From assembly GCA_030949385.1 (NCBI GenBank), contig JAUZSP010000003.1:248001-312000 (forward strand): DNA of 64,000 bases, in the 5' to 3' direction. The notes under the pieces were generated by a model. It was given only the letters and a program-made list of their open reading frames with translations. It did not search any database and was not told the DNA's origin. The DNA comes from Gammaproteobacteria bacterium. GTDB taxonomy: Bacteria > Pseudomonadota > Gammaproteobacteria > JAUZRS01. The position numbers and the translations under genes are program-made. Positions 1 through 64,000 of this stretch are shown piece by piece; positions within the stretch are counted from its first letter, which is position 1; each line of letters begins with the position of its first letter.

Positions 1-1
1 C

Positions 2-439
2 AACGCGCGTAAAGTGCGCCGTCTTTATAATGATCGCGTGATTGCCGGTTTTGCCGGTGGCACTGCCGATGCGTTTACTTTGTTTGAGCGTTTTGAAGCC
101 AAGTTGGAGATGTACTCGGGCAACTTGACCCGCGCAGCGGTGGAAATGGCCAAAGATTGGCGCACCGACCGTATGTTGCGTCGTTTGGAAGCCTTGTTGG
201 CGGTGGCGGATGCGGAGAGTTCTTTGGTGATTTCGGGCAACGGTGATGTGATTGATCCGGAACACGGTCTGATTGCCATCGGTTCTGGTGGCCCGTTTGC
301 CCAAGCGGCAGCGCAGGCGTTGTTGGAAAACAGCGAATTGAGTGCGCGCCAGATTGTTGAAAAGAGCCTCAATATTGCGGCGGATATCTGCATCTACACC
401 AATCACAACTTGACCATTGAGGTGCTGGAGACCGAGTAA
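2..439 (+). CDS. hslV: ATP-dependent protease subunit HslV (5' end outside window)
   Basis: Proteolytic subunit of the HslUV (ClpYQ) cytoplasmic protease, a proteasome-like dodecamer fed by the HslU ATPase. The open frame runs from base 2, so the N-terminal catalytic threonine and about the first 30 residues lie upstream of the window. What is visible matches HslV closely: the KVRRLYND start, the [17 protein letters not shown] block, [28 protein letters not shown] and the ICIYTNH tail. A GTG at 14 is internal, not the start. hslU begins 69 bases downstream, so the two probably form one operon. Identification is secure; only the 5' end is missing. Confidence 0.96.
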
Positions 440-508
440 GGTCTCTTACCTTTTAGACATTCAGTTTGTTTGAATTGCATTTTACCCCCTAGGAAGTGTG
501 TTAAAGCT

Positions 509-1840
509 ATGTCACAGATGACTCCGAGAGAGATTGTTCAAGAGTTGGACAAACACATCATTGGCCAAAACGCCGCCAAACGCGCGGTGGCTATTGCCCT
601 GCGTAATCGCTGGCGTCGCCAGCAGGTGGACATCAGCCTGCGCAATGAAATTACGCCGAAAAATATTTTGATGATCGGTCCGACGGGGGTGGGTAAGACC
701 GAAATCGCTCGTCGGCTGGCAAAACTGGCCAATGCGCCGTTTATCAAAGTGGAAGCGACTAAGTTCACCGAAGTGGGCTATGTCGGGCGTGATGTTGAGT
801 CGATTGTGCGCGATCTGATGGATGTGGCGATTAAAGTGACCCGTGAGCAGGAGATGGAAAAGGTTCAGTTTCGCGCCGAAGAGGCAGCGGAAGAGCGCAT
901 TCTTGATGCTTTGTTGCCACCTTCACACGATGAGTTTGGTAATAAAGAGCGTTCCAGCGAAAACGGCACACGGCAGAAATTTCGCAAGATGTTGCGTGAA
1001 CATAAATTAGATGAGCGTGAGATTGAGATTGATCTGCTCGCACCCAGCATGGGGGTGGAGATTATGGCTCCTCCCGGCATGGAAGAGATGACCCAGCAGT
1101 TGCAGGGTCTATTTCAGAACATGGGCAATCAGCAGAGCAAAAGCCGCAAATTAAACGTGGCCGAAGCGTTCAAGCTGCTCACCGATGAGGAAGCGGGCAA
1201 ACTGGTCAATGAAGAGGAGATCAAGCTCAAGGCGTTGGACAACGTGGAGCAGAACGGCATCGTTTTTCTGGATGAGATTGATAAAGTCACTCGTCGTGGC
1301 GAGCAGAGTGGCGGCGATGTTTCTCGTGAAGGGGTGCAGCGGGATCTGCTGCCGTTGGTGGAGGGCTGTACGGTCTCGACCAAGTTTGGCATGGTGAAAA
1401 CCGACCACATCTTGTTTATCGCTTCGGGCGCGTTTCATCTGGCCAAACCTTCGGATCTGATTCCTGAATTGCAGGGTCGTCTGCCGATTCGAGTGGAATT
1501 GCAGGCGCTCAACAGCGACGACTTTGTTCGCATTCTGACCGAACCCGATGCCTCCTTGACCGAACAATACAGCGCGTTGATGGAGACCGAAGGCGTGCCG
1601 TTGAGTTTTACCACAGAAGGCATTCAACGCATTGCTGAAGCGGCGTGGCAAGTAAACGAGCGCACAGAAAACATCGGTGCCCGTCGCCTGCATACGGTGA
1701 TGGAGCGATTGCTGGAAGAAGCCTCCTTTGCAGCGGCAGATCTGCCCTCGGGAGAATCAATTAAGGTGGATGTGGCCTACGTCGATCAGCACTTGGGTAA
1801 CTTGGTGCAGGACGAAGATTTGAGCCGCTACATCCTATAG
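509..1840 (+). CDS. hslU: HslU, ATPase and unfoldase of the HslUV protease
   Basis: AAA+ unfoldase that delivers substrates to HslV. From ATG 509 it has 443 residues, the usual length. That start ([10 protein letters not shown]) follows an AGGAAG ribosome site at 491-496; an upstream in-frame start at 470 would add 13 non-conserved residues. Visible features are the Walker [10 protein letters not shown] (about residue 57), the pore loop GYVG (about 91), the central I-domain (about 110-240), Walker B FLDEIDK (about 252), and the sensor region with GARRL near the C-terminus. The protein ends in the typical DEDLSRYIL tail that docks into HslV. Confidence 0.97.
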
Positions 1841-1867
1841 CGAGTTTTACTTTTTGGAGTTATTGTT

Positions 1868-2236
1868 ATGCCTAAACCTACTGATATTACCTACCACAGC
1901 ACCTCTCGCATGTTGGATTTAACCTTTGATGACGGTTATTCATGCAGTTTGAGTGCAGAGTATTTGCGTGTGTTTTCCCCTTCGGCTGAAGTACAGGGGC
2001 ACGGTCCTGGTCAAGGGGTGCTGCAATACGGCAAACAAGATGTGATGATTAAGGGCATTGAGCCGGTGGGCAATTACGCGCTGTTGTTCCGCTTTGATGA
2101 CAACCACGAGACGGGGATTTTCTCTTGGGAATATTTGCATCGTTTGGGGGAAAATGCCGATGCCAACTGGGAAGATTACCTGCAACGTTTGGCTGCCGAT
2201 GGCAAAAAACGCGATATGAATGAAGGCTCTGTTTAA
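1868..2236 (+). CDS. DUF971 (GBBH-like N-terminal domain) protein
   Basis: A 122-residue cytoplasmic protein made of one DUF971 domain, the fold also found at the N-terminus of gamma-butyrobetaine hydroxylases. Typical features are the early LDLTFDDG block, YLRVFSPSAEVQGHG in the middle and FSWEYLHRLG near residue 90. A GGAG ribosome site lies at 1856-1859. The gene sits between hslU and ubiE, a common gammaproteobacterial order. The molecular role of stand-alone DUF971 proteins is not established, although some relatives are linked to iron-sulfur cluster assembly. The family call is firm and the function is unknown. Confidence 0.85.
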   Translation: MPKPTDITYHSTSRMLDLTFDDGYSCSLSAEYLRVFSPSAEVQGHGPGQGVLQYGKQDVMIKGIEPVGNYALLFRFDDNHETGIFSWEYLHRLGENADANWEDYLQRLAADGKKRDMNEGSV

Positions 2237-2269
2237 GGGTCGAGTGTTACTGTGTAAGCCGAGTAGATT

Positions 2270-3013
2270 ATGAAAAAGCAGACGCATTTTGGTTACCAGA
2301 AGGTGGCCGCCGAAGAGAAAGCGGGCAAAGTGGCGGAGGTATTTCACTCGGTGGCGAGTAAATACGATGTCATGAACGATCTGATGTCGATGGGTGTGCA
2401 TCGAGTCTGGAAACGTTTTGCCATCGGTCAATCGGGGGTCAGAGCGGGGCATCGGGTGTTGGATTTGGCTGGTGGTACCGGTGATTTGGCGGCTAAGTTG
2501 GCGGATCGAGTTGGCCCGAGTGGCGAGGTGATTTTGTCGGATATCAACGCCTCGATGCTGCTGGAGGGGCGAGATCGTCTGATTGAAGCGGGCAAGATCA
2601 ACAATACGCGGGTGGTGCAAGCCAATGCGGAATGTTTGCCTTTTCCAGACAACTATTTCAACTGCATCACCATCGCTTTTGGTTTGCGTAACGTCACGGA
2701 CAAAGACAAAGCGTTGCGTTCCATGTTGCGGGTTTTGAAACCTGGTGGGCGTCTGCTGGTGCTGGAGTTTTCTAAACCGACGGCTCCGGCTCTTGCGCCT
2801 ATCTATGATTTTTACTCTTTTAAACTGCTGCCGTTGATGGGTAAAGTGGTGGCCAATGACGCAGAAAGTTACCGTTATTTGGCTGAATCCATTCGTATGC
2901 ACCCTGATCAAGACACATTAAAAGGCATGATGGCCAGTGCTGGTTTTGAACGCTGTGAATACTTTAACCTTAGCGGTGGCATTGTGGCGCTGCATCGAGG
3001 TTATAAGTTTTGA
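2270..3013 (+). CDS. ubiE: UbiE, ubiquinone/menaquinone C-methyltransferase
   Basis: SAM-dependent C-methyltransferase that acts on 2-polyprenyl-6-methoxy-1,4-benzoquinol (and demethylmenaquinol in menaquinone makers). Its 247 residues are near the family norm. Visible features are FGYQKV and [23 protein letters not shown] at the N-terminus, the SAM motif [11 protein letters not shown] (about 65), the acidic D of LSDINASML, and [34 protein letters not shown]. The end overlaps the TTG start of ubiJ by 4 bases (TTGA). With ubiJ and ubiB it forms the classical ubiquinone operon. Confidence 0.96.
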
Positions 3014-3630
3014 TCCTGCCGGATCCGTTGATTGATCTAATTGAAACTGCGTTTAATGCTCTGTTGGAGTTGGATGAAGGGGTGGCTCCTCGTCTGCGGG
3101 CGATGCAAGGCAAGGTTATTACGGTGCAGATCGACGGTCTTGATCTGCGTCTGCATTTTGCCCCTCAGGCTTCGGGTATGCAGTTGTTGAAATCCTTTCA
3201 AGGGTTGTCTGATACCTTGATTTCAGGTACGCCTTTCTCTTTGTTGTCGTTAAAAAGCCAGCCGGGTCGCGCTCTGTTTCGTGGTGAGGTTTCTATTCAG
3301 GGTGATGTGACGTTGGGTAAAAAATTCAATCGTCTGTTTGAGCAGTTGGATATTGATTGGCCTGAACACGTCTCGTTTTTGTTTGGTGATTTTGTTACCT
3401 ATCAACTGGAGCGCGGTGTCAAACAGCTGAAAGACTGGGGCGCGCGCAGTGGTCATTCTGTGCAGCAAGACATTGCAGATTACTTGCAAGAGGAGGCGGA
3501 GGCGCTGCCTACGTCTTATTGCGTTGAAGATTTTTTAGCGCAAATCGAAGCGTTACGCAGTGATACGGATCGTCTACAGGCACGGGTCGAACGTCTGCTG
3601 AATTTGTCTGTTAAGGAGTCTATCGAGTGA
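3010..3630 (+). CDS. ubiJ: UbiJ, SCP2-domain accessory factor for ubiquinone synthesis
   Basis: A 206-residue protein with an SCP2 lipid-binding domain in the first 110 or so residues ([41 protein letters not shown]). The C-terminal region (about 130-205) is predicted to be helical. UbiJ is an accessory lipid-binding protein of the soluble Ubi complex. The start is TTG at 3010, inside the ubiE stop, and the end overlaps ubiB's GTG by 4 bases, which points to translational coupling along ubiE-ubiJ-ubiB. Position and domain together make the call strong, although primary sequence conservation in this family is low. Confidence 0.9.
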
Positions 3631-5303
3631 TCGGTCCGACACAAATTTTACGTTTGTTTCATATCAATCGAGTTTTGTTACGCCACGGCTTGGATGAGAT
3701 TGTGTTTGCGACTCACCTGTTTCGTCCGGTTCGTTTTCTGTTGCTGCTCTCGCCTTGGCACTGGTTTAAAACCGAACAGCGTTCTGCGCCGCGTGGGGTT
3801 CGGATTCGAAAAGCGTTGGAAGAGCTGGGACCGATTTTTATTAAATTTGGCCAACTGCTCTCTACCCGTCGCGACGTGTTGGACGATGACATTGCCGATG
3901 AGTTGGAAAAGTTACAGGATCGGGTGCCACCATTTGATGCCCAGCAGGCGCAAGAGCTGATTGAGGCGGCGTTGGGTGAGTCGGTTGAGCAGGCTTTTTC
4001 GGAGTTTGAAAAAATTCCGCTGGCCTCGGCTTCCATTGCTCAGGTACATGCGGCAACCTTGAAAGACGGTCGTGAAGTGGTGGTTAAAGTATTGCGCCCC
4101 GATATTTTGCAGGTGATCAAACGAGATGTGGCGCTGCTCTACATTGTGGCCGGTTTGGCGGAGCGTTTTTGGTCTGAAGGGCCGCGTCTGCGCCCTCGTG
4201 AGATCGTCGCCGAATACGAAAAGACCATTTTGGATGAGCTGGATCTGGTGCGTGAAGCGGGTAACGCCAATCAGTTGCGGCAGAATTTCATCAACTCTGA
4301 CATTCTCTACATTCCTGAAATCATCTGGCCGATGACGCACAAAAACGTCATGGTGATGGAGCGGATCTACGGGGTGCCGGTGAGTGATCTCAAAACTCTG
4401 CAAGCGCGTCAGATTGATTTTAAAATCTTGGCGGAACGGGGTGTGGAGACCTTTTTTACACAGGTGTTTCGGGATAATTTTTTCCATGCAGACATGCATC
4501 CAGGCAATGTGTTTGTTAATTGTGATGACCCACAAGATCCGAAATACATTGCAGTGGATTTTGGCATTGTGGGCAGTCTTTCACCGGACGATCAGCGTTA
4601 TTTGGCTGAGAATTTATTGGCCTTTTTTCATCGTGATTACAAACGGGTGGCGCAGCTGCATGTGGATTCGGGTTGGGTGCCGGTGGGGACGCGGGTGGAT
4701 GAGTTTGAGGCGGCGATTCGCACCGTTTGTGAGCCGATTTTTGAACGCCCCCTGAAAGAGATCTCTTTTGGGCAGTTGCTGGTGCGTCTGTTCCAGACCG
4801 CGCGCCGCTTTGATATGACCGTGCAGCCGCAGTTGGTGCTGCTGGAAAAGACCTTGCTGAACATCGAAGGTTTGGGGCGACAGCTCTACCCTGATTTGGA
4901 TTTGTGGCAGACCGCCAAACCCTTTTTGGAACGCTGGATGAGCGAGCAAGTGGGGCCGAGAGCGGTATTTAACTCGATTAAGCAGGAGCTGCCCATCTGG
5001 GGTGAGGCGCTGCCAAAATTGCCGGGTTTGCTCTATGAATTATTGCAACACGCGCACGAAGATCGCCTTAAAGCCAGCTCGCAGGTGGATGAGTTGGCGC
5101 GTTTGCGCTTGGAGATGCGCCAAGCCAATCGGCGCAGCGTTTTGGCCATTATTGGGGTGGGTTTGCTTGTGAGTGCGGCGGTTATTTTTGGTCTGGACGG
5201 GTATCAGCCGTTGATGTTAGCCGGTGCGCCCTTGGTGAGCTGGGCATTGGGTTTGGCGGGTGGTGTGTTGTTGGTCTCGGCTTTGTCTGAGGTGAGAGAT
5301 TAG
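3627..5303 (+). CDS. ubiB: UbiB, ABC1/ADCK-type atypical kinase for ubiquinone synthesis
   Basis: Membrane-associated ADCK-family protein needed for ubiquinone biosynthesis. Its 558 residues are normal for UbiB. Visible features are the KxGQ motif [11 protein letters not shown] (about residue 72), the nucleotide-loop substitute ASASIAQVH with the family's Ala-rich loop (about 131), VVKVLRPD with the conserved lysine, HADMHPGN (catalytic loop, about 289), and VDFGIVG, the DFG equivalent (about 311). Two C-terminal hydrophobic segments (about 500-555) form the membrane anchor. It starts at GTG 3627, overlapping the ubiJ stop. Confidence 0.95.
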
Positions 5304-5355
5304 TTATATTGGCCTGTTATAACGTTTGTTTAGCAGCCATGTAAGGTCAAATACC

Positions 5356-5667
5356 ATGTCCAGTGTTTTATTTTCTCGTTCATTGGTTTTGCCGGTTTCA
5401 GCGCATAAAGTGGTTAAAGTTCAGGCGTTAAGCCGAGTTGTTGCGATCACAGAGCAGCAAACGGCTGTGGTGAGACTTCCTGTAGAAACAGACTTTTCTG
5501 GTGAATACATTGCACTGGAGAAGCCTGATTGTGCAGCTGGATCGGCGCGTATTTTGAGTGATCGGCTGGCAAGTATTGATAAAAAATTGGATTTTTATCT
5601 GCAACATCAAGCGCTTGAGATTAGGTCTCGTGCTTCGTTAGGTTTAAATATTGACTGCTTACTCTGA
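5356..5667 (+). CDS. hypothetical small protein
   Basis: A 103-residue frame starting at ATG 5356 with an AAGG ribosome site at 5343-5346. The composition is protein-like, with a valine-rich first half and a lysine/leucine helix near SIDKKLDFYLQHQALEIRSR. I see no signal peptide, membrane segment or known motif. It follows ubiB by 52 bases and runs 9 bases into the 3' end of the convergent iron-permease gene. I do not recognise the family. It could be a lineage-specific gene or a chance frame. Confidence 0.45.
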   Translation: MSSVLFSRSLVLPVSAHKVVKVQALSRVVAITEQQTAVVRLPVETDFSGEYIALEKPDCAAGSARILSDRLASIDKKLDFYLQHQALEIRSRASLGLNIDCLL

Positions 5668-7599
5668 TGTCGGCTGTGTGCTCTGTTTCATCTTGGCTCG
5701 ATTTTTCAACAGCAACAGAAGAGTGAAAAGCAGCAGGCCTCCTTGCAGCAATAAACCTTGCATATTTGGATAGATTCCCAATAGTTCAATAGTAGGTAGA
5801 TCAATAGGAGTTAGTGGTAAATTGCCACTTTTTTGCAGAGCAGAAATGCCTTTGCCGATAAAAATCGTGCTGACCATTAACATGCAGAGCGTACCTGCTC
5901 GCAGGGCGGAGAGGGAGGTGATGTTGTAACAGAGTCGCTGTAGCAGCCAGAGTATGATGGTGAAGACAATTAAAGCGCTGATAAAGCCCAGCAGGATTAG
6001 ACTTTGACCCTCAAGGTTGGTTTGGTTCCAAAGGCTGGGATAGGCCAATAGCAGTTCAAAAATATCTCGGTAAGCCACCACAAAGACCAAGATAAACATG
6101 CTTGATAAGACTTTATCACTGAGTTTTTTTTCGCCATTTTTCTCCTGTGGGTGTTTCTGATGTGTTTCGTTGTTAAGGGTTAAGGCATTATAAATCAGTA
6201 AGATGGTGGCTAGAAGGGCGGTGAAGAATTCTTTGGTCTCATTACCAGAACCGAGGGAAAGGTTTAACTCTTTGGCAAAAAACCAAGTCATAATGCTGAG
6301 TATCAAAGCACTGACCAGACTGAGATAAAGCCGGTGATAAACACCAGATGTGGTGGTTTTTAACAGCAGCATGGTGACAATCAGAATAATTAACAGGGCT
6401 TCAAAGGCTTCTTCTAACAGCAGCAGTAAGGCATTTTTATAGGCCGTTGTAGCATCAATCAGAGTCGTGGAGAGTCTCTGTTCGGTTTTTTGTAATTGAT
6501 TATCAAGTGTTTCAACTTGCTGTTGGAGCTGTGATAAATGTTTGCCGCTGCGAATTGATTTACGATAATAGATCATATTGACTTCAATATCGCGTAGCAG
6601 GCGTGGGTCGATGGCTCTTAAGTTGTCTTCCACTGGCTCAAAACCTTGCAGGTAAGCATCTACTGCCAGTTGGTAGGCTTCTTGTTTATCACCGTGCTGG
6701 TAGGCATGCAGGCTGTTTTGCAGTATGTGGCGTGCTTTGTTTAGCGGTGAGTCGGAGTCGCTAAAAAACAGCACTCTTGGGTTTGAGCGTAGAAAAGCCA
6801 GCAGAGAAAGGCTCTGGTCGCCGTATTTTTCTGTGACTTGATTCGGGGTCAGAGTGGCGAGAGTTTGGGGATTTGATAGCGGATGTTGTGCGCCGAGGGT
6901 TCGCCAGAGCTTCTGCCCTTGTTGATATTCTGTTTCGCTGGCTCCCATTTGCCCGACATAAAAGGCCAGACTCCAGCGTTCAAGGTTACTGAGCTGTGGA
7001 TAGGCCTGCATGGCACTGTGATCAACACCCATGGTGATGGTGCTGTAGAGGCCATATAGGGTGCGTTCCAGATAACGCTCTCGGTGCAAAAAATTGATGG
7101 GAGGCGGGGAGAGTGTGGCTGCTAGAGGGCCGTTACCGTCTCCTTGTTTGCCATGACACTGGGCACATTCTTGAATGAAAATGTGCTCGGCTTGCTCCAT
7201 ATCCAATTGTGAGTTGGGTACGACGATGACATTAAACTGATTGATCAATTCAAAGCGCAGCTTGCCGATTAGATTGCTTATGATTGTGCTGTTTTGTTTC
7301 TCTTTGATACGTTGACGCAGGTTTAAGGCGAGAGAAACGATTTCACTTTGGCGGCGACCAACAGGGAGTAGCTCTGCCAAAACAACAACGGTATCCGAAA
7401 ATTCCAACATCTCCTTGTATTCGCTACGATTTACAATTATTCCATTGTGAATCGCTTCCGGATAGTCGATAGCAACGTAATCGATCATCTGTAACAGTCG
7501 TTGTGCTTTGGGGCTAGGAGATGCAACGGCACTGATATTGACGAGTAACAGCAGTAAAAATAAAATTCTTGGTATTTTCATGATGGACAGTACGTTCAT
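5659..7599 (-). CDS. cytochrome c / FTR1-type iron permease fusion
   Basis: A 646-residue membrane protein joining an exported cytochrome c domain to an FTR1-like iron permease. In order it has a signal peptide (hydrophobic run at about 10-25), a helical extracytoplasmic region, a single heme-binding CAQCH (about 145) in a class I cytochrome context, another periplasmic helical stretch with a Gln-rich coiled-coil (about 355-385), then about seven hydrophobic segments (395-635). Such fusions are known from ferrous-iron uptake systems, where the heme probably assists iron oxidation before permeation. The two REXXE-type iron motifs are altered: the first reads EEAFE and the second RDIFE. The partners EfeO and EfeB are not in the window. 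Confidence 0.82.
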   Translation of the reverse strand: MNVLSIMKIPRILFLLLLLVNISAVASPSPKAQRLLQMIDYVAIDYPEAIHNGIIVNRSEYKEMLEFSDTVVVLAELLPVGRRQSEIVSLALNLRQRIKEKQNSTIISNLIGKLRFELINQFNVIVVPNSQLDMEQAEHIFIQECAQCHGKQGDGNGPLAATLSPPPINFLHRERYLERTLYGLYSTITMGVDHSAMQAYPQLSNLERWSLAFYVGQMGASETEYQQGQKLWRTLGAQHPLSNPQTLATLTPNQVTEKYGDQSLSLLAFLRSNPRVLFFSDSDSPLNKARHILQNSLHAYQHGDKQEAYQLAVDAYLQGFEPVEDNLRAIDPRLLRDIEVNMIYYRKSIRSGKHLSQLQQQVETLDNQLQKTEQRLSTTLIDATTAYKNALLLLLEEAFEALLIILIVTMLLLKTTTSGVYHRLYLSLVSALILSIMTWFFAKELNLSLGSGNETKEFFTALLATILLIYNALTLNNETHQKHPQEKNGEKKLSDKVLSSMFILVFVVAYRDIFELLLAYPSLWNQTNLEGQSLILLGFISALIVFTIILWLLQRLCYNITSLSALRAGTLCMLMVSTIFIGKGISALQKSGNLPLTPIDLPTIELLGIYPNMQGLLLQGGLLLFTLLLLLKNRAKMKQSTQPTSE

Positions 7600-7701
7600 A
7601 GAGCAAGAGTAACTGGGGCTTGATAGTAGAGAGTTTATTCTTGCACAGCAAATAGGTTAAAACCAACAGGGTCTTTGTCGCAGGGCTAAAGTAGGCTTTT
7701 G

Positions 7702-8214
7702 TTAGGATGTCAATTGATGTACCTTTTTTAAGGTAAGTTGTTGAAGTTGTTTTATTTTTTTTATATTACCCATTCTTTTTTCAAGATAATCCAACAAGCT
7801 GAGAGCCTCTTGGTAGGCAATGACAGCGGTTTTATCGCGTTTTTGGGTGAGCTGTAGATTGGCAAATGTAATTAAATTCAGTGCCAGTCGATGTTTGTTT
7901 TTGTCGTTATCTTGTTTCTGGTGCAGGCGGCGACGGATTTGCAGAGCGATTTTGCAGTAATGTAGAGCACGGCTGGACTGTTTTTGTTGGCGATAGAGGG
8001 TGGAGATTTTTTCTAAAATTCGGCCTAAATTCAGCAATATTTCCGCTTTATCACCGTCTCTAAGGTGACGTTCTTGTTCCAGTTCTAGGGCATTTTGGTA
8101 ATGGGTATGTGCCTCTTTTGGGCGATTGTGCAGGGCAGCACGTTGTCCTTGTTGGCAGAGCTGTAAAGAGTGTTGTTGAGTTTTGTGTCTGGTGTTGCTC
8201 TGTTCTGTTGCCAT
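7702..8214 (-). CDS. TPR-like helical repeat protein
   Basis: About 170 residues from the preferred start (MATEQSN); in-frame ATGs further upstream (8226, 8289) are possible, and no start has a good ribosome site. It is mostly helical and basic, with tetratricopeptide-like repeats: A-x3-YQNALELEQ (about 40), ALHYCKIALQIRRRL (about 95), and AVIAYQEALSLLDYLEKR (about 140). No signal peptide is seen from this start. TPR proteins usually mediate protein contacts. The partner is not evident, and the gene is transcribed away from uvrD. The family call is moderate; the function is unknown. Confidence 0.6.
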   Translation of the reverse strand: MATEQSNTRHKTQQHSLQLCQQGQRAALHNRPKEAHTHYQNALELEQERHLRDGDKAEILLNLGRILEKISTLYRQQKQSSRALHYCKIALQIRRRLHQKQDNDKNKHRLALNLITFANLQLTQKRDKTAVIAYQEALSLLDYLEKRMGNIKKIKQLQQLTLKKVHQLTS

Positions 8215-8342
8215 GATTGCCAACATAAGGTTGCAGTGAGGAGTCCAGTGTATGCCTTTTTTGCACGGAAATCTGTGCCGTTGGATCACAGTTTTGTTGC
8301 CGAACAGGCTCTTGGCAGCCGCTTTTGTTACACTGCTTCGTC

Positions 8343-10514
8343 ATGGAAACCTCAACTTTATTAGACCGTTTAAACGACGCGCAACGGCGTGCGGTGAGTG
8401 CCGCTGCCGATCAGCATTTGCTGGTGTTGGCCGGAGCGGGCAGCGGTAAAACCCGCGTTTTGACTCATCGCATGGCGTGGTTGTGTCAACAACATCACCT
8501 TTCGCCTTACAGTTTATTGGCTGTGACCTTTACCAACAAAGCCGCAGCCGAGATGCGCTCGCGTCTCGGCGAGCTGTTGCAGATGCCCGTCAGTGGCCTC
8601 TGGGTGGGAACGTTTCACGGTTTGGCGCATCGCCTGTTGCGCCTGCATTGGCAAGAGGCGGGGCTGCCGCAGAACTTTCAGATCATCGACAGCGACGATC
8701 AACTGCGCTTGGCAAAACGCATCGTCAAAGAGCTGGGCTTGGATGACAAACGCTGGCCACCGAAACAGGCGGTCTGGTTTATCAATGCGCGCAAAGAAGA
8801 GGGGCGGCGAGCCGCGCATTTGGAGGCGCACGGCAACCCCATTGATCAAGGTTGGATTCGTATTTATCTGGCTTATGAAGCCGCTTGCCAGCGCGGTGGG
8901 CAGGTGGATTTTGCCGAACTGCTGCTGCGGGTGGTGGAGCTGCTGCGTGACAACGACAGCCTGCGTGGACATTATCAAAACCGCTTCAGTCACCTGTTGG
9001 TGGATGAATTTCAAGACAGCAACGAGCTGCAATACGCTTGGTTGCAACTGCTGACTGGGGAGCACGGTACGCTGTTTGCCGTCGGCGATGACGATCAATC
9101 CATTTACGGTTGGCGTGGCGCTAAAGTCGCCAATCTGCTCAATTTTGAGCAAGATCTTAAAGGCTCAGAGGTGATCCGACTGGAACAGAATTACCGCTCC
9201 ACGGCGGTGATTCTGAAAGCGGCCAACGCCTTGATCAGCAACAACGACAACCGGCTCGGCAAAGAACTCTGGACGGCGGGAGACGAAGGCGAACCGTTGA
9301 CCCTTTACACCGCTTACGATGAACGGGACGAAGCGCGTTTTGTTTGTCAGCAGGTGCAAAATTGGGTAGATAATGGCGGGCGGCGCGATGAGATGGCGGT
9401 GTTGTACCGCTCCAATGCACAATCGAGGGTCTTTGAGGAGGCGTTGATTTCGGCGGCCATCCCTTATCGTGTTTACGGCGGTCTGCGCTTTTTTGAACGC
9501 GCTGAGATCAAAGACAGCTTGGCTTATTTGCGTCTGTTGAATAACCCGCACGATGACATCTCTTTTGAACGTGCGGTAAACCATCCGCCCCGTGGCATCG
9601 GGATTCGCACCGTGGAGCAGATTCGGCTGCAGGCGCAGCAGGGGCCGGTCTCCTTGTGGGAAGCCACGGAGCAGTTGTTGGCTGCCAAGAGCTTGAGAGG
9701 TCGAGCCGCCAGTGCCTTGGCCGGTTTCCTAACGGTGATGGAGCAGATCAATACGCGCTGCAACGGCTTGGATCTGGGCGCACAGGTGGAACAGGTGGTG
9801 GAAGGCAGCGGCCTGAAAATTCACTTCGAAAAAGATCGCAGCGACAAAGGCCGCGCGCGAGTGGAGAATTTACAAGAATTAGTCGGAGCGGCAGGTTCTT
9901 TTCAGGGCGATGCCCATGCAGAGATGTCGCCACTGGATGCCTTTTTGGCACACGCCGCTTTGGAAGCCGGTGAGACTCAAGGCGGTGAGTGGGAGGATTG
10001 TCTGCAATTGATGACCCTGCATTCGGCTAAGGGGTTGGAGTTTCCGGTGGTCTTTATGGTGGGTATTGAGGAGGGTCTGTTTCCCCATCAGCGCAGCTTG
10101 GAAGAGCCAAAACAGTTGGAGGAGGAGCGCCGCCTCTGTTATGTGGGCATCACCCGCGCACGACAGCAGCTTTATCTTTGCCACGCTGAAAATCGTCGTC
10201 TTTACGGTCGTGAGTTGTATCCGCAGCCGTCGCGCTTTTTAGAGGAGCTGCCTGCCGAATGTCTGCAAGAGTTGCGACCGCGCTTGAATGTGCGTCGTCC
10301 GGTTTATCGGAGCGCGGCTTCAAGTCAAGCCGCTGCACCCACGCCCCGAGGCAGAGGCCAAGGGGTGGGTAAACGAGTACGGCACAGCAAGTTTGGTGAG
10401 GGGGTTGTCACCGACACTGAAGGACAGGGCGATCATGCGCGAGTGCAGGTTAACTTTGCCACAGCGGGCAGCAAGTGGTTGGTGTTGTCTTACGCCAAGC
10501 TGGAGTATTTGTAG
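8343..10514 (+). CDS. uvrD: UvrD, DNA helicase II
   Basis: Superfamily 1 3'-5' DNA helicase used in nucleotide-excision and mismatch repair. From ATG 8343 (METSTLLDRLND) it has 723 residues. The helicase motifs appear in order: Walker A AGAGSGKTRVL (about 30), motif Ia TFTNKAAAEMR, motif II DEFQDSN (about 223), motif III GDDDQSIYGWRGA (about 248), motif IV EQNYRST, motif V TLHSAKGLEFPVVF (about 560) and motif VI EERRLCYVGITRARQQL. The C-terminal VRHSKFGEGVV block is the UvrD/PcrA tail that contacts RNA polymerase. The alternative upstream start at 8325 adds six non-conserved residues. Confidence 0.97.
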   Translation: METSTLLDRLNDAQRRAVSAAADQHLLVLAGAGSGKTRVLTHRMAWLCQQHHLSPYSLLAVTFTNKAAAEMRSRLGELLQMPVSGLWVGTFHGLAHRLLRLHWQEAGLPQNFQIIDSDDQLRLAKRIVKELGLDDKRWPPKQAVWFINARKEEGRRAAHLEAHGNPIDQGWIRIYLAYEAACQRGGQVDFAELLLRVVELLRDNDSLRGHYQNRFSHLLVDEFQDSNELQYAWLQLLTGEHGTLFAVGDDDQSIYGWRGAKVANLLNFEQDLKGSEVIRLEQNYRSTAVILKAANALISNNDNRLGKELWTAGDEGEPLTLYTAYDERDEARFVCQQVQNWVDNGGRRDEMAVLYRSNAQSRVFEEALISAAIPYRVYGGLRFFERAEIKDSLAYLRLLNNPHDDISFERAVNHPPRGIGIRTVEQIRLQAQQGPVSLWEATEQLLAAKSLRGRAASALAGFLTVMEQINTRCNGLDLGAQVEQVVEGSGLKIHFEKDRSDKGRARVENLQELVGAAGSFQGDAHAEMSPLDAFLAHAALEAGETQGGEWEDCLQLMTLHSAKGLEFPVVFMVGIEEGLFPHQRSLEEPKQLEEERRLCYVGITRARQQLYLCHAENRRLYGRELYPQPSRFLEELPAECLQELRPRLNVRRPVYRSAASSQAAAPTPRGRGQGVGKRVRHSKFGEGVVTDTEGQGDHARVQVNFATAGSKWLVLSYAKLEYL

Positions 10515-10583
10515 ATCAACTGTTATTGCTAAAAATGTGTTGTGTAGATGAAGATTCGTAGGGTGTTTGTCTTTTGAGTATGG

Positions 10584-10603
10584 ATTCCCGTTTGCACGGG
10601 AAT
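10584..10603. repeat. dRS3-like 20-bp inverted repeat
   Basis: In the uvrD-TRAP spacer lies ATTCCC-N8-GGGAAT (arms extend to ATTCCCG and CGGGAAT, 6-base loop) within a TGGATTCCCG...CGGGAATGACG context. This is the layout of neisserial dRS3 elements and of similar repeats scattered in other proteobacteria. Only this one copy was noticed in the window. No transposase is nearby. Confidence 0.65.
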
Positions 10604-10630
10604 GACGATTTTGCTGTTGAGGAGTGAGTA

Positions 10631-11737
10631 ATGAAACGACGTGATTTTATCGGAGTCGGTGCCGGTGCTTTGGCCGCTACGGCTTTGAGTGCTTGCGGTG
10701 AGTCACCACAGAGCAATTCTGCGACGGTTATGAAGCCCGCTGAGACGATTCACTGGAAGATGGTTACTACTTGGCCAAAGAACTTTCCGGGTCTGGGTAC
10801 AGGAGCTAATTTTCTTGCCAAGCTGATCACCGATATGTCCGGTGGTCGGATCAAGGTCAAAGTGTACGGTGCCAAGGAGCTGGTGCCGCCCTTTGAGATC
10901 TTTGATTTTGTCAGCAACGGCGGGGCGCAATTGGGTCACGGTGCCTCTTATTATTGGAAGGGTAAATCGGAGGCGGCGCAGTTTTTCTCCGCCGTGCCGT
11001 TTGGTTTGACGGCGCAAGAGATGAACGCATGGCTCTATCACGGCGGTGGCATGGCGCTGTGGCAAGAGGTCTATAAACCCTTTGGTCTGGTGCCGATGGC
11101 AGCGGGCAATACGGGGGTGCAGATGGGCGGTTGGTTTAACAAAGAGATCAACAGTTTGGCGGATCTGAAGGGCTTGAAGATGCGCATCCCCGGTTTGGGT
11201 GGAGAGGTGTTGCGTCGTGCCGGTGGCACGCCCGTAGGTCTGCCAGGTGGTGAGCTGTTTACCTCTTTGGAGCGCGGTACCATTGACGCGACGGAGTGGG
11301 TCGGGCCGTACAACGATCTGGCCTTTGGGTTTTATAAGGCGGCTAAATATTACTACTCTCCCGGTTGGCATGAGCCAGGCACCACGCTGGAGTGTTTTGT
11401 GAATCAAAAGGCGCTTGAGGCTTTGCCAGAAGATCTGCAACAGATTGTCAAAAACGCCGCCCGAGTGGCGAATCAAGACATGTTGGCGGAATACAGCGCG
11501 CGCAACAACGCTGCTTTGCAGACCTTATTGAACGAGCATAATGTTCAACTGCGCCGTTTCCCGAAAGAGGTATTGAGTCAACTGCGTCAGCTTTCGGAGC
11601 AGGTGGTGGCGGAGATTGCGGATAAAGATCCGCTGTCGAAAAAGGTTTATGAAGCGTATCAAGCCTTTCGGACGCAGGCGGTGGCGTGGAGTGATTTATC
11701 GGAGCGGGCGTATTTGAATGCTCGCTCTGAGAGTTAA
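10631..11737 (+). CDS. TRAP transporter solute-binding lipoprotein (DctP/TakP family)
   Basis: A 368-residue periplasmic solute-binding protein of the tripartite ATP-independent transporter class. The N-terminus has a twin-arginine-like KRRDFIGVG start followed by a lipobox LSAC (cysteine about 22), so it is probably a Tat-exported lipoprotein. The mature domain shows WKMVTTWPKNFPGLGTGAN, LKGLKMRIPGLGGEVLRRAGG, ERGTIDATEWVGPYND and YYSPGWHEPGT, the pattern of the TakP/monocarboxylate-keto acid branch. A GGAG site is well spaced before ATG 10631. The membrane subunits DctQ and DctM are not adjacent, so this is an orphan binding protein here. The substrate is inferred only from family. Confidence 0.9.
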   Translation: MKRRDFIGVGAGALAATALSACGESPQSNSATVMKPAETIHWKMVTTWPKNFPGLGTGANFLAKLITDMSGGRIKVKVYGAKELVPPFEIFDFVSNGGAQLGHGASYYWKGKSEAAQFFSAVPFGLTAQEMNAWLYHGGGMALWQEVYKPFGLVPMAAGNTGVQMGGWFNKEINSLADLKGLKMRIPGLGGEVLRRAGGTPVGLPGGELFTSLERGTIDATEWVGPYNDLAFGFYKAAKYYYSPGWHEPGTTLECFVNQKALEALPEDLQQIVKNAARVANQDMLAEYSARNNAALQTLLNEHNVQLRRFPKEVLSQLRQLSEQVVAEIADKDPLSKKVYEAYQAFRTQAVAWSDLSERAYLNARSES

Positions 11738-11758
11738 TTTGACAATGGTTTTTCTGTG

Positions 11759-12772
11759 ATGAGTTCCGTTGCTGAGCAGTTAAATTTTTCTGATTTGTGG
11801 TCAGAGCCGCCTTTTATCAAACAGAAAGAGACCTCTTTTGATTTCATTGATCTGTTTGCTGGTATTGGCGGTTTTCGCTTGGCGCTGCAAAAAGCCGGTG
11901 GGCGCTGTGTTTTTTCCAGTGAGTGGGACAAAGACGCTCGGAAGACCTATTTGGCTAACTTTGGGGATCTGCCGGAGGGTGATATTACCAACATAGCCGC
12001 TGAGGATATTCCTGATCATGATGTTCTGTGCGCGGGGTTTCCTTGTCAGCCCTTCAGTCTGGCGGGTGTGTCAGCGAGAAATTCACGGGATACGGCTCAT
12101 GGTTTTGCCTGTGAAACTCAGGGGACACTGTTTTTTGATGTTGCTCGAATTATTGCAGAAAAACGCCCCAAAGTGGTGTTTTTAGAGAATGTAAAAAACA
12201 TTATTAATCACGATAAGGGCAATACTTTTAATGTGATTAAAAAAACCATTGAGGCGTTGGGGTATTCATTTTCGTATAAAATTATTAATGCAGCGTCGTA
12301 TGTTCCGCAAAAAAGGGTGCGGTGTTATATGGTCTGTTTGCGTGACAGTAGCGAGGCTTTTGGTTTTCCAGAGAATGAGGCTGAGCCATTACCACTGAAA
12401 TCCATTCTTGACTCACACGTAGATGAGAAATTTACCATTTCAGATAAATTATGGGCAGGGCATCAAAGGCGTACAGCGAATAATTTAGCCAGAGGCACAG
12501 GGTTTACTGCATTTTGTGCGGATGTGGATAAACCGGCAAATACGATTGTGGCGCGTTATGGAAAAGACGGCAAAGAGTGTCTGATTCCACAAGCAGGTAA
12601 AAATCCGCGCATGTTGACTCCAAGGGAGTGCGCTAGGCTTCAGGGTTTTCCAGAAGAATACCAAATTGTCGTTGCAAAAACAGCAGCTTACCGACAGTTT
12701 GGTAATTCTGTTGCTTTGCCAGTTATTGAGTCTATCTCGCAGCGGATTAAATCCTATTTAGATCGAGTTTAA
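11759..12772 (+). CDS. DNA cytosine-5 methyltransferase, Dcm-like
   Basis: SAM-dependent C5-cytosine DNA methyltransferase of about 337 residues. The ordered motifs are I (DLFAGIGGFRLAL, about 29), IV with the catalytic cysteine (GFPCQPFSLAG, about 98), VI (FLENVKN), VIII (QKRVRCY), IX (LTPRECARLQGFP) and X (RQFGNSVALPV). The stretches around motif IV and HGFACETQGTLFFDVARII are strikingly like E. coli Dcm, so a CCWGG-like target is possible, but specificity sits in the variable region (about 205-265), which I cannot decode. No endonuclease or Vsr gene adjoins it, so it looks like an orphan. The start is ATG 11759 or GTG 11756; neither has a clear ribosome site. Confidence 0.92.
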   Translation: MSSVAEQLNFSDLWSEPPFIKQKETSFDFIDLFAGIGGFRLALQKAGGRCVFSSEWDKDARKTYLANFGDLPEGDITNIAAEDIPDHDVLCAGFPCQPFSLAGVSARNSRDTAHGFACETQGTLFFDVARIIAEKRPKVVFLENVKNIINHDKGNTFNVIKKTIEALGYSFSYKIINAASYVPQKRVRCYMVCLRDSSEAFGFPENEAEPLPLKSILDSHVDEKFTISDKLWAGHQRRTANNLARGTGFTAFCADVDKPANTIVARYGKDGKECLIPQAGKNPRMLTPRECARLQGFPEEYQIVVAKTAAYRQFGNSVALPVIESISQRIKSYLDRV

Positions 12773-12817
12773 GCAAGTTATTACCGTCCTTGGTGATAAG
12801 CATAAATTGAATCTGTT

Positions 12818-13321
12818 TTATGTCGTGTTCGTCGTTCCTTTGCTTTGATCCGCCAAATAATCCCCCGACTTCCCGCCGCGTTTCTCCAGCAGACGAATCT
12901 GACCGATCACCATGCCACGATCCACCGCTTTGCACATATCGTAGATGGTGGCCAAGGCAACTTGCACCGCGATCAAAGCCTCCATTTCCACCCCAGTCCG
13001 CTCTAAAACCTCAGTGCGTGCCGCACAGGATAGGGTGTTGCGTTCGGTGTCGGGCAGAAAATCCACCTCAACGCGGGTCAGGCTGATGGGGTGGCAGAGG
13101 GGAATCAGCTCGGAGGTCTTTTTCGAGGCCATAATGCCTGCGATGCGTGCGATGCCCAGCACATCGCCTTTTTTATGACTGCCGGAAAGGATCAGATTTA
13201 GGGTTTCTGCTTGCATCTGAATCTCGCCACCGGCAACGGCGATGCGATGGGTGATGCTTTTTTCACCGACATTGACCATGTGAGCTTGGCCGTCGTTGTT
13301 AAAATGAGTCAGTTTTGACAT
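12818..13321 (-). CDS. moaC: MoaC, cyclic pyranopterin monophosphate synthase
   Basis: Catalyses the second step of molybdenum cofactor synthesis, converting 3',8-cyclo-GTP made by MoaA to cyclic pyranopterin monophosphate. The 167 residues include [44 protein letters not shown] (the signature with the conserved K and H residues) and [28 protein letters not shown] near residue 110. An AAGGA ribosome site precedes ATG 13321. It stands alone between the Dcm-like gene and a divergent small gene; other moa genes are not in the window. Confidence 0.96.
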
Positions 13322-13412
13322 GGTTTTAATTCCTTTTTAATAAAAGATCTACTCTCTGTTTTATGGTCTAATTGTCCCGTTATCAAGTCAATGTTTATGA
13401 GGCCGATTGAAT

Positions 13413-13793
13413 ATGAAGCAAATAATCAGAGTTCTGTTGTGCTCTCTTCTCACCTTACCGTTTAATAGCATGGCCTCAGAGCTGACCCATTTGGTCTTTC
13501 TCTGGTTAAAAACCCCGAATGATGCCGATGCGATCACGGCGATCCGCACTGCATCACGCTCCTTTGCTCGCATTCCCAGTGTGCAGCAGGTGAGTATCAG
13601 CCGTGCTGAGCCGAGTGAACGCGCCATTGTGGATGATTCTTTTGATCTGGCCATCTCTTTGACGTTTCAACATCGGGCGGCGCTGGATGACTATTTAAAA
13701 CACCCTCTGCATACCTCGACGGTACACGATGTGATTCGGCCCTTGATTCGCAAAATTGTGGTCTACGATTTGGCAAACGTGGCCAGTGAATGA
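13413..13793 (+). CDS. exported Dabb (stress-responsive A/B barrel) domain protein
   Basis: A 126-residue protein with an N-terminal signal peptide (LLCSLLTLPFNSMAS, cleavage near residue 20) followed by a dimeric alpha-beta barrel (Dabb) domain. The motifs are THLVFLWLKTP, the central FDLAISLTFQHRAALDDYLKHPLHTSTV and the terminal VYDL strand. The conserved histidines of the HPLH segment are present. Dabb proteins are small dimers of varied or unknown function; export of one is less common. The ATG at 13413 is preferred to the TTG two codons earlier. Confidence 0.78.
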   Translation: MKQIIRVLLCSLLTLPFNSMASELTHLVFLWLKTPNDADAITAIRTASRSFARIPSVQQVSISRAEPSERAIVDDSFDLAISLTFQHRAALDDYLKHPLHTSTVHDVIRPLIRKIVVYDLANVASE

Positions 13794-13858
13794 TCCTCTA
13801 ACACAGGGCGTTTTTGTTACACTCTCCGCCCCTCTTTCTTGACCCTTGGAGCCAGACC

Positions 13859-16573
13859 ATGGCGCAAAACAGCCCCCTCATTTTGGTGGACGGTTCGTCC
13901 TATCTTTACCGTGCTTTTTTTGCCATGTCGCGTGCTGACTTGCGTAACGAACTGGGCGAACCCACGGGCGCGGTTTATGGTGTGCTGAACATGCTGAAAA
14001 AACTATTGGAAGAGTATCAACCGTCGCATCTGGCAGTGGTGTTTGATGCTAAGGGCAAAACCTTTCGGGACGATCTTTATGCCGAGTACAAATCTCATCG
14101 GCCCCCGATGCCAGACGAGTTACAGATGCAGATCAAACCGCTTCATCAGGCGGTGCGGGCGCTGGGGCTGCCACTGCTGATGGAGTCGGGCGTGGAGGCA
14201 GACGATGTGATCGGCACTTTGGCCAAACAGGCGGCGGCAGAAGGGATGTCGGTATTGATCTCCACTGGCGACAAAGATATGGCGCAGTTGGTGGACGACA
14301 AAATCACTCTGATCAACACCATGACCGACACGGTTTTAGACCCAGAGGGCGTGGTGGAAAAGTTCGGCGTGCGTCCAGATCAGATTATTGACTATTTAGC
14401 GTTGGTGGGTGACAGCGCCGATAACATTCCTGGGGTGCCGGGGTGTGGCCCAAAGACGGCACAGAAGTGGTTGGCGGCGTACGACAGCGTGGAAAACCTG
14501 CTGGCCAATGCGGATAAAATCAAAGGCAAAATTGGCGAACGGCTGCGCGATAATTTGGAGTTGCTTTCGTTGGCGCAGGTGTTAACGACGATCAAACTGG
14601 ATTTGGAGTTGCCGCAAGCACCACAGGATTTGGCGCTGCGGGAGCCGGATCGTGAAGACTTGATGGGGCTGTATGAACGACTGCAATTTAAAACCTGGTT
14701 GGCAGAATTACAACGCGGTGCGGTTGAAGGTGAGAGTGAAACAGCGGTTTCAGTTCCAGCAGCGGAAAAATCGTACCAGATTATTTACACACAAGCCGAG
14801 TTGGATCACTGGTTGGCGCGTCTTCAGAAGGCAGAGCTGTTTGCGTTTGATACGGAGACCACCAGTTTGGATTACATGCTGGCGGAGGTGGTGGGGGTCT
14901 CTTTTGCGGTGCAGAGCGGTGAAGCGGCTTATTTGCCCTTTGCTCACCGCTACTTGGGTGCGCCAGAGCAGCTGGATCGTGACGAGGTGTTGGCGCAGCT
15001 CAAGCCGCTGCTGGAAAATCCTGAGCTGAAAAAGGTCGGTCAAAACCTTAAATACGATCGCAGTGTTTTATTGAACCACGGCATTGAGCTGCACGGCATC
15101 GAACACGACACCATGCTGCAATCTTATGTGTTGGACTCCGTTGCCAGCCGTCACGATATGGATTCGCTGGCGAAAAAATACCTCGGCGTGGAGACCACCT
15201 CCTTTGAAAGTGTGGCAGGTAAAGGCAAAAAACAGCTCACCTTTGATCAAATTGATCTTGAGGTGGCCGGACCTTATGCGGCAGAAGATGCGGACATTAC
15301 TCTTTCTCTGCATCAGACTTTGTGGCCACAACTGCAAGAATTGCCGGAGCAGAAGAAACTCTATGAAGAGATTGAACGGCCTCTGTTGAGTGTGCTTTCT
15401 CGTATTGAGCGAACCGGAGTGATGATCGACGCGGATCTGTTACGGCAACAGAGTTTGGAGCTGGAAAAACGCTTGGAAGAGCTAAAGCTGCAAGCCTATA
15501 AAGAAGCCGATCAGGAGTTTAATCTCAATTCACCGAAACAGATTCAGGCAATCTTTTTTGAGCAGTTAAAACTGCCGGTGATTCGCAAAACCCCCAAAGG
15601 TCAGCCTTCCACCGCTGAGGATGTGTTGGAGCAGTTGGCTTTGGATTATCCGTTGCCAAAATTAATCCTAGAGCACCGCTCACTGAATAAATTAAAAAGC
15701 ACCTATTTGGATCGGTTGCCGGAACAGGTCAGTGAGGTGGATGGTCGCATTCACACCTCTTATCATCAGGCGGTTACAGCCACCGGCAGACTCTCTTCTT
15801 CTGATCCAAATTTACAGAACATTCCTGTGCGAACGCAGGAAGGGCGGCGCATTCGCCATGCGTTTGTGGCTGCGACAGGTTCGTCTATTTTGGCTGCCGA
15901 TTATTCACAGGTGGAGTTGCGGATTATGGCGCATCTGTCGGGGGATGAGGGGTTGTTAACGGCGTTTGCGCACGGTGAGGACATTCATAAAGCGACTGCC
16001 GCTGAGGTCTTTGGCGTGGCGCGGGAGTCTGTTAGCAACGATCAGCGCCGTGCAGCCAAGGCGATCAATTTTGGTCTGATTTACGGCATGTCGGCTTTTG
16101 GTTTGGCCAAACAGTTGGGTATTCCCCGTGGTCAGGCGCAGGAATATGTGGATCTCTATTTTGCGCGTTACCCTGGGGTGAAGGCGTATATGGAGCAGAT
16201 CCGCGAATTTGCCCGCGAAAACGGTTATGTGGAGACGGTCTTTGGGCGGCGGCTCTATCTGCCGGAGATCAATGCGCGTAACGGCCAACGTCGCCAGTAC
16301 GCTGAACGCACGGCGATCAATGCGCCGATGCAAGGCACGGCAGCGGACATCATCAAGCGGGCGATGATTGCGGTGGACGACTGGTTACAGAACTCGGCCC
16401 TGAAAAGCAAAATGATCATGCAGGTGCATGATGAATTGGTGTTTGAGGTCTTGAATGATGAGCTTGAGGTGGTGCAGAAGAAGGTGATTGAGTTGATGGA
16501 AGCGGCAGCAGAGTTGGCGGTGCCGCTGGTGGTGGATGTGGGGGTGGGTTTGAATTGGGAAGAGGCGCATTAG
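13859..16573 (+). CDS. polA: DNA polymerase I
   Basis: Repair and Okazaki-fragment polymerase of 904 residues from ATG 13859, which has a GGAG site at 13847-13850. Domains in order: 5'-3' exonuclease (about 1-290, with [26 protein letters not shown] and the helix-hairpin-helix [20 protein letters not shown]), 3'-5' proofreading exonuclease (about 300-490, [11 protein letters not shown] with the catalytic D/E pair), and polymerase (about 500-904, with [19 protein letters not shown], the O-helix [16 protein letters not shown] and VHDELVFEV). All catalytic acids appear intact. Its stop shares one base with the next gene's GTG start. Confidence 0.98.
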
Positions 16574-17844
16574 TGGCGATGATTTCAGAAGAAGTATTGG
16601 CAGATATCATGTCTGTCTCTAAACGTACCGTCGAGAGCTGGAAAAAAAAGGGCAAGATTAAGCCGTTAAAAAATGGAAAATACGCTTTAAACAGTTTGTC
16701 TGAATTTCCGCAAATTCAAGCTCTTCTTCAATCAAAATGGAGTGAAGAGATAAAGATTAAGCCGATCAGAGCGTATCGTTCGATTGAGTTGTTTGCCGGA
16801 GCAGGTGGCTTGGCCATCGGTTTAGAGCGTGCTGGGTTTAACGCGGTGGCTTTCAATGAGATAGATAGAGATGCGTGTAAAACATTGCGAGAAAATCGTC
16901 CTGCTTGGAACGTAATTGAGGCTGATATTAGCCGTATTGATTTTAGCATCTACAAAGATGTGGATTTTTTATCAGGTGGTTTTCCTTGCCAAGCTTTTTC
17001 TTATGCAGGCAATAAGATGGGGTTTGAAGATGCGCGAGGGACGTTGTTTTTTGAGTTTGCCAGAGCAATCAAAGAGGTCAGGCCGAAGGTTTTTCTGGGT
17101 GAAAATGTTCGTGGTTTATTAAACCATGATGGCGGTAAAACTCTGGCAGCGATTAAAGCGGTGATTGAAGATATTGGTTACACCTTGATTGAGCCAAAGG
17201 TCTTGAAGGCCCTTTTTTATCAAGTGCCGCAAAAAAGAGAGCGGTTGTTTTTAGTCTGTATTCGCAATGATCTGTTTGAACACGCTGAATTCAGTTGGCC
17301 TGAGCCTTATTCTAAGGTGTTAACGCTCAGAGATGCGTTGAAAAAAGGCGCTCTGTACGATTCCGATTGCCCAGAATCTCAGGGGCAGGTTTACCCTAAA
17401 AGAAAAAAAGAGATATTGGATATGGTTCCGCCAGGAGGCTGCTGGGTTGATCTTCCTGATGAGGTGCAGAGAGAGTATATGCAAAAGAGCTATTTTTTAG
17501 GTGGTGGCAAAACAGGCATGGCTCGACGACTCTCCTATGACAGCCCCAGTTTGACCCTGACCTGCGCCCCCGCGCAAAAACAGACCGAGCGTTGTCACCC
17601 AGAAGAGACCCGACCCTTGACTGTGAGAGAGTATGCGCGGATTCAAACTTTTCCAGATGATTGGCGCTTTATGGGATCGGTGAGCAGCCAATACAAACAG
17701 ATTGGCAATGCGGTGCCGGTTAATTTGGCTCATGCGATGGGCAGACGCATGATTGCTCTGTTGAACAGCATTGAAGATAAAATGGCATGTTCGGACAGTG
17801 CTTGTGTAAAAGCTGAACTGGAAACACAGTTGACTCTTTTTTGA
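16573..17844 (+). CDS. DNA cytosine-5 methyltransferase with N-terminal helix-turn-helix
   Basis: A C5-cytosine DNA methyltransferase of about 423 residues. The N-terminal 50-60 residues form a predicted HTH (ADIMSVSKRTVESWKKKG), like the regulatory extensions of some restriction-linked methyltransferases that repress their own operon. The catalytic part has motif I (ELFAGAGGLAIGLERAG), IV (GGFPCQAFSYAG), VI (GENVRGLL), VIII (QKRERLF), IX (RPLTVREYARIQTFPDDW) and X (QIGNAVPVNLA). The start is taken as GTG 16573, with AGAGG seven bases upstream, inside the polA stop; an ATG at 16579 is the alternative. The target sequence is unknown and no nuclease gene is adjacent. An AT-rich segment follows. 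Confidence 0.9.
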   Translation: MAMISEEVLADIMSVSKRTVESWKKKGKIKPLKNGKYALNSLSEFPQIQALLQSKWSEEIKIKPIRAYRSIELFAGAGGLAIGLERAGFNAVAFNEIDRDACKTLRENRPAWNVIEADISRIDFSIYKDVDFLSGGFPCQAFSYAGNKMGFEDARGTLFFEFARAIKEVRPKVFLGENVRGLLNHDGGKTLAAIKAVIEDIGYTLIEPKVLKALFYQVPQKRERLFLVCIRNDLFEHAEFSWPEPYSKVLTLRDALKKGALYDSDCPESQGQVYPKRKKEILDMVPPGGCWVDLPDEVQREYMQKSYFLGGGKTGMARRLSYDSPSLTLTCAPAQKQTERCHPEETRPLTVREYARIQTFPDDWRFMGSVSSQYKQIGNAVPVNLAHAMGRRMIALLNSIEDKMACSDSACVKAELETQLTLF

Positions 17845-17928
17845 GTGTTATAGGTGCTGTTTTTGCATAGAAGTTAAAATCATTTTTTTGATTTTGATTT
17901 TTATTTTGATAAGATGGGTGGTTAAGTT

Positions 17929-18561
17929 GTGAGTGATATAAAAATATTGATTCGAGAGTATAGGGATACAGATTATACAACATGTGAAGCTCTTGTGAGT
18001 GAGGTGTGGAGTTTGGATGTTAAATTTCAGCCACAAGAATTTTCGACTCGTGTTAAAAATATGTACACCCAAGGTTCTGTAATAGGCAGTAATTTTAGAG
18101 TAGTGCTTGAAATTAATGGTCGTGTGGTTGGTTTTCTTTTTGGTTTAAATGAACAGCAGCCCAAGCCTGATAGAGACCTGATTTTTGAATCCACAGTTTT
18201 GTGGAAAATATTAAATATAGACGGCCTTTCTGTAAGGGATAAAGAAAATTTATTTAGTGCAATTAATCAGCATGAAAAAAATAGGTTGGCCGTTATGGGG
18301 AGAGATAAAAGTGAGGTGGTCTTATGTGTTGTTTCTCCTCTTTTCCAAAAAAATGGTTATGGTAAAAAACTGATTTATGATTTTATAACTCACTGTAAAA
18401 ATGATGCTGTTGAGTCTATTGTTGTGGAAGCAAATAATTTTGGCAGTGGTGATTTTTATCAAGCTATTGGTTTTCAATATCGATTTGGTTTCGATTCACC
18501 ATTGCATGAATATATGGGTGAAACCAGAGCGGCTTGTATGTATGAATATCGAATTTCATAG
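17929..18561 (+). CDS. GNAT-family N-acetyltransferase
   Basis: A 210-residue GNAT-like acetyltransferase, probably cytoplasmic. The N-terminal IREYRDTDYTTCEALV is a typical beta1-alpha1 start. Motif A, which binds acetyl-CoA, is VVSPLFQKNGYGKKLIYDF (about 140), with Q/R-x-x-G-x-G/A read as QKNGYG. The NNFGSGDFYQAIGFQYRFGF segment matches the GNAT motif B/C end. The start is GTG 17929. It is markedly AT-rich compared with polA and lies between a methyltransferase gene and an O-methyltransferase, so it may be part of an acquired cassette. The substrate cannot be told. Confidence 0.75.
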   Translation: MSDIKILIREYRDTDYTTCEALVSEVWSLDVKFQPQEFSTRVKNMYTQGSVIGSNFRVVLEINGRVVGFLFGLNEQQPKPDRDLIFESTVLWKILNIDGLSVRDKENLFSAINQHEKNRLAVMGRDKSEVVLCVVSPLFQKNGYGKKLIYDFITHCKNDAVESIVVEANNFGSGDFYQAIGFQYRFGFDSPLHEYMGETRAACMYEYRIS

Positions 18562-18582
18562 AAATTTTTTGGAATTATTAGT

Positions 18583-19272
18583 GTGAAAAAAGGTAAGTTA
18601 AGTTTGATTGAGGGTGTCTGTGATTATGTTTTGGACAACTCGTTAAGAGAGTCCGGTGTTCTCAAGCGTTTGCGCTTGGAAACTGAAAAAGACGCTGCGT
18701 CAATTATGCAAATACCCCCTGAGCAAGGCCAATTTATGGCGCTGTTGGTACAGCTTATTGGGGCAAAAAGAAGCATTGAGATTGGTGTTTACACAGGTTA
18801 CAGCACGTTGTGTGTCTCTCAGGCTATGCCAAGTGACAGTTATACCATCGCCTGTGATACGAGCGAAACATGGACGAATATTGCAAAAAAATATTGGCAA
18901 GAAGCTGGGGTTGATCATAAAATTGATTTGAGGTTGTCACCGGCAGCGGAAACACTAAGGTCATTGCTTGATGATGGTCAGAGCGGATCGTATGATTTTG
19001 TATTTATTGATGCAGATAAAGAGAGTTACAATGAATATTATGAGTTGTCGCTTGAACTACTGAAAAAAGGTGGGTTGATGATGATTGATAATGTGCTTCT
19101 TTTTGGGTCGGTTGTTGATGTTAATTTACCAGAGGCTTCATTGAGAGGTGTTTTTTCTGAAAACAGCGTTGAATCTGTGCGTAGATTAAATAAAAAAATA
19201 AAGAATGACGCTAGAGTCGATATAAGCATGTTGCAAATGGCTGATGGAATAAGCTTGGCAAGGAAAAGGTAA
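18583..19272 (+). CDS. class I SAM O-methyltransferase (caffeoyl-CoA/catechol OMT type)
   Basis: A 229-residue SAM-dependent methyltransferase of the cation-dependent O-methyltransferase (Methyltransf_3) family. Visible features are PPEQGQFMALLVQLIGAK before motif I (SIEIGVYTGYSTLCVS, about 66), the acidic strand-2 residue in IACDTSE, the metal-binding FIDADKESYNEYYELSLELLKKGG (about 147), and DNVLLFG. These residues indicate a Mg-dependent catechol-like OMT. It starts at GTG 18583, 22 bases after the GNAT gene, so the two are likely co-transcribed. It is AT-rich like its neighbour. The natural acceptor is unknown. Confidence 0.86.
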   Translation: MKKGKLSLIEGVCDYVLDNSLRESGVLKRLRLETEKDAASIMQIPPEQGQFMALLVQLIGAKRSIEIGVYTGYSTLCVSQAMPSDSYTIACDTSETWTNIAKKYWQEAGVDHKIDLRLSPAAETLRSLLDDGQSGSYDFVFIDADKESYNEYYELSLELLKKGGLMMIDNVLLFGSVVDVNLPEASLRGVFSENSVESVRRLNKKIKNDARVDISMLQMADGISLARKR

Positions 19273-19296
19273 GGATCATTGCTTTACGATAATTAG

Positions 19297-19932
19297 CCCT
19301 TTTCTGGTGGCAGCAAAGAGTGGCCGCTGTTGGCGGAAGATGAAAAATTCATTTTGATGGTGCCCAACGGTGTTAATGCGCGTACGCAAAAATCACGGGG
19401 AGGTTCACGCAACTGGAATGATTGTCGCATTGCGCTTAAAAAAGGCGTGGCTTCACATGCGGATGATGTCGGTTTTATCAAAAAACTGTTGATTTGGAGT
19501 CAAAATCACCTGTCCATCAACGTTCAGCGAATTTACCTTAGCGGTGCTTCCAATGGTGGTTTGATGAGTTATCGTTTGGCCACAGAGCTGCCTGATGCGT
19601 TTGCCGCCGTGGCGGTGTTTATTGCCAACGGGGCAGCGCAAGGCGAGTGTCCGCAGGCGACGCAAGCGGTGAACAAAGTTAAGCGTGATTTAGTTGAGAG
19701 AGTACCACTGCTGGATCTGAATAAACGCGATGGCAGCCGAGTTATTAAACGTCTCTATCCAGCGAGCAAAGCGGGTGAGGAGGTTTGGTTTTATGAGCTT
19801 AGAGGGGCAGGTCATGTGATCCCTTCTATAGAGCATGAAGTTCCTAAATGGATACAGAGGGCACTGTTGGGAAAACAAAATAAAGACATGGAAGGAGCTG
19901 CTGAAGCATGGCGATTTTTTCAGCGCCATTGA
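19297..19932 (+). pseudogene. decayed PHB-depolymerase/LpqC-like esterase
   Basis: The open frame from 19297 (no good start codon) matches the C-terminal two-thirds of an esterase of the polyhydroxybutyrate depolymerase/LpqC family. It has ILMVPNGVN, GSRNWNDC, the nucleophile elbow SGASNGGLMSYRLATELPD (serine present), GAGH with the catalytic histidine, and the terminal EAWRFFQRH. The signal peptide and the N-terminal HG oxyanion segment are absent. The stretch after AVFIANGA is too short: the usual segment with the catalytic aspartate (an NGTxDP-like motif) appears deleted. The remnant begins just 24 bases after the O-methyltransferase stop, so the upstream half was probably replaced by the AT-rich insert. 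Confidence 0.72.
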
Positions 19933-19954
19933 TGCTGTTGGTGTTCTAAATGCC

Positions 19955-21220
19955 CTAACTTTTGCCTCTCCACGGCACCAGAATTTTCTCTGCTTTGCGC
20001 ATTAATAGGTCAATGCTGTAACCGATGATGCCGATTAAAATAATCCCCATCATAACCACGTCGGTCTGCTGAAATTTAGAGGCGGCAATGATCATTTTAC
20101 CCGCGCCTTTTTCAGCGGCCACCAGCTCGGCGGCCACCACCGTTCCCCAGCAGATTCCCATTGCCACCCGAGCACCGGTAAAGATTTCCGGCAGGGAATT
20201 GGGGATGATCACATGCCGCAGAATTTGTACCTTTGAAGCCCCGAGTGAGTAGGCGGCGTGGATTTTGACGATGTTCACACTGGAGACTCCCGAGCGTGCC
20301 GCAAGGGTCATGATCCAGAGCGCGGCCAAAAAGAGCAGACTGATTTTGCCGCTCTCCCAAATGCCAAACCAGATAATGATCAACGGGATCAACGCCAGAG
20401 GCGGCACGGGGCGCATGAACTCCACAATGGGATCAAACCAGCCGCGAAACCAACTGTTTAGCCCCATGGCGTAACCAAGAGGAATCCCCACCAGACAGCC
20501 GAGCAGAAAACCGGCTAAAACCCGCAGAAGCGACCAGCCAAGGTGTTCAAACAGGCTGATGTTTTGATAACCCTCACTGGCGATTTCAATAAAGCGTTTA
20601 AACACCGTCTCTGGTGCTGGTAACCAGATCGGTTCCATCTGCCAGCCTTTGTCGGGGGTGAAATTTAGGCTGCCTTTGCGGGTCATGCTGACCATGCCAT
20701 CGGTTACGTTGACGACCTTGCCTGGTTGAATTTTCTGGCCATCAATGTGAGTGATTCGATAGCCCTTTTCTTTGCTGCCGTGATCGTTGCGATGAGCGCG
20801 GATCAGCGTATTACGCCACGCGCTGCTGGTAGCGCTGTCGTCTTTTGCAAAGCCACTGGCGGTGTTGCTGACGTTTGGTTTTTCTGCCCGCTGAGCAAAG
20901 GGGGCGACTCGAACCGTGACCGTTGCTGTGGCCACCTGCTGCTGTGCATTGATGGCGCGGTAGCTGAAGGAGGTGTCACCGATAAAAGGAGCGGGAACGT
21001 GAAGGGGTGAGAGGCTGGAGCCGGTAAAGGCCGCCCAGATCAGAAACAGACTGCCAACGGAGAGCAGCGACGCTGCTCGGTTGGATGTGACCGCGCTCTC
21101 ATCGCCAAAGGTGACGGTTTTGTTGTTGCGCTGGGTGGGGTGTGTGAGCGCGTTGCTAATGAGCTGATGGCCAAAATAGGCCAGTGTAAACAGGCTGATG
21201 TAGATCAGTAATAGGATCAT
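19955..21220 (-). CDS. tauC: ABC transporter permease, taurine type, with exported insert
   Basis: Inner-membrane permease of a nitrate/sulfonate/taurine-class ABC importer. At 421 residues it is about 140 longer than normal TauC/SsuC. The last 230 residues are canonical: WLPAPETVFKRF, HLGWSLLRVLAGFLLG, PLALIPLIIIWFGIWESGKI, and the ATPase-contact loop AAYSLGASKVQILRHVIIPNSLPEIFTGARVAMG. The extra part follows two N-terminal hydrophobic segments (2-20, 50-67). It is polar, presumably periplasmic (about 70-200), and contains an Ig/cadherin-like strand pattern (SYRAINAQQQVATATVTVRV). It forms an operon with tauB (gap 3 bases) and tauA. Confidence 0.88.
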   Translation of the reverse strand: MILLLIYISLFTLAYFGHQLISNALTHPTQRNNKTVTFGDESAVTSNRAASLLSVGSLFLIWAAFTGSSLSPLHVPAPFIGDTSFSYRAINAQQQVATATVTVRVAPFAQRAEKPNVSNTASGFAKDDSATSSAWRNTLIRAHRNDHGSKEKGYRITHIDGQKIQPGKVVNVTDGMVSMTRKGSLNFTPDKGWQMEPIWLPAPETVFKRFIEIASEGYQNISLFEHLGWSLLRVLAGFLLGCLVGIPLGYAMGLNSWFRGWFDPIVEFMRPVPPLALIPLIIIWFGIWESGKISLLFLAALWIMTLAARSGVSSVNIVKIHAAYSLGASKVQILRHVIIPNSLPEIFTGARVAMGICWGTVVAAELVAAEKGAGKMIIAASKFQQTDVVMMGIILIGIIGYSIDLLMRKAEKILVPWRGKS

Positions 21221-21223
21221 GTT

Positions 21224-22030
21224 TTAAGCGCCTCCGGCCATTATCTCTTCTTCCATCTGCCAGATCATGCTGAGAATTTCATCGTGTTTGTTGAGGTACT
21301 CCGGCTCTTTTTTGACTTCGCGCAGGCTTTTTTCTGTGGCCATTTTGGCAAAGGGCAGTTGATACTGTTTATGAATGCGCCCAGGGCGCGGTGCCATCAC
21401 CAGCAGACGTTCACCGAGCAGCAGCGCCTCTTCCACCGAATGGGTGATTAGGAGGATGGTTTTGCCGGTCTCGCGCCAGAGCTTGAGCACCAACTCCTGC
21501 ATTTTTTCGCGGGTTAGGGCATCCAGAGCCCCCAACGGCTCATCCATTAGAATCACATCAGGGTCATTGGCGAGGCAGCGCGCCAACGCCACTCGTTGTT
21601 GCATCCCGCCGGAGAGTTCGTAGACCGCTTTGTCCCCAAAGCCGTGCAGGCCGACGGTCTCCAACAGCTCATCAACACGTTGTTGTGTCTGTTTGTCGTC
21701 TTTGCCTGCCATGCGTGGCCCAAAACCGATGTTTTGGCGCACGTTCATCCACTCAAACAGCGCGCCTTGTTGGAACACCATGCCGCGTTCTGCGTGCGGG
21801 CCGGTAACGGCGTGGCCATTTAGGTTCACTTCCCCTGAACTTTGGCGCAGAAAACCGGCGATGATGTTGAGTAGAGTGGTTTTACCGCAGCCGGAGGGGC
21901 CGAGGATGGAGAGCAGCTCGCCCGCTTGCAGTTGTAGATTGATGTTTTTCAACGCAGCCACGCTCTGACCGTTGGGCAGATCAAAGCGCATGGAGAGGTT
22001 GTTGATCTGAAGGCCTTGCTTGGAGGTCAA
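21224..22030 (-). CDS. tauB: taurine-type ABC transporter ATP-binding protein
   Basis: Cytoplasmic ATPase (268 residues) of the importer. It has Walker A GPSGCGKTTLLN (about 43), Q-loop VFQQGALFEW, ABC signature LSGGMQQRVALARCLA (about 140), Walker B VILMDEPLGALD and H-loop THSVEEA. The NPxVxxD-like specificity regions match the NitT/TauT branch. The C-terminal 30 residues (EYLNKHDEILSMIWQMEEE) are the usual regulatory tail. It is encoded between the binding protein and the permease, with very short gaps, so the three are expressed as tauA-tauB-tauC. Confidence 0.93.
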   Translation of the reverse strand: MTSKQGLQINNLSMRFDLPNGQSVAALKNINLQLQAGELLSILGPSGCGKTTLLNIIAGFLRQSSGEVNLNGHAVTGPHAERGMVFQQGALFEWMNVRQNIGFGPRMAGKDDKQTQQRVDELLETVGLHGFGDKAVYELSGGMQQRVALARCLANDPDVILMDEPLGALDALTREKMQELVLKLWRETGKTILLITHSVEEALLLGERLLVMAPRPGRIHKQYQLPFAKMATEKSLREVKKEPEYLNKHDEILSMIWQMEEEIMAGGA

Positions 22031-22041
22031 AATGGACTCCT

Positions 22042-23052
22042 TTACAGCTTGGCAGCCGCTTCTAGGTAGCTGGAATCAACGGCACGTTTGTAACTGTCGA
22101 GCGCCTTGGGGATGGTTTTTTGTTCGACAAAAAAATCGCCGACGGCTTTGAGAAAGGTTTGTGTGCCGCCGCCAAGCCACTTGTCGCTCAACTGCTCTTT
22201 GATGCTGGGAAAAACAAAGGTGCTGAGGGTCTGTTGGCTGGTTTTCTCATCCATGCCTGCGGCTGCGGCGATGATCGGCAACATCTCTTTTTCCCCCTCT
22301 GGGGTGACGTAGCGGGCGTTCATGTCGGCGCTGACCTTTAGAAAGCGCGCCAGCAGTTCGGGGTTCTCTTGCGCCCATTCGGCAGAGACCGTTGTGGCAT
22401 CAAAGACCTGAATGCCCAGTTGTTCTTTTTCTGCGCCCGTTAACAGCACGTTGCCGTGCTCTTTCATCCGTTGCAGTGCGCCACCCCAACCGCACACCAT
22501 ATCGAGATTGCCGTTGGCAAAGGCGGCGGCCCCGTCGGCGGGTGACATATCGACGATGTTCAGCGTACGAGTATCAACACCAAAGTGCTGCATCTGTTTG
22601 AGGAAACCGTAATGGGCGGCGGTGCCGAAGGGAACCCCCACCTGTTTGCCTTCCAGCTCTTTGGCGTTCTCTTGGTCGATTTCCAGCGTGTCACGCACCA
22701 CACAGTTTTCGTTGTCGGAATAGGAGACGGCAATGTCCACAATGTGTAGATCTTGTCCGGCAGAGGTGGCGACGACAAAAGGCGGAATGCCTTGCGAGAA
22801 GGCGATCTGCACATCACCGGAAGCCATCGCTGCTGACATTGCGGTACCGGCATCAAAGGCGACCCATTTCAGTTCAATGCCCAGCTCTTGGTCGTAAATC
22901 TTTTTTGCTTGGGCGTATTGGCTTGGGGTCGGCCATTCGAGGAAATAGCCGACGGTCAAGGTTTCAGCGGCAGCGGTGGTTGAGAGGCAAAGGCTGGCGG
23001 CCAACAGTAGGGTGGTGTTGCAGAGGCGGAGCATTTTTTTCAGGGTGAGCAT
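22042..23052 (-). CDS. tauA: taurine-type ABC transporter periplasmic binding protein
   Basis: Solute-binding protein of 336 residues with a Sec signal peptide (LLLAASLCLSTTAAAET, cleavage about 29). The mature part starts TLTVGYFLEWPTPSQYA. Features of the TauA/SsuA family are the WVAFDAGTAMSAAMASGDVQIAFSQGIPPFVVA block, SYSDNENCVVRD, GKQVGVPFGTAAHYGFLKQM and NGNLDMVCGWGGAL. It is first in the operon with tauB and tauC. The dioxygenase TauD is not in the window, so imported sulfonate would have to be processed elsewhere. Taurine is the best guess for substrate, based on family similarity only. Confidence 0.9.
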   Translation of the reverse strand: MLTLKKMLRLCNTTLLLAASLCLSTTAAAETLTVGYFLEWPTPSQYAQAKKIYDQELGIELKWVAFDAGTAMSAAMASGDVQIAFSQGIPPFVVATSAGQDLHIVDIAVSYSDNENCVVRDTLEIDQENAKELEGKQVGVPFGTAAHYGFLKQMQHFGVDTRTLNIVDMSPADGAAAFANGNLDMVCGWGGALQRMKEHGNVLLTGAEKEQLGIQVFDATTVSAEWAQENPELLARFLKVSADMNARYVTPEGEKEMLPIIAAAAGMDEKTSQQTLSTFVFPSIKEQLSDKWLGGGTQTFLKAVGDFFVEQKTIPKALDSYKRAVDSSYLEAAAKL

Positions 23053-23094
23053 GAGAGATCCTTGGCTTGGGCGTGGGGCTACTATACAGGATAT

Positions 23095-24270
23095 TTATTG
23101 CCTCAATTTCTTCTGCAACAGCGCCAGTTGATTCTCCATGCCCCATTTTTCTACCTGATCCATATAATTTAACAGCGGTAATACCTGCTGCGTTAAGGTT
23201 TTTATGTGCGGTTGAATCGTCTCTTGTTGCCCCTGTTTTAGCAGCCATAATGCCGCTTCAAGGGGCATCGTTTCCGTGTTGATGAACGGCGCTGTTTTGA
23301 TTTTTTCCGGTTCTGTTTTGATTTCTTTGATCTGCTGCTCACCCAGTTCCAATTGATTGCCGTCGTTTTTAATCGCAATGGAAAGGCGCTCTTTAGCCAG
23401 TTCTAAAATCTCTGAAAAACGTTCTACGGAGTGAATATGAGGGGCAGCTAAGCTGATGGAAATGCTAAAACGCACTTCTTTTTGCTGGTGGCGAAAGTGC
23501 GCGTTGCGGACTTTGTTTAAGATCCGTGTGGCCAGCTCTTTACCGCCAAACTCATCGCTCATGGTGGCAATTAGGCCAAAGTCATGATGGCTCAGACGTG
23601 CCACGGTGTCCTCTTTGCGCAGTTCATTAATCAAAAAATGGCCAAGCTTTTTGATCAGCTGACCACCAACGGCTTTGCCGTGCTGCTCTTCAAGGCTTTT
23701 GTAGTGATCCATGTGGACTAAAATCAGGCTCAGGTCTTTATTGTGGCGCTGGGAAAAAGCCAGATCTTTTTCGCCACGCAGAGAGAAATAGTGGCTGTTG
23801 GCCAGACCCGTTAAGGGGTCAAGTACCGCGCTCTCTTCGGCTAAGGTTGTGTCGGTGTTGCTGTCGGGATGGCCTTGTTCGAGGCTCTTTTGTACCGATT
23901 GACGCAGCAGGTTGGAGTTAAACGGCTTGCTGATGACTTCCGTTGCTCCGCTTTGCAGCAGATCTTGGCGAACGGTTTCGCTGTCGATGTGGGCGCTGAC
24001 CACCAACGCAGGCAGTTGGCGCAGCTGAACATCTTGCGATGCGCGCAGCCGCTCTAGCAAGCCGTAACCATTGAGATTGGGCATTTCCAGATCGGTAACC
24101 AGCAGTTGAATGGGGTTGTCGTGCAGCATCTGCCACGCTTCTAGACCGTCTTCTGCTTGGAGTAGATCGTAGTCGTTCGTCAACATTTTGCACAGGGCAG
24201 AACGCATCATGGCGGAGTCGTCGGCAATTAACAGTTGTGGCTTGTTTTGAGGTGTTGCGGAGTGGGGCAT
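23095..24270 (-). CDS. response regulator with degenerate GGDEF domain
   Basis: A 391-residue cytoplasmic protein. The REC domain (about 12-130) is complete: acidic pair in LLIADDSAMM, phospho-acceptor D in LLVTDLEMPN, serine in VVSAH, lysine in ISKPF. The GGDEF-like domain (about 150-305) begins LDPLTGLANSHYF, but its active-site motif reads SHHDF instead of GGDEF, so cyclase activity is unlikely. The inhibitory-site RxxD (RKED) sits exactly five residues before it, so c-di-GMP binding may be retained. The C-terminal 80 residues are helical and unrecognised. It is probably a phospho-dependent c-di-GMP receptor or scaffold. No histidine kinase is adjacent. Confidence 0.85.
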   Translation of the reverse strand: MPHSATPQNKPQLLIADDSAMMRSALCKMLTNDYDLLQAEDGLEAWQMLHDNPIQLLVTDLEMPNLNGYGLLERLRASQDVQLRQLPALVVSAHIDSETVRQDLLQSGATEVISKPFNSNLLRQSVQKSLEQGHPDSNTDTTLAEESAVLDPLTGLANSHYFSLRGEKDLAFSQRHNKDLSLILVHMDHYKSLEEQHGKAVGGQLIKKLGHFLINELRKEDTVARLSHHDFGLIATMSDEFGGKELATRILNKVRNAHFRHQQKEVRFSISISLAAPHIHSVERFSEILELAKERLSIAIKNDGNQLELGEQQIKEIKTEPEKIKTAPFINTETMPLEAALWLLKQGQQETIQPHIKTLTQQVLPLLNYMDQVEKWGMENQLALLQKKLRQ

Positions 24271-24326
24271 AGAAATGAGCCTGACAGAGTGATGGGTCTC
24301 TGTTATCGGCTCAAAAATGTGGGGGC

Positions 24327-24354
24327 GTAGGGGCGGAAGATGTTCCGCCCCTAC
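24327..24354. repeat. 12-bp perfect inverted repeat (REP-like, possible terminator)
   Basis: GTAGGGGCGGAA and its exact complement TTCCGCCCCTAC flank a 4-base loop in the spacer between typA and the downstream REC-GGDEF gene, both on the minus strand. On the minus strand it is followed after a few bases by a short T run, so it may end typA transcription. The GTAGGGG-nn-GAA form recurs at 47858, suggesting a dispersed REP-type family. Confidence 0.7.
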
Positions 24355-24372
24355 AGGATGGATGAACAGAGG

Positions 24373-26189
24373 TTATTTCTTAGCACGACCGGCGCGTTTG
24401 CGGTCGTTTTCCAACAGCAATTTTTTACGAATGCGGATAAAGTTTGGCGTTACTTCCACCAGCTCGTCGTCGTTGATGAATTCCAAGGCTTGTTCCAAGG
24501 TGTAGACGATGGGCGGTGTTAAGACGATGTTTTCATCGGTACCGGAGGCGCGCACGTTGGTGAGCTGCTTGCCTTTAAGCACGTTGATGATCAGATCGTT
24601 GGTGCGAGGGTGAACGCCGACCAACATGCCTTCGTAAACCTCTTCACCGTGACCGATGAACATGCTGCCACGGCCTTGCAGATTGAAGATGGCATAACCC
24701 GCTGCTTTGCCTTGACCGTTGGAGATCAACACGCCATTGCTGCGTTGACCGACGTTGGTTTTCTGATAAGGGCCGTAGTGATCGAAGACGCTGTAGAGCA
24801 GACCGGTACCGGAGGTCATGGTGAGAAATTCGGTACGGAAGCCGATCAGGCCACGAGCGGGGATGATGTAATCCAAACGCATGCGACCTTTGCCATCGGG
24901 TTGCATGTTTTTTAGCTCACCACGACGGATGCCGAGCTGTTCGATAACAGAACCTTGATGCTGCTCTTCGATGTCCACGGTGAGCTGCTCATAGGGTTCT
25001 TGGGTTTGGCCATCGACTTCTTTCAAAATCACTTCAGGACGACCAACGGACATTTCGAAACCTTCTCGGCGCATGGTTTCGATCAAGATACTGAGGTGCA
25101 GCTCACCACGACCAGAGACGCGGTAGCTTTCGGAATTGGGAATAGACTCAACGCGCAGGGCAACGTTGTATTTCAGCTCTTGTTGCAAACGATCCCAGAT
25201 GTTACGGCTGGTGACGTATTTGCCATCTTGACCCGAGAAAGGTGAGGTGTTGGCTTGGAAGTTCATGCTGATGGTGGGTTCATCCACGCTCAGCGGTACC
25301 ATGCCTTCAATGTTCAATGGATCACACAGAGTGTCGGAGATGTACAGCTCATCCATACCGGTAAAGCAGATGATGTCACCGGCAACGGCTTCGGAGACTT
25401 CGACCCGTTCCAGACCGTTGAAGCCTAAAATTTGCAAGATACGACCGGTGCGCACTTCGCCTTTGTCGTTGACTACTTTGAGAGGGGTGTTGGTTTTGAC
25501 ACGGCCTCGATTGATACGGCCAATGCCGATCAGACCGACGTAGCTGTCGTAATCCAGCGAAGAAACCTGCATTTGAAAGGGCCTTCACGATCCACATCGG
25601 GAGCTTGCACATGCTTCACGATGGTTTCGTAGAGCGGGGTCATGTCACCGTCGCATACGTCGCTTTCTAAGCCTGCGTAGCCGTTGATGGCGGAAGCGTA
25701 GACTACGGGGAAGTCGAGCTGCTCGTCGGTTGCACCGAGGTTGTCAAACAGATCAAAGGTTTGATCCAACACCCAGTCAGGCCGTGCGCCATCGCGGTCA
25801 ATTTTATTGATGACGACGATGGGCTTGAAACCCATAGCGAAGGCTTTTTGGGTTACGAAACGGGTCTGAGGCATGGGGCCGTCAACGGCATCCACCAACA
25901 GTAGAACCGAATCCACCATTGAGAGAACACGTTCCACTTCGCCACCGAAGTCAGCATGTCCGGGGGTGTCCACGATGTTGATGTGGTACTCGTTCCATTT
26001 GATCGCGGTGTTTTTTGCGAGGATGGTGATGCCACGCTCTTTTTCCAACTCGTTGGAGTCCATGACTCGTTCAGCAGGCGCTGCGCGATCTCCCAAGACG
26101 CCGGATTGCTCCAGCAGTTTGTCAACCAAGGTGGTTTTTCCATGGTCAACATGGGCAATAATGGCGATATTTCGCAGCTTTTCAATCAC
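24373..26189 (-). CDS. typA: TypA/BipA ribosome-associated GTPase (one-base frame break)
   Basis: Translational GTPase TypA/BipA, which acts in ribosome assembly and stress adaptation. The first part (GTG 26189, GGAG upstream) carries G1 [11 protein letters not shown]2 ERGITI, G3 DTPGHADF and G4 NKID. The second part carries domain II to the C-terminus ([47 protein letters not shown], the basic end [15 protein letters not shown]). The two lie in different frames and join at GPFK/MQV near 25572-25577, where one base is missing (AAA in place of AAAA on the minus strand would explain it). Both halves are highly conserved and together give normal length, so the break is most likely a sequence error. 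Confidence 0.9.
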
Positions 26190-26286
26190 AACAGACTCCA
26201 ACACAATAAGCAAAAAAGGGGCGGATTATACCTGCTTTCTGTTGGATCGGTATGACTCAATAATGAACGGCTTTAACTGTTTGAAA

Positions 26287-26362
26287 GTAGGGTGCAATAA
26301 GCAGTGGGCATTGCAGCTTATTTTTTATAATGGCGTAATGCCCTGCGGTTATTACGCCCTAC
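26287..26362. repeat. 76-bp dispersed repeat, copy 1 (paired REP halves)
   Basis: Intergenic element between typA and pdxB. It starts GTAGGGTGCAATAA and ends TTACGCCCTAC, and its two ends are imperfect inverted copies of a 30-bp unit (GTAGGG-nnnAATAA-n5-GGGCATT). The same 76-bp unit recurs at 28442-28517 in the same orientation; by hand count 63 of 76 positions agree, and differences cluster in the centre. The TGAAA before it and ACAGA after it are also shared. It looks like a BIME- or MITE-type element without its own gene. Confidence 0.8.
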
Positions 26363-26395
26363 AGAATTGCGCGGGGAAATAGAATTTAGGTGGTG

Positions 26396-27535
26396 TTAAA
26401 CCCGAAAATCCAATGCCTTTAATAAACCAGCCAATTCGCCTTGAGCCTCAGGCAGTTGCAGTTGGTATTGAGCAAATTCGCGCCGCTCGGGGTACTGCTT
26501 GCGCAGTTGGTCAAAAAAGAGTCGCTGTTGGTCGTGGCTCTGGGCTTTGATCAGGCGCATATTGGCGTCGTCACGGCGCACATCGTAGGCGCTGAGAACC
26601 GTTGCGCTCAGATCCGCTTGCCAATCGCCGCTGGGGGTTAGAGTAAATCCATTCACAATGGGCTTGGGCAAGGCATCTTCGGCGCTCCAGTTGGGAGCCA
26701 CGCCCAAAAATTGGCAAGCGGCTTGATAGATCATCTCGGTGCCGCGCACTTTGCCATCGAGGCTGTAACCGGCGATGTGGGGGGTGCCGATCTGTACGTA
26801 GTCGAGCAGCTCGGTGTTGATTTGTGGTTCGCCTTCCCAGCAGTCCCAAATCAGGTGCAAGTCGTTCTGTTGCTGCATTCGTTTTAAGAGGGCGTTGTTG
26901 TCCACCACTGCCCCACGGGCGGCGTTGATGAGGGTCGTTCCTGAGGGAATGTGTGCCAAACGTTCGGCGTTGAGCAGGTGGTGAGTGGGGAAATCGCCCT
27001 CTTTGCTCAAGGGGGTGTGTAGGGTAATGATGTCGGCTGTGAGGGCGTCCTCTAGGCTGACAAAATCGCCGTTTGGTTCTTGTTGTTGACGCGGTGGGTC
27101 GTTGACCAGACAGGTGACACCCAAGGCTTGCAGCCGTTTCAGTACCCGTGAACCGACGTTGCCACAGCCGATGATGGCGACGGTTTTGTCGCGCAGTTGG
27201 AAGCGTTGGCGCTCGGCTAAAACCAGCAGGCTGCTGAGGATGTATTCGGCGGCGGAGATGGCGTTGCTGCCTGGCGCACGGGCGAAGCCGATGTTGTGTT
27301 GCTGGAGGTAGTCGAGGTCAATGTGGTCAAAGCCGATGGTGGCGGTGGCCACAAAACGGATTTTGGAGCCGCGAAGCAGGCTGGGGGTGACGCGGCTCAC
27401 GGAGCGCACCAGCAGCAGCTCGGCATCGGCCACGTCGGCGGCGCTCAGATTGCGTCCAGGCAGCAGGGTGACTTCGCCTAAGGTGGAGAAAGCGGCTTGA
27501 GCAAAGGGGATGTTTTCGTCGGCTATAATTTTCAT
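26396..27535 (-). CDS. pdxB: PdxB, erythronate-4-phosphate dehydrogenase
   Basis: NAD-dependent dehydrogenase of pyridoxal 5'-phosphate synthesis (DXP-dependent route). From ATG 27535 (MKIIADENIPFAQAAFSTLGEV) it has 379 residues, the expected size; an upstream frame extension is not conserved. It shows the D-2-hydroxyacid dehydrogenase layout: VRSVSRVTPSLL, NAISAAEYILSSLLVLAER, the Rossmann motif VAIIGCGNVGSRVLKRL (about 120), HTPLSKEG, INAARGAVVDN, and the catalytic His in GTPHIAGYSLDGK. The C-terminal PdxB-specific dimerisation domain (about 285-379) is present. It is transcribed alone. Confidence 0.95.
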   Translation of the reverse strand: MKIIADENIPFAQAAFSTLGEVTLLPGRNLSAADVADAELLLVRSVSRVTPSLLRGSKIRFVATATIGFDHIDLDYLQQHNIGFARAPGSNAISAAEYILSSLLVLAERQRFQLRDKTVAIIGCGNVGSRVLKRLQALGVTCLVNDPPRQQQEPNGDFVSLEDALTADIITLHTPLSKEGDFPTHHLLNAERLAHIPSGTTLINAARGAVVDNNALLKRMQQQNDLHLIWDCWEGEPQINTELLDYVQIGTPHIAGYSLDGKVRGTEMIYQAACQFLGVAPNWSAEDALPKPIVNGFTLTPSGDWQADLSATVLSAYDVRRDDANMRLIKAQSHDQQRLFFDQLRKQYPERREFAQYQLQLPEAQGELAGLLKALDFRV

Positions 27536-27619
27536 GGGTAAACAGTACCGTGAATTGAGTGCTTGATTCAACTGCTTGTTTGGGGCGAATGCTTTACGCA
27601 TTTTTATTGAATGGAGTTT

Positions 27620-28417
27620 ATGAAAAAAATCATGCAACACGATATGCAGCTACCAGAGGACGTTATGTTAAAAATAAAATTAGTGATCACACTGGTTTCA
27701 ATGGCTTCCATCGCCTTCATTTGGAGCTTGCCGCCTATGGCACAAGAGATTCATTACCATCTGTTTGCTGATCAGAGAACCTTCTTGGGTGTTTCAAATT
27801 TCTACAATGTATTTTCAAATATTCTTTTTCTGTTGGTTGGTCTCATGGGGCTTTATGAGATTCTACACTCTAAAAAAATCCAACTGATGAATGAACAGAA
27901 AACAGCCGGTGTGCTGTTTTTCTTCGCAGTAGCATGGGTTGCTATCGGTTCGGGTTATTATCACCTTTGGCCAGACAACAGCACCTTGTTGTGGGATCGA
28001 CTGCCCATGACCGTGGCCTTTATGGCGCTGTTTTCCATCGTATTGAGTGAATTTGTTTCGACTCGATTTTCCAAATCCAGTTTAATTTTGTTGGTGGCGT
28101 TTGGTGTCTTCTCTGTGGTGTATTGGCACATCACCGAGTTGAACGGCGCAGGGGATTTGCGCCTTTATATTTTGGTGCAATTTTTACCGATGGTGTTGAT
28201 TCCTCTGCTGCTGCTTTTGTGCTGTGAAAAATCGGTTTACCTTGCCGGTTATTGGGTTCTGTTGTTCTGGTACGTGGTGGCCAAATTGTGCGAGTATTTC
28301 GATCAGGCTATCTTTGATCTGTTGGGTGTGATCAGTGGCCATTCTCTCAAACATGTTGCCGCTGCGCTTGGGGTGCTGTTTTTACTGTTGGCCTATCGAA
28401 GGAAAAACCCGATGTAA
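27620..28417 (+). CDS. ceramidase-like (CREST superfamily) membrane protein
   Basis: A 265-residue integral membrane protein with about seven hydrophobic segments. It resembles alkaline ceramidase/CREST-superfamily hydrolases: FYNVFSNILFLLVGLMGL in the second segment, GSGYYHLWPDNSTLLWDRLPMT (histidine and aspartate of the predicted metal site, about 115-140) and SGHSLKHVAAA near the C-terminus (two more histidines). In that superfamily the histidine/aspartate set binds zinc and hydrolyses lipid amides. The substrate in this bacterium is unknown; sphingolipid genes are not nearby. ATG 27620 is favoured by the GGAG four bases upstream over ATG 27611. Confidence 0.75.
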   Translation: MKKIMQHDMQLPEDVMLKIKLVITLVSMASIAFIWSLPPMAQEIHYHLFADQRTFLGVSNFYNVFSNILFLLVGLMGLYEILHSKKIQLMNEQKTAGVLFFFAVAWVAIGSGYYHLWPDNSTLLWDRLPMTVAFMALFSIVLSEFVSTRFSKSSLILLVAFGVFSVVYWHITELNGAGDLRLYILVQFLPMVLIPLLLLLCCEKSVYLAGYWVLLFWYVVAKLCEYFDQAIFDLLGVISGHSLKHVAAALGVLFLLLAYRRKNPM

Positions 28418-28441
28418 TACGGAAGGAATAAGGGGCTGAAA

Positions 28442-28517
28442 GTAGGGTGCAATAACCAACGGGCATTGCACCTGTTTTTCAGCAATGGCGTAATGCCCTG
28501 TGGTTGTTATGCCCTAC
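28442..28517. repeat. 76-bp dispersed repeat, copy 2
   Basis: Second copy of the element at 26287-26362, same orientation and length, in the spacer between the convergent ceramidase-like gene and trmB. It starts GTAGGGTGCAATAA and ends TTATGCCCTAC. Several differences from copy 1 (GCGG to GTGG, TTACG to TTATG) fall in the right-hand unit, next to its inverted-repeat arm. The two copies bracket pdxB and the ceramidase-like gene. Confidence 0.8.
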
Positions 28518-28556
28518 AGAGTTGAAAATCCAGCCGGTTATTTCTTATCGGTTTTA

Positions 28557-29258
28557 TTACATTCGTCGATAAAGAAGATCCCAAATACCATGCCCCAAAC
28601 GCTGACCGCGCTGTTCAAATTTGGTCAGTGGTCGTTCCTCAGGACGAGGCACATACAAAGCCTCTTTAGCAATGTTCTCAAACAGAGGGTGCGCTTCTAA
28701 GACTTCCGACATCTGTTCTGCGTAGTTCTGCCAATCGGTGGCCATGTGGACGTTGCCGCCGCGCTTTAATTTACGGGCGATCAAACCCATAAAGTCAGAC
28801 TGCACAATGCGTCGTTTCTGGTGCTTTTTTTTGTGCCACGGATCGGGGAAAAAAAGTTGGAAACGATCTAAGGAATTATCCTTTAACTGATCCTTGAGCA
28901 CCTCGACGGCATCGTGGTGCATCAGACGCAAGTTGCTCAGCCCCAGCTCACCGATGCGTTGCAACAGATGACCGACTCCTGGGGTGTGAACCTCGATGCC
29001 GAGAAAATTGCGTTCAGGTGCGGCTGCCGCCATCTCTGCCAGTGAATTGCCGTTGCCAAAACCGATTTCCAGCGTGACGGGGTTTTCGTTGCCAAACACC
29101 GCTCCGAGATCCAATGGTTGTTTTTGGTATTCAATACCAAAGGTCGGCCAATGGCGTGCCAGCGCATGTTCTTGGCCGTGAGTAAGGCGGCCTTGGCGAC
29201 GCACAAAGCTGCGAATGGTGCGTTGATAAGGCTGTTGTTTTGGTTCGCTTTCGCTCAT
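28557..29258 (-). CDS. trmB: TrmB, tRNA (guanine-N7-)-methyltransferase
   Basis: Forms m7G46 in tRNA variable loops using SAM. The 233 residues include a basic N-terminal segment ([17 protein letters not shown]), motif [16 protein letters not shown] (about 68), the acidic GIEVH, the DAVEVL segment, and the catalytic signature [18 protein letters not shown] (about 150) with [10 protein letters not shown] and [17 protein letters not shown] at the end. It lies 3 bases after thiG on the same strand, so it is probably the last gene of thiS-thiG-trmB, an arrangement seen in several gammaproteobacteria. Confidence 0.96.
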
Positions 29259-29261
29259 ATC

Positions 29262-30056
29262 TTAAAAGAAGGTGCCGTCGATGGGCGAGGAGGCGGAGGC
29301 GTAGCGTTTGCGCGGCATCCGTCCGGCGAGAAAGGCTTCACGTCCGGCAATGATGGCGTGTTTCATTGCTGAAGCCATCAGAATGGGGTTTTGTGCGGCG
29401 GAAATAGCACTGTTCATTAATACGCCGTCACAGCCCAACTCCATCGCCACGGCGGCATCGGAGGCGGTGCCGACACCGGCATCAATGATGATAGGGACGG
29501 TGGCGTTTTCGATGATGTTGAGGATGTTGTATTTGTTTTGAATCCCCAAGCCGGAACCGATGGGCGCGGCCAGTGGCATTACCGCCACACAGCCGATCTC
29601 TTCCAGACGTTTGGCAATCAAGGGGTCGTCGCTGGTGTAGACCATGATTTGAAAACCGTCTTTGACCAGCACTTCAGCCGCTTCCAGAGTGGCGGTGATG
29701 TCGGGGTAGAGGGTTTTTTGATCGCCCAGTACCTCCAGTTTGACCAGATCGTGACCGTCCAACAGCTCTCGTGCTAAACGACAGGTGCGAATGGCATCTT
29801 TGGAGGTAAAACAGCCCGCTGTATTGGGTAAAATGGTGTATTTTTCCGGCGGAATGGCATCAAGCAGATTGGGTTCATCGGGGTTTTGACCGATGTTGCT
29901 GCGGCGAATGGCCACGGTGACCACATCAGCACCGCTGGCTTCGCTGGCGAGACGGGTCTCTTCCAAGTCTTTGTATTTGCCACTGCCCACCAGCAGGCGA
30001 GAGTGGAAGGTGCGGCTGCCAACAACCAGTTGGTCTTTGTCTGTGTTTGAGGTCAT
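29262..30056 (-). CDS. thiG: ThiG, thiazole synthase
   Basis: Builds the thiazole phosphate ring of thiamine from 1-deoxy-xylulose 5-phosphate, dehydroglycine and ThiS thiocarboxylate. About 264 residues in a TIM barrel. Motifs are [47 protein letters not shown] (with the Schiff-base lysine region [14 protein letters not shown]), [15 protein letters not shown] and [25 protein letters not shown] 30056 is preferred over GTG 30062. thiS is immediately upstream. The dehydroglycine source here would be ThiO, encoded nearby on the other strand. Confidence 0.96.
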
Positions 30057-30083
30057 GGTCACTTCTTGTCTGTGAGTGGGGGA

Positions 30084-30284
30084 TTAACCGCCGCCGATGG
30101 CGTGGACGATTTCGACGTTGTCGTTCTCTTGCAGGGTGTGGCTGGCGTGTTGACTGCGGGGCAGGATCTCTTCGTTGATCTCTATGGCGAGGCGTTTGCC
30201 TGCAAACCCCAACTGTTCGATTAACTGCTCGGCTGTGATGTGGGCATCACAACGGTGTGTTTCACCGTTTAGGTTAATGTTCAT
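30084..30284 (-). CDS. thiS: ThiS, sulfur carrier for thiazole synthesis
   Basis: A 66-residue ubiquitin-fold sulfur carrier. It starts MNINLNGE and contains a central LGFAGKRLAIEINEEILPRSQ; the C-terminus is AIGGG, whose final glycine is adenylated and thiocarboxylated before sulfur transfer to ThiG. Upstream frame extension to 30389 is not conserved and would cross the opposite tRNA-Gly region boundary, so the short form is chosen. No TPP riboswitch is seen in the spacer before it. Confidence 0.93.
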   Translation of the reverse strand: MNINLNGETHRCDAHITAEQLIEQLGFAGKRLAIEINEEILPRSQHASHTLQENDNVEIVHAIGGG

Positions 30285-30390
30285 CATTTCAGTGCCACCA
30301 AAAGGCAGATATTCTAACCCAATAGAAGGCGTTTGTGGATTTTTAGGCTTGTTTTTGTTGGAGCTGGGATTTATCCTCTGTGCTCCCAAA

Positions 30391-30464
30391 GCGGGTGTAG
30401 TTTAATGGTAGAACTTCAGCTTCCCAAGCTGATCACGAGGGTTCGATTCCCTTCACCCGCTCCA
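30391..30464 (+). tRNA. tRNA-Gly (CCC anticodon)
   Basis: A 74-nt cloverleaf with encoded CCA. The acceptor stem pairs GCGGGTG with CACCCGC and the anticodon stem pairs TCAGC with GCTGA. The seven-base loop TTCCCAA gives anticodon CCC (reads GGG). The T-loop is TTCGATT. It lies head-to-head with thiS. Confidence 0.95.
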
Positions 30465-30576
30465 TTTTCTCCGTTTTCCTTTTAGATTCTACTTTCTATT
30501 GATCTCTCTCAAGTGAGCCGCTTGTTGTTCGTTTCGTGGCTGTGGTAGCCTTCTGCGCCTTGTTTTGGGGGTGAAA

Positions 30577-31656
30577 ATGAACGACTGCATCATTATCGGC
30601 GCGGGTGTCACGGGTATGTTGAGCGCCTATGCTTTGCTGCAAAAAGGCGTGCGCTGCACGATTGTGGAGCGCGGTTTTGTCGGGCGTGAAGCGTCGTGGG
30701 CTGGTGGCGGTATTCTCTCACCACTCTATCCGTGGTCGTATCCCGATGCGGTGAATGAACTGGCCTGTTGGAGTCAGCAACGCTATCCGAAATTGATTGA
30801 AGAACTGCATCAGGCTACGGGTATTGATCCGCAGTGGCAGCACTCTGGTTTATTGGTATTGCAGCCAGGCAAACGTGATGAGATTCTGGCGTGGAGTAAA
30901 CGCTTTGATACACCGGTGGAGTGGTTGTCGGCGCAACAGGCAGCGAACATCGAACCGGCGTTGATGGTTCTGGAGGCAGAAGCAGCATGGTTGCCTCAGG
31001 TAGGACAGGTACGTAATCCGCGTCTGCTAAAGGCCTTGAGGGCGTTTTTGCAGCAGCAGGGTGTGACCTTTTTGGAGCAGCAGCCCGTTACCGGCATTGA
31101 GGTTGAAAAAGGTGTCGTGCAGGGTGTGCGTACTGGGCAGGAAGTGCTGAGGGCTGACAACGTGGTGGTGGCGAGCGGGGCGTGGTCGGCGCAGTTGTTG
31201 GCGCAGCTGGGTACGCCGATTGAGGTGCGCCCTGTGCGCGGGCAGATGATTTTGTTTAAAGCCGAGCCGGAGGTGGTGAGGCGGATTGTGCTGCAGGGGC
31301 GGCGTTATTTGATTCCTCGGCGTGACGGTCGAGTGGTGGTGGGCAGTACATTGGAAGAGGTGGGGTTTGATAAATCCACCACCGATGAGGCCTTGCAAGA
31401 GCTTAAGGCGTTTGCCACTGAATTGGTTCCAGCGTTGGCGCGGTACGAGGTGGAGCATCACTGGTCGGGGCTGCGTCCGGCTCACGCTGAGGGTGTGCCA
31501 CTGATTGGTGAGCATCCGAATGTGTCGGGTCTGTTTGTGAGCGCAGGTCATTTTCGTAACGGTATTGTGATGGGCTTGGCCTCTGCGGAGCTGTTGGCGG
31601 CGCTGTTGACAGGGCAGGCGACTCCGGTTGATCCTGCTCCGTATCGACTGGGTTGA
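30577..31656 (+). CDS. thiO: ThiO, glycine oxidase
   Basis: FAD-dependent amine oxidase (about 359 residues) that converts glycine to dehydroglycine for thiazole synthesis. Its Rossmann FAD motif is CIIIGAGVTGMLSAYALLQKG at residue 4, followed by GREASWAGGGILSPLYPW, which matches ThiO closely. VVASGAWSAQLL (about 200) and the C-terminal HHWSGLRPAHAEGVPLIGEHP / SAGHFRNGI block complete the DAO-family pattern. The start is ATG 30577, with a G-rich ribosome site just before; GTG 30571 is an alternative. The gene stands near thiSG but on the opposite strand. Confidence 0.92.
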   Translation: MNDCIIIGAGVTGMLSAYALLQKGVRCTIVERGFVGREASWAGGGILSPLYPWSYPDAVNELACWSQQRYPKLIEELHQATGIDPQWQHSGLLVLQPGKRDEILAWSKRFDTPVEWLSAQQAANIEPALMVLEAEAAWLPQVGQVRNPRLLKALRAFLQQQGVTFLEQQPVTGIEVEKGVVQGVRTGQEVLRADNVVVASGAWSAQLLAQLGTPIEVRPVRGQMILFKAEPEVVRRIVLQGRRYLIPRRDGRVVVGSTLEEVGFDKSTTDEALQELKAFATELVPALARYEVEHHWSGLRPAHAEGVPLIGEHPNVSGLFVSAGHFRNGIVMGLASAELLAALLTGQATPVDPAPYRLG

Positions 31657-31698
31657 CGTGTTGTTCAGGTTTTCTCTTTATCTTGGGTCAGTTTGCTT

Positions 31699-31704
31699 TA
31701 TAAT
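31699..31704 (+). promoter_or_regulatory. -10 element for tRNA-Thr
   Basis: A perfect TATAAT lies 18 bases before the tRNA-Thr 5' end, a normal distance for a tRNA promoter. The -35 region is less clear, with only weak matches about 17 bases upstream. Confidence 0.6.
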
Positions 31705-31722
31705 GCGCCTTCCTTTCGTGAG

Positions 31723-31798
<76 letters not shown>

Positions 31799-31871
31799 AT
31801 ATTTTCAATGGGTTAGGCGTTATTGCTTGTTGTCGTCTTTTTCCATGTAAAGGCAATGTAGAGTACCCTCT

Positions 31872-32297
31872 TTATTCTGCTTTATCTTGCACCGGTAGTT
31901 TTGCTTCCTGCTGGAGTGAAGTTCTAAAATCATCCCACGGTTGTGGCTGCCAGTAGTCGGGGTGATACCACCAGAAATGGTTTACCGGTGGCGGTTGATT
32001 ACCATAAACCTCTACAAGAAAATCCATTGCCCACCAGATAATGCCATTAGAGCTGTCGTTAACGCCTGTTTGCCTGAGCTGCCGCTGTAAGCAGCGTTTT
32101 TGCTTGATGGTTAATAGTCCATATTCTTCCAGTACATCCAACATAACCAGACCATCACGATAATATTGCCCTGTCCAGTCGATACCGGAAAGCAGGACAA
32201 AGGCTTGCCAAAAGCACACCTGTGGCCAGCGTTTTAAACGGTTATGTGGATTGGGTAACGTAACCCAGTCGCAGTAATCCCTCTCTTCATGGGGCAT
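31872..32297 (-). CDS. hypothetical tryptophan-rich protein
   Basis: A 141-residue soluble-looking protein, strikingly rich in aromatic residues and especially tryptophan (WWAMDF, HFWWYHPDYWQPQPWDDF in the last 45). No signal peptide, membrane segment or catalytic motif is evident and I do not recognise the family. It sits 15 bases after the end of a truncated reading frame on the same strand (32313-32410), so it may have been the distal gene of a pair whose first member is lost. A small cognate (for example immunity-type) protein would fit that arrangement, but nothing in its sequence proves it. Confidence 0.6.
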   Translation of the reverse strand: MPHEERDYCDWVTLPNPHNRLKRWPQVCFWQAFVLLSGIDWTGQYYRDGLVMLDVLEEYGLLTIKQKRCLQRQLRQTGVNDSSNGIIWWAMDFLVEVYGNQPPPVNHFWWYHPDYWQPQPWDDFRTSLQQEAKLPVQDKAE

Positions 32298-32312
32298 GGC
32301 ATGTTTTCCTTG

Positions 32313-32410
32313 CTATTCGCTGGCCACCGGCACCACCGCTGTGAGCCGTTCAGCGTACTGGAAGCGTAACCGATTTTTTGCCTGTTCCAAACTGTTGCTG
32401 GGTGCTATGA
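32313..32410 (-). pseudogene. C-terminal remnant of a lost gene
   Basis: On the minus strand an open frame ends at 32313-32315 (TAG) with coding-like composition (IAPSNSLEQAKNRLRFQY then AERLTAVVPVASE). Going upstream it loses coding character exactly where the structured-RNA element starts (32411) and soon meets a stop. It has no start codon. It looks like the tail of a larger gene cut by the element or by a linked deletion. The parent family is not recognised, and the right-hand flank of the element does not continue the frame. Confidence 0.4.
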
Positions 32411-32656
32411 GGGTAAGCTAATTGCCCCATATTGCTGGTGGAATGCAAAGGCGTGGCGTGGGTGAGTTGTGAGGTGATAGGCTTACCGCTCAAGGTGTGA
32501 GGGCAAAATCTCCCCGCAATGGCTAAAGGTGTGCCTGTCCCCGACGGTTCTAAACCTCACCATCAAGGTGGGGGTAAATTGGCAGTGGTAGCCAGTATGG
32601 TTACGCGGGAGCCTGCCACCTCACACCCACGGGGCTAACAGGCGCAGCCCCATTTA
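32411..32656 (+). ncRNA. large structured RNA, HEARO/omega-RNA-like, without an ORF
   Basis: A stretch with no plausible gene but dense, nested base pairing on the plus strand. The stems are: GGTAAGC (32412-32418) with GCTTACC (32481-32487); GGTGTGAGG (32494-32502) with CCTCACACC (32619-32627); CCTCACC (32555-32561) with GGTGGGG; TGGCAG (32580-32585) with CTGCCA; GTAGCC with GGTTAC inside it; and a terminal hairpin GGGGCT/AGCCCC ending at 32651. The element starts directly after ATGA (32407-32410). Size, stem layout and the ATGA junction recall HEARO RNAs, the omega-RNAs of IscB/IsrB nucleases, some of which occur without an ORF. No nuclease gene is present. The structure is seen; the family assignment is inference from memory. 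Confidence 0.5.
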
Positions 32657-33296
32657 AATTAGATGCTGCTTTTAATATGTTAACCATAGTTGACTATTCA
32701 AAGAGCAAAACCCACAGTCACCTCTGGAAATATTGGTGACGTTAAGTCTGTTGGTTGACCCGTTCCTTTCAACGTCCCGATTACTACAGTGGGACTGCTG
32801 GGATGCTTTTAATTTACCTCCTTTTCTATTTTCGTATGACTATGAGTCCTATTTTTGCATTACTTCTTCCGTGGTGATGTGTGATGTCGGTTACTCTCTT
32901 TCAATTTTTTTTGCCTATGATGTCTTAATAGCAGATCAATGTGGCTTTTCAGTCTGTTTTTGCTGCCGATGCTAATCTTATTGCTCTGCTTATTGTGGTT
33001 CGCTTTAGGGCGTGGATAGGGTAGGATTCGGGTTGATTAGGTGTTTTTTTCACCCCATCTGATTGAATATTGAATGTAGATGCTTTTTTGTGCTGAATTT
33101 TACCGTGTAGCTGCCGTATATCGCTATTCTACTCACGCTTAAGAAGAAGGTTGTCTGACCTAAATGTGGTGATTATTTCTTAATGAATCGTGTCTATTTT
33201 TGAAATGCTCAATTGCCCAGCCGTTTGTCAGATAATCAGAGCCTTTTAGAGCCAATTTTGACCGTTATAAATAATTGGTGTGATATATACATTGAT
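32657..33296. other. AT-rich gene-free spacer before the pilin cluster
   Basis: About 640 bases with no convincing gene. An 80-codon frame at 32733-32975 is cysteine- and aromatic-rich without motif or ribosome site and looks accidental. A possible promoter for the downstream pilin genes is TTGACC (33258-33263), 17 bases, TGATAT (33281-33286), but the -10 match is poor. Confidence 0.5.
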
Positions 33297-33875
33297 ATGA
33301 AATGCAAAAAACAGGGATTTACGCTTATCGAATTACTGGTTACGGTGGTCGTAATTGGTATTTTAGCCGGTTTAGGTGTGCCTGCTTTCAACGATTTGAT
33401 CAACTCGAATCGAATGGTGTCGTTTACCAATGAGCTGGTGGCCAGCCTGCAGATGGCGCGCAGTTCGGCTGTGACACGCGGCAGTCGGGTTACCCTGTGC
33501 CAAAGCAGCGATCGACAGAGTTGCACTAATACGATTCGCTGGGAAGACGGTTGGATTATTTTCCCCGATGATAATGGCAATGATGTGGTCGATGCCGGTG
33601 AAACGGTTTTGCGGGTTCATAACGGTTCTCCTGGGGGGGGGATGACCGTACGGTTTGTGCCTACAGCGGGGGTGGTAGGTAATATCTCTTTTATCAGTTC
33701 TGGTTTTTCTCAGGCACTCAATGGGGCGATGCAATCGGGCCTGTTTCGCATCTGTGACAGCCGTGGTCTGACCACGTTGCCGAATGGGTTAAGCGATGCG
33801 CGTGGGGTGGAGCTCTCTGCCGGTGGGCGTATTCGTTCAACCCGTAACCGACAGGTGATTGCCCAATGTCCATAA
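33297..33875 (+). CDS. fimT: FimT/GspH-type minor pseudopilin
   Basis: A type IV pilus minor pilin of 192 residues. From ATG 33297 it begins MKCKKQGFTLIELLVTVVVIGILAG, a short basic leader with PilD cleavage after the glycine and glutamate at position 5, then a hydrophobic helix. The C-terminal GspH-like domain includes the typical VSFTNELVASLQMARSSAVTRGSRVTLC and GWIIFPDDNGN segments. It is first in fimT-pilV-pilW-pilX-(unknown)-pilY1-pilE, the set that primes pilus assembly in the inner membrane. No ribosome site is visible before 33297. Confidence 0.88.
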   Translation: MKCKKQGFTLIELLVTVVVIGILAGLGVPAFNDLINSNRMVSFTNELVASLQMARSSAVTRGSRVTLCQSSDRQSCTNTIRWEDGWIIFPDDNGNDVVDAGETVLRVHNGSPGGGMTVRFVPTAGVVGNISFISSGFSQALNGAMQSGLFRICDSRGLTTLPNGLSDARGVELSAGGRIRSTRNRQVIAQCP

Positions 33876-34369
33876 CTCATCTGCCATTAACCACTCGATC
33901 TCGATCCTCTCATGCAGGCAACAGCATGATTGAAGTGCTGGCTGCGCTGTTTATTTTATCGGTAGGGTTGTTGGGGGTGGCGGGGTTGCAAGCGCAAGGT
34001 ATTCGTGCGGGGCACAGTGCCACGTTGCGTTCCATGGCGGTGTTTAAAAGCCAAGAGATTGTCGAAGCGGTACGCGCCAATCAGGTGGCGTTGTTGGCCG
34101 GTGATTATAATTTGGGTACGGGTTTGGGTCAGCAAAACAACTGTGAACAGGGTGCTGCATTGGCCGTGATGTGTACCCCAGCGCAGATGGCGCAGAACGA
34201 TGTTTTTATCTGGCGCACTACTTTAGGTGCTCTGTTTCCTGTTGGAGTGGAGGGAGGTCTGACAACGGCCCCCGCTTCCGTGGCCAACAGCCGTTTATTG
34301 ACGGTGACCATTACGTGGCGTGAGCGGGGTACCAATATGAATTACACCTCACAGATGCAAATTCCATAA
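33866..34369 (+). CDS. pilV: PilV, type IV pilus minor pilin
   Basis: A 167-residue minor pilin. The prepilin region is GNSMIEVLAALFILSVGLLGVAGLQAQGI, with cleavage after glycine and E5 kept, although the +1 residue is asparagine where PilV proteins usually have phenylalanine or similar. The soluble part has the PilV pattern RSMAVFKSQEIVEAVRANQ and a disulfide-capable pair (C about 92, C about 104). It overlaps fimT by 10 bases and abuts pilW (TAATG overlap), which indicates coupled translation. Confidence 0.85.
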   Translation: MSITHLPLTTRSRSSHAGNSMIEVLAALFILSVGLLGVAGLQAQGIRAGHSATLRSMAVFKSQEIVEAVRANQVALLAGDYNLGTGLGQQNNCEQGAALAVMCTPAQMAQNDVFIWRTTLGALFPVGVEGGLTTAPASVANSRLLTVTITWRERGTNMNYTSQMQIP

Positions 34370-35379
34370 TGAGTTATCAAATCAATAACAGGCCATTAGG
34401 CTCTCCTAAGCAATCGCGAGGCGTTTCGTTGATTGAGCTGATGCTTTCTATGGCCATCGGTTTGGTGTTGTTGGTGGGGGTGATGGCGGTCTTTTTTAAT
34501 AGCCGAACTGCCTATCACAGCAGTGAGGCGCAGGTGCATCTGTTGGATGATGGCCGTTATGCGCTGCATCTACTGGGGCAGGATCTGCGCATGGCGGGCA
34601 GTATTGGGCAAAACAGTTGGTTGAGCGGTGTGCAGGGGCGGGCGTTGGACAGTTCACCGAACGGTGGGCCGTTGGTGCCGTTAGCCGGAGATTGTGAGCC
34701 GCTTTGGTACATCAATATGGATCGTAAGGTGGAGGCCTCTAATGATGCCAATCCTTATGGCGGCAGTTGTATTCCGGCCAGTTACCGTTTGGGCAGTGAT
34801 GTTTTGGTGGTGCGCTACGCCAATGCCACGGCGGTTGCGGACGCTGCTTTACAAGTGGGTATGACCTACGCCCAGAGTACGTTAGGGCGTTCGCAGTTGT
34901 TTACCGCCGGTGCGGACCCAACACCGACCTTTGCGCCAGATCAAAATCATCGTTTGGAAATCCATGCCTATTATGTGGCTAATTTTACCGATGCGGTCGG
35001 GGACGGTATGCCGTCGTTGCATCGTATTTCGCTGGCTCCAGGACCTCGTTTGACCGACCAGGTGGTGGTGCCTGGGGTCGAAGATTTTCAGGTGCAATTC
35101 GGAATTTCGACCTGCCAAACGCCGCCGTGCAGCGGTTTGGATCAGTCAGTAAATCAGTATGTGAATGCCAATGCGATTAATTGGGCCGATCCATTGGCGG
35201 TGAATAATATTTTTGCGGTTAAAGTATGGGTTTTATTGCGCAGTCAAACAGAGGAGCAAAGCATCAATACCAATGCCAGTTTCAATTTAGGTGGGCGTAC
35301 CTTGGCGTTTGTTGGCGTGGATAACTTCCGGCGTTTGCTGCTCTCCAGCGTGATTCAAATTCGCAATCGCGGCAATTGA
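34369..35379 (+). CDS. pilW: PilW, type IV pilus minor pilin
   Basis: A 336-residue minor pilin with leader SRGVSLIELMLSMAIGLVLLVGVMAVF (cleavage after glycine, E5 present). The soluble domain carries the PilW features: YALHLLGQDLRMAGSIG, a long variable middle, and PGVEDFQVQFGI followed by VKVWVLLRSQTEE near residue 280. PilW works with FimT/PilV/PilX and PilY1 at the pilus tip. The start shares a base with the pilV stop. Confidence 0.88.
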   Translation: MSYQINNRPLGSPKQSRGVSLIELMLSMAIGLVLLVGVMAVFFNSRTAYHSSEAQVHLLDDGRYALHLLGQDLRMAGSIGQNSWLSGVQGRALDSSPNGGPLVPLAGDCEPLWYINMDRKVEASNDANPYGGSCIPASYRLGSDVLVVRYANATAVADAALQVGMTYAQSTLGRSQLFTAGADPTPTFAPDQNHRLEIHAYYVANFTDAVGDGMPSLHRISLAPGPRLTDQVVVPGVEDFQVQFGISTCQTPPCSGLDQSVNQYVNANAINWADPLAVNNIFAVKVWVLLRSQTEEQSINTNASFNLGGRTLAFVGVDNFRRLLLSSVIQIRNRGN

Positions 35380-35397
35380 TACAACGGATTAATAACC

Positions 35398-35856
35398 ATG
35401 AATCAGGCTCTGTTTCAAATGCGTTTACCTCAGCAGCAACAGGGTGCTGCCTTGATGGTGGGTTTGGTGATGTTGTTGGTGTTAACTCTGTTGGGGGTCT
35501 CGAATATGCGTATGACCACCTTGGAGTTGAGAATGTCGGCGAATACGCAGAATCGCAATCAGGCCTTTCAAGCGGCGGCCTCGGCGATTGCTCCGGCTTT
35601 AGAGAATTTTAACTCTGCTAATATTGACCCCTTAGCGCCAGAGACATTTATAGGTGTTTTCAGTTCTGGCAGTGCCGACAGCAGTGCCGATGCGGTGGTG
35701 ACCTATCAGGGGCGAACTTCGGGCAGTGGTTGTCCTGGTACCAGTTTTCGTTTTGATTGCATTCATTTTGAGATCCAAGCCACGGGTCGTCATAACGGCT
35801 CTAATGCGGTTTCAAGACAGGTGCAAGGCGTTTATACCTTGGCGCCAGGGTCGTAG
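35398..35856 (+). CDS. pilX: PilX, type IV pilus minor pilin
   Basis: A 152-residue protein that begins with a polyglutamine-containing leader and QGAALMVGLVMLLVLTLLGVSNMRMTTLELRM, the PilX N-terminus, which as usual lacks the E5 of other pilins. The NTQNRNQAFQAAASAI segment is characteristic. Two cysteines (about 112, 119) could form a disulfide. It starts 18 bases after pilW. Confidence 0.85.
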   Translation: MNQALFQMRLPQQQQGAALMVGLVMLLVLTLLGVSNMRMTTLELRMSANTQNRNQAFQAAASAIAPALENFNSANIDPLAPETFIGVFSSGSADSSADAVVTYQGRTSGSGCPGTSFRFDCIHFEIQATGRHNGSNAVSRQVQGVYTLAPGS

Positions 35857-35887
35857 TTTTTGGGTTGGCTTAAAAAGGAGCTTCACC

Positions 35888-36208
35888 GTGTATAAAAAAG
35901 TCTATCAATGGGTTTGTCTCTGTTTGGGTTTGTTGTTTCTATCACCTTCGTTTGCAACGCTGGTACCTGTAGAAGGCGCGGTGGAAGCGATGGCCATTGA
36001 GTTGCTGCTGACCAAAGAGGGACGTGGTCAGGTGAGTGGGCGAGAATGTGATAGGTGCAAAGTGAAGAGTTTTAGCGTCAACGCAGAGACCAAAATGTAC
36101 CGTGGTGAACGTCTGCTGAGTGTCGCTGAGTCACGCCGTTTAAATGGCCGTTCTGGAACGATTTTATATGACTTGAAAAGTCGAAAAGCAACCCGTATTT
36201 TTTGGTAG
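35888..36208 (+). CDS. small exported protein between pilX and pilY1
   Basis: A 106-residue protein from GTG 35888, with AAGGAG eight bases upstream. It has a clear signal peptide (VCLCLGLLFLSPSFA, cleavage about 23). The mature part is about 84 residues, basic, with an ECDRC pair (CxxC-like) near residue 50 and a strand-rich C-terminal half (AETKMYRGERLLSV, GTILYDLKSRKATRIFW). It has no known motif. Its position inside the minor pilin operon suggests a pilus-linked role, similar to small accessory proteins placed beside PilY1 elsewhere. Confidence 0.75.
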   Translation: MYKKVYQWVCLCLGLLFLSPSFATLVPVEGAVEAMAIELLLTKEGRGQVSGRECDRCKVKSFSVNAETKMYRGERLLSVAESRRLNGRSGTILYDLKSRKATRIFW

Positions 36209-36238
36209 TTAAGCGCTAAAACCGCAGTGGAGAACATC

Positions 36239-39200
36239 ATGCAAAGACAACGAATGTGGACCAAGGGAGTTATTTTTGGCTTCTTTTTGGGGGTCTTTGC
36301 AGGTGCACCACTGGCGGATGATACTGAGATTTATGTCGGTAATTTAAGCACCGGAAATGTAGCTAACTTGCTGGGTCAGCCTAATATTCTATTTATTGTT
36401 GATACGTCTGGCAGCATGAAAGCCGATGTGGATTCTTACGATTACATCTCCAGCGTGACCTATTCCGGTGGTTTTGTTAGCAGCAGTGTTTATTGGTCTC
36501 TCAGTGGTGCGGTGATTACCGATCCAGCCAATGCCAATGTGATTGCAGCGGCTAATTTTCATTGTCAGGCCGCTCAGTCTTCTTTTGATCAGTCGGGCAG
36601 TTATTTTGGTGCTGTTGCTGAGTGGGATCCTGTGACCCGTGTTTGGCAGGGTTTGGATCCAGCATTGAGTGGTCTTGAGTTGGAGTGTCAGGGCGATGAT
36701 GGGGTGCATGGGTCAAATACGGCGCCGACTCCGAATGTGTTTGCTGAGAACGGTGTGAATGGTCCTTGGGGATTGGTGGGTGGCCAAGTGATTTGGCAGA
36801 ACCAAACTCTTTACAGCGGTAATTATTTAAATTGGAACAGTTTGGCCAACAAACCGTTGACCGGTCGCAGTACCCGTTTGGGTATTGTACAGCGAGTGGT
36901 GTTTGATCTGGTCAACAGCGCCAGTAACATCAATATTGGCTTGATGCGTTTTGATTCAGACAGCAACGGTGCCGAAGGGGGTATGGTGCGTTCGGCGATG
37001 CAAGACATTGTGGCATCGAGAGCGGGTTTTATTGGCGAATTGGGGGTGTTGGAGCCGGGCGGTGGAACACCGCTGTCTGAGGTACTGTATGAAGCAGCCC
37101 GCTATTTTCGGGGAGAGGGCGTTGTTTATGGCATTAACTCAAACGCTCGGGTCAGTGGTAACGATGTGTTGTTGCCCAGCGTGGCTGCGTCTCGTTTGTC
37201 AGGTACCGAAACAGCCAATACAGACAGTTATGTTTCGCCGATTAAATTTGAGTGTCAAAAAAGTTCTTTAATCTTTCTGACCGATGGTCGGCCAACCAGC
37301 GACGGCGGGGCGGACAGTGCGATTCAAGCGTTGCCTGGTTTTGCAACGGTGACAGGGCAAGCTGCTTGCAATGGCAACTGTTTGGATGAGTTGGCTCAAT
37401 ACCTCTATCTTGGTGATCAATCAACGCTGCCCGACAACCAGAATGTATTAACCTATACCATTGGTTTTGCCTTTGGTGATCCGGCTTTATTGTCTCAACA
37501 AGATAAAGATGCATTGCAGTTGTTGCGAGACACGGCGACAAAGGGCGGTGGGGCTTATTTTTCAGCAGATGATACGCAAGGCTTGACCGCAGCTTTTGCC
37601 GCGATTATCAGCGACATTCGAGCGTCGGGCAGTACTTTTACCGCACCCACAGTGCCGATTAATGCTGCCAATCGCGCCAGACATCGCAATGAATTGTACA
37701 TGACAATGTTTAAACCCAGTTCGCGCCCTCGCTGGGATGGTAATCTGAAAAAATATCGTCTTGCGTTTGATTCAGTGACCGGTGATCCAAAGATTGTGGA
37801 TGGGAATAACGTCGCTGCCATTGATCCTATTGGTGGTGAGTTGTTGGATACAGCACAGAGTTATTGGTCCACTGTTGTGGATGGTAAGGATGTGGTGAAA
37901 GGCGGTTCTAGTAGTCGTCTCACGTTGCCGAGAAAAATGTACACCTATTCGGGTGTGGCAGCCGCCAGTAACGTCAGCTTGGCTGCCATTACCGGCGAGC
38001 ATTTTTTAAATGAAAGCAATCAAGTTCGTTTGTTACCTTATCTCAATATGTTGGCTACAGATGCAAATCCAACGCCTGCGGAGTTATTGCAGTGGGCGCG
38101 TGGGGTGGACATCAAAAATGAATTTAATACATTGACTGCACCGGGGCCTCGTTTGCAAATCAGTGACCCACTGCACTCACAGCCAGCAGTGATTACTTAC
38201 CCAACTCAAACGGCGCTCTTTTTTACCACCAACAGCGGTTATTTGCATGTGGTGGATGAGTCAAACGGCGCTGAAATATTTGGTTTTATGCCACAAGAAT
38301 TGTTGCCCAATTTGCGGACGCTTTATATTAACAACGCGGCCAGTAATCGTATTTATGGTTTGGATGGTTCAGTACAAACCTGGGTTGATGACGGTGGAGA
38401 TGGTGTGGTTAATCTTACGGATAAAGCCTATCTTTATTTTGGGATGCGACGTGGAGGACGTAATTATTATGCTCTAGATGTAACCAATCCTAGCTCACCC
38501 GTCTTGAAGTGGACGATTAAAGGCGGGACGGGTGTGTTTGCTGAATTAGGCCAAACGTGGTCTGACCCAGTAATTAAAACCATTAAATACAACGGTGTGG
38601 CCACCAAGGTACTTATTTTTGCTGGGGGGTATGATCCAGCGCAAGACAGTAATCTGCTGCCTGCATCAGATCTTCAGGGCAGAGCAATTTACATCGTAAA
38701 TGCAGAGACAGGCCAGCGAATTTGGTGGGCCGGTCCCAGTGGCTCGGGGGCAGACTTGAGTTTGACCGATATGACCAACAGCATACCCTCTAAAGTCAAT
38801 GCGATTGATTTAGACGGTGATGGCCTGACAGATCGTCTTTATGTGGGAGACACCCGTGCCCAGTTGTGGCGTTTTGACCTGAATCCTAATAATACTTCTG
38901 CTGCTGATTTAATGACCGGTGGCGTGATTGCTAAATTGGGAGGCGCAGCGGATGTGGATAATCGGCGTTTTTATTACCCACCAGATATTTCCTTGATCGC
39001 TTCTCCTGGGCAGTCACCCTATTTAGCGATTTTGACCGCTTCTGGTTATCGAGCGCACCCACTGAATAATATTATTCAAGATCGTATTTATATGATTAAA
39101 GATAAATACGTCTACTCTCCTCCTGCCAGTTACCTTGCAGTAACGGAAGGTGGGGCAAATCCAGCAACCCCAGCGACTCAAATTATAGACACCACCGCCA

Positions 39201-39646
39201 ATTTAATTGGTCAAGGAACGGCGACGCAACGCAGTACGGCAACGGCCTGCCATGAACGCAGCACAAGGGTGGTATATTCGTCTGCAAGAGAGTAACGGTG
39301 CGTATGTGGGGGAGAAAGGTTTGGCAGCGCCCTTGATTGTTGAGGGTCAAGCGGTGGTCACCACCTACGCGCCCATTGCATCGGCAGCGAGCGCAGTGCG
39401 TGTTCGCCCAGCCAAGGTCAGGGCTACGCTTATTTTCTCGATATTGCCAATGGTACTCCCACCATTGATCAAAATTTATCGGGTGATTTGACGTTGGAGG
39501 ATCGGCGTAAAGGTCTGTTGCGCAGCGGTATTCCGCCTGCACCGGGTTTATTGATTACCGACCAAGGCACAACGGGCATTATTGGCAATGAGTTTTTCAG
39601 TGCCGGTTCCAATCAGGCGAAAAAAACCTACTGGTATGAAAACTAA
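36239..39646 (+). CDS. pilY1: PilY1, type IV pilus tip adhesin (compensating frame breaks near the end)
   Basis: Large exported tip protein. From ATG 36239 (GGAG upstream) it has a signal peptide (about 10-27), a VWA-like region with ILFIVDTSGSMKADV (MIDAS DxSxS, about 52), LIFLTDGRPTSDGG, then the C-terminal PilY beta-propeller (TNSGYLHVVDESNGAEIFGFMP; AIDLDGDGLTDRLYVGDT, a calcium-loop type DxDxDxxxD). The reading frame breaks near 39225-39262, runs in the +1 frame through GWYIRLQESNGAYVGEKGLAAP, and returns to the original frame at about 39375-39400 (CSPSQGQGYAYFLDIANG), ending at TAA 39644. Taken literally, translation stops at 39295. Two compensating one-base errors explain this best. 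Confidence 0.85.
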
Positions 39647-39675
39647 CCACTCTTAATTTATAGAAGGCAATATTT

Positions 39676-40086
39676 GTGAATAAAAGCAATAAAGCGGTAA
39701 CCGGTTTTACCCTGATTGAATTGATGATTGTGGTGGCGATTATCGGTATTTTAGCGGTGGTTGCGGTACCGCAGTTTTCGAGCTATTTGAATGATGCGCG
39801 GCGCAGTGATGCGACGGCGGCTCTACTGGGGATGGCGGATCAGCAGGAGCGTTATTACATCCAAAACAACACCTATGCGGCTACGTATGCGCTGCTCTAT
39901 CCGGCAAGCAGCGCACCTTTTTTGAGTAAAGAGCGTTATTACACGTTGGCAGTGACAGCGGCTGATGGTGATGCGTTTGCTCTGCAAGCCGTTCCCGTCG
40001 CTGGGGGTGTGCAAGCGGGTGATGCAGATTGCCCAACCATCAGCTTAAACTCCGCTGGTCTACAAGCGCCTGCCGCGTGCTGGTAA
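39676..40086 (+). CDS. pilE: PilE-type type IV pilin
   Basis: A 136-residue type IV pilin. The N-terminus is a short leader, then GFTLIELMIVVAIIGILAVVAVPQFSSYLNDARRSDA, a textbook type IVa sequence with E5. The C-terminal disulfide loop spans C about 117 to C 135 (near the final AACW). Size and gene position after pilY1 match PilE minor pilins of Pseudomonas-type clusters rather than the major pilin. The start is GTG 39676. Confidence 0.9.
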   Translation: MNKSNKAVTGFTLIELMIVVAIIGILAVVAVPQFSSYLNDARRSDATAALLGMADQQERYYIQNNTYAATYALLYPASSAPFLSKERYYTLAVTAADGDAFALQAVPVAGGVQAGDADCPTISLNSAGLQAPAACW

Positions 40087-40088
40087 CG

Positions 40089-41018
40089 TCAGCGCAGCGC
40101 TTTGGGCAGCGAGAAAGAGACGTCTTCGTTTAGACCCTCTAACTCTTTGGCGTTAGCGCCCATTGATTTCAGACGGTTGATCACCGCCTGCACCAACACC
40201 TCTGGAGCTGAGGCTCCGGCTGTTAACCCCACTTCTTTTTTGCCTTCCAACCAGCTTTCTCGAATGTCATCAGGACCGTCAATCAAATAGGCTGGAATGC
40301 CGCTTTTTTCAGCAATTTCTCGCAGTCGATTGGAGTTGGAGCTGTTGGCTGACCCCACCACCAAGACCAGATCGCTCTCTTTGGCTAAGGTTTTGACCGC
40401 ATCTTGGCGGTTTTGGGTGGCGTAGCAGATGTCGTTGCGCCGTGGTGCGGTGATCGCAGGAAAGCGTTCGCTGAGCTGCTGGATAATGGCGTGGGTGTCG
40501 TCCACTGAGAGGGTGGTTTGTGAAACGTAAGCCAGCTTTTCGGGGTGCTCTACCTGTAGGTTTTTAGCGTCTTCAACGGTCTCCACCAGATGAATTTTGC
40601 TGCCCAGTGAGCTGTCAAAGCGTCCCATGGTGCCTTCCACTTCGGGGTGACCGGCATGGCCGATCAAAATCACTTCCGTATGGTTTTTGGCGTAGCGCGC
40701 CACTTCCAAATGCACTTTGGTTACCAGTGGGCAGGTGGCATCAAAAATTTTCAGACCGCGCTGTTTGGCATTTTCCTCCACTGTTTTAGAGACCCCGTGA
40801 GCACTGAAGATGACCGTAGCGTCATCAGGGATTTCGCTCAAATGATCGACAAAAATAGCGCCTTTTTCACGCAGGTTATTGACCACAAAACGATTGTGAA
40901 CCACCTCGTGGCGCACATAAATCGGCGCGCCAAACAGCTCCAAAGCGCGTTCAACAATTTCAATGGCACGATCCACTCCGGCGCAAAAGCCCCGTGGGTT
41001 GGCGAGTAAAATTTCCAT
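40089..41018 (-). CDS. ispH: IspH, 4-hydroxy-3-methylbut-2-enyl diphosphate reductase
   Basis: Last enzyme of the MEP isoprenoid pathway, making IPP and DMAPP with a 4Fe-4S cluster. 309 residues from ATG 41018 ([19 protein letters not shown]). The three cluster cysteines are visible in GFCAGV (about 12), [11 protein letters not shown] (about 96) and [10 protein letters not shown] (about 197). [26 protein letters not shown] and TAGASAPE are also present. The start overlaps the fkpB stop by one base. It is the last gene of ribF-ileS-lspA-fkpB-ispH. Confidence 0.97.
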
Positions 41019-41488
41019 CAGTGGTGACACTCCGTGGTTGAGTTGCAAGGGCTGTGCTGCATAATTTTGATCTCAACCTGCACTTGGCGACCGGCAAGGG
41101 GGTGGTTAAAGTCAATGCGTACTTGCTGCTGTTTTTGATCAACGTCTAAAATGGTACCGGCCAGCTCTTCGCCGTTGGGCAGGTTAAAGGCCAGCACTTG
41201 GCCGACTTCTGGTTGCAGTTCGGCAGGAAAGTCGCTCAAGGGTAGGTTTTGAATTTTTTCTTCATCCGGTTCACCCCAGCCGCTGAGTGGGTCCAACAGG
41301 GTGTTTTGTTCCTCGCCTTGGTACATGCCAATCAACAGTTGTTGCAGGCAGTCGGGTAGGCTCTCGTCACCAGCGTGGCAGTGGATCGGCTCCTCTTCAA
41401 AGGTGCTGTCGGCCACCGTGCCATCAAACAGAGTCAGGCGGTAGTGCAGGCTGACGTGATCGCCAAATTTGATTTTATTCAGACTCAT
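41018..41488 (-). CDS. fkpB: FkpB (SlpA-like) FKBP-type peptidyl-prolyl isomerase
   Basis: A 156-residue SlyD/FkpB-type isomerase with chaperone activity. The FKBP domain starts [21 protein letters not shown]. The IF (insert-in-flap) region runs through the [25 protein letters not shown] block, and the return to FKBP is [20 protein letters not shown], the family signature. The C-terminal tail has a few His/Cys residues (CNSTTECHH) that might bind metal. It overlaps lspA by 14 bases and shares a base with ispH. Confidence 0.93.
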
Positions 41489-41972
41489 TTTTTTTCTCGT
41501 CTTTGCCTTCGCGTAAGGTTAAGGCAATCATAATAACCGCGCCGATGCAGATGACCGAATCAGCAATATTGAAGGCAGGCCAATGATGGCTTTTATAATA
41601 CAGATCGAGAAAATCGATCACATGACCGTAGGCAAGGCGGTCGATCAGATTGCCGATGGCTCCGGCCAAGATCAAACTCAAAGAGGCTGCCATCCATTTT
41701 TCGTTTTCTTTCAGGCGGGTCAGCCAAACGATCAATACAACGCTGACCACCATGCTGAGCAAACTGAAAAACCAGCGTTGCCAGCCACCCGCGTCGCTCA
41801 AAAAGCTAAACGCCGCACCTGGGTTGTAGGCCAGCATCAGGTTGAAAAAAGGCGTTATTTCAACGGGGCGATAGAGTTGCAATGCGCTGTCGGCCCAAAT
41901 TTTAGTGACTTGATCGAGTAAAATCAGCAGCAGAGTCAGGCTGAACCAGCGCAGCAGAGTTGAGATTTTCAT
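41475..41972 (-). CDS. lspA: LspA, lipoprotein signal peptidase
   Basis: Inner-membrane aspartyl protease (signal peptidase II) that cleaves prolipoproteins. 165 residues with four membrane segments. Visible motifs are LDQVTKIWAD near the N-terminus, FFNLMLAYNPGAAFSFLSDAGGWQRWFF, LILAGAIGNLIDRLAYGHVIDFLDLY (catalytic D about 120) and FNIADSVICIGA (catalytic D about 139). It is encoded 3 bases after ileS, the standard gammaproteobacterial arrangement. Confidence 0.96.
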   Translation of the reverse strand: MKISTLLRWFSLTLLLILLDQVTKIWADSALQLYRPVEITPFFNLMLAYNPGAAFSFLSDAGGWQRWFFSLLSMVVSVVLIVWLTRLKENEKWMAASLSLILAGAIGNLIDRLAYGHVIDFLDLYYKSHHWPAFNIADSVICIGAVIMIALTLREGKDEKKNESE

Positions 41973-41975
41973 GGT

Positions 41976-44780
41976 TTAGGCAAAGGCTCGCGGTTCGCCA
42001 GCGCCATCAACGTTTTCCACGCAGCGGCCACAGAGTTCGGGGTGAGTTTCGTCTTGTCCCACATCCTGACGGTGATGCCAACAGCGACTACATTTTGTCT
42101 CTTTGCTGGCGTGGCTGACGATCCATAAACCGGTTTGTTCGCAGTTTTCGGCTTCGTTGGGGCGTTCAGCGCTGGACAAAACTTGGGCATACGAGGTGAT
42201 CAAAACAAAACGCAGTTCGTCTTGCAGCTTGTTCAGTACGACTTTTAATTCGTCGTCGCAGTAGAGGGTGATCTGGGCATCCAGTGAGGAGCCGATCTCA
42301 CCGCTGCGGCGCAGTTGCTCCAAATTTTTACTCACCGCCAGACGCACATCAATCACCTGTTGCCACTGCTGGTGGCTGAGCAGATCGCTTTCACCCAGTG
42401 AGAAGAGCGCATCGTAGTGGGTCTCTAAAAAAACCGACTCGCTGCGTTCGCCTGGAATTTGCGCCCAGATCTCCTCAGCGGTGTAGCTTAAAATCGGTGC
42501 CAGCCAGCGGCTCATGGCTTCGACGATGTGGAATAACGCCGTCTGTGCCGAGCGCCGCGCTAAGCTGTTTGCCTGTGTGGTGTATTGACGATCCTTGATG
42601 ATGTCGAGATAAAAACCACCCAAGTCCAGCGCGCAGAAGTTGTGCAGTTTTTGGTAGATCAGATGGAAATTGTAGTCGGTGTAGGCCTGTTCAATCTCGA
42701 CTTGTAGGCGTGCGGCTTGACTGACCGCCCAACGATCCAAAGACAACATCTGCTCTTCGGCAACCAGATCGGTTTTGGGGTCAAAGCCGTGCAGATTGGC
42801 CAATAAAAAGCGCGCCGTGTTACGAATACGGCGGTAGGAATCGGCGGTGCGTTTGAGAATCTCATCAGAGACGGTCATTTCGTTACGGTAGTCGGTGGAA
42901 GCCACCCAGAGGCGCAAAATATCCGCGCCTAAGCTGTTGAAGATTTTTTGCGGTGGCACCACATTGCCTTCGGACTTGGACATCTTGCGGCCATGTGCAT
43001 CGACGGTGAAACCGTGGGTCAGCACGCTTTTATACGGCGCTTCACCACGAGAAGCGATGGCGCTGAGCAAGGAAGATTGGAACCAGCCACGATGTTGATC
43101 AGAGCCTTCTAAATAGAGATCGGCAGGGAAGCCGAGTTGCTCGCGTTGATCAAGTACACAGGCGTGACTGACCCCAGAGTCAAACCAGACATCCAGCGTG
43201 TCGCTGACTTTGAGGTAGTCGTCTGCTTGATCGCCGATCAGCTCTTCTAAGCTCAGGTCAGACCAGGCTTGAATGCCATCTTGTTCGACCTTTTTAGCCA
43301 CTTTTTCGATGATCTCAAGGTTGTCGGGGTGCAATTCAGAGCTGATTTTATTTACCAGTAAGGGGATTGGAACGCCCCAAGTGCGTTGGCGAGAGACGCA
43401 CCAATCGGGACGACTCTCGATCATTTTTTCGATTCGTGCTTGTCCCCATTCGGGCAGCCACTGCACGGTTTTGATCGTTTCCAGAGCCGTTTTGCGCAGC
43501 TGTTCTTGCTCCATGCTGATAAACCACTGCGGCGTGGCGCGGAAGATGATCGGCGTTTTGTGTCGCCAGCAGTGGGGGTAGCTGTGTTGGATGGTTTTAT
43601 GGCAGAGCAGCACGCCGTTTTGCTCCAACAGCTCTAAAATAGCGGCATTGGCTTTATTGATGTGCTGACCGGCAAACAGGGCGGTGTCGGGCAGAAAAAC
43701 CCCGTTGGCTCCGACGGGATTGTAGGTTTCTAAGCCGTATTTTTGCCCGACGATAAAATCGTCTTGGCCGTGACCAGGTGCGGTATGCACCGCGCCTGTA
43801 CCGGCTTCGACGGTGACGTGATCGCCGAGAATCACCGGCACCTGTTCGCTGTAAAAGGGGTGTTGCAGTTGCTGATGTTCCAGTGCCGCGCCCTGGCACT
43901 GGCCAAGGATGTGATGCTCCTTGATTCCGTAGCGTTCCAGTGTCGACTCCAGCAGCGCCTCGGCCAGCAGCAGGCAGCCTTTGTTTGTCTCTACCAGTTG
44001 ATAGGTTAAGTCGGGGTGCAGCGAGACGGCTTTATTGGCGGGCAGCGTCCACGGGGTGGTGGTCCAGATGACCAGTGAGATGTTTTTATCGCTGTCGCCG
44101 CCACAAGCTTGTGCGATGGCACGGCTGTCGATGGCGGCAAAAGCGACATCAATGGCAGAGGACGTTTTATCTTGATGCTCCACTTCCGCCTCTGCCAGTG
44201 CTGAACCGCAATCGAGACACCAATGTACCGGTTTTGCGCCTTTGTGCAGATGGCCGTTGTTGATGATTTTGCCCAAGGTGCGGATGATGTTGGCTTCAAA
44301 ACCATAATCCATCGTCAGATAGGGGTTTTGCCATTCGGCAAAAATTCCGAGACGGACAAAGTCGGTTTTCTGTTTTTCCACCTGTTTGCTGGCGTAGTCG
44401 CGGCACTTTGCACGAAAGGTGGCGGCATCGACTTTTTTACCTACTTTGCCGACCTTTTTCTCCACCATTAACTCAATGGGCAGACCGTGGCAGTCCCAAC
44501 CCGGCACGTAGGGGGCATCAAATCCCGCCAACTGTTTGCTTTTGATGATGATGTCTTTGAGCACTTTATTGACCGCATGGCCGATGTGAATGTCGCCGTT
44601 GGCGTAGGGTGGGCCGTCGTGCAGAATGAATTTTTTGCGCCCCGCGCTGATTTGGCGAATCTGTTCATACAAGCCCATTTGTTGCCATTTTTTCAGTGTG
44701 TTGGGTTCACGATTGGCCAAGTTGGCTTTCATTGGGAAAGCGGTTTTTGGAAGGTTGAGGGTCTGTTTGTAGTCGGTCAC
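41976..44780 (-). CDS. ileS: isoleucyl-tRNA synthetase
   Basis: Class I aminoacyl-tRNA synthetase, 934 residues. Features are the HIGH motif in [21 protein letters not shown] (about 58), the [10 protein letters not shown] block, the editing (CP1) domain with [12 protein letters not shown] and [16 protein letters not shown], the KMSKS motif in [15 protein letters not shown] (about 600), and the C-terminal zinc site CSRCWHH...CGRCVENV (about 895-920). All elements are in order and the length is normal for the bacterial IleS type. It lies between ribF and lspA. Confidence 0.98.
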
Positions 44781-44804
44781 AGAAAAAGCTCCAAGCGGGG
44801 CGGA

Positions 44805-45749
44805 TTAAAGTTGAATCGCAGCGGACTGCTGAAAAAAAGCACGGGCATCATTGGCATCGTGTTCGATTTGCTTTTTTAGCAAATCAAAAGAGTCAAATTT
44901 CTGTTCGTCGCGCAGTTTGTGCAAAAAACGAATGGTTAAGCGTTGGCCGTAAAGATCAGCGCCAAAGTCAAACAGATGCACTTCCAGCAGAGGTTTAGTA
45001 CCGCCGACGGTGGGGCGGTTGCCGATATTGGCAATGGCCGGTTGAACCTGACCATCGGGCAGCGTGGCACTGACCACAAAGACCCCTTTTAACGGCGGTT
45101 GCTGACGTTTGAGGCTGATGTTGGCGGTAGGAAAGCCGATGGTGCGGCCACGGGCGAAACCGTGCGCTACTCGTCCAGAAATCTGAAACGGGTGGCCGAG
45201 CTGTTGCGCGGCCTGTTCCAGCTTTCCTGCTGCCAGTTGTTGACGAATCTGGGTGCTGCTGACGCGCTGGCCGTGCAGCTGAAAGGTTTCGGTGGCCTGC
45301 ACTTCGAAGTCGAACTGCCTGCCTGCGTTTTGCAGCAGCTCAAAGTTGCCTTTACGATCACAGCCAAATTGAAAATCATCGCCGACGACCAAATAACGCA
45401 CCCCAAGTCCCGTGACCAAAGTCTGCTGAATAAACGCTTCGGCGCTCTGTTGGCAAAGGCTTTGATTGAAAGGCAGCAACAGCAGGCGGTCGAGGCTGAG
45501 CTGTTGCAGGCGTTCAATTTTTTCTGCCAAGGTGAGCAGGCGTGCGGGGGCGTTGTCGGGAGCAAAGTACTCCCGAGGCAGCGGTTCAAAACTGATCAAA
45601 CAGCTGGGCAGACCCAGTTTTTGGCTCTGCTGTTTTAGCCCTGACAGCACCTGCTGATGACCGCGATGCAGGCCATCGAAGTTGCCAATGGTGGCCACGC
45701 AGCCGTGGTGAGCGGACGTGAGGTTGTAAGCACCTCGAATCAATTGCAA
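44805..45749 (-). CDS. ribF: RibF, bifunctional riboflavin kinase/FAD synthetase
   Basis: Converts riboflavin to FMN and FAD. 314 residues. The N-terminal nucleotidyltransferase half has ATIGNFDGLHRGHQQVL (about 18) with the HxGH-like motif, ARLLTLAEKIERLQQL and VGDDFQFGCDRKGN. The C-terminal flavokinase half has VAHGFARGRTIGFPTANISL, GVFVVSATLPDG, NIGNRPTVGG and EVHLFDFGADLYGQRLTIRFLHKLRDEQKF. It is the first gene of the operon that includes ileS and lspA. Confidence 0.96.
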   Translation of the reverse strand: MQLIRGAYNLTSAHHGCVATIGNFDGLHRGHQQVLSGLKQQSQKLGLPSCLISFEPLPREYFAPDNAPARLLTLAEKIERLQQLSLDRLLLLPFNQSLCQQSAEAFIQQTLVTGLGVRYLVVGDDFQFGCDRKGNFELLQNAGRQFDFEVQATETFQLHGQRVSSTQIRQQLAAGKLEQAAQQLGHPFQISGRVAHGFARGRTIGFPTANISLKRQQPPLKGVFVVSATLPDGQVQPAIANIGNRPTVGGTKPLLEVHLFDFGADLYGQRLTIRFLHKLRDEQKFDSFDLLKKQIEHDANDARAFFQQSAAIQL

Positions 45750-45781
45750 CAGAACACGCTCCCAGAGTAGAAAAAGGCACG

Positions 45782-45787
45782 ATTATA
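45782..45787 (-). promoter_or_regulatory. ribF: candidate -10 element for ribF operon
   Basis: On the minus strand a perfect TATAAT lies 33 bases before the ribF start. The -35 region (ATTAAG-like, at the end of murJ) is weak. It is a plausible promoter for ribF-ileS-lspA-fkpB-ispH. Confidence 0.45.
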
Positions 45788-45805
45788 CAAGAAAAACAGC
45801 CTGAC

Positions 45806-47382
45806 TTAATGCTGATGTTTGAGCATCGCCGGTCGCATCCCCAGCAGTCCTAAAGTGAGCAGGTAGACCAGCGCCCCGCCACTGATCAGCAGCAACAGGT
45901 TGCCAATGCGTTGCCAGACAGAAAACGTACCCCACTGCGCCAGATCGGGAGTGAAAAAGAGCAAACTCAGCGCCATGGCCAGACCCGCCGCAGTCACTTG
46001 CAGCAGCAGTTTCCACCACTGGTCGTTGGGGCGGTAGACCTTCTGTTGGCGCAGACGACGGTAGAGCATCCACGCTTGCAGCCACGCCGAGAGGCCGGTG
46101 GCCAGCGCCAAACCCATGTGCGGGGCGATAAAGTCCCAGTAGACCATGGGAATGACCAGCACGAGGTTAAAGATCATATTGGTAATCAGGGCGATAATGC
46201 CGATTTTAACCGGAGTCTTAGTGTCTTGGCGGGCATAAAATCCGGGGGCGAGCACCTTGATCAAGATAAACGCAGGCAGTCCTAGGCTGTAGGCGATCAA
46301 GCTGTAACGTGCCATCTGGGTGTCGTGCAGCTCAAAAGCTCCGTATTGGAACAGGCTGGCCAAAATCGGCCCGGCCAGCAGCAGCAGCCCCAAGGTGGCT
46401 GGTACTGCCACCACGATCACCAATCGCAACGCCCAGTCGAGCATCTCGCTGAAGCCTTGGTTGGAATTTTGCGCGTGTTTGGCAGACAAATTGGGCAAAA
46501 TAACGGTGGCGATGGCGATGCCAAAAATGCCCAAGGGAAACTCCACCAAGCGGTCGGCGTAGTAGAGCCAACTGATGCTGCCTGCAACCAAAAAGGAGGC
46601 GATCACCGTGTCCAGCAGCAGATTGATCTGCGCCACCGAGGAGCCAAAAATGGCCGGTAACATCAATTTCAAAATGCGCTGCACACCGGAATTGTGCCAG
46701 CCCCAGCGAGGCCGTGGCAGCAGACCGAGGCGAGCCAAAAAGGGCAGTTGGAACAGCAGTTGTGCCAGACCAGCAAAAAGACCCCCCACGCCAGCGCCAC
46801 CACCGGCTGTTCAAAATGGGGCGAGAGCCAGATGGCCGCAGCGATCATGCAAAAATTCAGCAGAATGGGGGTGATGGCAGGCACAGCAAAGCGGTTAAAA
46901 CTGTTGAGAATACCGCCTGACAGCGCGGTTAAGGAGATAAAGAAGATGTAAGGGAAGGTGATGGCCAGCATCTCGCTGGCCAGTGCCGAGCGGCTGGGAT
47001 CGTCACTGAAACCGGGAGCGAAGAGCAGAATCAGCAGCGGTGCGCCCAGTACGCCGATGACGCTGATGACGAGCAGCAGGGTGGCAAGGGTTCCGGCCAC
47101 ATGATCGGCCAGCTGTTTCAGCTCTTCTGGCGTGCGTTGTTCTTTGTATTCGGTAAAAACCGGCACAAAGGCTTGTGAAAACGCGCCTTCGGCAAACAGG
47201 CGGCGCAGAAAGTTGGGGATCTTAAAGGCGACAAAAAAGGCATCGGTGGTGCCACCAGCCCCAAAGGTCTGGGCAAAGACCACATCGCGGGCAAAACCGA
47301 GGATGCGCGATAACAGGGTCATTACACTGACGATCAGCCCAGAGCGCATCAAGCTGGGTTTTTTATTGGAAGGTGTGCTCAC
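45806..47382 (-). CDS. murJ: MurJ lipid II flippase (one-base frame break)
   Basis: Polytopic MOP-superfamily membrane protein that flips lipid II during peptidoglycan synthesis. The first part (GTG 47382 or ATG 47349) reads SGLIVSVMTLLSRILGFARDVVFAQTFG, FFVAFKIPNFLRRLFAEGAFSQAFVPVF, the MurJ signature. It continues to ALAWG, then the frame shifts into GLFAGLAQLLFQLPFLARLGLLPRPRW and the remaining membrane segments. The break falls in a run of six C on the plus strand (46782-46787); seven would restore a single protein of about 525 residues, the normal size. A sequence error is the likely cause, since murJ is essential. It is transcribed divergently from rpsT. Confidence 0.9.
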
Positions 47383-47459
47383 TGAAGGGCTCTCGAAGGG
47401 GCGATGTTCAGATTGTGGAGGATGAAACGGGCAGTTTAGCAGCAGATGTTCGACTTTTG

Positions 47460-47488
47460 TTGACAAACTGCAAAGATTTTTGGATAAT
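47460..47488 (+). promoter_or_regulatory. rpsT: sigma-70 promoter of rpsT
   Basis: A consensus -35 TTGACA (47460-47465) and a -10 GATAAT (47483-47488) are separated by exactly 17 bases. They lie about 50 bases before the rpsT start. Confidence 0.85.
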
Positions 47489-47538
47489 CGCGCGTTCGAA
47501 AATATTCACTTATTCACACAAATTTTGGAGATGCGATA

Positions 47539-47805
47539 GTGGCTAATTCAGCGCAAGCAAAAAAACGCGCCCGTCAGGCGGAAAAGCACCGTCGGCATAA
47601 CACCAGCCTGCGCTCGAAGATGCGTACCTACATGAAAAAAGTGGTACAGGCTATCGAGTCGGGTAACAAAGAAGAAGCAGCTGCGGCTTATGTGGCTGCG
47701 GTTCCCGTCATTGACGGTTTGGTGGGCAAAGGTTTGATTCACAAAAACAAGGCAGCTCGTCATAAGAGCCGTTTGAACGGTCATATCAAGGCGCTGGCTG
47801 CTTAA
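47539..47805 (+). CDS. rpsT: 30S ribosomal protein S20
   Basis: An 88-residue, very basic ribosomal protein that binds 16S rRNA early in 30S assembly. It begins [35 protein letters not shown] and ends [21 protein letters not shown], standard S20. The start is GTG 47539 with GGAG eight bases upstream; non-ATG starts are also known for rpsT in other bacteria and are linked there to autoregulation. It has its own promoter and terminator. Confidence 0.97.
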
Positions 47806-47827
47806 GCTGCGTTTTTGATTGCTGTTG

Positions 47828-47855
47828 AAAAAAGCCCCTTTATGGGGCTTTTTTT
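47828..47855 (+). terminator. rho-independent terminator of rpsT
   Basis: The stem AGCCCC/GGGGCT is extended by A/T pairs, with a 5-base loop, followed by T7, 23 bases after the rpsT stop. The A-rich left side could also allow termination from the opposite direction (RND gene side). Confidence 0.93.
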
Positions 47856-47857
47856 GT

Positions 47858-47879
47858 GGGGTAGAAATTTTTCTACCCC
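47858..47879. repeat. 9-bp inverted repeat (REP-like)
   Basis: GGGGTAGAA, loop ATTT, TTCTACCCC directly follows the rpsT terminator, between rpsT and the convergent RND gene. Its outer form (GTAGGGGTAGAA on the minus strand) resembles the repeat at 24327-24354. Confidence 0.6.
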
Positions 47880-47896
47880 TACCGCATGAGGCTAAA

Positions 47897-50800
47897 TTAT
47901 TTCGCTGAATCATTGAGATTTTTAGCCGCAAACAGCCGTTTAAAATCCTCAATCAAATAATAACTGGCCGGTACCAGCAGCAGGCTGATGACGGTGGCAA
48001 ACAGCACCCCGAAGGCCAGTGAAATCGCCATCGGGATCAAAAATTGCGCCTGCACGCTGCGCTCCAACATCAAGGGAGTGAGACCGGCAAAAGTAGTCAG
48101 TGAAGTGAGAATAATGGGGCGAAAACGTGCCACACCGGCATTTCGCACCGCTGCAAACAGCTCTTCCCCCCGTTCACGGGCGCGGTTGATGTGATCCACC
48201 AGCACCAGATTGTCGTTCACCACCACCCCCGCTACGGCGACCATGCCGGTCAAGGATAAAACGCTCAGGGCTTTGCCCAGCAGCAGGTGCCCCACCACCG
48301 CACCCACCAGCCCAAAAGGAATCGCCGACATAATAATCAGCGGTTGCGCGTAGGAGCGAAACGGAATTGCCATCAGCGCATAAATGGCCAGCAGCGCCAG
48401 CAGAAAACCGCGCCCTAAGGTCGCCATTGTTTCGCGCTGCTCGCGGGCTTGGCCTTCCAGAGAAAAACGCACCTCGGGGTGGTTTTGCAGCAGTTCGGGC
48501 AGCACACTCTCTTTTAATTCCTTGAGAATGGCGCTGCTGTCGCCGGTTTCACTGTCCACATCAGCGGTGACGTTAACGATTCGGCGACGATCACGGCGCT
48601 GAATCTCCTGCGGCCCTTGGCGCAGTTGGGCGCTGGCCACCACCACAAAAGGCAGTTCACGACCGTCTTTGAGGCGGATCTGCATCGCTTCCAAATCGCT
48701 GATGGAGCGGCGCTGTTCGAGGGGGTAACGCAGCATCACCCGAACTTCATCACGTCCTCGTTGAATGCGTTGCACCTCTTCGCCGTAAAACCCTTGCCGA
48801 ACCTGTCGTGCCAGATCTTGCAGGGTGAGGCCAAGCTGCTCGGCTCCGGGACGCAGTTGCAGTTGGATCTCCTGTTTGCCGGTTTTAAAGGAGTCTTCAA
48901 TCTCCTCTACCCCCGGATAGTGGGTCAGCTTAAGACGAACCTGTTGACTGAGCTGTTTTAGAATGGTGAGGTCAGGGCCGCTCAGCTCCACATCCACCGC
49001 CTTGCCGGAGTGGCGCATGGAGGCGCTGAAGTTGAGTTTGCTGGCATCGGCAATCTTACCGGCCAAGGTGCGCCAGCGTTTGCCGATCTCCTCGGTGCTC
49101 AGTTTGCGGTTTTCGGAAGGGGACAGTTCCAGTGCGACTTCGCCAAGATGGGTGCCGCGCTGATCCATGCGCGCGCTGCGTTCGGTCATTGGCTGCTCAC
49201 CGAGGCTGGTGAGAATATGGACGATGGTCTGGTTGCCATTGGGATCACGCAGCTCTGTTTGCAGTGTTAAGGCGGCTTTTTCAATGCGATTGAGGGCGGT
49301 TTCGGTCTGTTCCAAGGTGCTGCCTTGCGGCAGGGTCAGGCTGGCGATGGCGTAGTTGCCTTCGATGGCAGGGAAAAACACCAGCTTTAGATAACCTCCG
49401 GCGACCACGGAGCCGATCAGCATCAGACCGCTGATAAAAATTGCCACAGTCAGGTAGCGCCATTTGAGTGCCGCTTCCAGCAGGGGTTGATAAAAGCGGC
49501 GGATTAAACCTTCCAAACCTTGAGAAAAACGCCGTTGCAGCCGCGCCAGCATCGCACCGATGCCGCCGCCCTGTTTTGGCGGTGGCTGCTGCATTTTCAT
49601 CTTGCCCAGATGAGCGGGTAAAATAATCAAAGACTCCAGCAGCGAGAACAGCAGAGTTAAAATGACTATGGTTGGAATGATCCCCCACAGTTTGCCGTTG
49701 GCACCTGGCAGCGTCAGCATCGGCATAAAGGCCACCACGCTGGTGAGCACGGCAAAGATCACCGGCTTGGCCACCTCTTGTGCGCCCTGAATCGCCCCTT
49801 GCAGATTGTCTCCCAGTTCTTTTTGCCGAATGTGGATGTGTTCGCCCACCACGATGGCGTCGTCCACCACGATCCCCAGCACCAAAATAAAGGCGAACAT
49901 GGAGATCATATTGATGGAAGCATCCAGCCCCGGCAGAAACATAAACGCGCCCATAAAAGAGATGGGAATACCCAAACTGACCCAGAAGGCGAGGCGAAAA
50001 CGCAGAAACAGCACCAGAATAAAAAAGACCAAGGTCAGGCCTGTGACGGCGTTGCGCAGCAGCAAATTCATTCGGCCTTTAAAGTACTCCGAACTGTCGC
50101 GCCAGATGGTCAATGTCATGCCTTCGGGCAGCGTGGTTTGTTCGACGAAGTCGTGAACCTCTTTGGATATCTGCAAAATGCTCTGATTGCCGACGCGATA
50201 GACTTGCAATAGGACGCTGTTTTGACCGTTGAAAAACGAGCGTTTGGCGTCTTCTTCAAAGCCGTCACGCACCTCAGCCACGTCACCCAGCAGTAGGCGG
50301 CTGCCGTCGGCGTGGCTGCGGATCACCAGTTGGCCGAACTGTTCACCGTTGTAGAGCTGGCCTTTGATGCGCAACAGACGTTCACCGCTGGTGGTTTTCA
50401 GGCTGCCCGCAGGCAGACTCAGTGAACGTTGGCGGATGGCGTTGGCGATTTCGTCGAGGCTGAGGCCGTATTGTTGCAGCGCCGCTTCACTGACTTCGAT
50501 GCTGATTTCATAGTCGCGTACCCCAGAGAGTTCCACTTGGGTGACGCTGGGCAGATCCGCCAGTTGATCTCGTATCCGTTGGCCGAGGCGTTTTAGGCTT
50601 GCCTCGTCCGTTGCTCCAGAGACCGCCACACTCAGAGCGCGGTTTTTGATCGCAATCTCACGGATGGAGGGCGTTTCTGCTTCTTTGGGCAGTGTGGTGA
50701 GGTTGTCCACACGGGATTTAACATCGTCTAACAGGCGTGAAATGTCGTAATTGATCGTCATTTCCAGCAGCACCATGCAGACCCCTTCGGTGGCCGATGA

Positions 50801-51046
50801 GGTCATTTTTTTGATTCCCTCCAGATCATGCACCGCCTCTTCTAGGCGCACACAAACACCCCGTTCGACCTCTTCTGCAGAAGCGCCTGGGTAGAAGACG
50901 TTGATGGTGATCATGTCCAGAGAGACGGTGGGGATGGTCTCTTTGCGGGTTTGCGGTAGGCTCAAAGCTCCGGCAATCACAATCACCAACATGAGTAAAT
51001 TGGCGGCGACGGTGTTGCGGGCGAACCAGTCAATGATGGCGTTCAC
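47897..51046 (-). CDS. RND-family efflux permease (AcrB/HAE1-like)
   Basis: A 1049-residue inner-membrane proton-driven transporter with the RND layout: TM1 (about 10-28), a large periplasmic loop, TM2-6 (about 330-530), a second loop, and TM8-12 (about 850-1035). Motifs are the N-terminal ARNTVAANLLML, FYPGASAEEVERGVCVRLEEAV, the GIVVDDAIVVGEHI segment in TM4 with the two proton-relay aspartates, and GVVVNDNLVLVDHINRARERG in TM10. The periplasmic adaptor and outer-membrane channel are not adjacent, so partners must be elsewhere. The substrate cannot be told. Confidence 0.9.
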   Translation of the reverse strand: MNAIIDWFARNTVAANLLMLVIVIAGALSLPQTRKETIPTVSLDMITINVFYPGASAEEVERGVCVRLEEAVHDLEGIKKMTSSATEGVCMVLLEMTINYDISRLLDDVKSRVDNLTTLPKEAETPSIREIAIKNRALSVAVSGATDEASLKRLGQRIRDQLADLPSVTQVELSGVRDYEISIEVSEAALQQYGLSLDEIANAIRQRSLSLPAGSLKTTSGERLLRIKGQLYNGEQFGQLVIRSHADGSRLLLGDVAEVRDGFEEDAKRSFFNGQNSVLLQVYRVGNQSILQISKEVHDFVEQTTLPEGMTLTIWRDSSEYFKGRMNLLLRNAVTGLTLVFFILVLFLRFRLAFWVSLGIPISFMGAFMFLPGLDASINMISMFAFILVLGIVVDDAIVVGEHIHIRQKELGDNLQGAIQGAQEVAKPVIFAVLTSVVAFMPMLTLPGANGKLWGIIPTIVILTLLFSLLESLIILPAHLGKMKMQQPPPKQGGGIGAMLARLQRRFSQGLEGLIRRFYQPLLEAALKWRYLTVAIFISGLMLIGSVVAGGYLKLVFFPAIEGNYAIASLTLPQGSTLEQTETALNRIEKAALTLQTELRDPNGNQTIVHILTSLGEQPMTERSARMDQRGTHLGEVALELSPSENRKLSTEEIGKRWRTLAGKIADASKLNFSASMRHSGKAVDVELSGPDLTILKQLSQQVRLKLTHYPGVEEIEDSFKTGKQEIQLQLRPGAEQLGLTLQDLARQVRQGFYGEEVQRIQRGRDEVRVMLRYPLEQRRSISDLEAMQIRLKDGRELPFVVVASAQLRQGPQEIQRRDRRRIVNVTADVDSETGDSSAILKELKESVLPELLQNHPEVRFSLEGQAREQRETMATLGRGFLLALLAIYALMAIPFRSYAQPLIIMSAIPFGLVGAVVGHLLLGKALSVLSLTGMVAVAGVVVNDNLVLVDHINRARERGEELFAAVRNAGVARFRPIILTSLTTFAGLTPLMLERSVQAQFLIPMAISLAFGVLFATVISLLLVPASYYLIEDFKRLFAAKNLNDSAK

Positions 51047-51073
51047 ACAAAATTACCTTGTGGGGTTTGGGTG

Positions 51074-51952
51074 TTAGTAGAGAGAGGCCTCGCCCTCAGG
51101 GCGCTGCCGAAAGCGTTTGTAGCTCCAGAGGTATTGGCTCGGATTGATGGCGATGCATTGTTCCACAGCAGCGTTGACGGCAGTGGCGGAGACAACAGGG
51201 TCAGCATCATAGAGTCGCTCATCAATGGGCAGCCAGTGCAGATGGTAGCCTTGCCCTCTGGGCAGGCGCTCCATAAAGACGAAGACGGTGGGGGTCTTTT
51301 TTTTCCGCGCCAGCCGTGAGAGCAGGGTCATGGTGCTGGCGGGAATGTTAAAAAAGGGGCTGAAAACACCCCCGCCTTGGCTGGGTTCTTGGTCGGGCAA
51401 AAGGCTAATGAACTCACCCTTAGCCAAGGTACGCAACAGGGTTCTGACTCCGCTGGTGTCGGTGGGGGTCGTTTTGCCGCCAAAACGTTCTCGTGCTTGC
51501 AGCATAATGGGGGTTAAGGCGGCGGTTTTTGCAGGGCGAAACATCATGGTCAATGGTTGTTGGGCGCAGAGGTAAACACCGATCAACTCCCAAGTGCCAA
51601 TGTGGGGCGCGACAATAATCAACCCCTTGTTGGCGGCTTGAGCCTTGAGTAGATGCTCTTCTCCCGAGGTCTGTTTGATCAGTTTTAGCAGCCGTTTGCT
51701 GCTCCAGTTCCAAATCGCGGCGGTTTCTGCCAGCATTTTACTGGATTCAATCAGGCTCTGTTTGGCCAATTTTTGCTGCCACGGTAAATCTTTGTTGGGA
51801 TAACAGAGGCGAATATTGATTAAGCTCACTCGTTTATTGCGGCTGGGCAGCAACCAAAGCAGTTCTCCTAACAGACGCCCCAGAAGATGATTGAGGGGCA
51901 GCGGCAACAGGGCGATACTTTTTAAAAGGATCTTGAGTAAAAAGGCGTGCAT
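51074..51952 (-). CDS. LpxL/HtrB-type lauroyl/myristoyl acyltransferase
   Basis: A 292-residue membrane-anchored acyltransferase of the LpxL/LpxM family, which adds secondary acyl chains to lipid A. It has an N-terminal hydrophobic anchor (about 5-35), the catalytic HxxxxE motif in VAPHIGTWELIGVYL (about 137), RPAKTAALTPIMLQARERFGGKTTPTD (about 165), LLPDQEPSQGGGVFSPFFNIPASTMTLLSRLA (about 200) and VFVFMERLPRGQGYHLHW. The final IDERLY...INPSQYLWSYKRFRQRP segment is typical. The exact chain specificity cannot be decided. Confidence 0.88.
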   Translation of the reverse strand: MHAFLLKILLKSIALLPLPLNHLLGRLLGELLWLLPSRNKRVSLINIRLCYPNKDLPWQQKLAKQSLIESSKMLAETAAIWNWSSKRLLKLIKQTSGEEHLLKAQAANKGLIIVAPHIGTWELIGVYLCAQQPLTMMFRPAKTAALTPIMLQARERFGGKTTPTDTSGVRTLLRTLAKGEFISLLPDQEPSQGGGVFSPFFNIPASTMTLLSRLARKKKTPTVFVFMERLPRGQGYHLHWLPIDERLYDADPVVSATAVNAAVEQCIAINPSQYLWSYKRFRQRPEGEASLY

Positions 51953-52696
51953 CTAAGAGATCTCGCTGGGGTTCATCAACGGTTGCAGAGTGTGGCGCAG
52001 ATGTTTAAACAGCGTCGGGTGTTGTGCTGCTTGTTTGGCCAGCAGCTGTTTCATCTGTTGTCGCTGCTGAGGTTTGGAAAAACACGCAGGGCAGTTTTCG
52101 GCAATCACCGGCAGTTTAGCCGCTTGAGCAAAGTCTGCCAATTGCTGTTCACGGCAATAGACCAGCGGTCGAATGATGCGCAGGTCACCGTCGTCGTTGC
52201 GGTAGTGGGCTTTCATGGTTTGCAGTTGGCCATTAAAGAAGGCGGCCATTAAAAAACTTTCGGCCAGATCATCCAGATGTTGTCCTAGGGCAATGACATT
52301 GTAGCCTTGTTCTCGTGCGATTTGATAGATTTTACCCCGTTTGAGACGCGAGCAAAAGGCGCAGTAGGAGGATTTGCCCAGATGTTTTTGCGCTAAGGTT
52401 TCGATAGCATAAGGTTGATAATGATAATCAATTTTTTGTGCTTTGAGATAAGGGATCAGGGGGCTGGGGTCAAAGTCCGCTGTTTGTGGGTCGATGGTGA
52501 TGGCAGCCAACTCAAAACGAACCGGTGCGCGCTGTTGCAGTCGTTGCAGCAGATGCAGCAGGGAGAGTGAATCTTTGCCGCCAGAGAGGCCGAGTAAAAT
52601 GCGGTCGCCCTCACGAATCATATCAAAATCGGCAATCGCTTCACCCAAAGGGCGTAACACATTTTTGGGAAAGAGGTGGTTTGGAAGGCTGTGCAT
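51953..52696 (-). CDS. ttcA: TtcA, tRNA 2-thiocytidine synthetase
   Basis: ATP-dependent enzyme that thiolates cytidine 32 of tRNA. About 247 residues from ATG 52696 (or 255 from 52720). The PP-loop is LLGLSGGKDSLSLLHLL (about 36), and two CxxC motifs, CAFCSRLKRG (about 118) and CPACFSKPQQR (about 210), hold the 4Fe-4S cluster. GHHLDD-type GQHLDDLAESF (about 144) matches TtcA. It is slightly shorter than the E. coli protein (about 310), mainly at both ends. The gene overlaps no neighbour and abuts the acyltransferase. Confidence 0.9.
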   Translation of the reverse strand: MHSLPNHLFPKNVLRPLGEAIADFDMIREGDRILLGLSGGKDSLSLLHLLQRLQQRAPVRFELAAITIDPQTADFDPSPLIPYLKAQKIDYHYQPYAIETLAQKHLGKSSYCAFCSRLKRGKIYQIAREQGYNVIALGQHLDDLAESFLMAAFFNGQLQTMKAHYRNDDGDLRIIRPLVYCREQQLADFAQAAKLPVIAENCPACFSKPQQRQQMKQLLAKQAAQHPTLFKHLRHTLQPLMNPSEIS

Positions 52697-52755
52697 TCCG
52701 GCACGATACCGTTGCAACAATAGGCTGGCAAGTGGTGGCGGTAAAAACAGCAGGC

Positions 52756-52790
52756 AAAAAAAAGACCTCAGTCATTCCTTGATCGAGGCC
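52756..52790 (-). terminator. terminator of the GGA-rich small RNA
   Basis: On the minus strand GGCCTC...GAGGTC (one G-U pair) forms a stem with a GGA-containing loop, followed by T8. It lies beyond the ttcA 5' end, so it ends transcription coming from about 52918. Confidence 0.8.
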
Positions 52791-52919
52791 ACTGCCATAG
52801 GGCAGGAGGTGAATAAGAGTAAGATCCGTGGATTCCTAGTACATCCTTGTGAGTATTAACCGAGGGGTTTGATACTCGTGACTCCTTGTCAGTGTGGGTC
52901 CTTATCGCTGATCCCCAGC
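52756..52919 (-). ncRNA. CsrB/RsmY/RsmZ-like CsrA-sequestering small RNA
   Basis: A gene-free stretch that on the minus strand carries seven GGA motifs in about 160 nt (plus-strand TCC at 52776, 52825, 52834, 52844, 52883, 52899, 52912), most as AAGGA, TAGGA or GGGGA. GGA repeats displayed in hairpins are the hallmark of RNAs that titrate the translation regulator CsrA/RsmA. A strong hairpin GAGTAT...ATACTC (plus 52851-52876) sits centrally, and a T-rich terminator closes the unit. The -10 is probably TATAAC (52931-52926), giving a start near 52919. With the upstream GacA-like palindrome, this fits a GacA-controlled Rsm/Csr RNA. The 5' end is approximate. Confidence 0.72.
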
Positions 52920-53000
52920 AACGTGGTTATAGTGGCATGCGGCTATAAATGGCGATACAGAGATTGTTGATCTTTTAGTGTGGTGAACGTTGTTTTGTTT

Positions 53001-53018
53001 TGTAGGATTTTTCCTACA
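53001..53018. promoter_or_regulatory. GacA-box-like palindrome
   Basis: TGTAGGATTTTTCCTACA is an exact 18-bp palindrome in its arms, with the TGTArG-N6-CyTACA layout of the GacA upstream activating sequence (consensus TGTAAG-N6-CTTACA, one transition per arm). It lies about 80-100 bases upstream of the predicted small-RNA start, a usual GacA-box distance. It could also serve the divergent pip gene. Confidence 0.7.
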
Positions 53019-53181
53019 AATACTGTTTTTTTATATCCATTTTGGGGTGTCTTTGGGGTGATGGTTCGTTTGGTGCTGTTGCTGGTAGGGTTTTGTCTAT
53101 GCTCAGTGAGGTTGGGAGCTTGCTTTGTCCATGACGTTGGGGTGAAGATCAGTAGGACTATTTGAAGGAGAGAAAGACCTT

Positions 53182-54132
53182 ATGTTGAGTTTGTTTGCAG
53201 AGATTAAAGAGTATGTAAAACATTCACTGCCCGTTGGCGGTGATCATATTTTACACCTGCGTGAGTACGGTCGTGCTGATGGCATTCCAGTGCTGTTTCT
53301 ACACGGTGGCCCAGGAGCGGGGTGTGAGGCGTTTCATGCGCGTTTTTTTGATCCCGATGTCTATCGGATTATTTTGTTTGATCAGCGCGGTTGTGGCCTT
53401 TCTGCGCCTCACGCCAGCTTGCACGCCAACACCACGTGGGATTTGGTGGGAGACATCGAACAGATTCGCCGCCACTTAAAAATTGAGTCGTGGCTGGTGT
53501 TTGGTGGTTCGTGGGGGTCAACCTTGGCGTTGGCCTACGCGCAAACGCATCCTGAGCGGGTGCTGGGTCTGATTCTGCGCGGTATTTTTCTCTGTCGCCA
53601 AAAAGACATTCATTGGTTTTACCAAGAGGGTGCGAGCCGCGTATTTCCTGAGTTTTGGCGGGATTTTATCGCGCCTATTCCTGTAGAAGAGCGTGGCGAT
53701 CTGTTGGCGGCGTACCATAAACGGCTCTTTTCTAAGGATGAGGTGGCGCGCATGGCGGCGGCTAAAGCGTGGTCGGTGTGGGAAGGATGCAGCTCCAATT
53801 TGCGCCCCAATCCGGCGGTGGTACAGCATTTTTCCAATCCGTATGTGGCGCTCAGTTTGGCGCGTATTGAGTGCGATTATTTTATGAACGACTGTTATTT
53901 AAAGCCCAATCAATTGGTGAAGAACGCCGCTAAATTAAAGGGTATTCCTGGGGTGATTGTGCATGGCCGTTACGACATGGTTTGCCCCGTGGATCAGGCC
54001 ATTGAGCTGCATCAAGCATGGCCAGAGGCGGAGCTGAACATTATCGCTGATGCGGGTCACTCGGCTCTGGAAACGGGCATTGTGGATGCGTTGGTGCGCG
54101 CCACCAATCAGATGGCCGGGCGGCTTAAATGA
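53182..54132 (+). CDS. pip: proline iminopeptidase
   Basis: Alpha/beta hydrolase of peptidase family S33 that removes N-terminal proline. 316 residues, cytoplasmic (no signal). Motifs are LFLHGGPGAGCEAFHARFFDP (oxyanion HGGPG, about 38), FDQRGCGLSAPHA, the nucleophile GGSWGSTLALAYAQTHP (serine about 112), VHGRYDMVCPVDQA (catalytic D) and DAGHSALE (catalytic H). The WSVWEGCSSNLRP cap segment is typical of Pip. An AGGAG site precedes ATG 53182. It overlaps dtd by 4 bases. Confidence 0.95.
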   Translation: MLSLFAEIKEYVKHSLPVGGDHILHLREYGRADGIPVLFLHGGPGAGCEAFHARFFDPDVYRIILFDQRGCGLSAPHASLHANTTWDLVGDIEQIRRHLKIESWLVFGGSWGSTLALAYAQTHPERVLGLILRGIFLCRQKDIHWFYQEGASRVFPEFWRDFIAPIPVEERGDLLAAYHKRLFSKDEVARMAAAKAWSVWEGCSSNLRPNPAVVQHFSNPYVALSLARIECDYFMNDCYLKPNQLVKNAAKLKGIPGVIVHGRYDMVCPVDQAIELHQAWPEAELNIIADAGHSALETGIVDALVRATNQMAGRLK

Positions 54133-54569
54133 TTGCGTTGTTGCAACGAGTGACACACGCGCAGGTGGTGGTGGATGGGGCGTGTGTTGGTCAGATTGAG
54201 CACGGTATTTTAGCGTTGATCGGGGTGGAAAAAGAGGACGGTGAGACCGAGGCGACGCGCTTACTGGAGCGCATGTTGAGCTATCGCCTGTTTGCTGACG
54301 AAGAGGATCGGATGAACCTCTCCTTGCAAGAAATTGAGGGCGGTCTGTTGTTGGTGCCGCAGTTCACCTTGGCGGCCAACACCGATAAAGGCCGCCGCCC
54401 CAGTTTTGCTGCTGCTGCGCCACCGCAGGTAGGAAAAAAACTGTTCCATTTTCTGCTGCAAGCAGCGGAAAAAAAACAGACTAAATTGGCCAGCGGAATA
54501 TTTGGTGCAAATATGCAGGTGAGCCTTTGCAACGACGGGCCGGTGACGTTTTGGTTGCAGGTGAATTAA
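54129..54569 (+). CDS. dtd: D-aminoacyl-tRNA deacylase
   Basis: Hydrolyses D-amino acids mischarged on tRNA. 146 residues, the standard length. It begins MIALLQRVTHAQVVVDGACVGQIEHGILALIGVEKED. The catalytic signatures are LLVPQFTLAANTDKGRRPSF (QFTL with the SQ/P-type nucleophile region, about 77) and the C-terminal NDGPVTFWLQ (Gly-cisPro motif as GP). It overlaps the pip stop, so translation is coupled. Confidence 0.96.
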   Translation: MIALLQRVTHAQVVVDGACVGQIEHGILALIGVEKEDGETEATRLLERMLSYRLFADEEDRMNLSLQEIEGGLLLVPQFTLAANTDKGRRPSFAAAAPPQVGKKLFHFLLQAAEKKQTKLASGIFGANMQVSLCNDGPVTFWLQVN

Positions 54570-54593
54570 ATAATCATTGAGCGGGTTTTTAAT

Positions 54594-56238
54594 ATGCAGA
54601 TAAAACAAAATGTAATCACCGCAGCCATGACGCTTTTATTGGGTTTATTGCTGCTTTCATGTTCAACGCCGCAACAAGACGCAGCGCAGCGGGTGCAGCA
54701 CGAGGCCGATGCCTCGGTGGCTAAAAAAAATGCGAGCTGTGCCGATGATGCTCAGTGCGCCTATGATGCAAGCTGAGTCGTATTCCATGTTGGTTCCTCC
54801 TGTTGAGGTCAATCGGGAAAATTACGCTCATGTCGAGAGTAACCCGATTAAATTAAGCCGTGCTGAGCCGGTTTCCACCTTTAGTATTGATGTGGACAGC
54901 GGCGCTTACAGCAATGTTCGGCGGATGTTAAATCACGGTCGTTTACCGCCGAAAGATGCAGTACGGGCAGAGGAGCTGATTAATTATTTCTCCTATCATT
55001 ACCCTCTGCCGACAGACAAACAGCGGCCTTTTAGCGTAACGACAGAGATAGCGCCGTCACCGTGGAATAAAAACAATCATCTGCTGCACGTTGGTTTAAA
55101 GGCGTACGATCTGTCTGTGGAGAAATTGCCTGCTTCTAATTTGGTTTTTCTGTTGGATGTTTCCGGTTCTATGCGTGACAGCATGGAGCTGCTTAAATCT
55201 TCCCTCAAACTGCTGAGTCGTCAATTGACCGAAAAAGATCGGGTTTCCATTGTGGTTTATGCTGGTGCTTCTGGTTTGGTGTTGCCACCGATGGCGGGCA
55301 GTGCTCAAGGAGAGATCAGTGCCGCCTTGAATCAGCTGCAAGCGGGCGGCTCCACCAACGGTGGGGCGGGCATTCAATTGGCCTACGAAATGGCAGAGCA
55401 GGCGTTTATTGAAGGTGGCATTAATCGTATTATTTTAGCCACCGACGGTGATTTTAATGTTGGCACGGTGGATTTCAATGCGCTGTTGGATCTGGTGGAA
55501 CGTAAACGTCAAAGCGGCATCTCCCTCACTACGCTGGGTTTGGGTACGGGTAATTATAACGACGCTTTAATGGAGCAGTTGGCGGATCGTGGTAACGGCA
55601 ATTACGCCTACATCGACACCTTAAACGAAGCGCGTAAAGTGCTGGTGGATGAGGTCAGTTCGACTCTGATGACCGTGGCGAAAGACGTAAAAATTCAGCT
55701 GGAGTTTAATCCCGAAGTGGTGCAAGAGTATCGTCTGATCGGTTATGAAAATCGACTGCTAAAAAGGGAAGATTTTAATAACGACAAAGTGGATGCGGGT
55801 GAAATTGGCGCAGGGCATACGGTCACAGCACTGTATGAAATCACTTTGGTGGGCAACAGCGGCAGCATGGATCCGTTGCGCTACGCGACAAAAAAGGCGG
55901 ATAACAGAGCAAAAAAACAGAGTGAGTTGGCCTTTTTACGTCTGCGTTATAAACAGCCTGAGGGTGCTAAAAGCATCCTGATTGAACAGCCCTTGCTGAG
56001 TGAAATGATCATTCCAGAGTTGGAAAAAAGCAGTGATCGTTTTCGCTTTTCTGCTGCCGTAGCTGCCTTTGCTGATCAATTGCGCGGTGGAAAATACAGC
56101 AGTGCGTTTTCTTATGCTGATATTTTAAAACTGGCTCAAGGGGCGCGAGGTGAGGATCTGTTTGGTTATCGTGCTGAGTTTGTCGGCTTGGTGCGGATGG
56201 CGCAGGATCTGGATTCAGAGCCGGTGCGGAGGCCGTAA
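54594..56238 (+). CDS. VWA-domain lipoprotein, YfbK-like (frame break in an A8 run)
   Basis: Surface or periplasmic lipoprotein of about 547 residues when the frame is repaired. It starts with a signal peptide and lipobox LLSC (cysteine about 23). The main body has the YfbK-type N-terminal block (VSTFSIDVDSGAYSNVRRML, RAEELINYFSYHYPLP), a von Willebrand A domain with MIDAS LDVSGSMRDSM (about 190) and ILATDGDFNVG, and a C-terminal domain (about 390-545). The start frame ends at 54776 while the rest is open in the +1 frame. The switch is explained by one extra A in the run 54723-54730. This may be a sequence error or a phase-variable tract. VWA lipoproteins mediate protein contacts; no partner is evident. 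Confidence 0.82.
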
Positions 56239-56262
56239 GTGTTTCTTGATTCTTTGCTGATT

Positions 56263-56997
56263 TCAGCTTAACAGCGTCAGCAGTACCGCAACCTCTAAAA
56301 TCTCCACCATCGCCCCAGCGGTGTCACCTGTGGTGCCACCGAGGCGTTTTAGCATCACTTGGCGCAGCAGATAAAACAGCATAATCAAGCTCAGTAATAG
56401 CCAACCATTGACCCAGATCACCATCGCGCTGCCCAATAAAATCAGCATCACGATTAGAGCAGGGCGTGGCAGATGGCTTTTTAGCGCACTGCCCAAACCT
56501 TGCTCACGAACGTAGGGGGTGGTGAGCAGCAGCAGGGGCAGAGCGGCGCGTGCCAGCAGCGGCGCGAGCAGTAGAGCTTGCCAAAGATTCTGTGCAAGCA
56601 CACTTTGCAGGGCGGCGAACTTGAGCAGCAGCACCAGCAGCAGACTGAGTACGCCGATGGGGCCGCAACTGGGGTCTTTCATAATCTCCAGAGTGCGCTG
56701 CCGATCTCTCAAACCACCAACCCAAGCATCGGCGCTGTCCGCCAAACCATCAAGATGCAGACCCCCCGTAAGCAGCACCCAAAGGCTTAAAATCAGGGCA
56801 GCACTGATGCTGTTGTCGAGGGCACTCTGTTGTAAAAGCAGCGCGCTGAGCCAGAGCAGCCCACCGATCAGCAGCCCGACCAAGGGGTAGTAGAGCAGTG
56901 AATGGCCGATGTGACGTGGTTGATAGTCGATGCGAAAGGGAACGGGAAGGCGGGTGAGAAATTGCAACGCAATGAGTAGGGCGTGCCATTGTGCCAT
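56263..56997 (-). CDS. cobS: CobS, adenosylcobinamide-GDP ribazoletransferase
   Basis: Membrane enzyme that joins GDP-cobinamide with alpha-ribazole to give cobalamin. 244 residues, with about six hydrophobic segments. Motifs are ALQFLTRLPVP at the N-terminus, GGLHLDGLADSADAWVGG (about 80) with the metal-binding aspartates, DPSCGPIGVLSLLLVLLLKF and the C-terminal GGTTGDTAGAMVEILE. Its start shares one base with the cobC stop. It is last in cobU-cobT-cobC-cobS. Confidence 0.95.
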   Translation of the reverse strand: MAQWHALLIALQFLTRLPVPFRIDYQPRHIGHSLLYYPLVGLLIGGLLWLSALLLQQSALDNSISAALILSLWVLLTGGLHLDGLADSADAWVGGLRDRQRTLEIMKDPSCGPIGVLSLLLVLLLKFAALQSVLAQNLWQALLLAPLLARAALPLLLLTTPYVREQGLGSALKSHLPRPALIVMLILLGSAMVIWVNGWLLLSLIMLFYLLRQVMLKRLGGTTGDTAGAMVEILEVAVLLTLLS

Positions 56998-57578
56998 TAG
57001 GCTGATTTTAAGCGTTTTAGAATCGGACCCGCTTCGCTCTGTTGCAACGAAAAGGGCGTGAGGCCTGCGTGCAGGGCGTTAAATTGCAACAATTGCTTGT
57101 CCGGTGTGCCGCTGGCGGCGCAGAGAGAGAGCCTGATCGGGCCGCCGTGAGTGACGACCAAAATCCGTTCGTATTCTGTTGGCAGCGCCGCCCAGCCGTT
57201 TTTTACCCGCTGAGAGAAGTCCGCTAAAGGTTCTGCTTCTGGTGGGGTGAACAGATCCGGTTCGCTCCAAAACCGTTCCAGTGCCTCGGGGTCGCTCTGG
57301 ATCAAATCAGCGGGGCTTTTACCCTCCCATTGCCCAAAGTCCATCTCTTGCCAATCGTCATTGATCTGCAATGGCAGATCTTTTTGCTGAGCTAATTGCT
57401 GAGCAAAATCACGACAGCGGCAGAGGGGTGAGCTGACGATCAGATCCCATGCACCCTCTGTGGTGGCCTGCTGCATCTGCTGGCAGCCGAGGTCACTGAG
57501 AGGTTCGTCGATGCGACCGCGAAAACGGGCTGCACCGACGGTCTCGCCGTGACGCAGCAGAGTGACGGTTTGTTTCAT
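56997..57578 (-). CDS. cobC: CobC-like alpha-ribazole phosphatase
   Basis: Histidine-phosphatase-superfamily enzyme (193 residues from ATG 57578) that removes the 5'-phosphate of alpha-ribazole-5-P or of cobalamin phosphate. The phospho-accepting motif is LLRHGET (about 8). [39 protein letters not shown] and the second catalytic [13 protein letters not shown] (about 150) follow the family order. Function rests partly on context: it lies between cobT and cobS with overlaps at both ends. Confidence 0.88.
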
Positions 57579-58633
57579 GCGTTTTTGCCTGAGACGCTGG
57601 CTTCGGCAAAGGTGGCCATCTGGTTGTGTAGAGCGCACGCCTGTTGCAGCAGTGGCACGGCGCTGGCCGCGCCGCTGCCTTCACCGAGACGCATATTGAG
57701 CTGTAGCAGCGGCTTGGCGGCAAGGGCGGTCAGCACGGCTTTGTGACCCGGTTCGGCAGATTGATGGGCGAAAATCAACCACGGCTGGAGGTCGTTATTG
57801 ATTCGAGTTGCCAACAGCGCCGCCACCGAGCTGATAAAACCGTCTACTAAGATGGGCAGTTTTTGTTGAGCGGCGGCCAGATAAGCAGCCACCAGTGCGG
57901 CGATTTCAAAGCCGCCCAGATGGCGCAGAATCTCCAGAGGGGTGCTGAGTTGCGCGGCGTGTTTTTCTAGGGCGAGTTGGATCAGTTCACTTTTGTGCTG
58001 CACCCCTGCGTTGTCCAGACCGGTGCCTGGGCCGACCAAACTCTGAGCGTTCTGTTTTAGCAGTGCGGCGGCCAGTGCGGTGGCGCTGCCGGTGTTGCCG
58101 ATGCCCATTTCACCGCCGATAAAGAGCTGCACCTTGGCTTCTTTGGCGCGTTCGATGGCGGCAAACCCTGCTTGCAGTGCCAGCTCAAGTTGTTCTTCAG
58201 TCATGGCCGCGTGCTGGCTGAAATCGCTGCTGCTGGCGGCGATGGGCGTGTGAATCACGCCAGCCAGAGCGCCGGGGTCGTTAACCGTGCCGAGGTTGAT
58301 TACCTCCAGTTTGGCTCCGATCTGCTCGGAGAGCACGCAGATGGCCGCACCGCCGTTGGCAAAGTTGCGCACCATTTCACCGGTCACCGCTTGTGGAAAG
58401 GCGGAAGTGCCTTGGGCAGCAATGCCGTGGTCGGCAGCAAAAATGCTGATCTGAATCCGCTCGACTGCGGGGCTGGAGGTGTTCTGCATTGCCGCCAGTC
58501 GAATGGCCAAGTTCTCCAACATGCCCAAGGAGCCCGGGGGTTTTGTGAGCTGGCCTTGGCGCTCTAAGGCGGCTTGTTGGCTGGTGTAGTCTGGCGCGCT
58601 GATGACTTGGCTGAGTTGTTTACTGGCGTTCAT
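57575..58633 (-). CDS. cobT: CobT, nicotinate-nucleotide:DMB phosphoribosyltransferase
   Basis: Makes alpha-ribazole-5'-phosphate, the lower-ligand nucleotide of cobalamin. 352 residues from ATG 58633 (the long upstream frame is not conserved and overlaps cobU). Motifs are [19 protein letters not shown] (about 33), [25 protein letters not shown] (about 75), [21 protein letters not shown] (about 170), [20 protein letters not shown] and [24 protein letters not shown] (catalytic glutamate region, about 315). It overlaps cobU and cobC by 4 bases each. Confidence 0.96.
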
Positions 58634-59154
58634 AAAGAGGCGGCTCCTTTGAGGTAGTGGGGTAAACCGGCGACGGTGAGGATAACGGAATCGCAGCGTG
58701 TGGCAAGCTGTTGATGCAGCAGGCCGATGTGATCGCAGTAGTCTCGGCTCAGTTTGCCCAGTGGGGTGATGCCCATATTGCTTTCGTTGCTGACCAGAAT
58801 CAGTTGGCTTTGCAGTTGAGGTACTGACGTGAGCAGGTTGTCGATTTCTGCTTGCAGTTGCGTTGGGTTTTCGGCACAGAGCAGATTGCTGATCCAGATA
58901 CTGAGGCAATCCACCAGCAGAGTGTGTCCTTCTGCATCGGCCTGTTGCAGGGCGCTGGCGAGGTGCAGCGGGGCTTCGATTAGGAGCCAGTGAGTGGGGC
59001 GACGTTGCTGGTGCTGCTGGATGCGCTGCTGCATTTCGTGGTCTTGCACGGTGGCGGTGGCGATGTAGGTGACGGGTTGTTGGGTTTGGGCGGCCAACTG
59101 TTCTGCCAGCGCACTTTTGCCGCTGCGGGTGCCGCCGAGGACGAGGGTTTTCAT
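58630..59154 (-). CDS. cobU: CobU/CobP, adenosylcobinamide kinase/guanylyltransferase
   Basis: Bifunctional enzyme that phosphorylates adenosylcobinamide and transfers GMP to it. 174 residues. The P-loop is [18 protein letters not shown] (about 4); [24 protein letters not shown] carries the guanylylation histidine; [15 protein letters not shown] (about 75) and [31 protein letters not shown] complete the family pattern. It leads the cob operon. No cobalamin riboswitch is visible upstream. Confidence 0.95.
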
Positions 59155-59375
59155 GGCGTTATTTTCATCCTGTGGTGCTGTTGTAAGGCTTAAAAATCGG
59201 CTTGAGAGTGTAACCCTAGGTTGAGAAAGAGTCTGCTTCGGCGAGTGATGATTTTTAATTCTATTTTTGTTTTTTAGTTCTCAAAACTCCCATTCTTTTT
59301 AATTTTACACTTCGGGTCTCATTTTTGCTCCTAGGGAATTATCCGCTGTGTTAATGCAAAGGTTGAGGTTTTAGG

Positions 59376-61058
59376 ATGAGAAATATTTTTCTGCAAAACA
59401 ATAAATTAATTCCTTGTTTTATTGGAGCCCTTTTTTTACTGGCTTTTTCAGGTACTTCTTTTTCAGCAAACCGTGTGTTAATTCTTTGGGATGATCCCAG
59501 TGTGGGAACGCAAGCGTTGCAAACGGCTCTGTTGAATGCTGGTTTTGAGGTGTTTTTGAGTGAGAACAGTGAAAGCGAATTTAATGGCGCGAACCCATTA
59601 CTGGATGATTTTAATGTCGTTATTCACTTGAATGGCACCTCACACGGGCGAGATATGCCGCTCTCTGGACAGCAGGCGCTGGTGGATTATGTGCGTTATG
59701 GCGGCGGTTATATTCATTCGGCTTGGAATGCGTATGAATATTATTTTGGCGGGATACAGTTGATGCGCGATCTTATTTTGTTTGATCGCATTACGGGTGA
59801 ATGTTATCAAGAGAGACCTTATTATCGTCTTGAGTCCGCTGAGATACACCCTATTTTGGCGAATGTTCCGCAGTCTTTTTCTTTTTCTGGTGGGTTTAAT
59901 GTCGGGCCGCTGCACCTTTTTGAAACCAACCCATCAACGGTATTAATGAGGATTCAGAGCGATGCTGCGGTGGCGGTGCGTGAGTTGGGGCGCGGTCATA
60001 TTGTTGCGTTTAATCACAGTGGTAATTACGCCGAATGCACGGGCGATATTCCTCATCTCAACGCCTATGTGCAGCAACTTTATGTGGATGCGGCGCACTG
60101 GGTTGCTGGAACGGTGGTGATGAATAGTCTGTCAGCGGTTTTTAATAGTCCACCGATTGCGGTGGCTGATGGGGTGGCTCCATTGGAGTGTTCGGCGGCT
60201 TCCAGTGCGGATGTGACGTTGCAGGGCGGCAATTCCAGTGATCCTGATGGTGATTCTTTGGCTTATTTTTGGACGTGGTTAGACGGTCAGGCGGTGGGTG
60301 TATCACCAACCGCGATTTTTTCGTTGGGGGTAACGGAGGTGACTTTGCTGGTGGATGACGGTCAGGGCTTGACCGCCAGCGAGCAGACTTTGATAACGGT
60401 ACAGGACAGTGTGGCTCCGGTGGTCAGTGCCGGTCTGGATCAGGTTTTGGAGGCGAACAGCCCTGCGGGAGCGGCGTTTGATCTGGCCAGTCAAGCCAGT
60501 GCCACGGATGGTTGTTGTGAGGTGAGTTTGGTAACGCCACTGGGTCAGTACGCTCTGGGTCAGCACAGGTTAACGGCGACGGCATTGGATTGTGCTGATA
60601 ATTTGGGTCGTGATTCGATGCTCTTAACGGTGGTGGATAGAACGCCGCCGTTATTAAGTGCGGCTTTGGTACGGGTTCGTTTTGTTGATGACGACGAGGA
60701 TGAAGACGAAGGTGAGAATCATGAGGATGAGCACGATGAAGATGAGAAGGACGATGAAAAACAGCGGTTTCGAGTCCAGTTTAATGCTTCAGATTTGGTG
60801 GATCTGAATCCAGTGCTGAAAGCTGAGCTGTGGGTTGTGGGTTATGAAAAGCCGATTATGGTCAGCAATGGCCAATTGATTGAATTTGAGTACGAAGACG
60901 ATGAGAGTGAAGTGGAGTTTGAAGAGGGGCTGCTGGAGGTGGAGGCAGCAGGCATGATGCTGCGGGTTTCGGCGGTGGATGCCAGTGGCAATCGCTCTGT
61001 GGTGGAGGATCAGGTTTTAGGGTGGCGAAGTGAGGAGGATGGTGAAGGTCATGATTGA
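59376..61058 (+). CDS. secreted protein: ThuA-like domain, PKD/HYR-like repeats, acidic tail
   Basis: A 560-residue exported protein. It has a signal peptide (ALFLLAFSGTSFSA, cleavage about 30); an N-terminal ThuA/glutamine amidotransferase-like domain (NRVLILWDDPSVGTQALQTALL to GHIVAFNHSGNY, about 30-245); a PKD-like domain with SSDPDGDSLAYFWTWLDG (about 285) and VTLLVDDGQG; an HYR-like segment (DSVAPVVSAG, about 345-425); then a very acidic stretch rich in D/E with some H (about 440-470). After that come another strand-rich part and an acidic end. The ThuA catalytic residues are not clear, so it may be a binding module. A GAGG ribosome site precedes ATG 59376. Its role is unknown; surface adhesion or metal binding is possible. 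Confidence 0.72.
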   Translation: MRNIFLQNNKLIPCFIGALFLLAFSGTSFSANRVLILWDDPSVGTQALQTALLNAGFEVFLSENSESEFNGANPLLDDFNVVIHLNGTSHGRDMPLSGQQALVDYVRYGGGYIHSAWNAYEYYFGGIQLMRDLILFDRITGECYQERPYYRLESAEIHPILANVPQSFSFSGGFNVGPLHLFETNPSTVLMRIQSDAAVAVRELGRGHIVAFNHSGNYAECTGDIPHLNAYVQQLYVDAAHWVAGTVVMNSLSAVFNSPPIAVADGVAPLECSAASSADVTLQGGNSSDPDGDSLAYFWTWLDGQAVGVSPTAIFSLGVTEVTLLVDDGQGLTASEQTLITVQDSVAPVVSAGLDQVLEANSPAGAAFDLASQASATDGCCEVSLVTPLGQYALGQHRLTATALDCADNLGRDSMLLTVVDRTPPLLSAALVRVRFVDDDEDEDEGENHEDEHDEDEKDDEKQRFRVQFNASDLVDLNPVLKAELWVVGYEKPIMVSNGQLIEFEYEDDESEVEFEEGLLEVEAAGMMLRVSAVDASGNRSVVEDQVLGWRSEEDGEGHD

Positions 61059-61097
61059 TTTTTAATGCAGTGATGTTAGGACGTTACTAAAAACCAT

Positions 61098-61128
61098 TTG
61101 ACCCTAAAGTTTACTTTAGGGTTTAAAG
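61098..61128 (+). promoter_or_regulatory. MerR-type promoter/operator
   Basis: The -35 TTGACC (61098-61103) overlaps a perfect dyad ACCCTAAAGT-TT-ACTTTAGGGT (61101-61122). The -10 (TTAAAG at 61123-61128, or TTTAAA one base earlier) is 18-19 bases away, the overlong spacing that MerR-family activators correct by DNA twisting. The regulator gene starts 9 bases downstream, so it most likely controls itself and the next gene. Confidence 0.82.
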
Positions 61129-61137
61129 TAAGCGCCA

Positions 61138-61524
61138 TGAAAATCGGTGCTTTAGCAAAACAGACCCAAGTAAGCGTTGAGACGATTCGTTATTACGAAC
61201 AGCGTCAACTGTTGAACCCACCCGCGCGCAGCAAAGCAGGTTATCGAGATTATTCTCCTGATGATCTGCAACGGCTGCGTTTTATTGTGCAAGCCAAAAC
61301 GCTTGGGGTTCACCTTGCAGGAGATCAAGGAGCTGCTGGCTTTGCGCTCAGGTCAAGGTGAGTGTGCTCAGGTCAAGGAGATTGCTCAACGCAAAGCAGA
61401 CAAAATCGCCGCGCAAATTGCAAAACTACGCCGCATTCAAGCGGTGTTGCAGCGATTGACCGAGCAGTGTGGAGAAGAGGTTGAGGATCACTGCCCCATT
61501 CTCAACTCTTTGGAGGAGCCATAA
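61138..61524 (+). CDS. MerR-family heavy-metal-responsive regulator (one-base frame break)
   Basis: About 128 residues once repaired. The N-terminal winged HTH is MKIGALAKQTQVSVETIRYYEQRQLLNPPAR...GYRDYSPDDLQRLRFI, followed by a dimer helix and a metal loop. Cysteines in GECAQVKE (about 79), EQCGEE (about 112) and DHCPIL (about 120) place it with the ZntR/CadR/PbrR/MerR metal sensors. The frame breaks in the G4 run at 61305-61308; with G3 the conserved LGFTLQEIKELLALR is restored. The ATG lies about 9 bases after the -10, without a ribosome site, so the mRNA may be leaderless. The metal cannot be decided. It overlaps the CopZ-like gene by one base. Confidence 0.85.
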
Positions 61525-61958
61525 TGTCCTGTTGTGGCTCAAAATCAAAAACAGTACGTCAGAATTGCCCTGAGTGTGGACAAACAGGCTTGTCGGTTTC
61601 AAAACAGACGTTGTTGCATCAGTTGGTTGCGCCAGATAACCGTGACTTGTCGGATTCGGACTATTTTTTCTGTGCTGAGTCGAGCTGTTCTTTGGCTTAT
61701 TTTTCGGCGCAACTCTTTTTTCCAACATCTCATTTGCGGGCGTTTACAGGTTCGGAGCAAAAGCGGCTCTGCTACTGTTTTGATATTACGGCCACTGAGT
61801 ATCAAAGTGCTTTGCAAGAGGGGGGCGCGGCGAAGATAAAACAGTTTGTGATGGCTCAGACCAAAGCGGGCTTGTGTGCCTGTGAAGCGCGTAACCCTTC
61901 GGGGCGCTGCTGTTTGCTGGATTTTAAGCGGCTGGAAAAACGTTTGGCTTTGGGGTGA
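61524..61958 (+). CDS. CopZ-N-like (2Fe-2S)/zinc-binding metallochaperone
   Basis: A 144-residue cysteine-rich cytoplasmic protein. The N-terminus MSCCGSKSK and CPECGQTG (about 15) give a zinc-ribbon-like part, and FFCAESSC (about 48) follows. The C-terminal segment CYCFDI...GLCACEARNPSGRCCL (about 83-128) matches the iron-sulfur/zinc region found at the N-terminus of Archaeoglobus-type CopZ copper chaperones. The HMA copper-binding domain of full CopZ is absent. It is translationally coupled to the MerR regulator, so it probably takes part in metal handling or detoxification. The family call is moderate, and the metal is unproven. Confidence 0.75.
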   Translation: MSCCGSKSKTVRQNCPECGQTGLSVSKQTLLHQLVAPDNRDLSDSDYFFCAESSCSLAYFSAQLFFPTSHLRAFTGSEQKRLCYCFDITATEYQSALQEGGAAKIKQFVMAQTKAGLCACEARNPSGRCCLLDFKRLEKRLALG

Positions 61959-61966
61959 GGTTTGTT

Positions 61967-62311
61967 TTACTTTGGATCGGCGTGTGTTGCGTGGTCAAGT
62001 GTTTCAATAAGCCATTGGTTTAAGCTCTTGCCATTGGCAGCGGCGACATTGGCGATCTCTTCATGAAGGGTCGAGGGTACACGCACATTGAATTTTCCAG
62101 AGTAGATTTTTCTGGGTTCAACGCCGTCTTCTTTGCACATATCGAGAAAGGTTTTTAATGAGAGAGCGCCTTCTTTTTTGAGGCTTTTAATATCTTCGGC
62201 GTAAAAATCTGCTCCGCCGTTAAGGGCGATAAACTCACCTCGAAACAGTTCGATTTCAGGATCGTATTTAATAATGGCGCGAAAACCATCAATTTCCATT
62301 ACATTCATCAT
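61967..62311 (-). CDS. hicB: HicB-type antitoxin
   Basis: A 114-residue HicB-like protein. The N-terminal partial RNase-H-like HicB domain (DGFRAIIKYDPEIELFRGEFIALNGGADFYAEDI) is followed by a C-terminal ribbon-helix-helix DNA-binding part (KFNVRVPSTLHEEIANVAAANGKSLNQWLIETLDHA, about 72-108) that usually represses the hicAB promoter. It starts ATG 62311 (or 62308), overlapping the repaired hicA stop (ATGATG). Confidence 0.85.
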   Translation of the reverse strand: MMNVMEIDGFRAIIKYDPEIELFRGEFIALNGGADFYAEDIKSLKKEGALSLKTFLDMCKEDGVEPRKIYSGKFNVRVPSTLHEEIANVAAANGKSLNQWLIETLDHATHADPK

Positions 62312-62555
62312 GGTGTTACCTCATTCTCTTTTAGCCATTGCCGAATACTGGCAACAGCGCCTTTGTCCGTGTTGGGTGTGGCCGGTGAAATACACGTCGA
62401 TCATTGAATAGGCGCACACCAATACGCGAACCTTCGCGTTCACTGATTTCTGCGCCCAGTTCGACAAACAGTGCTTCAATATCGTGCCATTTGATATTTC
62501 CGCTTACAGGGCGGGAAAAGATCAGTTGAAGGGTTTTTTGGTGTTTGCGTTTCAT
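62308..62555 (-). CDS. hicA: HicA-type mRNA interferase toxin (one-base frame break)
   Basis: Small toxin with a dsRNA-binding-like fold that cleaves mRNA. From ATG 62555 it reads MKRKHQKTLQLIFSRPVSGNIKWHDIEALFVELGAEISEREGSRIGVRLF...VFHRPHP, a typical HicA of the longer type with the HRPHP histidine. The frame then breaks at a run of three C (minus strand, plus 62374-62376); one more C restores NTDKGAVASIRQWLKENEVTP and an end overlapping hicB. Repaired length is about 82 residues, normal. It is either a sequence error or a naturally silenced toxin. Confidence 0.8.
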
Positions 62556-62653
62556 TTTTATATGGTACTGTTTTTTAGTACCATTGGCAATGGTTGGCTG
62601 ATGTTTGTGTGTTCTGCATTCTCGTAAAATAAGGGCAAACACAAGATTTTCCC

Positions 62654-63074
62654 CTACGATCCTTGTAGTGTGATCACCAGTGTTCGATGGCCACCGTAAT
62701 TGCGATGTTCGCCAAGATAGATACCTTGCCAGATGCCCAGGTTCAAAGCCCCCTTTGAGACGGGGATGTTTACGCTAGAGCCTAAAATGCTGCTTTTAAT
62801 ATGAGCAGGCAGATCATCACTACCTTCGTCAAGGTGCTGATAATAGGTTTCATTTTCTGGCACAGCTTGTTGAAAATAGTTCTCGAAATCCATTCTGACC
62901 GTAGGATCAGCGTTTTCATTGATGCTCAGTGAGGCGGAAGTGTGTTTGATAAACAGGTTCAGCAGGCCGATAGAGAGTGGTTTGATTTCAGGTAGGTATT
63001 GCAGCACCTCGGCAGTCATGAGGTGAAAGCCTTTCGGGTAGGCTTTGGGTTATCTCTTTTTGAATCCAAGCCAC
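62654..63074 (-). CDS. yjbQ: YjbQ/UPF0047 family protein (one-base frame break)
   Basis: A repaired product of about 139 residues, the family length. The start (GTG 63074) gives AWIQKEITQSLPE. After one extra A in a run of three (plus-strand T at 63032-63034) the frame continues GFHLMTAEVLQYLPE, then KHTSASLSINENADPTVRMDFENYF, HIKSSILGSSVNIPVSKGALNLGIWQGIYLGEHR, the UPF0047 signature with conserved histidines and acidic residues. E. coli YjbQ has weak thiamine phosphate synthase-like activity, but the main role is uncertain. Both sides of the break are conserved, so a sequence error is likely. Confidence 0.85.
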
Positions 63075-63170
63075 ATGGTTGTTGTTCTCTTGAATTATTT
63101 TATTGTAATGGCCTGGACATTATAAGCTTATTTGTATATCATAATTTTTTTCACTGTTGCTGGTCATTGC

Positions 63171-64000
63171 ATGAAATATATTGAATTGTTTGCAGGCTGT
63201 GGTGGGTTGAGTATAGGCATGAAATCCTCTGGGTTTAAATTAGTGCTTGCCAATGAGGTCTCGGCGATGGCGGCTGAAACATTTGCTTATAATCTATTAA
63301 ATGAAAATTTGAATAGTAAAGATATATCCCATTGTTTTTGGATTAAATCTAGATTCAAGAAGCATGATCCTCGTCGGTTGAGAGAGGACTACCGTATTTC
63401 TTCTCAGTTGCCAAAAAGAGAAGTTTTTTCTGACATTCCTAAGCCCGCGAATTTCAAGGATTTAAAGGGTGGGATGTTGATAGGAGATATAAGGGATTTA
63501 AATGGGTTTATAGCTCGATCTAACAAACTTAGAAAAGAAATTTCCAACTCATTTGGTGATGGTCAGGTTGACCTTGTGTCGGGTGGGCCACCTTGTCAAA
63601 GTTTTAGTATGGCGGGTTTGCGTAATCGTGATTCTGATAAAAATCAACTCCCTTGGGCTTTTGCTGACTTTTGCAGTAAGATTAAGCCAAAAATGGTGTT
63701 GCTTGAAAATGTAACGGGCATATTGAGAGCATTTAAGTCCGAGGGTAAGTTGTATTACGCTTGGTTTGAGATGGCAAAATCCTTTGCTTTAAAGGGCTGT
63801 GGTTATGTTCCAGTCTGTTTGCATATAAATGCTAAGTTTGTTGGGGCAGCACAAAATAGACCTCGATTTATTATGTTGTGTTTTGAGGTGTCTTTGGTCA
63901 AAAAAATAATGTCAAGTGGAAGGCTGGGTGAAACAGGGCGAAAAGTTTTTTCCAGGTCTCTTGATTTTTTAGCTGAAGTTCAGGGTAAGGGTAATTGTGA
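63171..64000 (+). CDS. DNA cytosine-5 methyltransferase (3' end outside window)
   Basis: The first 276 residues of a third C5-cytosine DNA methyltransferase; the frame runs off the window. Motif I is IELFAGCGGLSIGMKSSGF at residue 3. A long insert (about 40-120) separates it from motif IV GGPPCQSFSMAG (catalytic cysteine about 143). Motif VI is VLLENVTG and motif VIII is AQNRPRF (about 226). The specificity region and motifs IX-X lie beyond the end. The region is AT-rich and follows a clear intergenic gap, as for an acquired restriction-modification gene. A cognate nuclease, if any, would be to the right. Confidence 0.9.
   Translation, partial: MKYIELFAGCGGLSIGMKSSGFKLVLANEVSAMAAETFAYNLLNENLNSKDISHCFWIKSRFKKHDPRRLREDYRISSQLPKREVFSDIPKPANFKDLKGGMLIGDIRDLNGFIARSNKLRKEISNSFGDGQVDLVSGGPPCQSFSMAGLRNRDSDKNQLPWAFADFCSKIKPKMVLLENVTGILRAFKSEGKLYYAWFEMAKSFALKGCGYVPVCLHINAKFVGAAQNRPRFIMLCFEVSLVKKIMSSGRLGETGRKVFSRSLDFLAEVQGKGNC

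Follow-up and report, generated by a model that had tools for sequence, protein, structure and literature searches.

The minus strand at 52756..52920 very probably carries the gene for an untranslated RNA of about 165 nt, which would be activated by GacA and would sequester CsrA in the manner of CsrB, RsmY and RsmZ. Most likely it belongs to a well-known type of RNA, and its gene is conserved and unrecognised by the standard RNA library. The sponge reading, put forward in the initial annotation, is supported in the sequence by the GGA sites, the terminator and a GacA-type box that is unique in the genome, by csrA and a putative gacA orthologue in a gacA-uvrC-pgsA array, by the conservation in the sister species, and by the recurrence of box and RNA beside the neighbouring gene pip in distant genomes.

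The window, i.e., the whole analysed stretch of 64,000 nucleotides, corresponds to C3:248001-312000 of a 2.87-Mb genome in ten contigs; the sampled genomes of the host's family and order are this one and one other, that of the sister species G001. The interval with the box and the RNA sits between two genes. Downstream of the RNA and co-directional with it lies a ttcA-like ORF (51953..52720, minus), whose product was matched in the profile search by NF007972 TtcA (233.8 bits vs the cut-off of 272) and by PF01171. Divergent from the RNA, on the plus strand, lies the ORF of an alpha/beta hydrolase (53182..54132, PF00561), here called pip, since we take it to be proline iminopeptidase-like; its homologues adjoin similar RNAs elsewhere. 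Both genes look like position markers of the RNA rather than its targets.

Organisation of the candidate RNA

The 5' end of the RNA is inferred, to within a few nucleotides; a probable -10 element TATAAC (52926..52931, minus) was identified by eye, with no -35 element called and no promoter called for the RNA by the sigma-70 scan, and TATAAT stands at the corresponding place in locus L032 of another genome. Seven GGA motifs start, on the minus strand, at 52914, 52901, 52885, 52846, 52836, 52827 and 52778. In the predicted minus-strand fold, the first lies in the loop of a 5' hairpin (52904..52922) and the third in the loop of a small hairpin GAC-AAGGA-GTC (52879..52891); the central hairpin GAGTAT...ATACTC (52851..52877) is without GGA, the fourth, fifth and sixth motifs lie at 52825..52850, and the seventh is in the loop of an intrinsic terminator (52756..52790) with a T8 tail (52763-52756), whose stem is kept in L032 and L109, so that GGA 1, 3 and 7 of the seven are predicted to lie in hairpin loops. 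The seven GGA motifs, T8 terminator, central hairpin and 18-bp palindrome of the initial annotation are thus all present where it had placed them.

The preferred CsrA target has been described as RUACARGGAUGU, with the GGA mostly in a small hairpin loop (passages of PMC7652899), and the sequence ACAAGGATGT around GGA 4 is close to this SELEX consensus, being the best match to it among the GGAs. The computed ensemble has this GGA 4 base-paired for the most part (unpaired 0.09), and the mean GGA accessibility is only modestly raised (0.49 vs 0.39). The folding energy is ordinary (z -0.73, with 44 of 200 shuffles folding equally well), and a count of at least seven GGA was reached in 416 of 5000 dinucleotide shuffles, which is not significant, and in 2 of 5000 mononucleotide shuffles. 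A stronger signal than the GGA count comes from the five ANGGA motifs, as five or more arose in 16 of 5000 dinucleotide shuffles. Among the 98 terminator-like sites of the window, that of the RNA ranks first by both GGA (7, the next 6) and ANGGA (5, the next 2). The structural covariation is of no use as proof, since in the four sequences compared the consensus structure comprises the terminator only, with 9 pairs, one of them changed on both sides. A protein-coding gene was considered and rejected, the longest stop-free frame within the RNA having 50 codons and no Met.

GacA-type box and conservation in the sister species

The GacA/UvrY-type box TGTAGGAAAAATCCTACA (TGTAGG-AAAAAT-CCTACA, 53001..53018) is an exact TGTARG-N6-CYTACA, centred about 90 nt upstream of the inferred RNA start. 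Comparable sites are the 18-nt inverted repeats for UvrY/GacA upstream of csrB, centred at -183/-182 (according to passages of PMC4682653), and the GacA palindrome TGTAAG-N6-CTTACA at about -75 in rsmY and -196 in rsmZ (according to passages of PMC4950607). The box at 53001-53018 is the sole exact copy in the genome, where 0.68 would be expected by chance under uniform base use, and with at most one mismatch there are 12 sites in the genome vs 10 for the reversed control pattern; therefore, the box alone would not convince. The search for further boxes, which had been suggested at the outset, brought no second exact copy, and the one-mismatch sites of the genome (11 loci, L013-L023) are without a terminator element of at least six GGA within 500 nt.

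What takes the box beyond chance is its position directly upstream of the element, its recurrence beside pip elsewhere and the complete preservation of its sequence in the sister species, where 0 of 18 positions are changed. The RNA differs at 3 of 166 positions (3 of 184 together with the box), vs 20 of the 68 sites of the spacer between box and -10 element, and vs 80 of 570 third codon positions of the flanking genes (51 of 316 in pip and 29 of 254 in ttcA). The Fisher test gave p ~1e-7 for box and RNA against the third codon positions, and ~2e-9 for the RNA against the spacer; the case beyond chance is carried by this strong conservation, where the box by itself falls short.

Csr/Gac pathway components

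The genome encodes one copy of csrA (PF02599, 90.9 bits). The best GacA/UvrY-like candidate (C1:183807-184439) scores about 249-251 bits to NF007018, vs the cut-off of 280, the next regulator having 117; it comprises a receiver and a LuxR-type domain and directly precedes ORFs that read, by eye, as UvrC and PgsA, an order that we take to be the usual arrangement for gacA/uvrY. The BarA/GacS profile gave 68 matches in the genome, none over the cut-off, and its three best candidates are hybrid kinases of other architectures, the top one being an EAL/GGDEF hybrid. The domain PF09984, presumably the periplasmic sensor domain of BarA, is absent from the genome, with the E. coli control positive. 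The genome check for gacS, gacA and csrA thus came out in part: csrA and a GacA-like regulator were found, while a canonical BarA/GacS sensor was not recognised by the profiles or by PF09984.

Comparison with known sponge RNAs

As the initial annotation had predicted, the RNA is missed by the standard models: the Rfam covariance models of any family gave nothing at 52700-53060 even at E<=10. The CsrB model matches in the E. coli control and, run over the whole genome, matched elsewhere only, below the gathering score, and not at the window RNA. At gathering scores no Rfam match was obtained for 20 box-RNA loci, which were picked from 64 rows, several of them representing the same site, and of which most have at least six GGA and L033, L088 and L101 have 4 or 5. 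In the open literature on CsrA/GacA sRNAs no description of the window RNA or of its linkage to pip was found.

The RNA resembles RsmY, RsmZ and RsmX of Pseudomonas in its size class, in the GGA number (6 to 10 in P. brassicacearum, by passages of PMC7911923) and in the upstream GacA palindrome (passages of PMC4950607). Unlike them, it has no Rfam match, carries the box variant TGTAGG-N6-CCTACA and lies between pip and ttcA. To our knowledge, the pip-ttcA setting is not that of the rsm genes. With CsrB/CsrC of enteric bacteria (RF00018) it shares the upstream GacA/UvrY inverted repeat (passages of PMC4682653), the repeated GGA and the terminator; however, the CsrB model has 356 positions and, with no match at the window RNA, gives weak matches at two other sites in the genome. 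Seven GGA motifs are also found in RsmW of P. aeruginosa, which binds RsmA but is apparently derived from a 3'UTR, its only GacA site being weak and lying about 830 bp upstream (all in passages of PMC4950607), whereas the box in the window is exact and near.

Recurrence in other gammaproteobacteria

When the RNA was searched by blastn against 369 genomes of the class, the hits beyond the genus were limited to 15 short matches (about 20-40 nt), of which 8 fell on the box, and no wider homologue of the RNA sequence appeared. The recurrence was seen by other marks. Among 36 loci of TtcA relatives, a pip homologue is present in 8 (L030, L032, L033, L044, L047, L048, L050, L054), of which L030, L032 and L033 have the exact box, and L044, L047, L048, L050 and L054, of Halothiobacillus type with a pip-ttcA gap of about 170 bp, are without it. 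The locus L032 repeats the layout of the window, i.e., box, TATAAT, GGA-rich RNA, terminator with GGA in the loop and ttcA, with little sequence identity; L109 likewise has the window's layout with a diverged sequence, and the element of L033, a locus of Thiohalobacter thiocyanaticus Hrh1, is weaker (5 GGA).

The exact box occurs in 127 of the 369 class genomes. Among the 30 box loci listed (L081-L110), at least six GGA and a terminator were found on one side in 6 (L095, L099, L102, L104, L108, L109). Counted by direction, such a GGA-rich terminator element accompanies 6 of 60 box directions vs 51 of 3422 random placements (p 0.0004), the boxes having been found regardless of GGA and the random positions drawn from the same loci. 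A pip homologue, which formed no part of the query, adjoins 4 of these 6 loci (L099, L104, L108, L109) and none of the 24 other listed ones.

Conversely, pip was matched at 1e-60 in 199 of the 369 class genomes, and at the best 30 pip places a box with at most one mismatch within 900 nt upstream was present in 8 (L152, L153, L157, L160, L162, L167, L171, L180) and absent in 22; at the pip locus L176 there is a box with two mismatches and a GGA-rich element. At least six GGA and a terminator follow in the same stretch at 7 of the 8 boxed loci; in L171 the element, inspected by eye, extends beyond the stretch. Outside the genus, boxed pip loci number 6 of 28, vs about 0.1 expected from the box rate of a single genome, the host's own. 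All these rates are from L081-L110 of the box search and the 30 best pip matches; 20 further regions, hand-picked from the listed boxes with a leaning to symmetric A/T-rich ones, were therefore excluded from them. The pip-linked box-RNA was found under ten family labels (f1, f49, f67, f86, f93, f106, f125, f127, f141, f154), a tally that combines the box search, the pip search and the hand-picked L128 and L130. The next gene is ttcA in the window, L030, L032, L104, L109, L128/L180 and L171, and also in L033, after two opposite-strand ORFs.

Some box loci have other forms. In L069 (1504-2161, genome G362) one box is followed by two GGA-rich blocks of 10 GGA each, each with a terminator-like end, resembling a tandem pair of sponge RNAs. 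In L095 and L131 the box-linked GGA-rich elements are longer, with terminators about 370-390 nt past the box, and have no pip match and no Rfam match.

Alternative explanations

It is very unlikely that the element is a 5' leader or attenuator of ttcA, regulating that gene by termination and read-through. It does run co-directionally with ttcA in the window, its end lying some 40 nt upstream of the ttcA start, and the same direction and short distance are seen in L030, L032, L109, L104, L128 and L171. However, the two opposite-strand ORFs separate it from ttcA in L033; in L099, L130, L157, L160 and L167 the box-element adjoins pip and the examined locus shows no ttcA match; and similar box-elements occur at loci with neither a pip nor a ttcA match, such as L069, L095, L123, L131 and L132. 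Moreover, neither a GacA box nor repeated ANGGA would be expected of a ttcA attenuator. Very unlikely, too, are an intergenic transcript of another function, such as a base-pairing sRNA, and the absence of any RNA, the GGAs and the box then being coincidental: the ordinary folding energy and a GGA count within the range of dinucleotide shuffles would fit coincidence, but box and RNA are better conserved than third codon positions (p ~1e-7), and box, GGA and terminator recur beside pip in other families where the other sequence is lost; the 50-codon frame without Met speaks against these readings as well. That the palindrome is instead a plus-strand hairpin terminator or a pip operator, as the flagging of 52999-53020 on the plus strand by the terminator scan, the near-chance number of exact boxes per genome and the position of the box upstream of pip might suggest, is almost certainly wrong, as the plus strand has no gene leading into it, its form fits UvrY/GacA sites in the published passages (PMC4682653, PMC4950607), and the box precedes GGA-rich elements with no pip match at L069, L095, L123, L125, L129, L131, L132 and L134.

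Other GGA-rich stretches of the genome

A pattern of three spaced ANGGA was matched 69 times in the forward and 55 times in the reverse direction of the host genome, vs 39 and 51 in the controls, and, therefore, is not selective by itself. Two stretches stand out among the matches listed. The first (C3:74333-73970, minus, locus L212) has 22 GGA and 10 ANGGA in 364 nt, compared with the window maximum of 15 GGA and 7 ANGGA per 360 nt, a terminator with GGA in the loop, and a weak CsrB match (20.9 bits, E 0.0012, gathering 71); about 150 nt upstream of it is a TGTGA-N6-TCACA palindrome, which we take to be of the CRP type. The second (C7:325901-325488, minus, L213), intergenic and before a tRNA gene, has 20 GGA in 414 nt and a CsrB score of 24.3 bits (gathering 71), with no clear T-run terminator. 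No box with fewer than three mismatches was found in the examined stretch of either. By these features, the window RNA is probably not the only sponge of the genome, C3:74333-73970 being a clear and C7:325901-325488 a possible CsrB-like candidate; if both are real, the window RNA is the single member with a GacA box.

Two further observations were made in passing. A possible candidate for a CsrA-controlled leader is C6:431907-432016 (plus, L214), where several ANGGA occur and the last of them takes the Shine-Dalgarno position of a short ORF that follows a truA-like ORF. Adjoining C3:74333-73970 is a CRISPR-like repeat array (C3:73018-73700, L212), in which a 17-nt core is present in 12 copies at intervals of 60-62 nt, presumably of type I-F by its repeat.

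Proposed mechanism and significance

Transcription, the binding of GacA and CsrA and an effect on targets would be expected of such a gene as follows. Phosphorylated GacA would bind the palindrome at 53001-53018 and activate the promoter, the transcript starting about 90 nt downstream of the palindrome; the RNA would end at its own terminator, display several GGA sites and bind CsrA dimers, so that CsrA-controlled mRNAs would be released while the GacA pathway is on. The likely action is thus the sequestration of CsrA during GacA activity. The sponge RNAs titrate CsrA in trans, and for this reason the control of the neighbouring metabolism, biofilm and pilus genes by Gac/Rsm, claimed in the initial annotation, does not follow from the position of the RNA.

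A broader reading is tentative, at a little under an even chance: an old gammaproteobacterial sponge gene may have been kept beside pip, in many cases with ttcA on its other side, together with its GacA box, while the RNA sequence was almost wholly turned over, so that the orthologues are marked only by position, box, GGA content and terminator. The host would then have two or three sponges, this one driven by GacA and the others by other inputs, and GacA would work without the usual BarA/GacS sensor domain. Such a near-complete turnover would explain why sequence-based catalogues miss the gene; the conservation of its position beside pip is somewhat surprising.

Most work on GacA/Csr control concerns enteric bacteria, vibrios and pseudomonads; the present locus indicates that such control is very probably at work in an uncultured lineage of gammaproteobacteria as well. 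The simple rule of a GacA box followed by a GGA-rich terminator element, often beside pip, may lead to sponge RNAs that are invisible to the Rfam models, and the positional orthologues with almost no common sequence would provide a test case for the evolution of protein-titrating RNAs.
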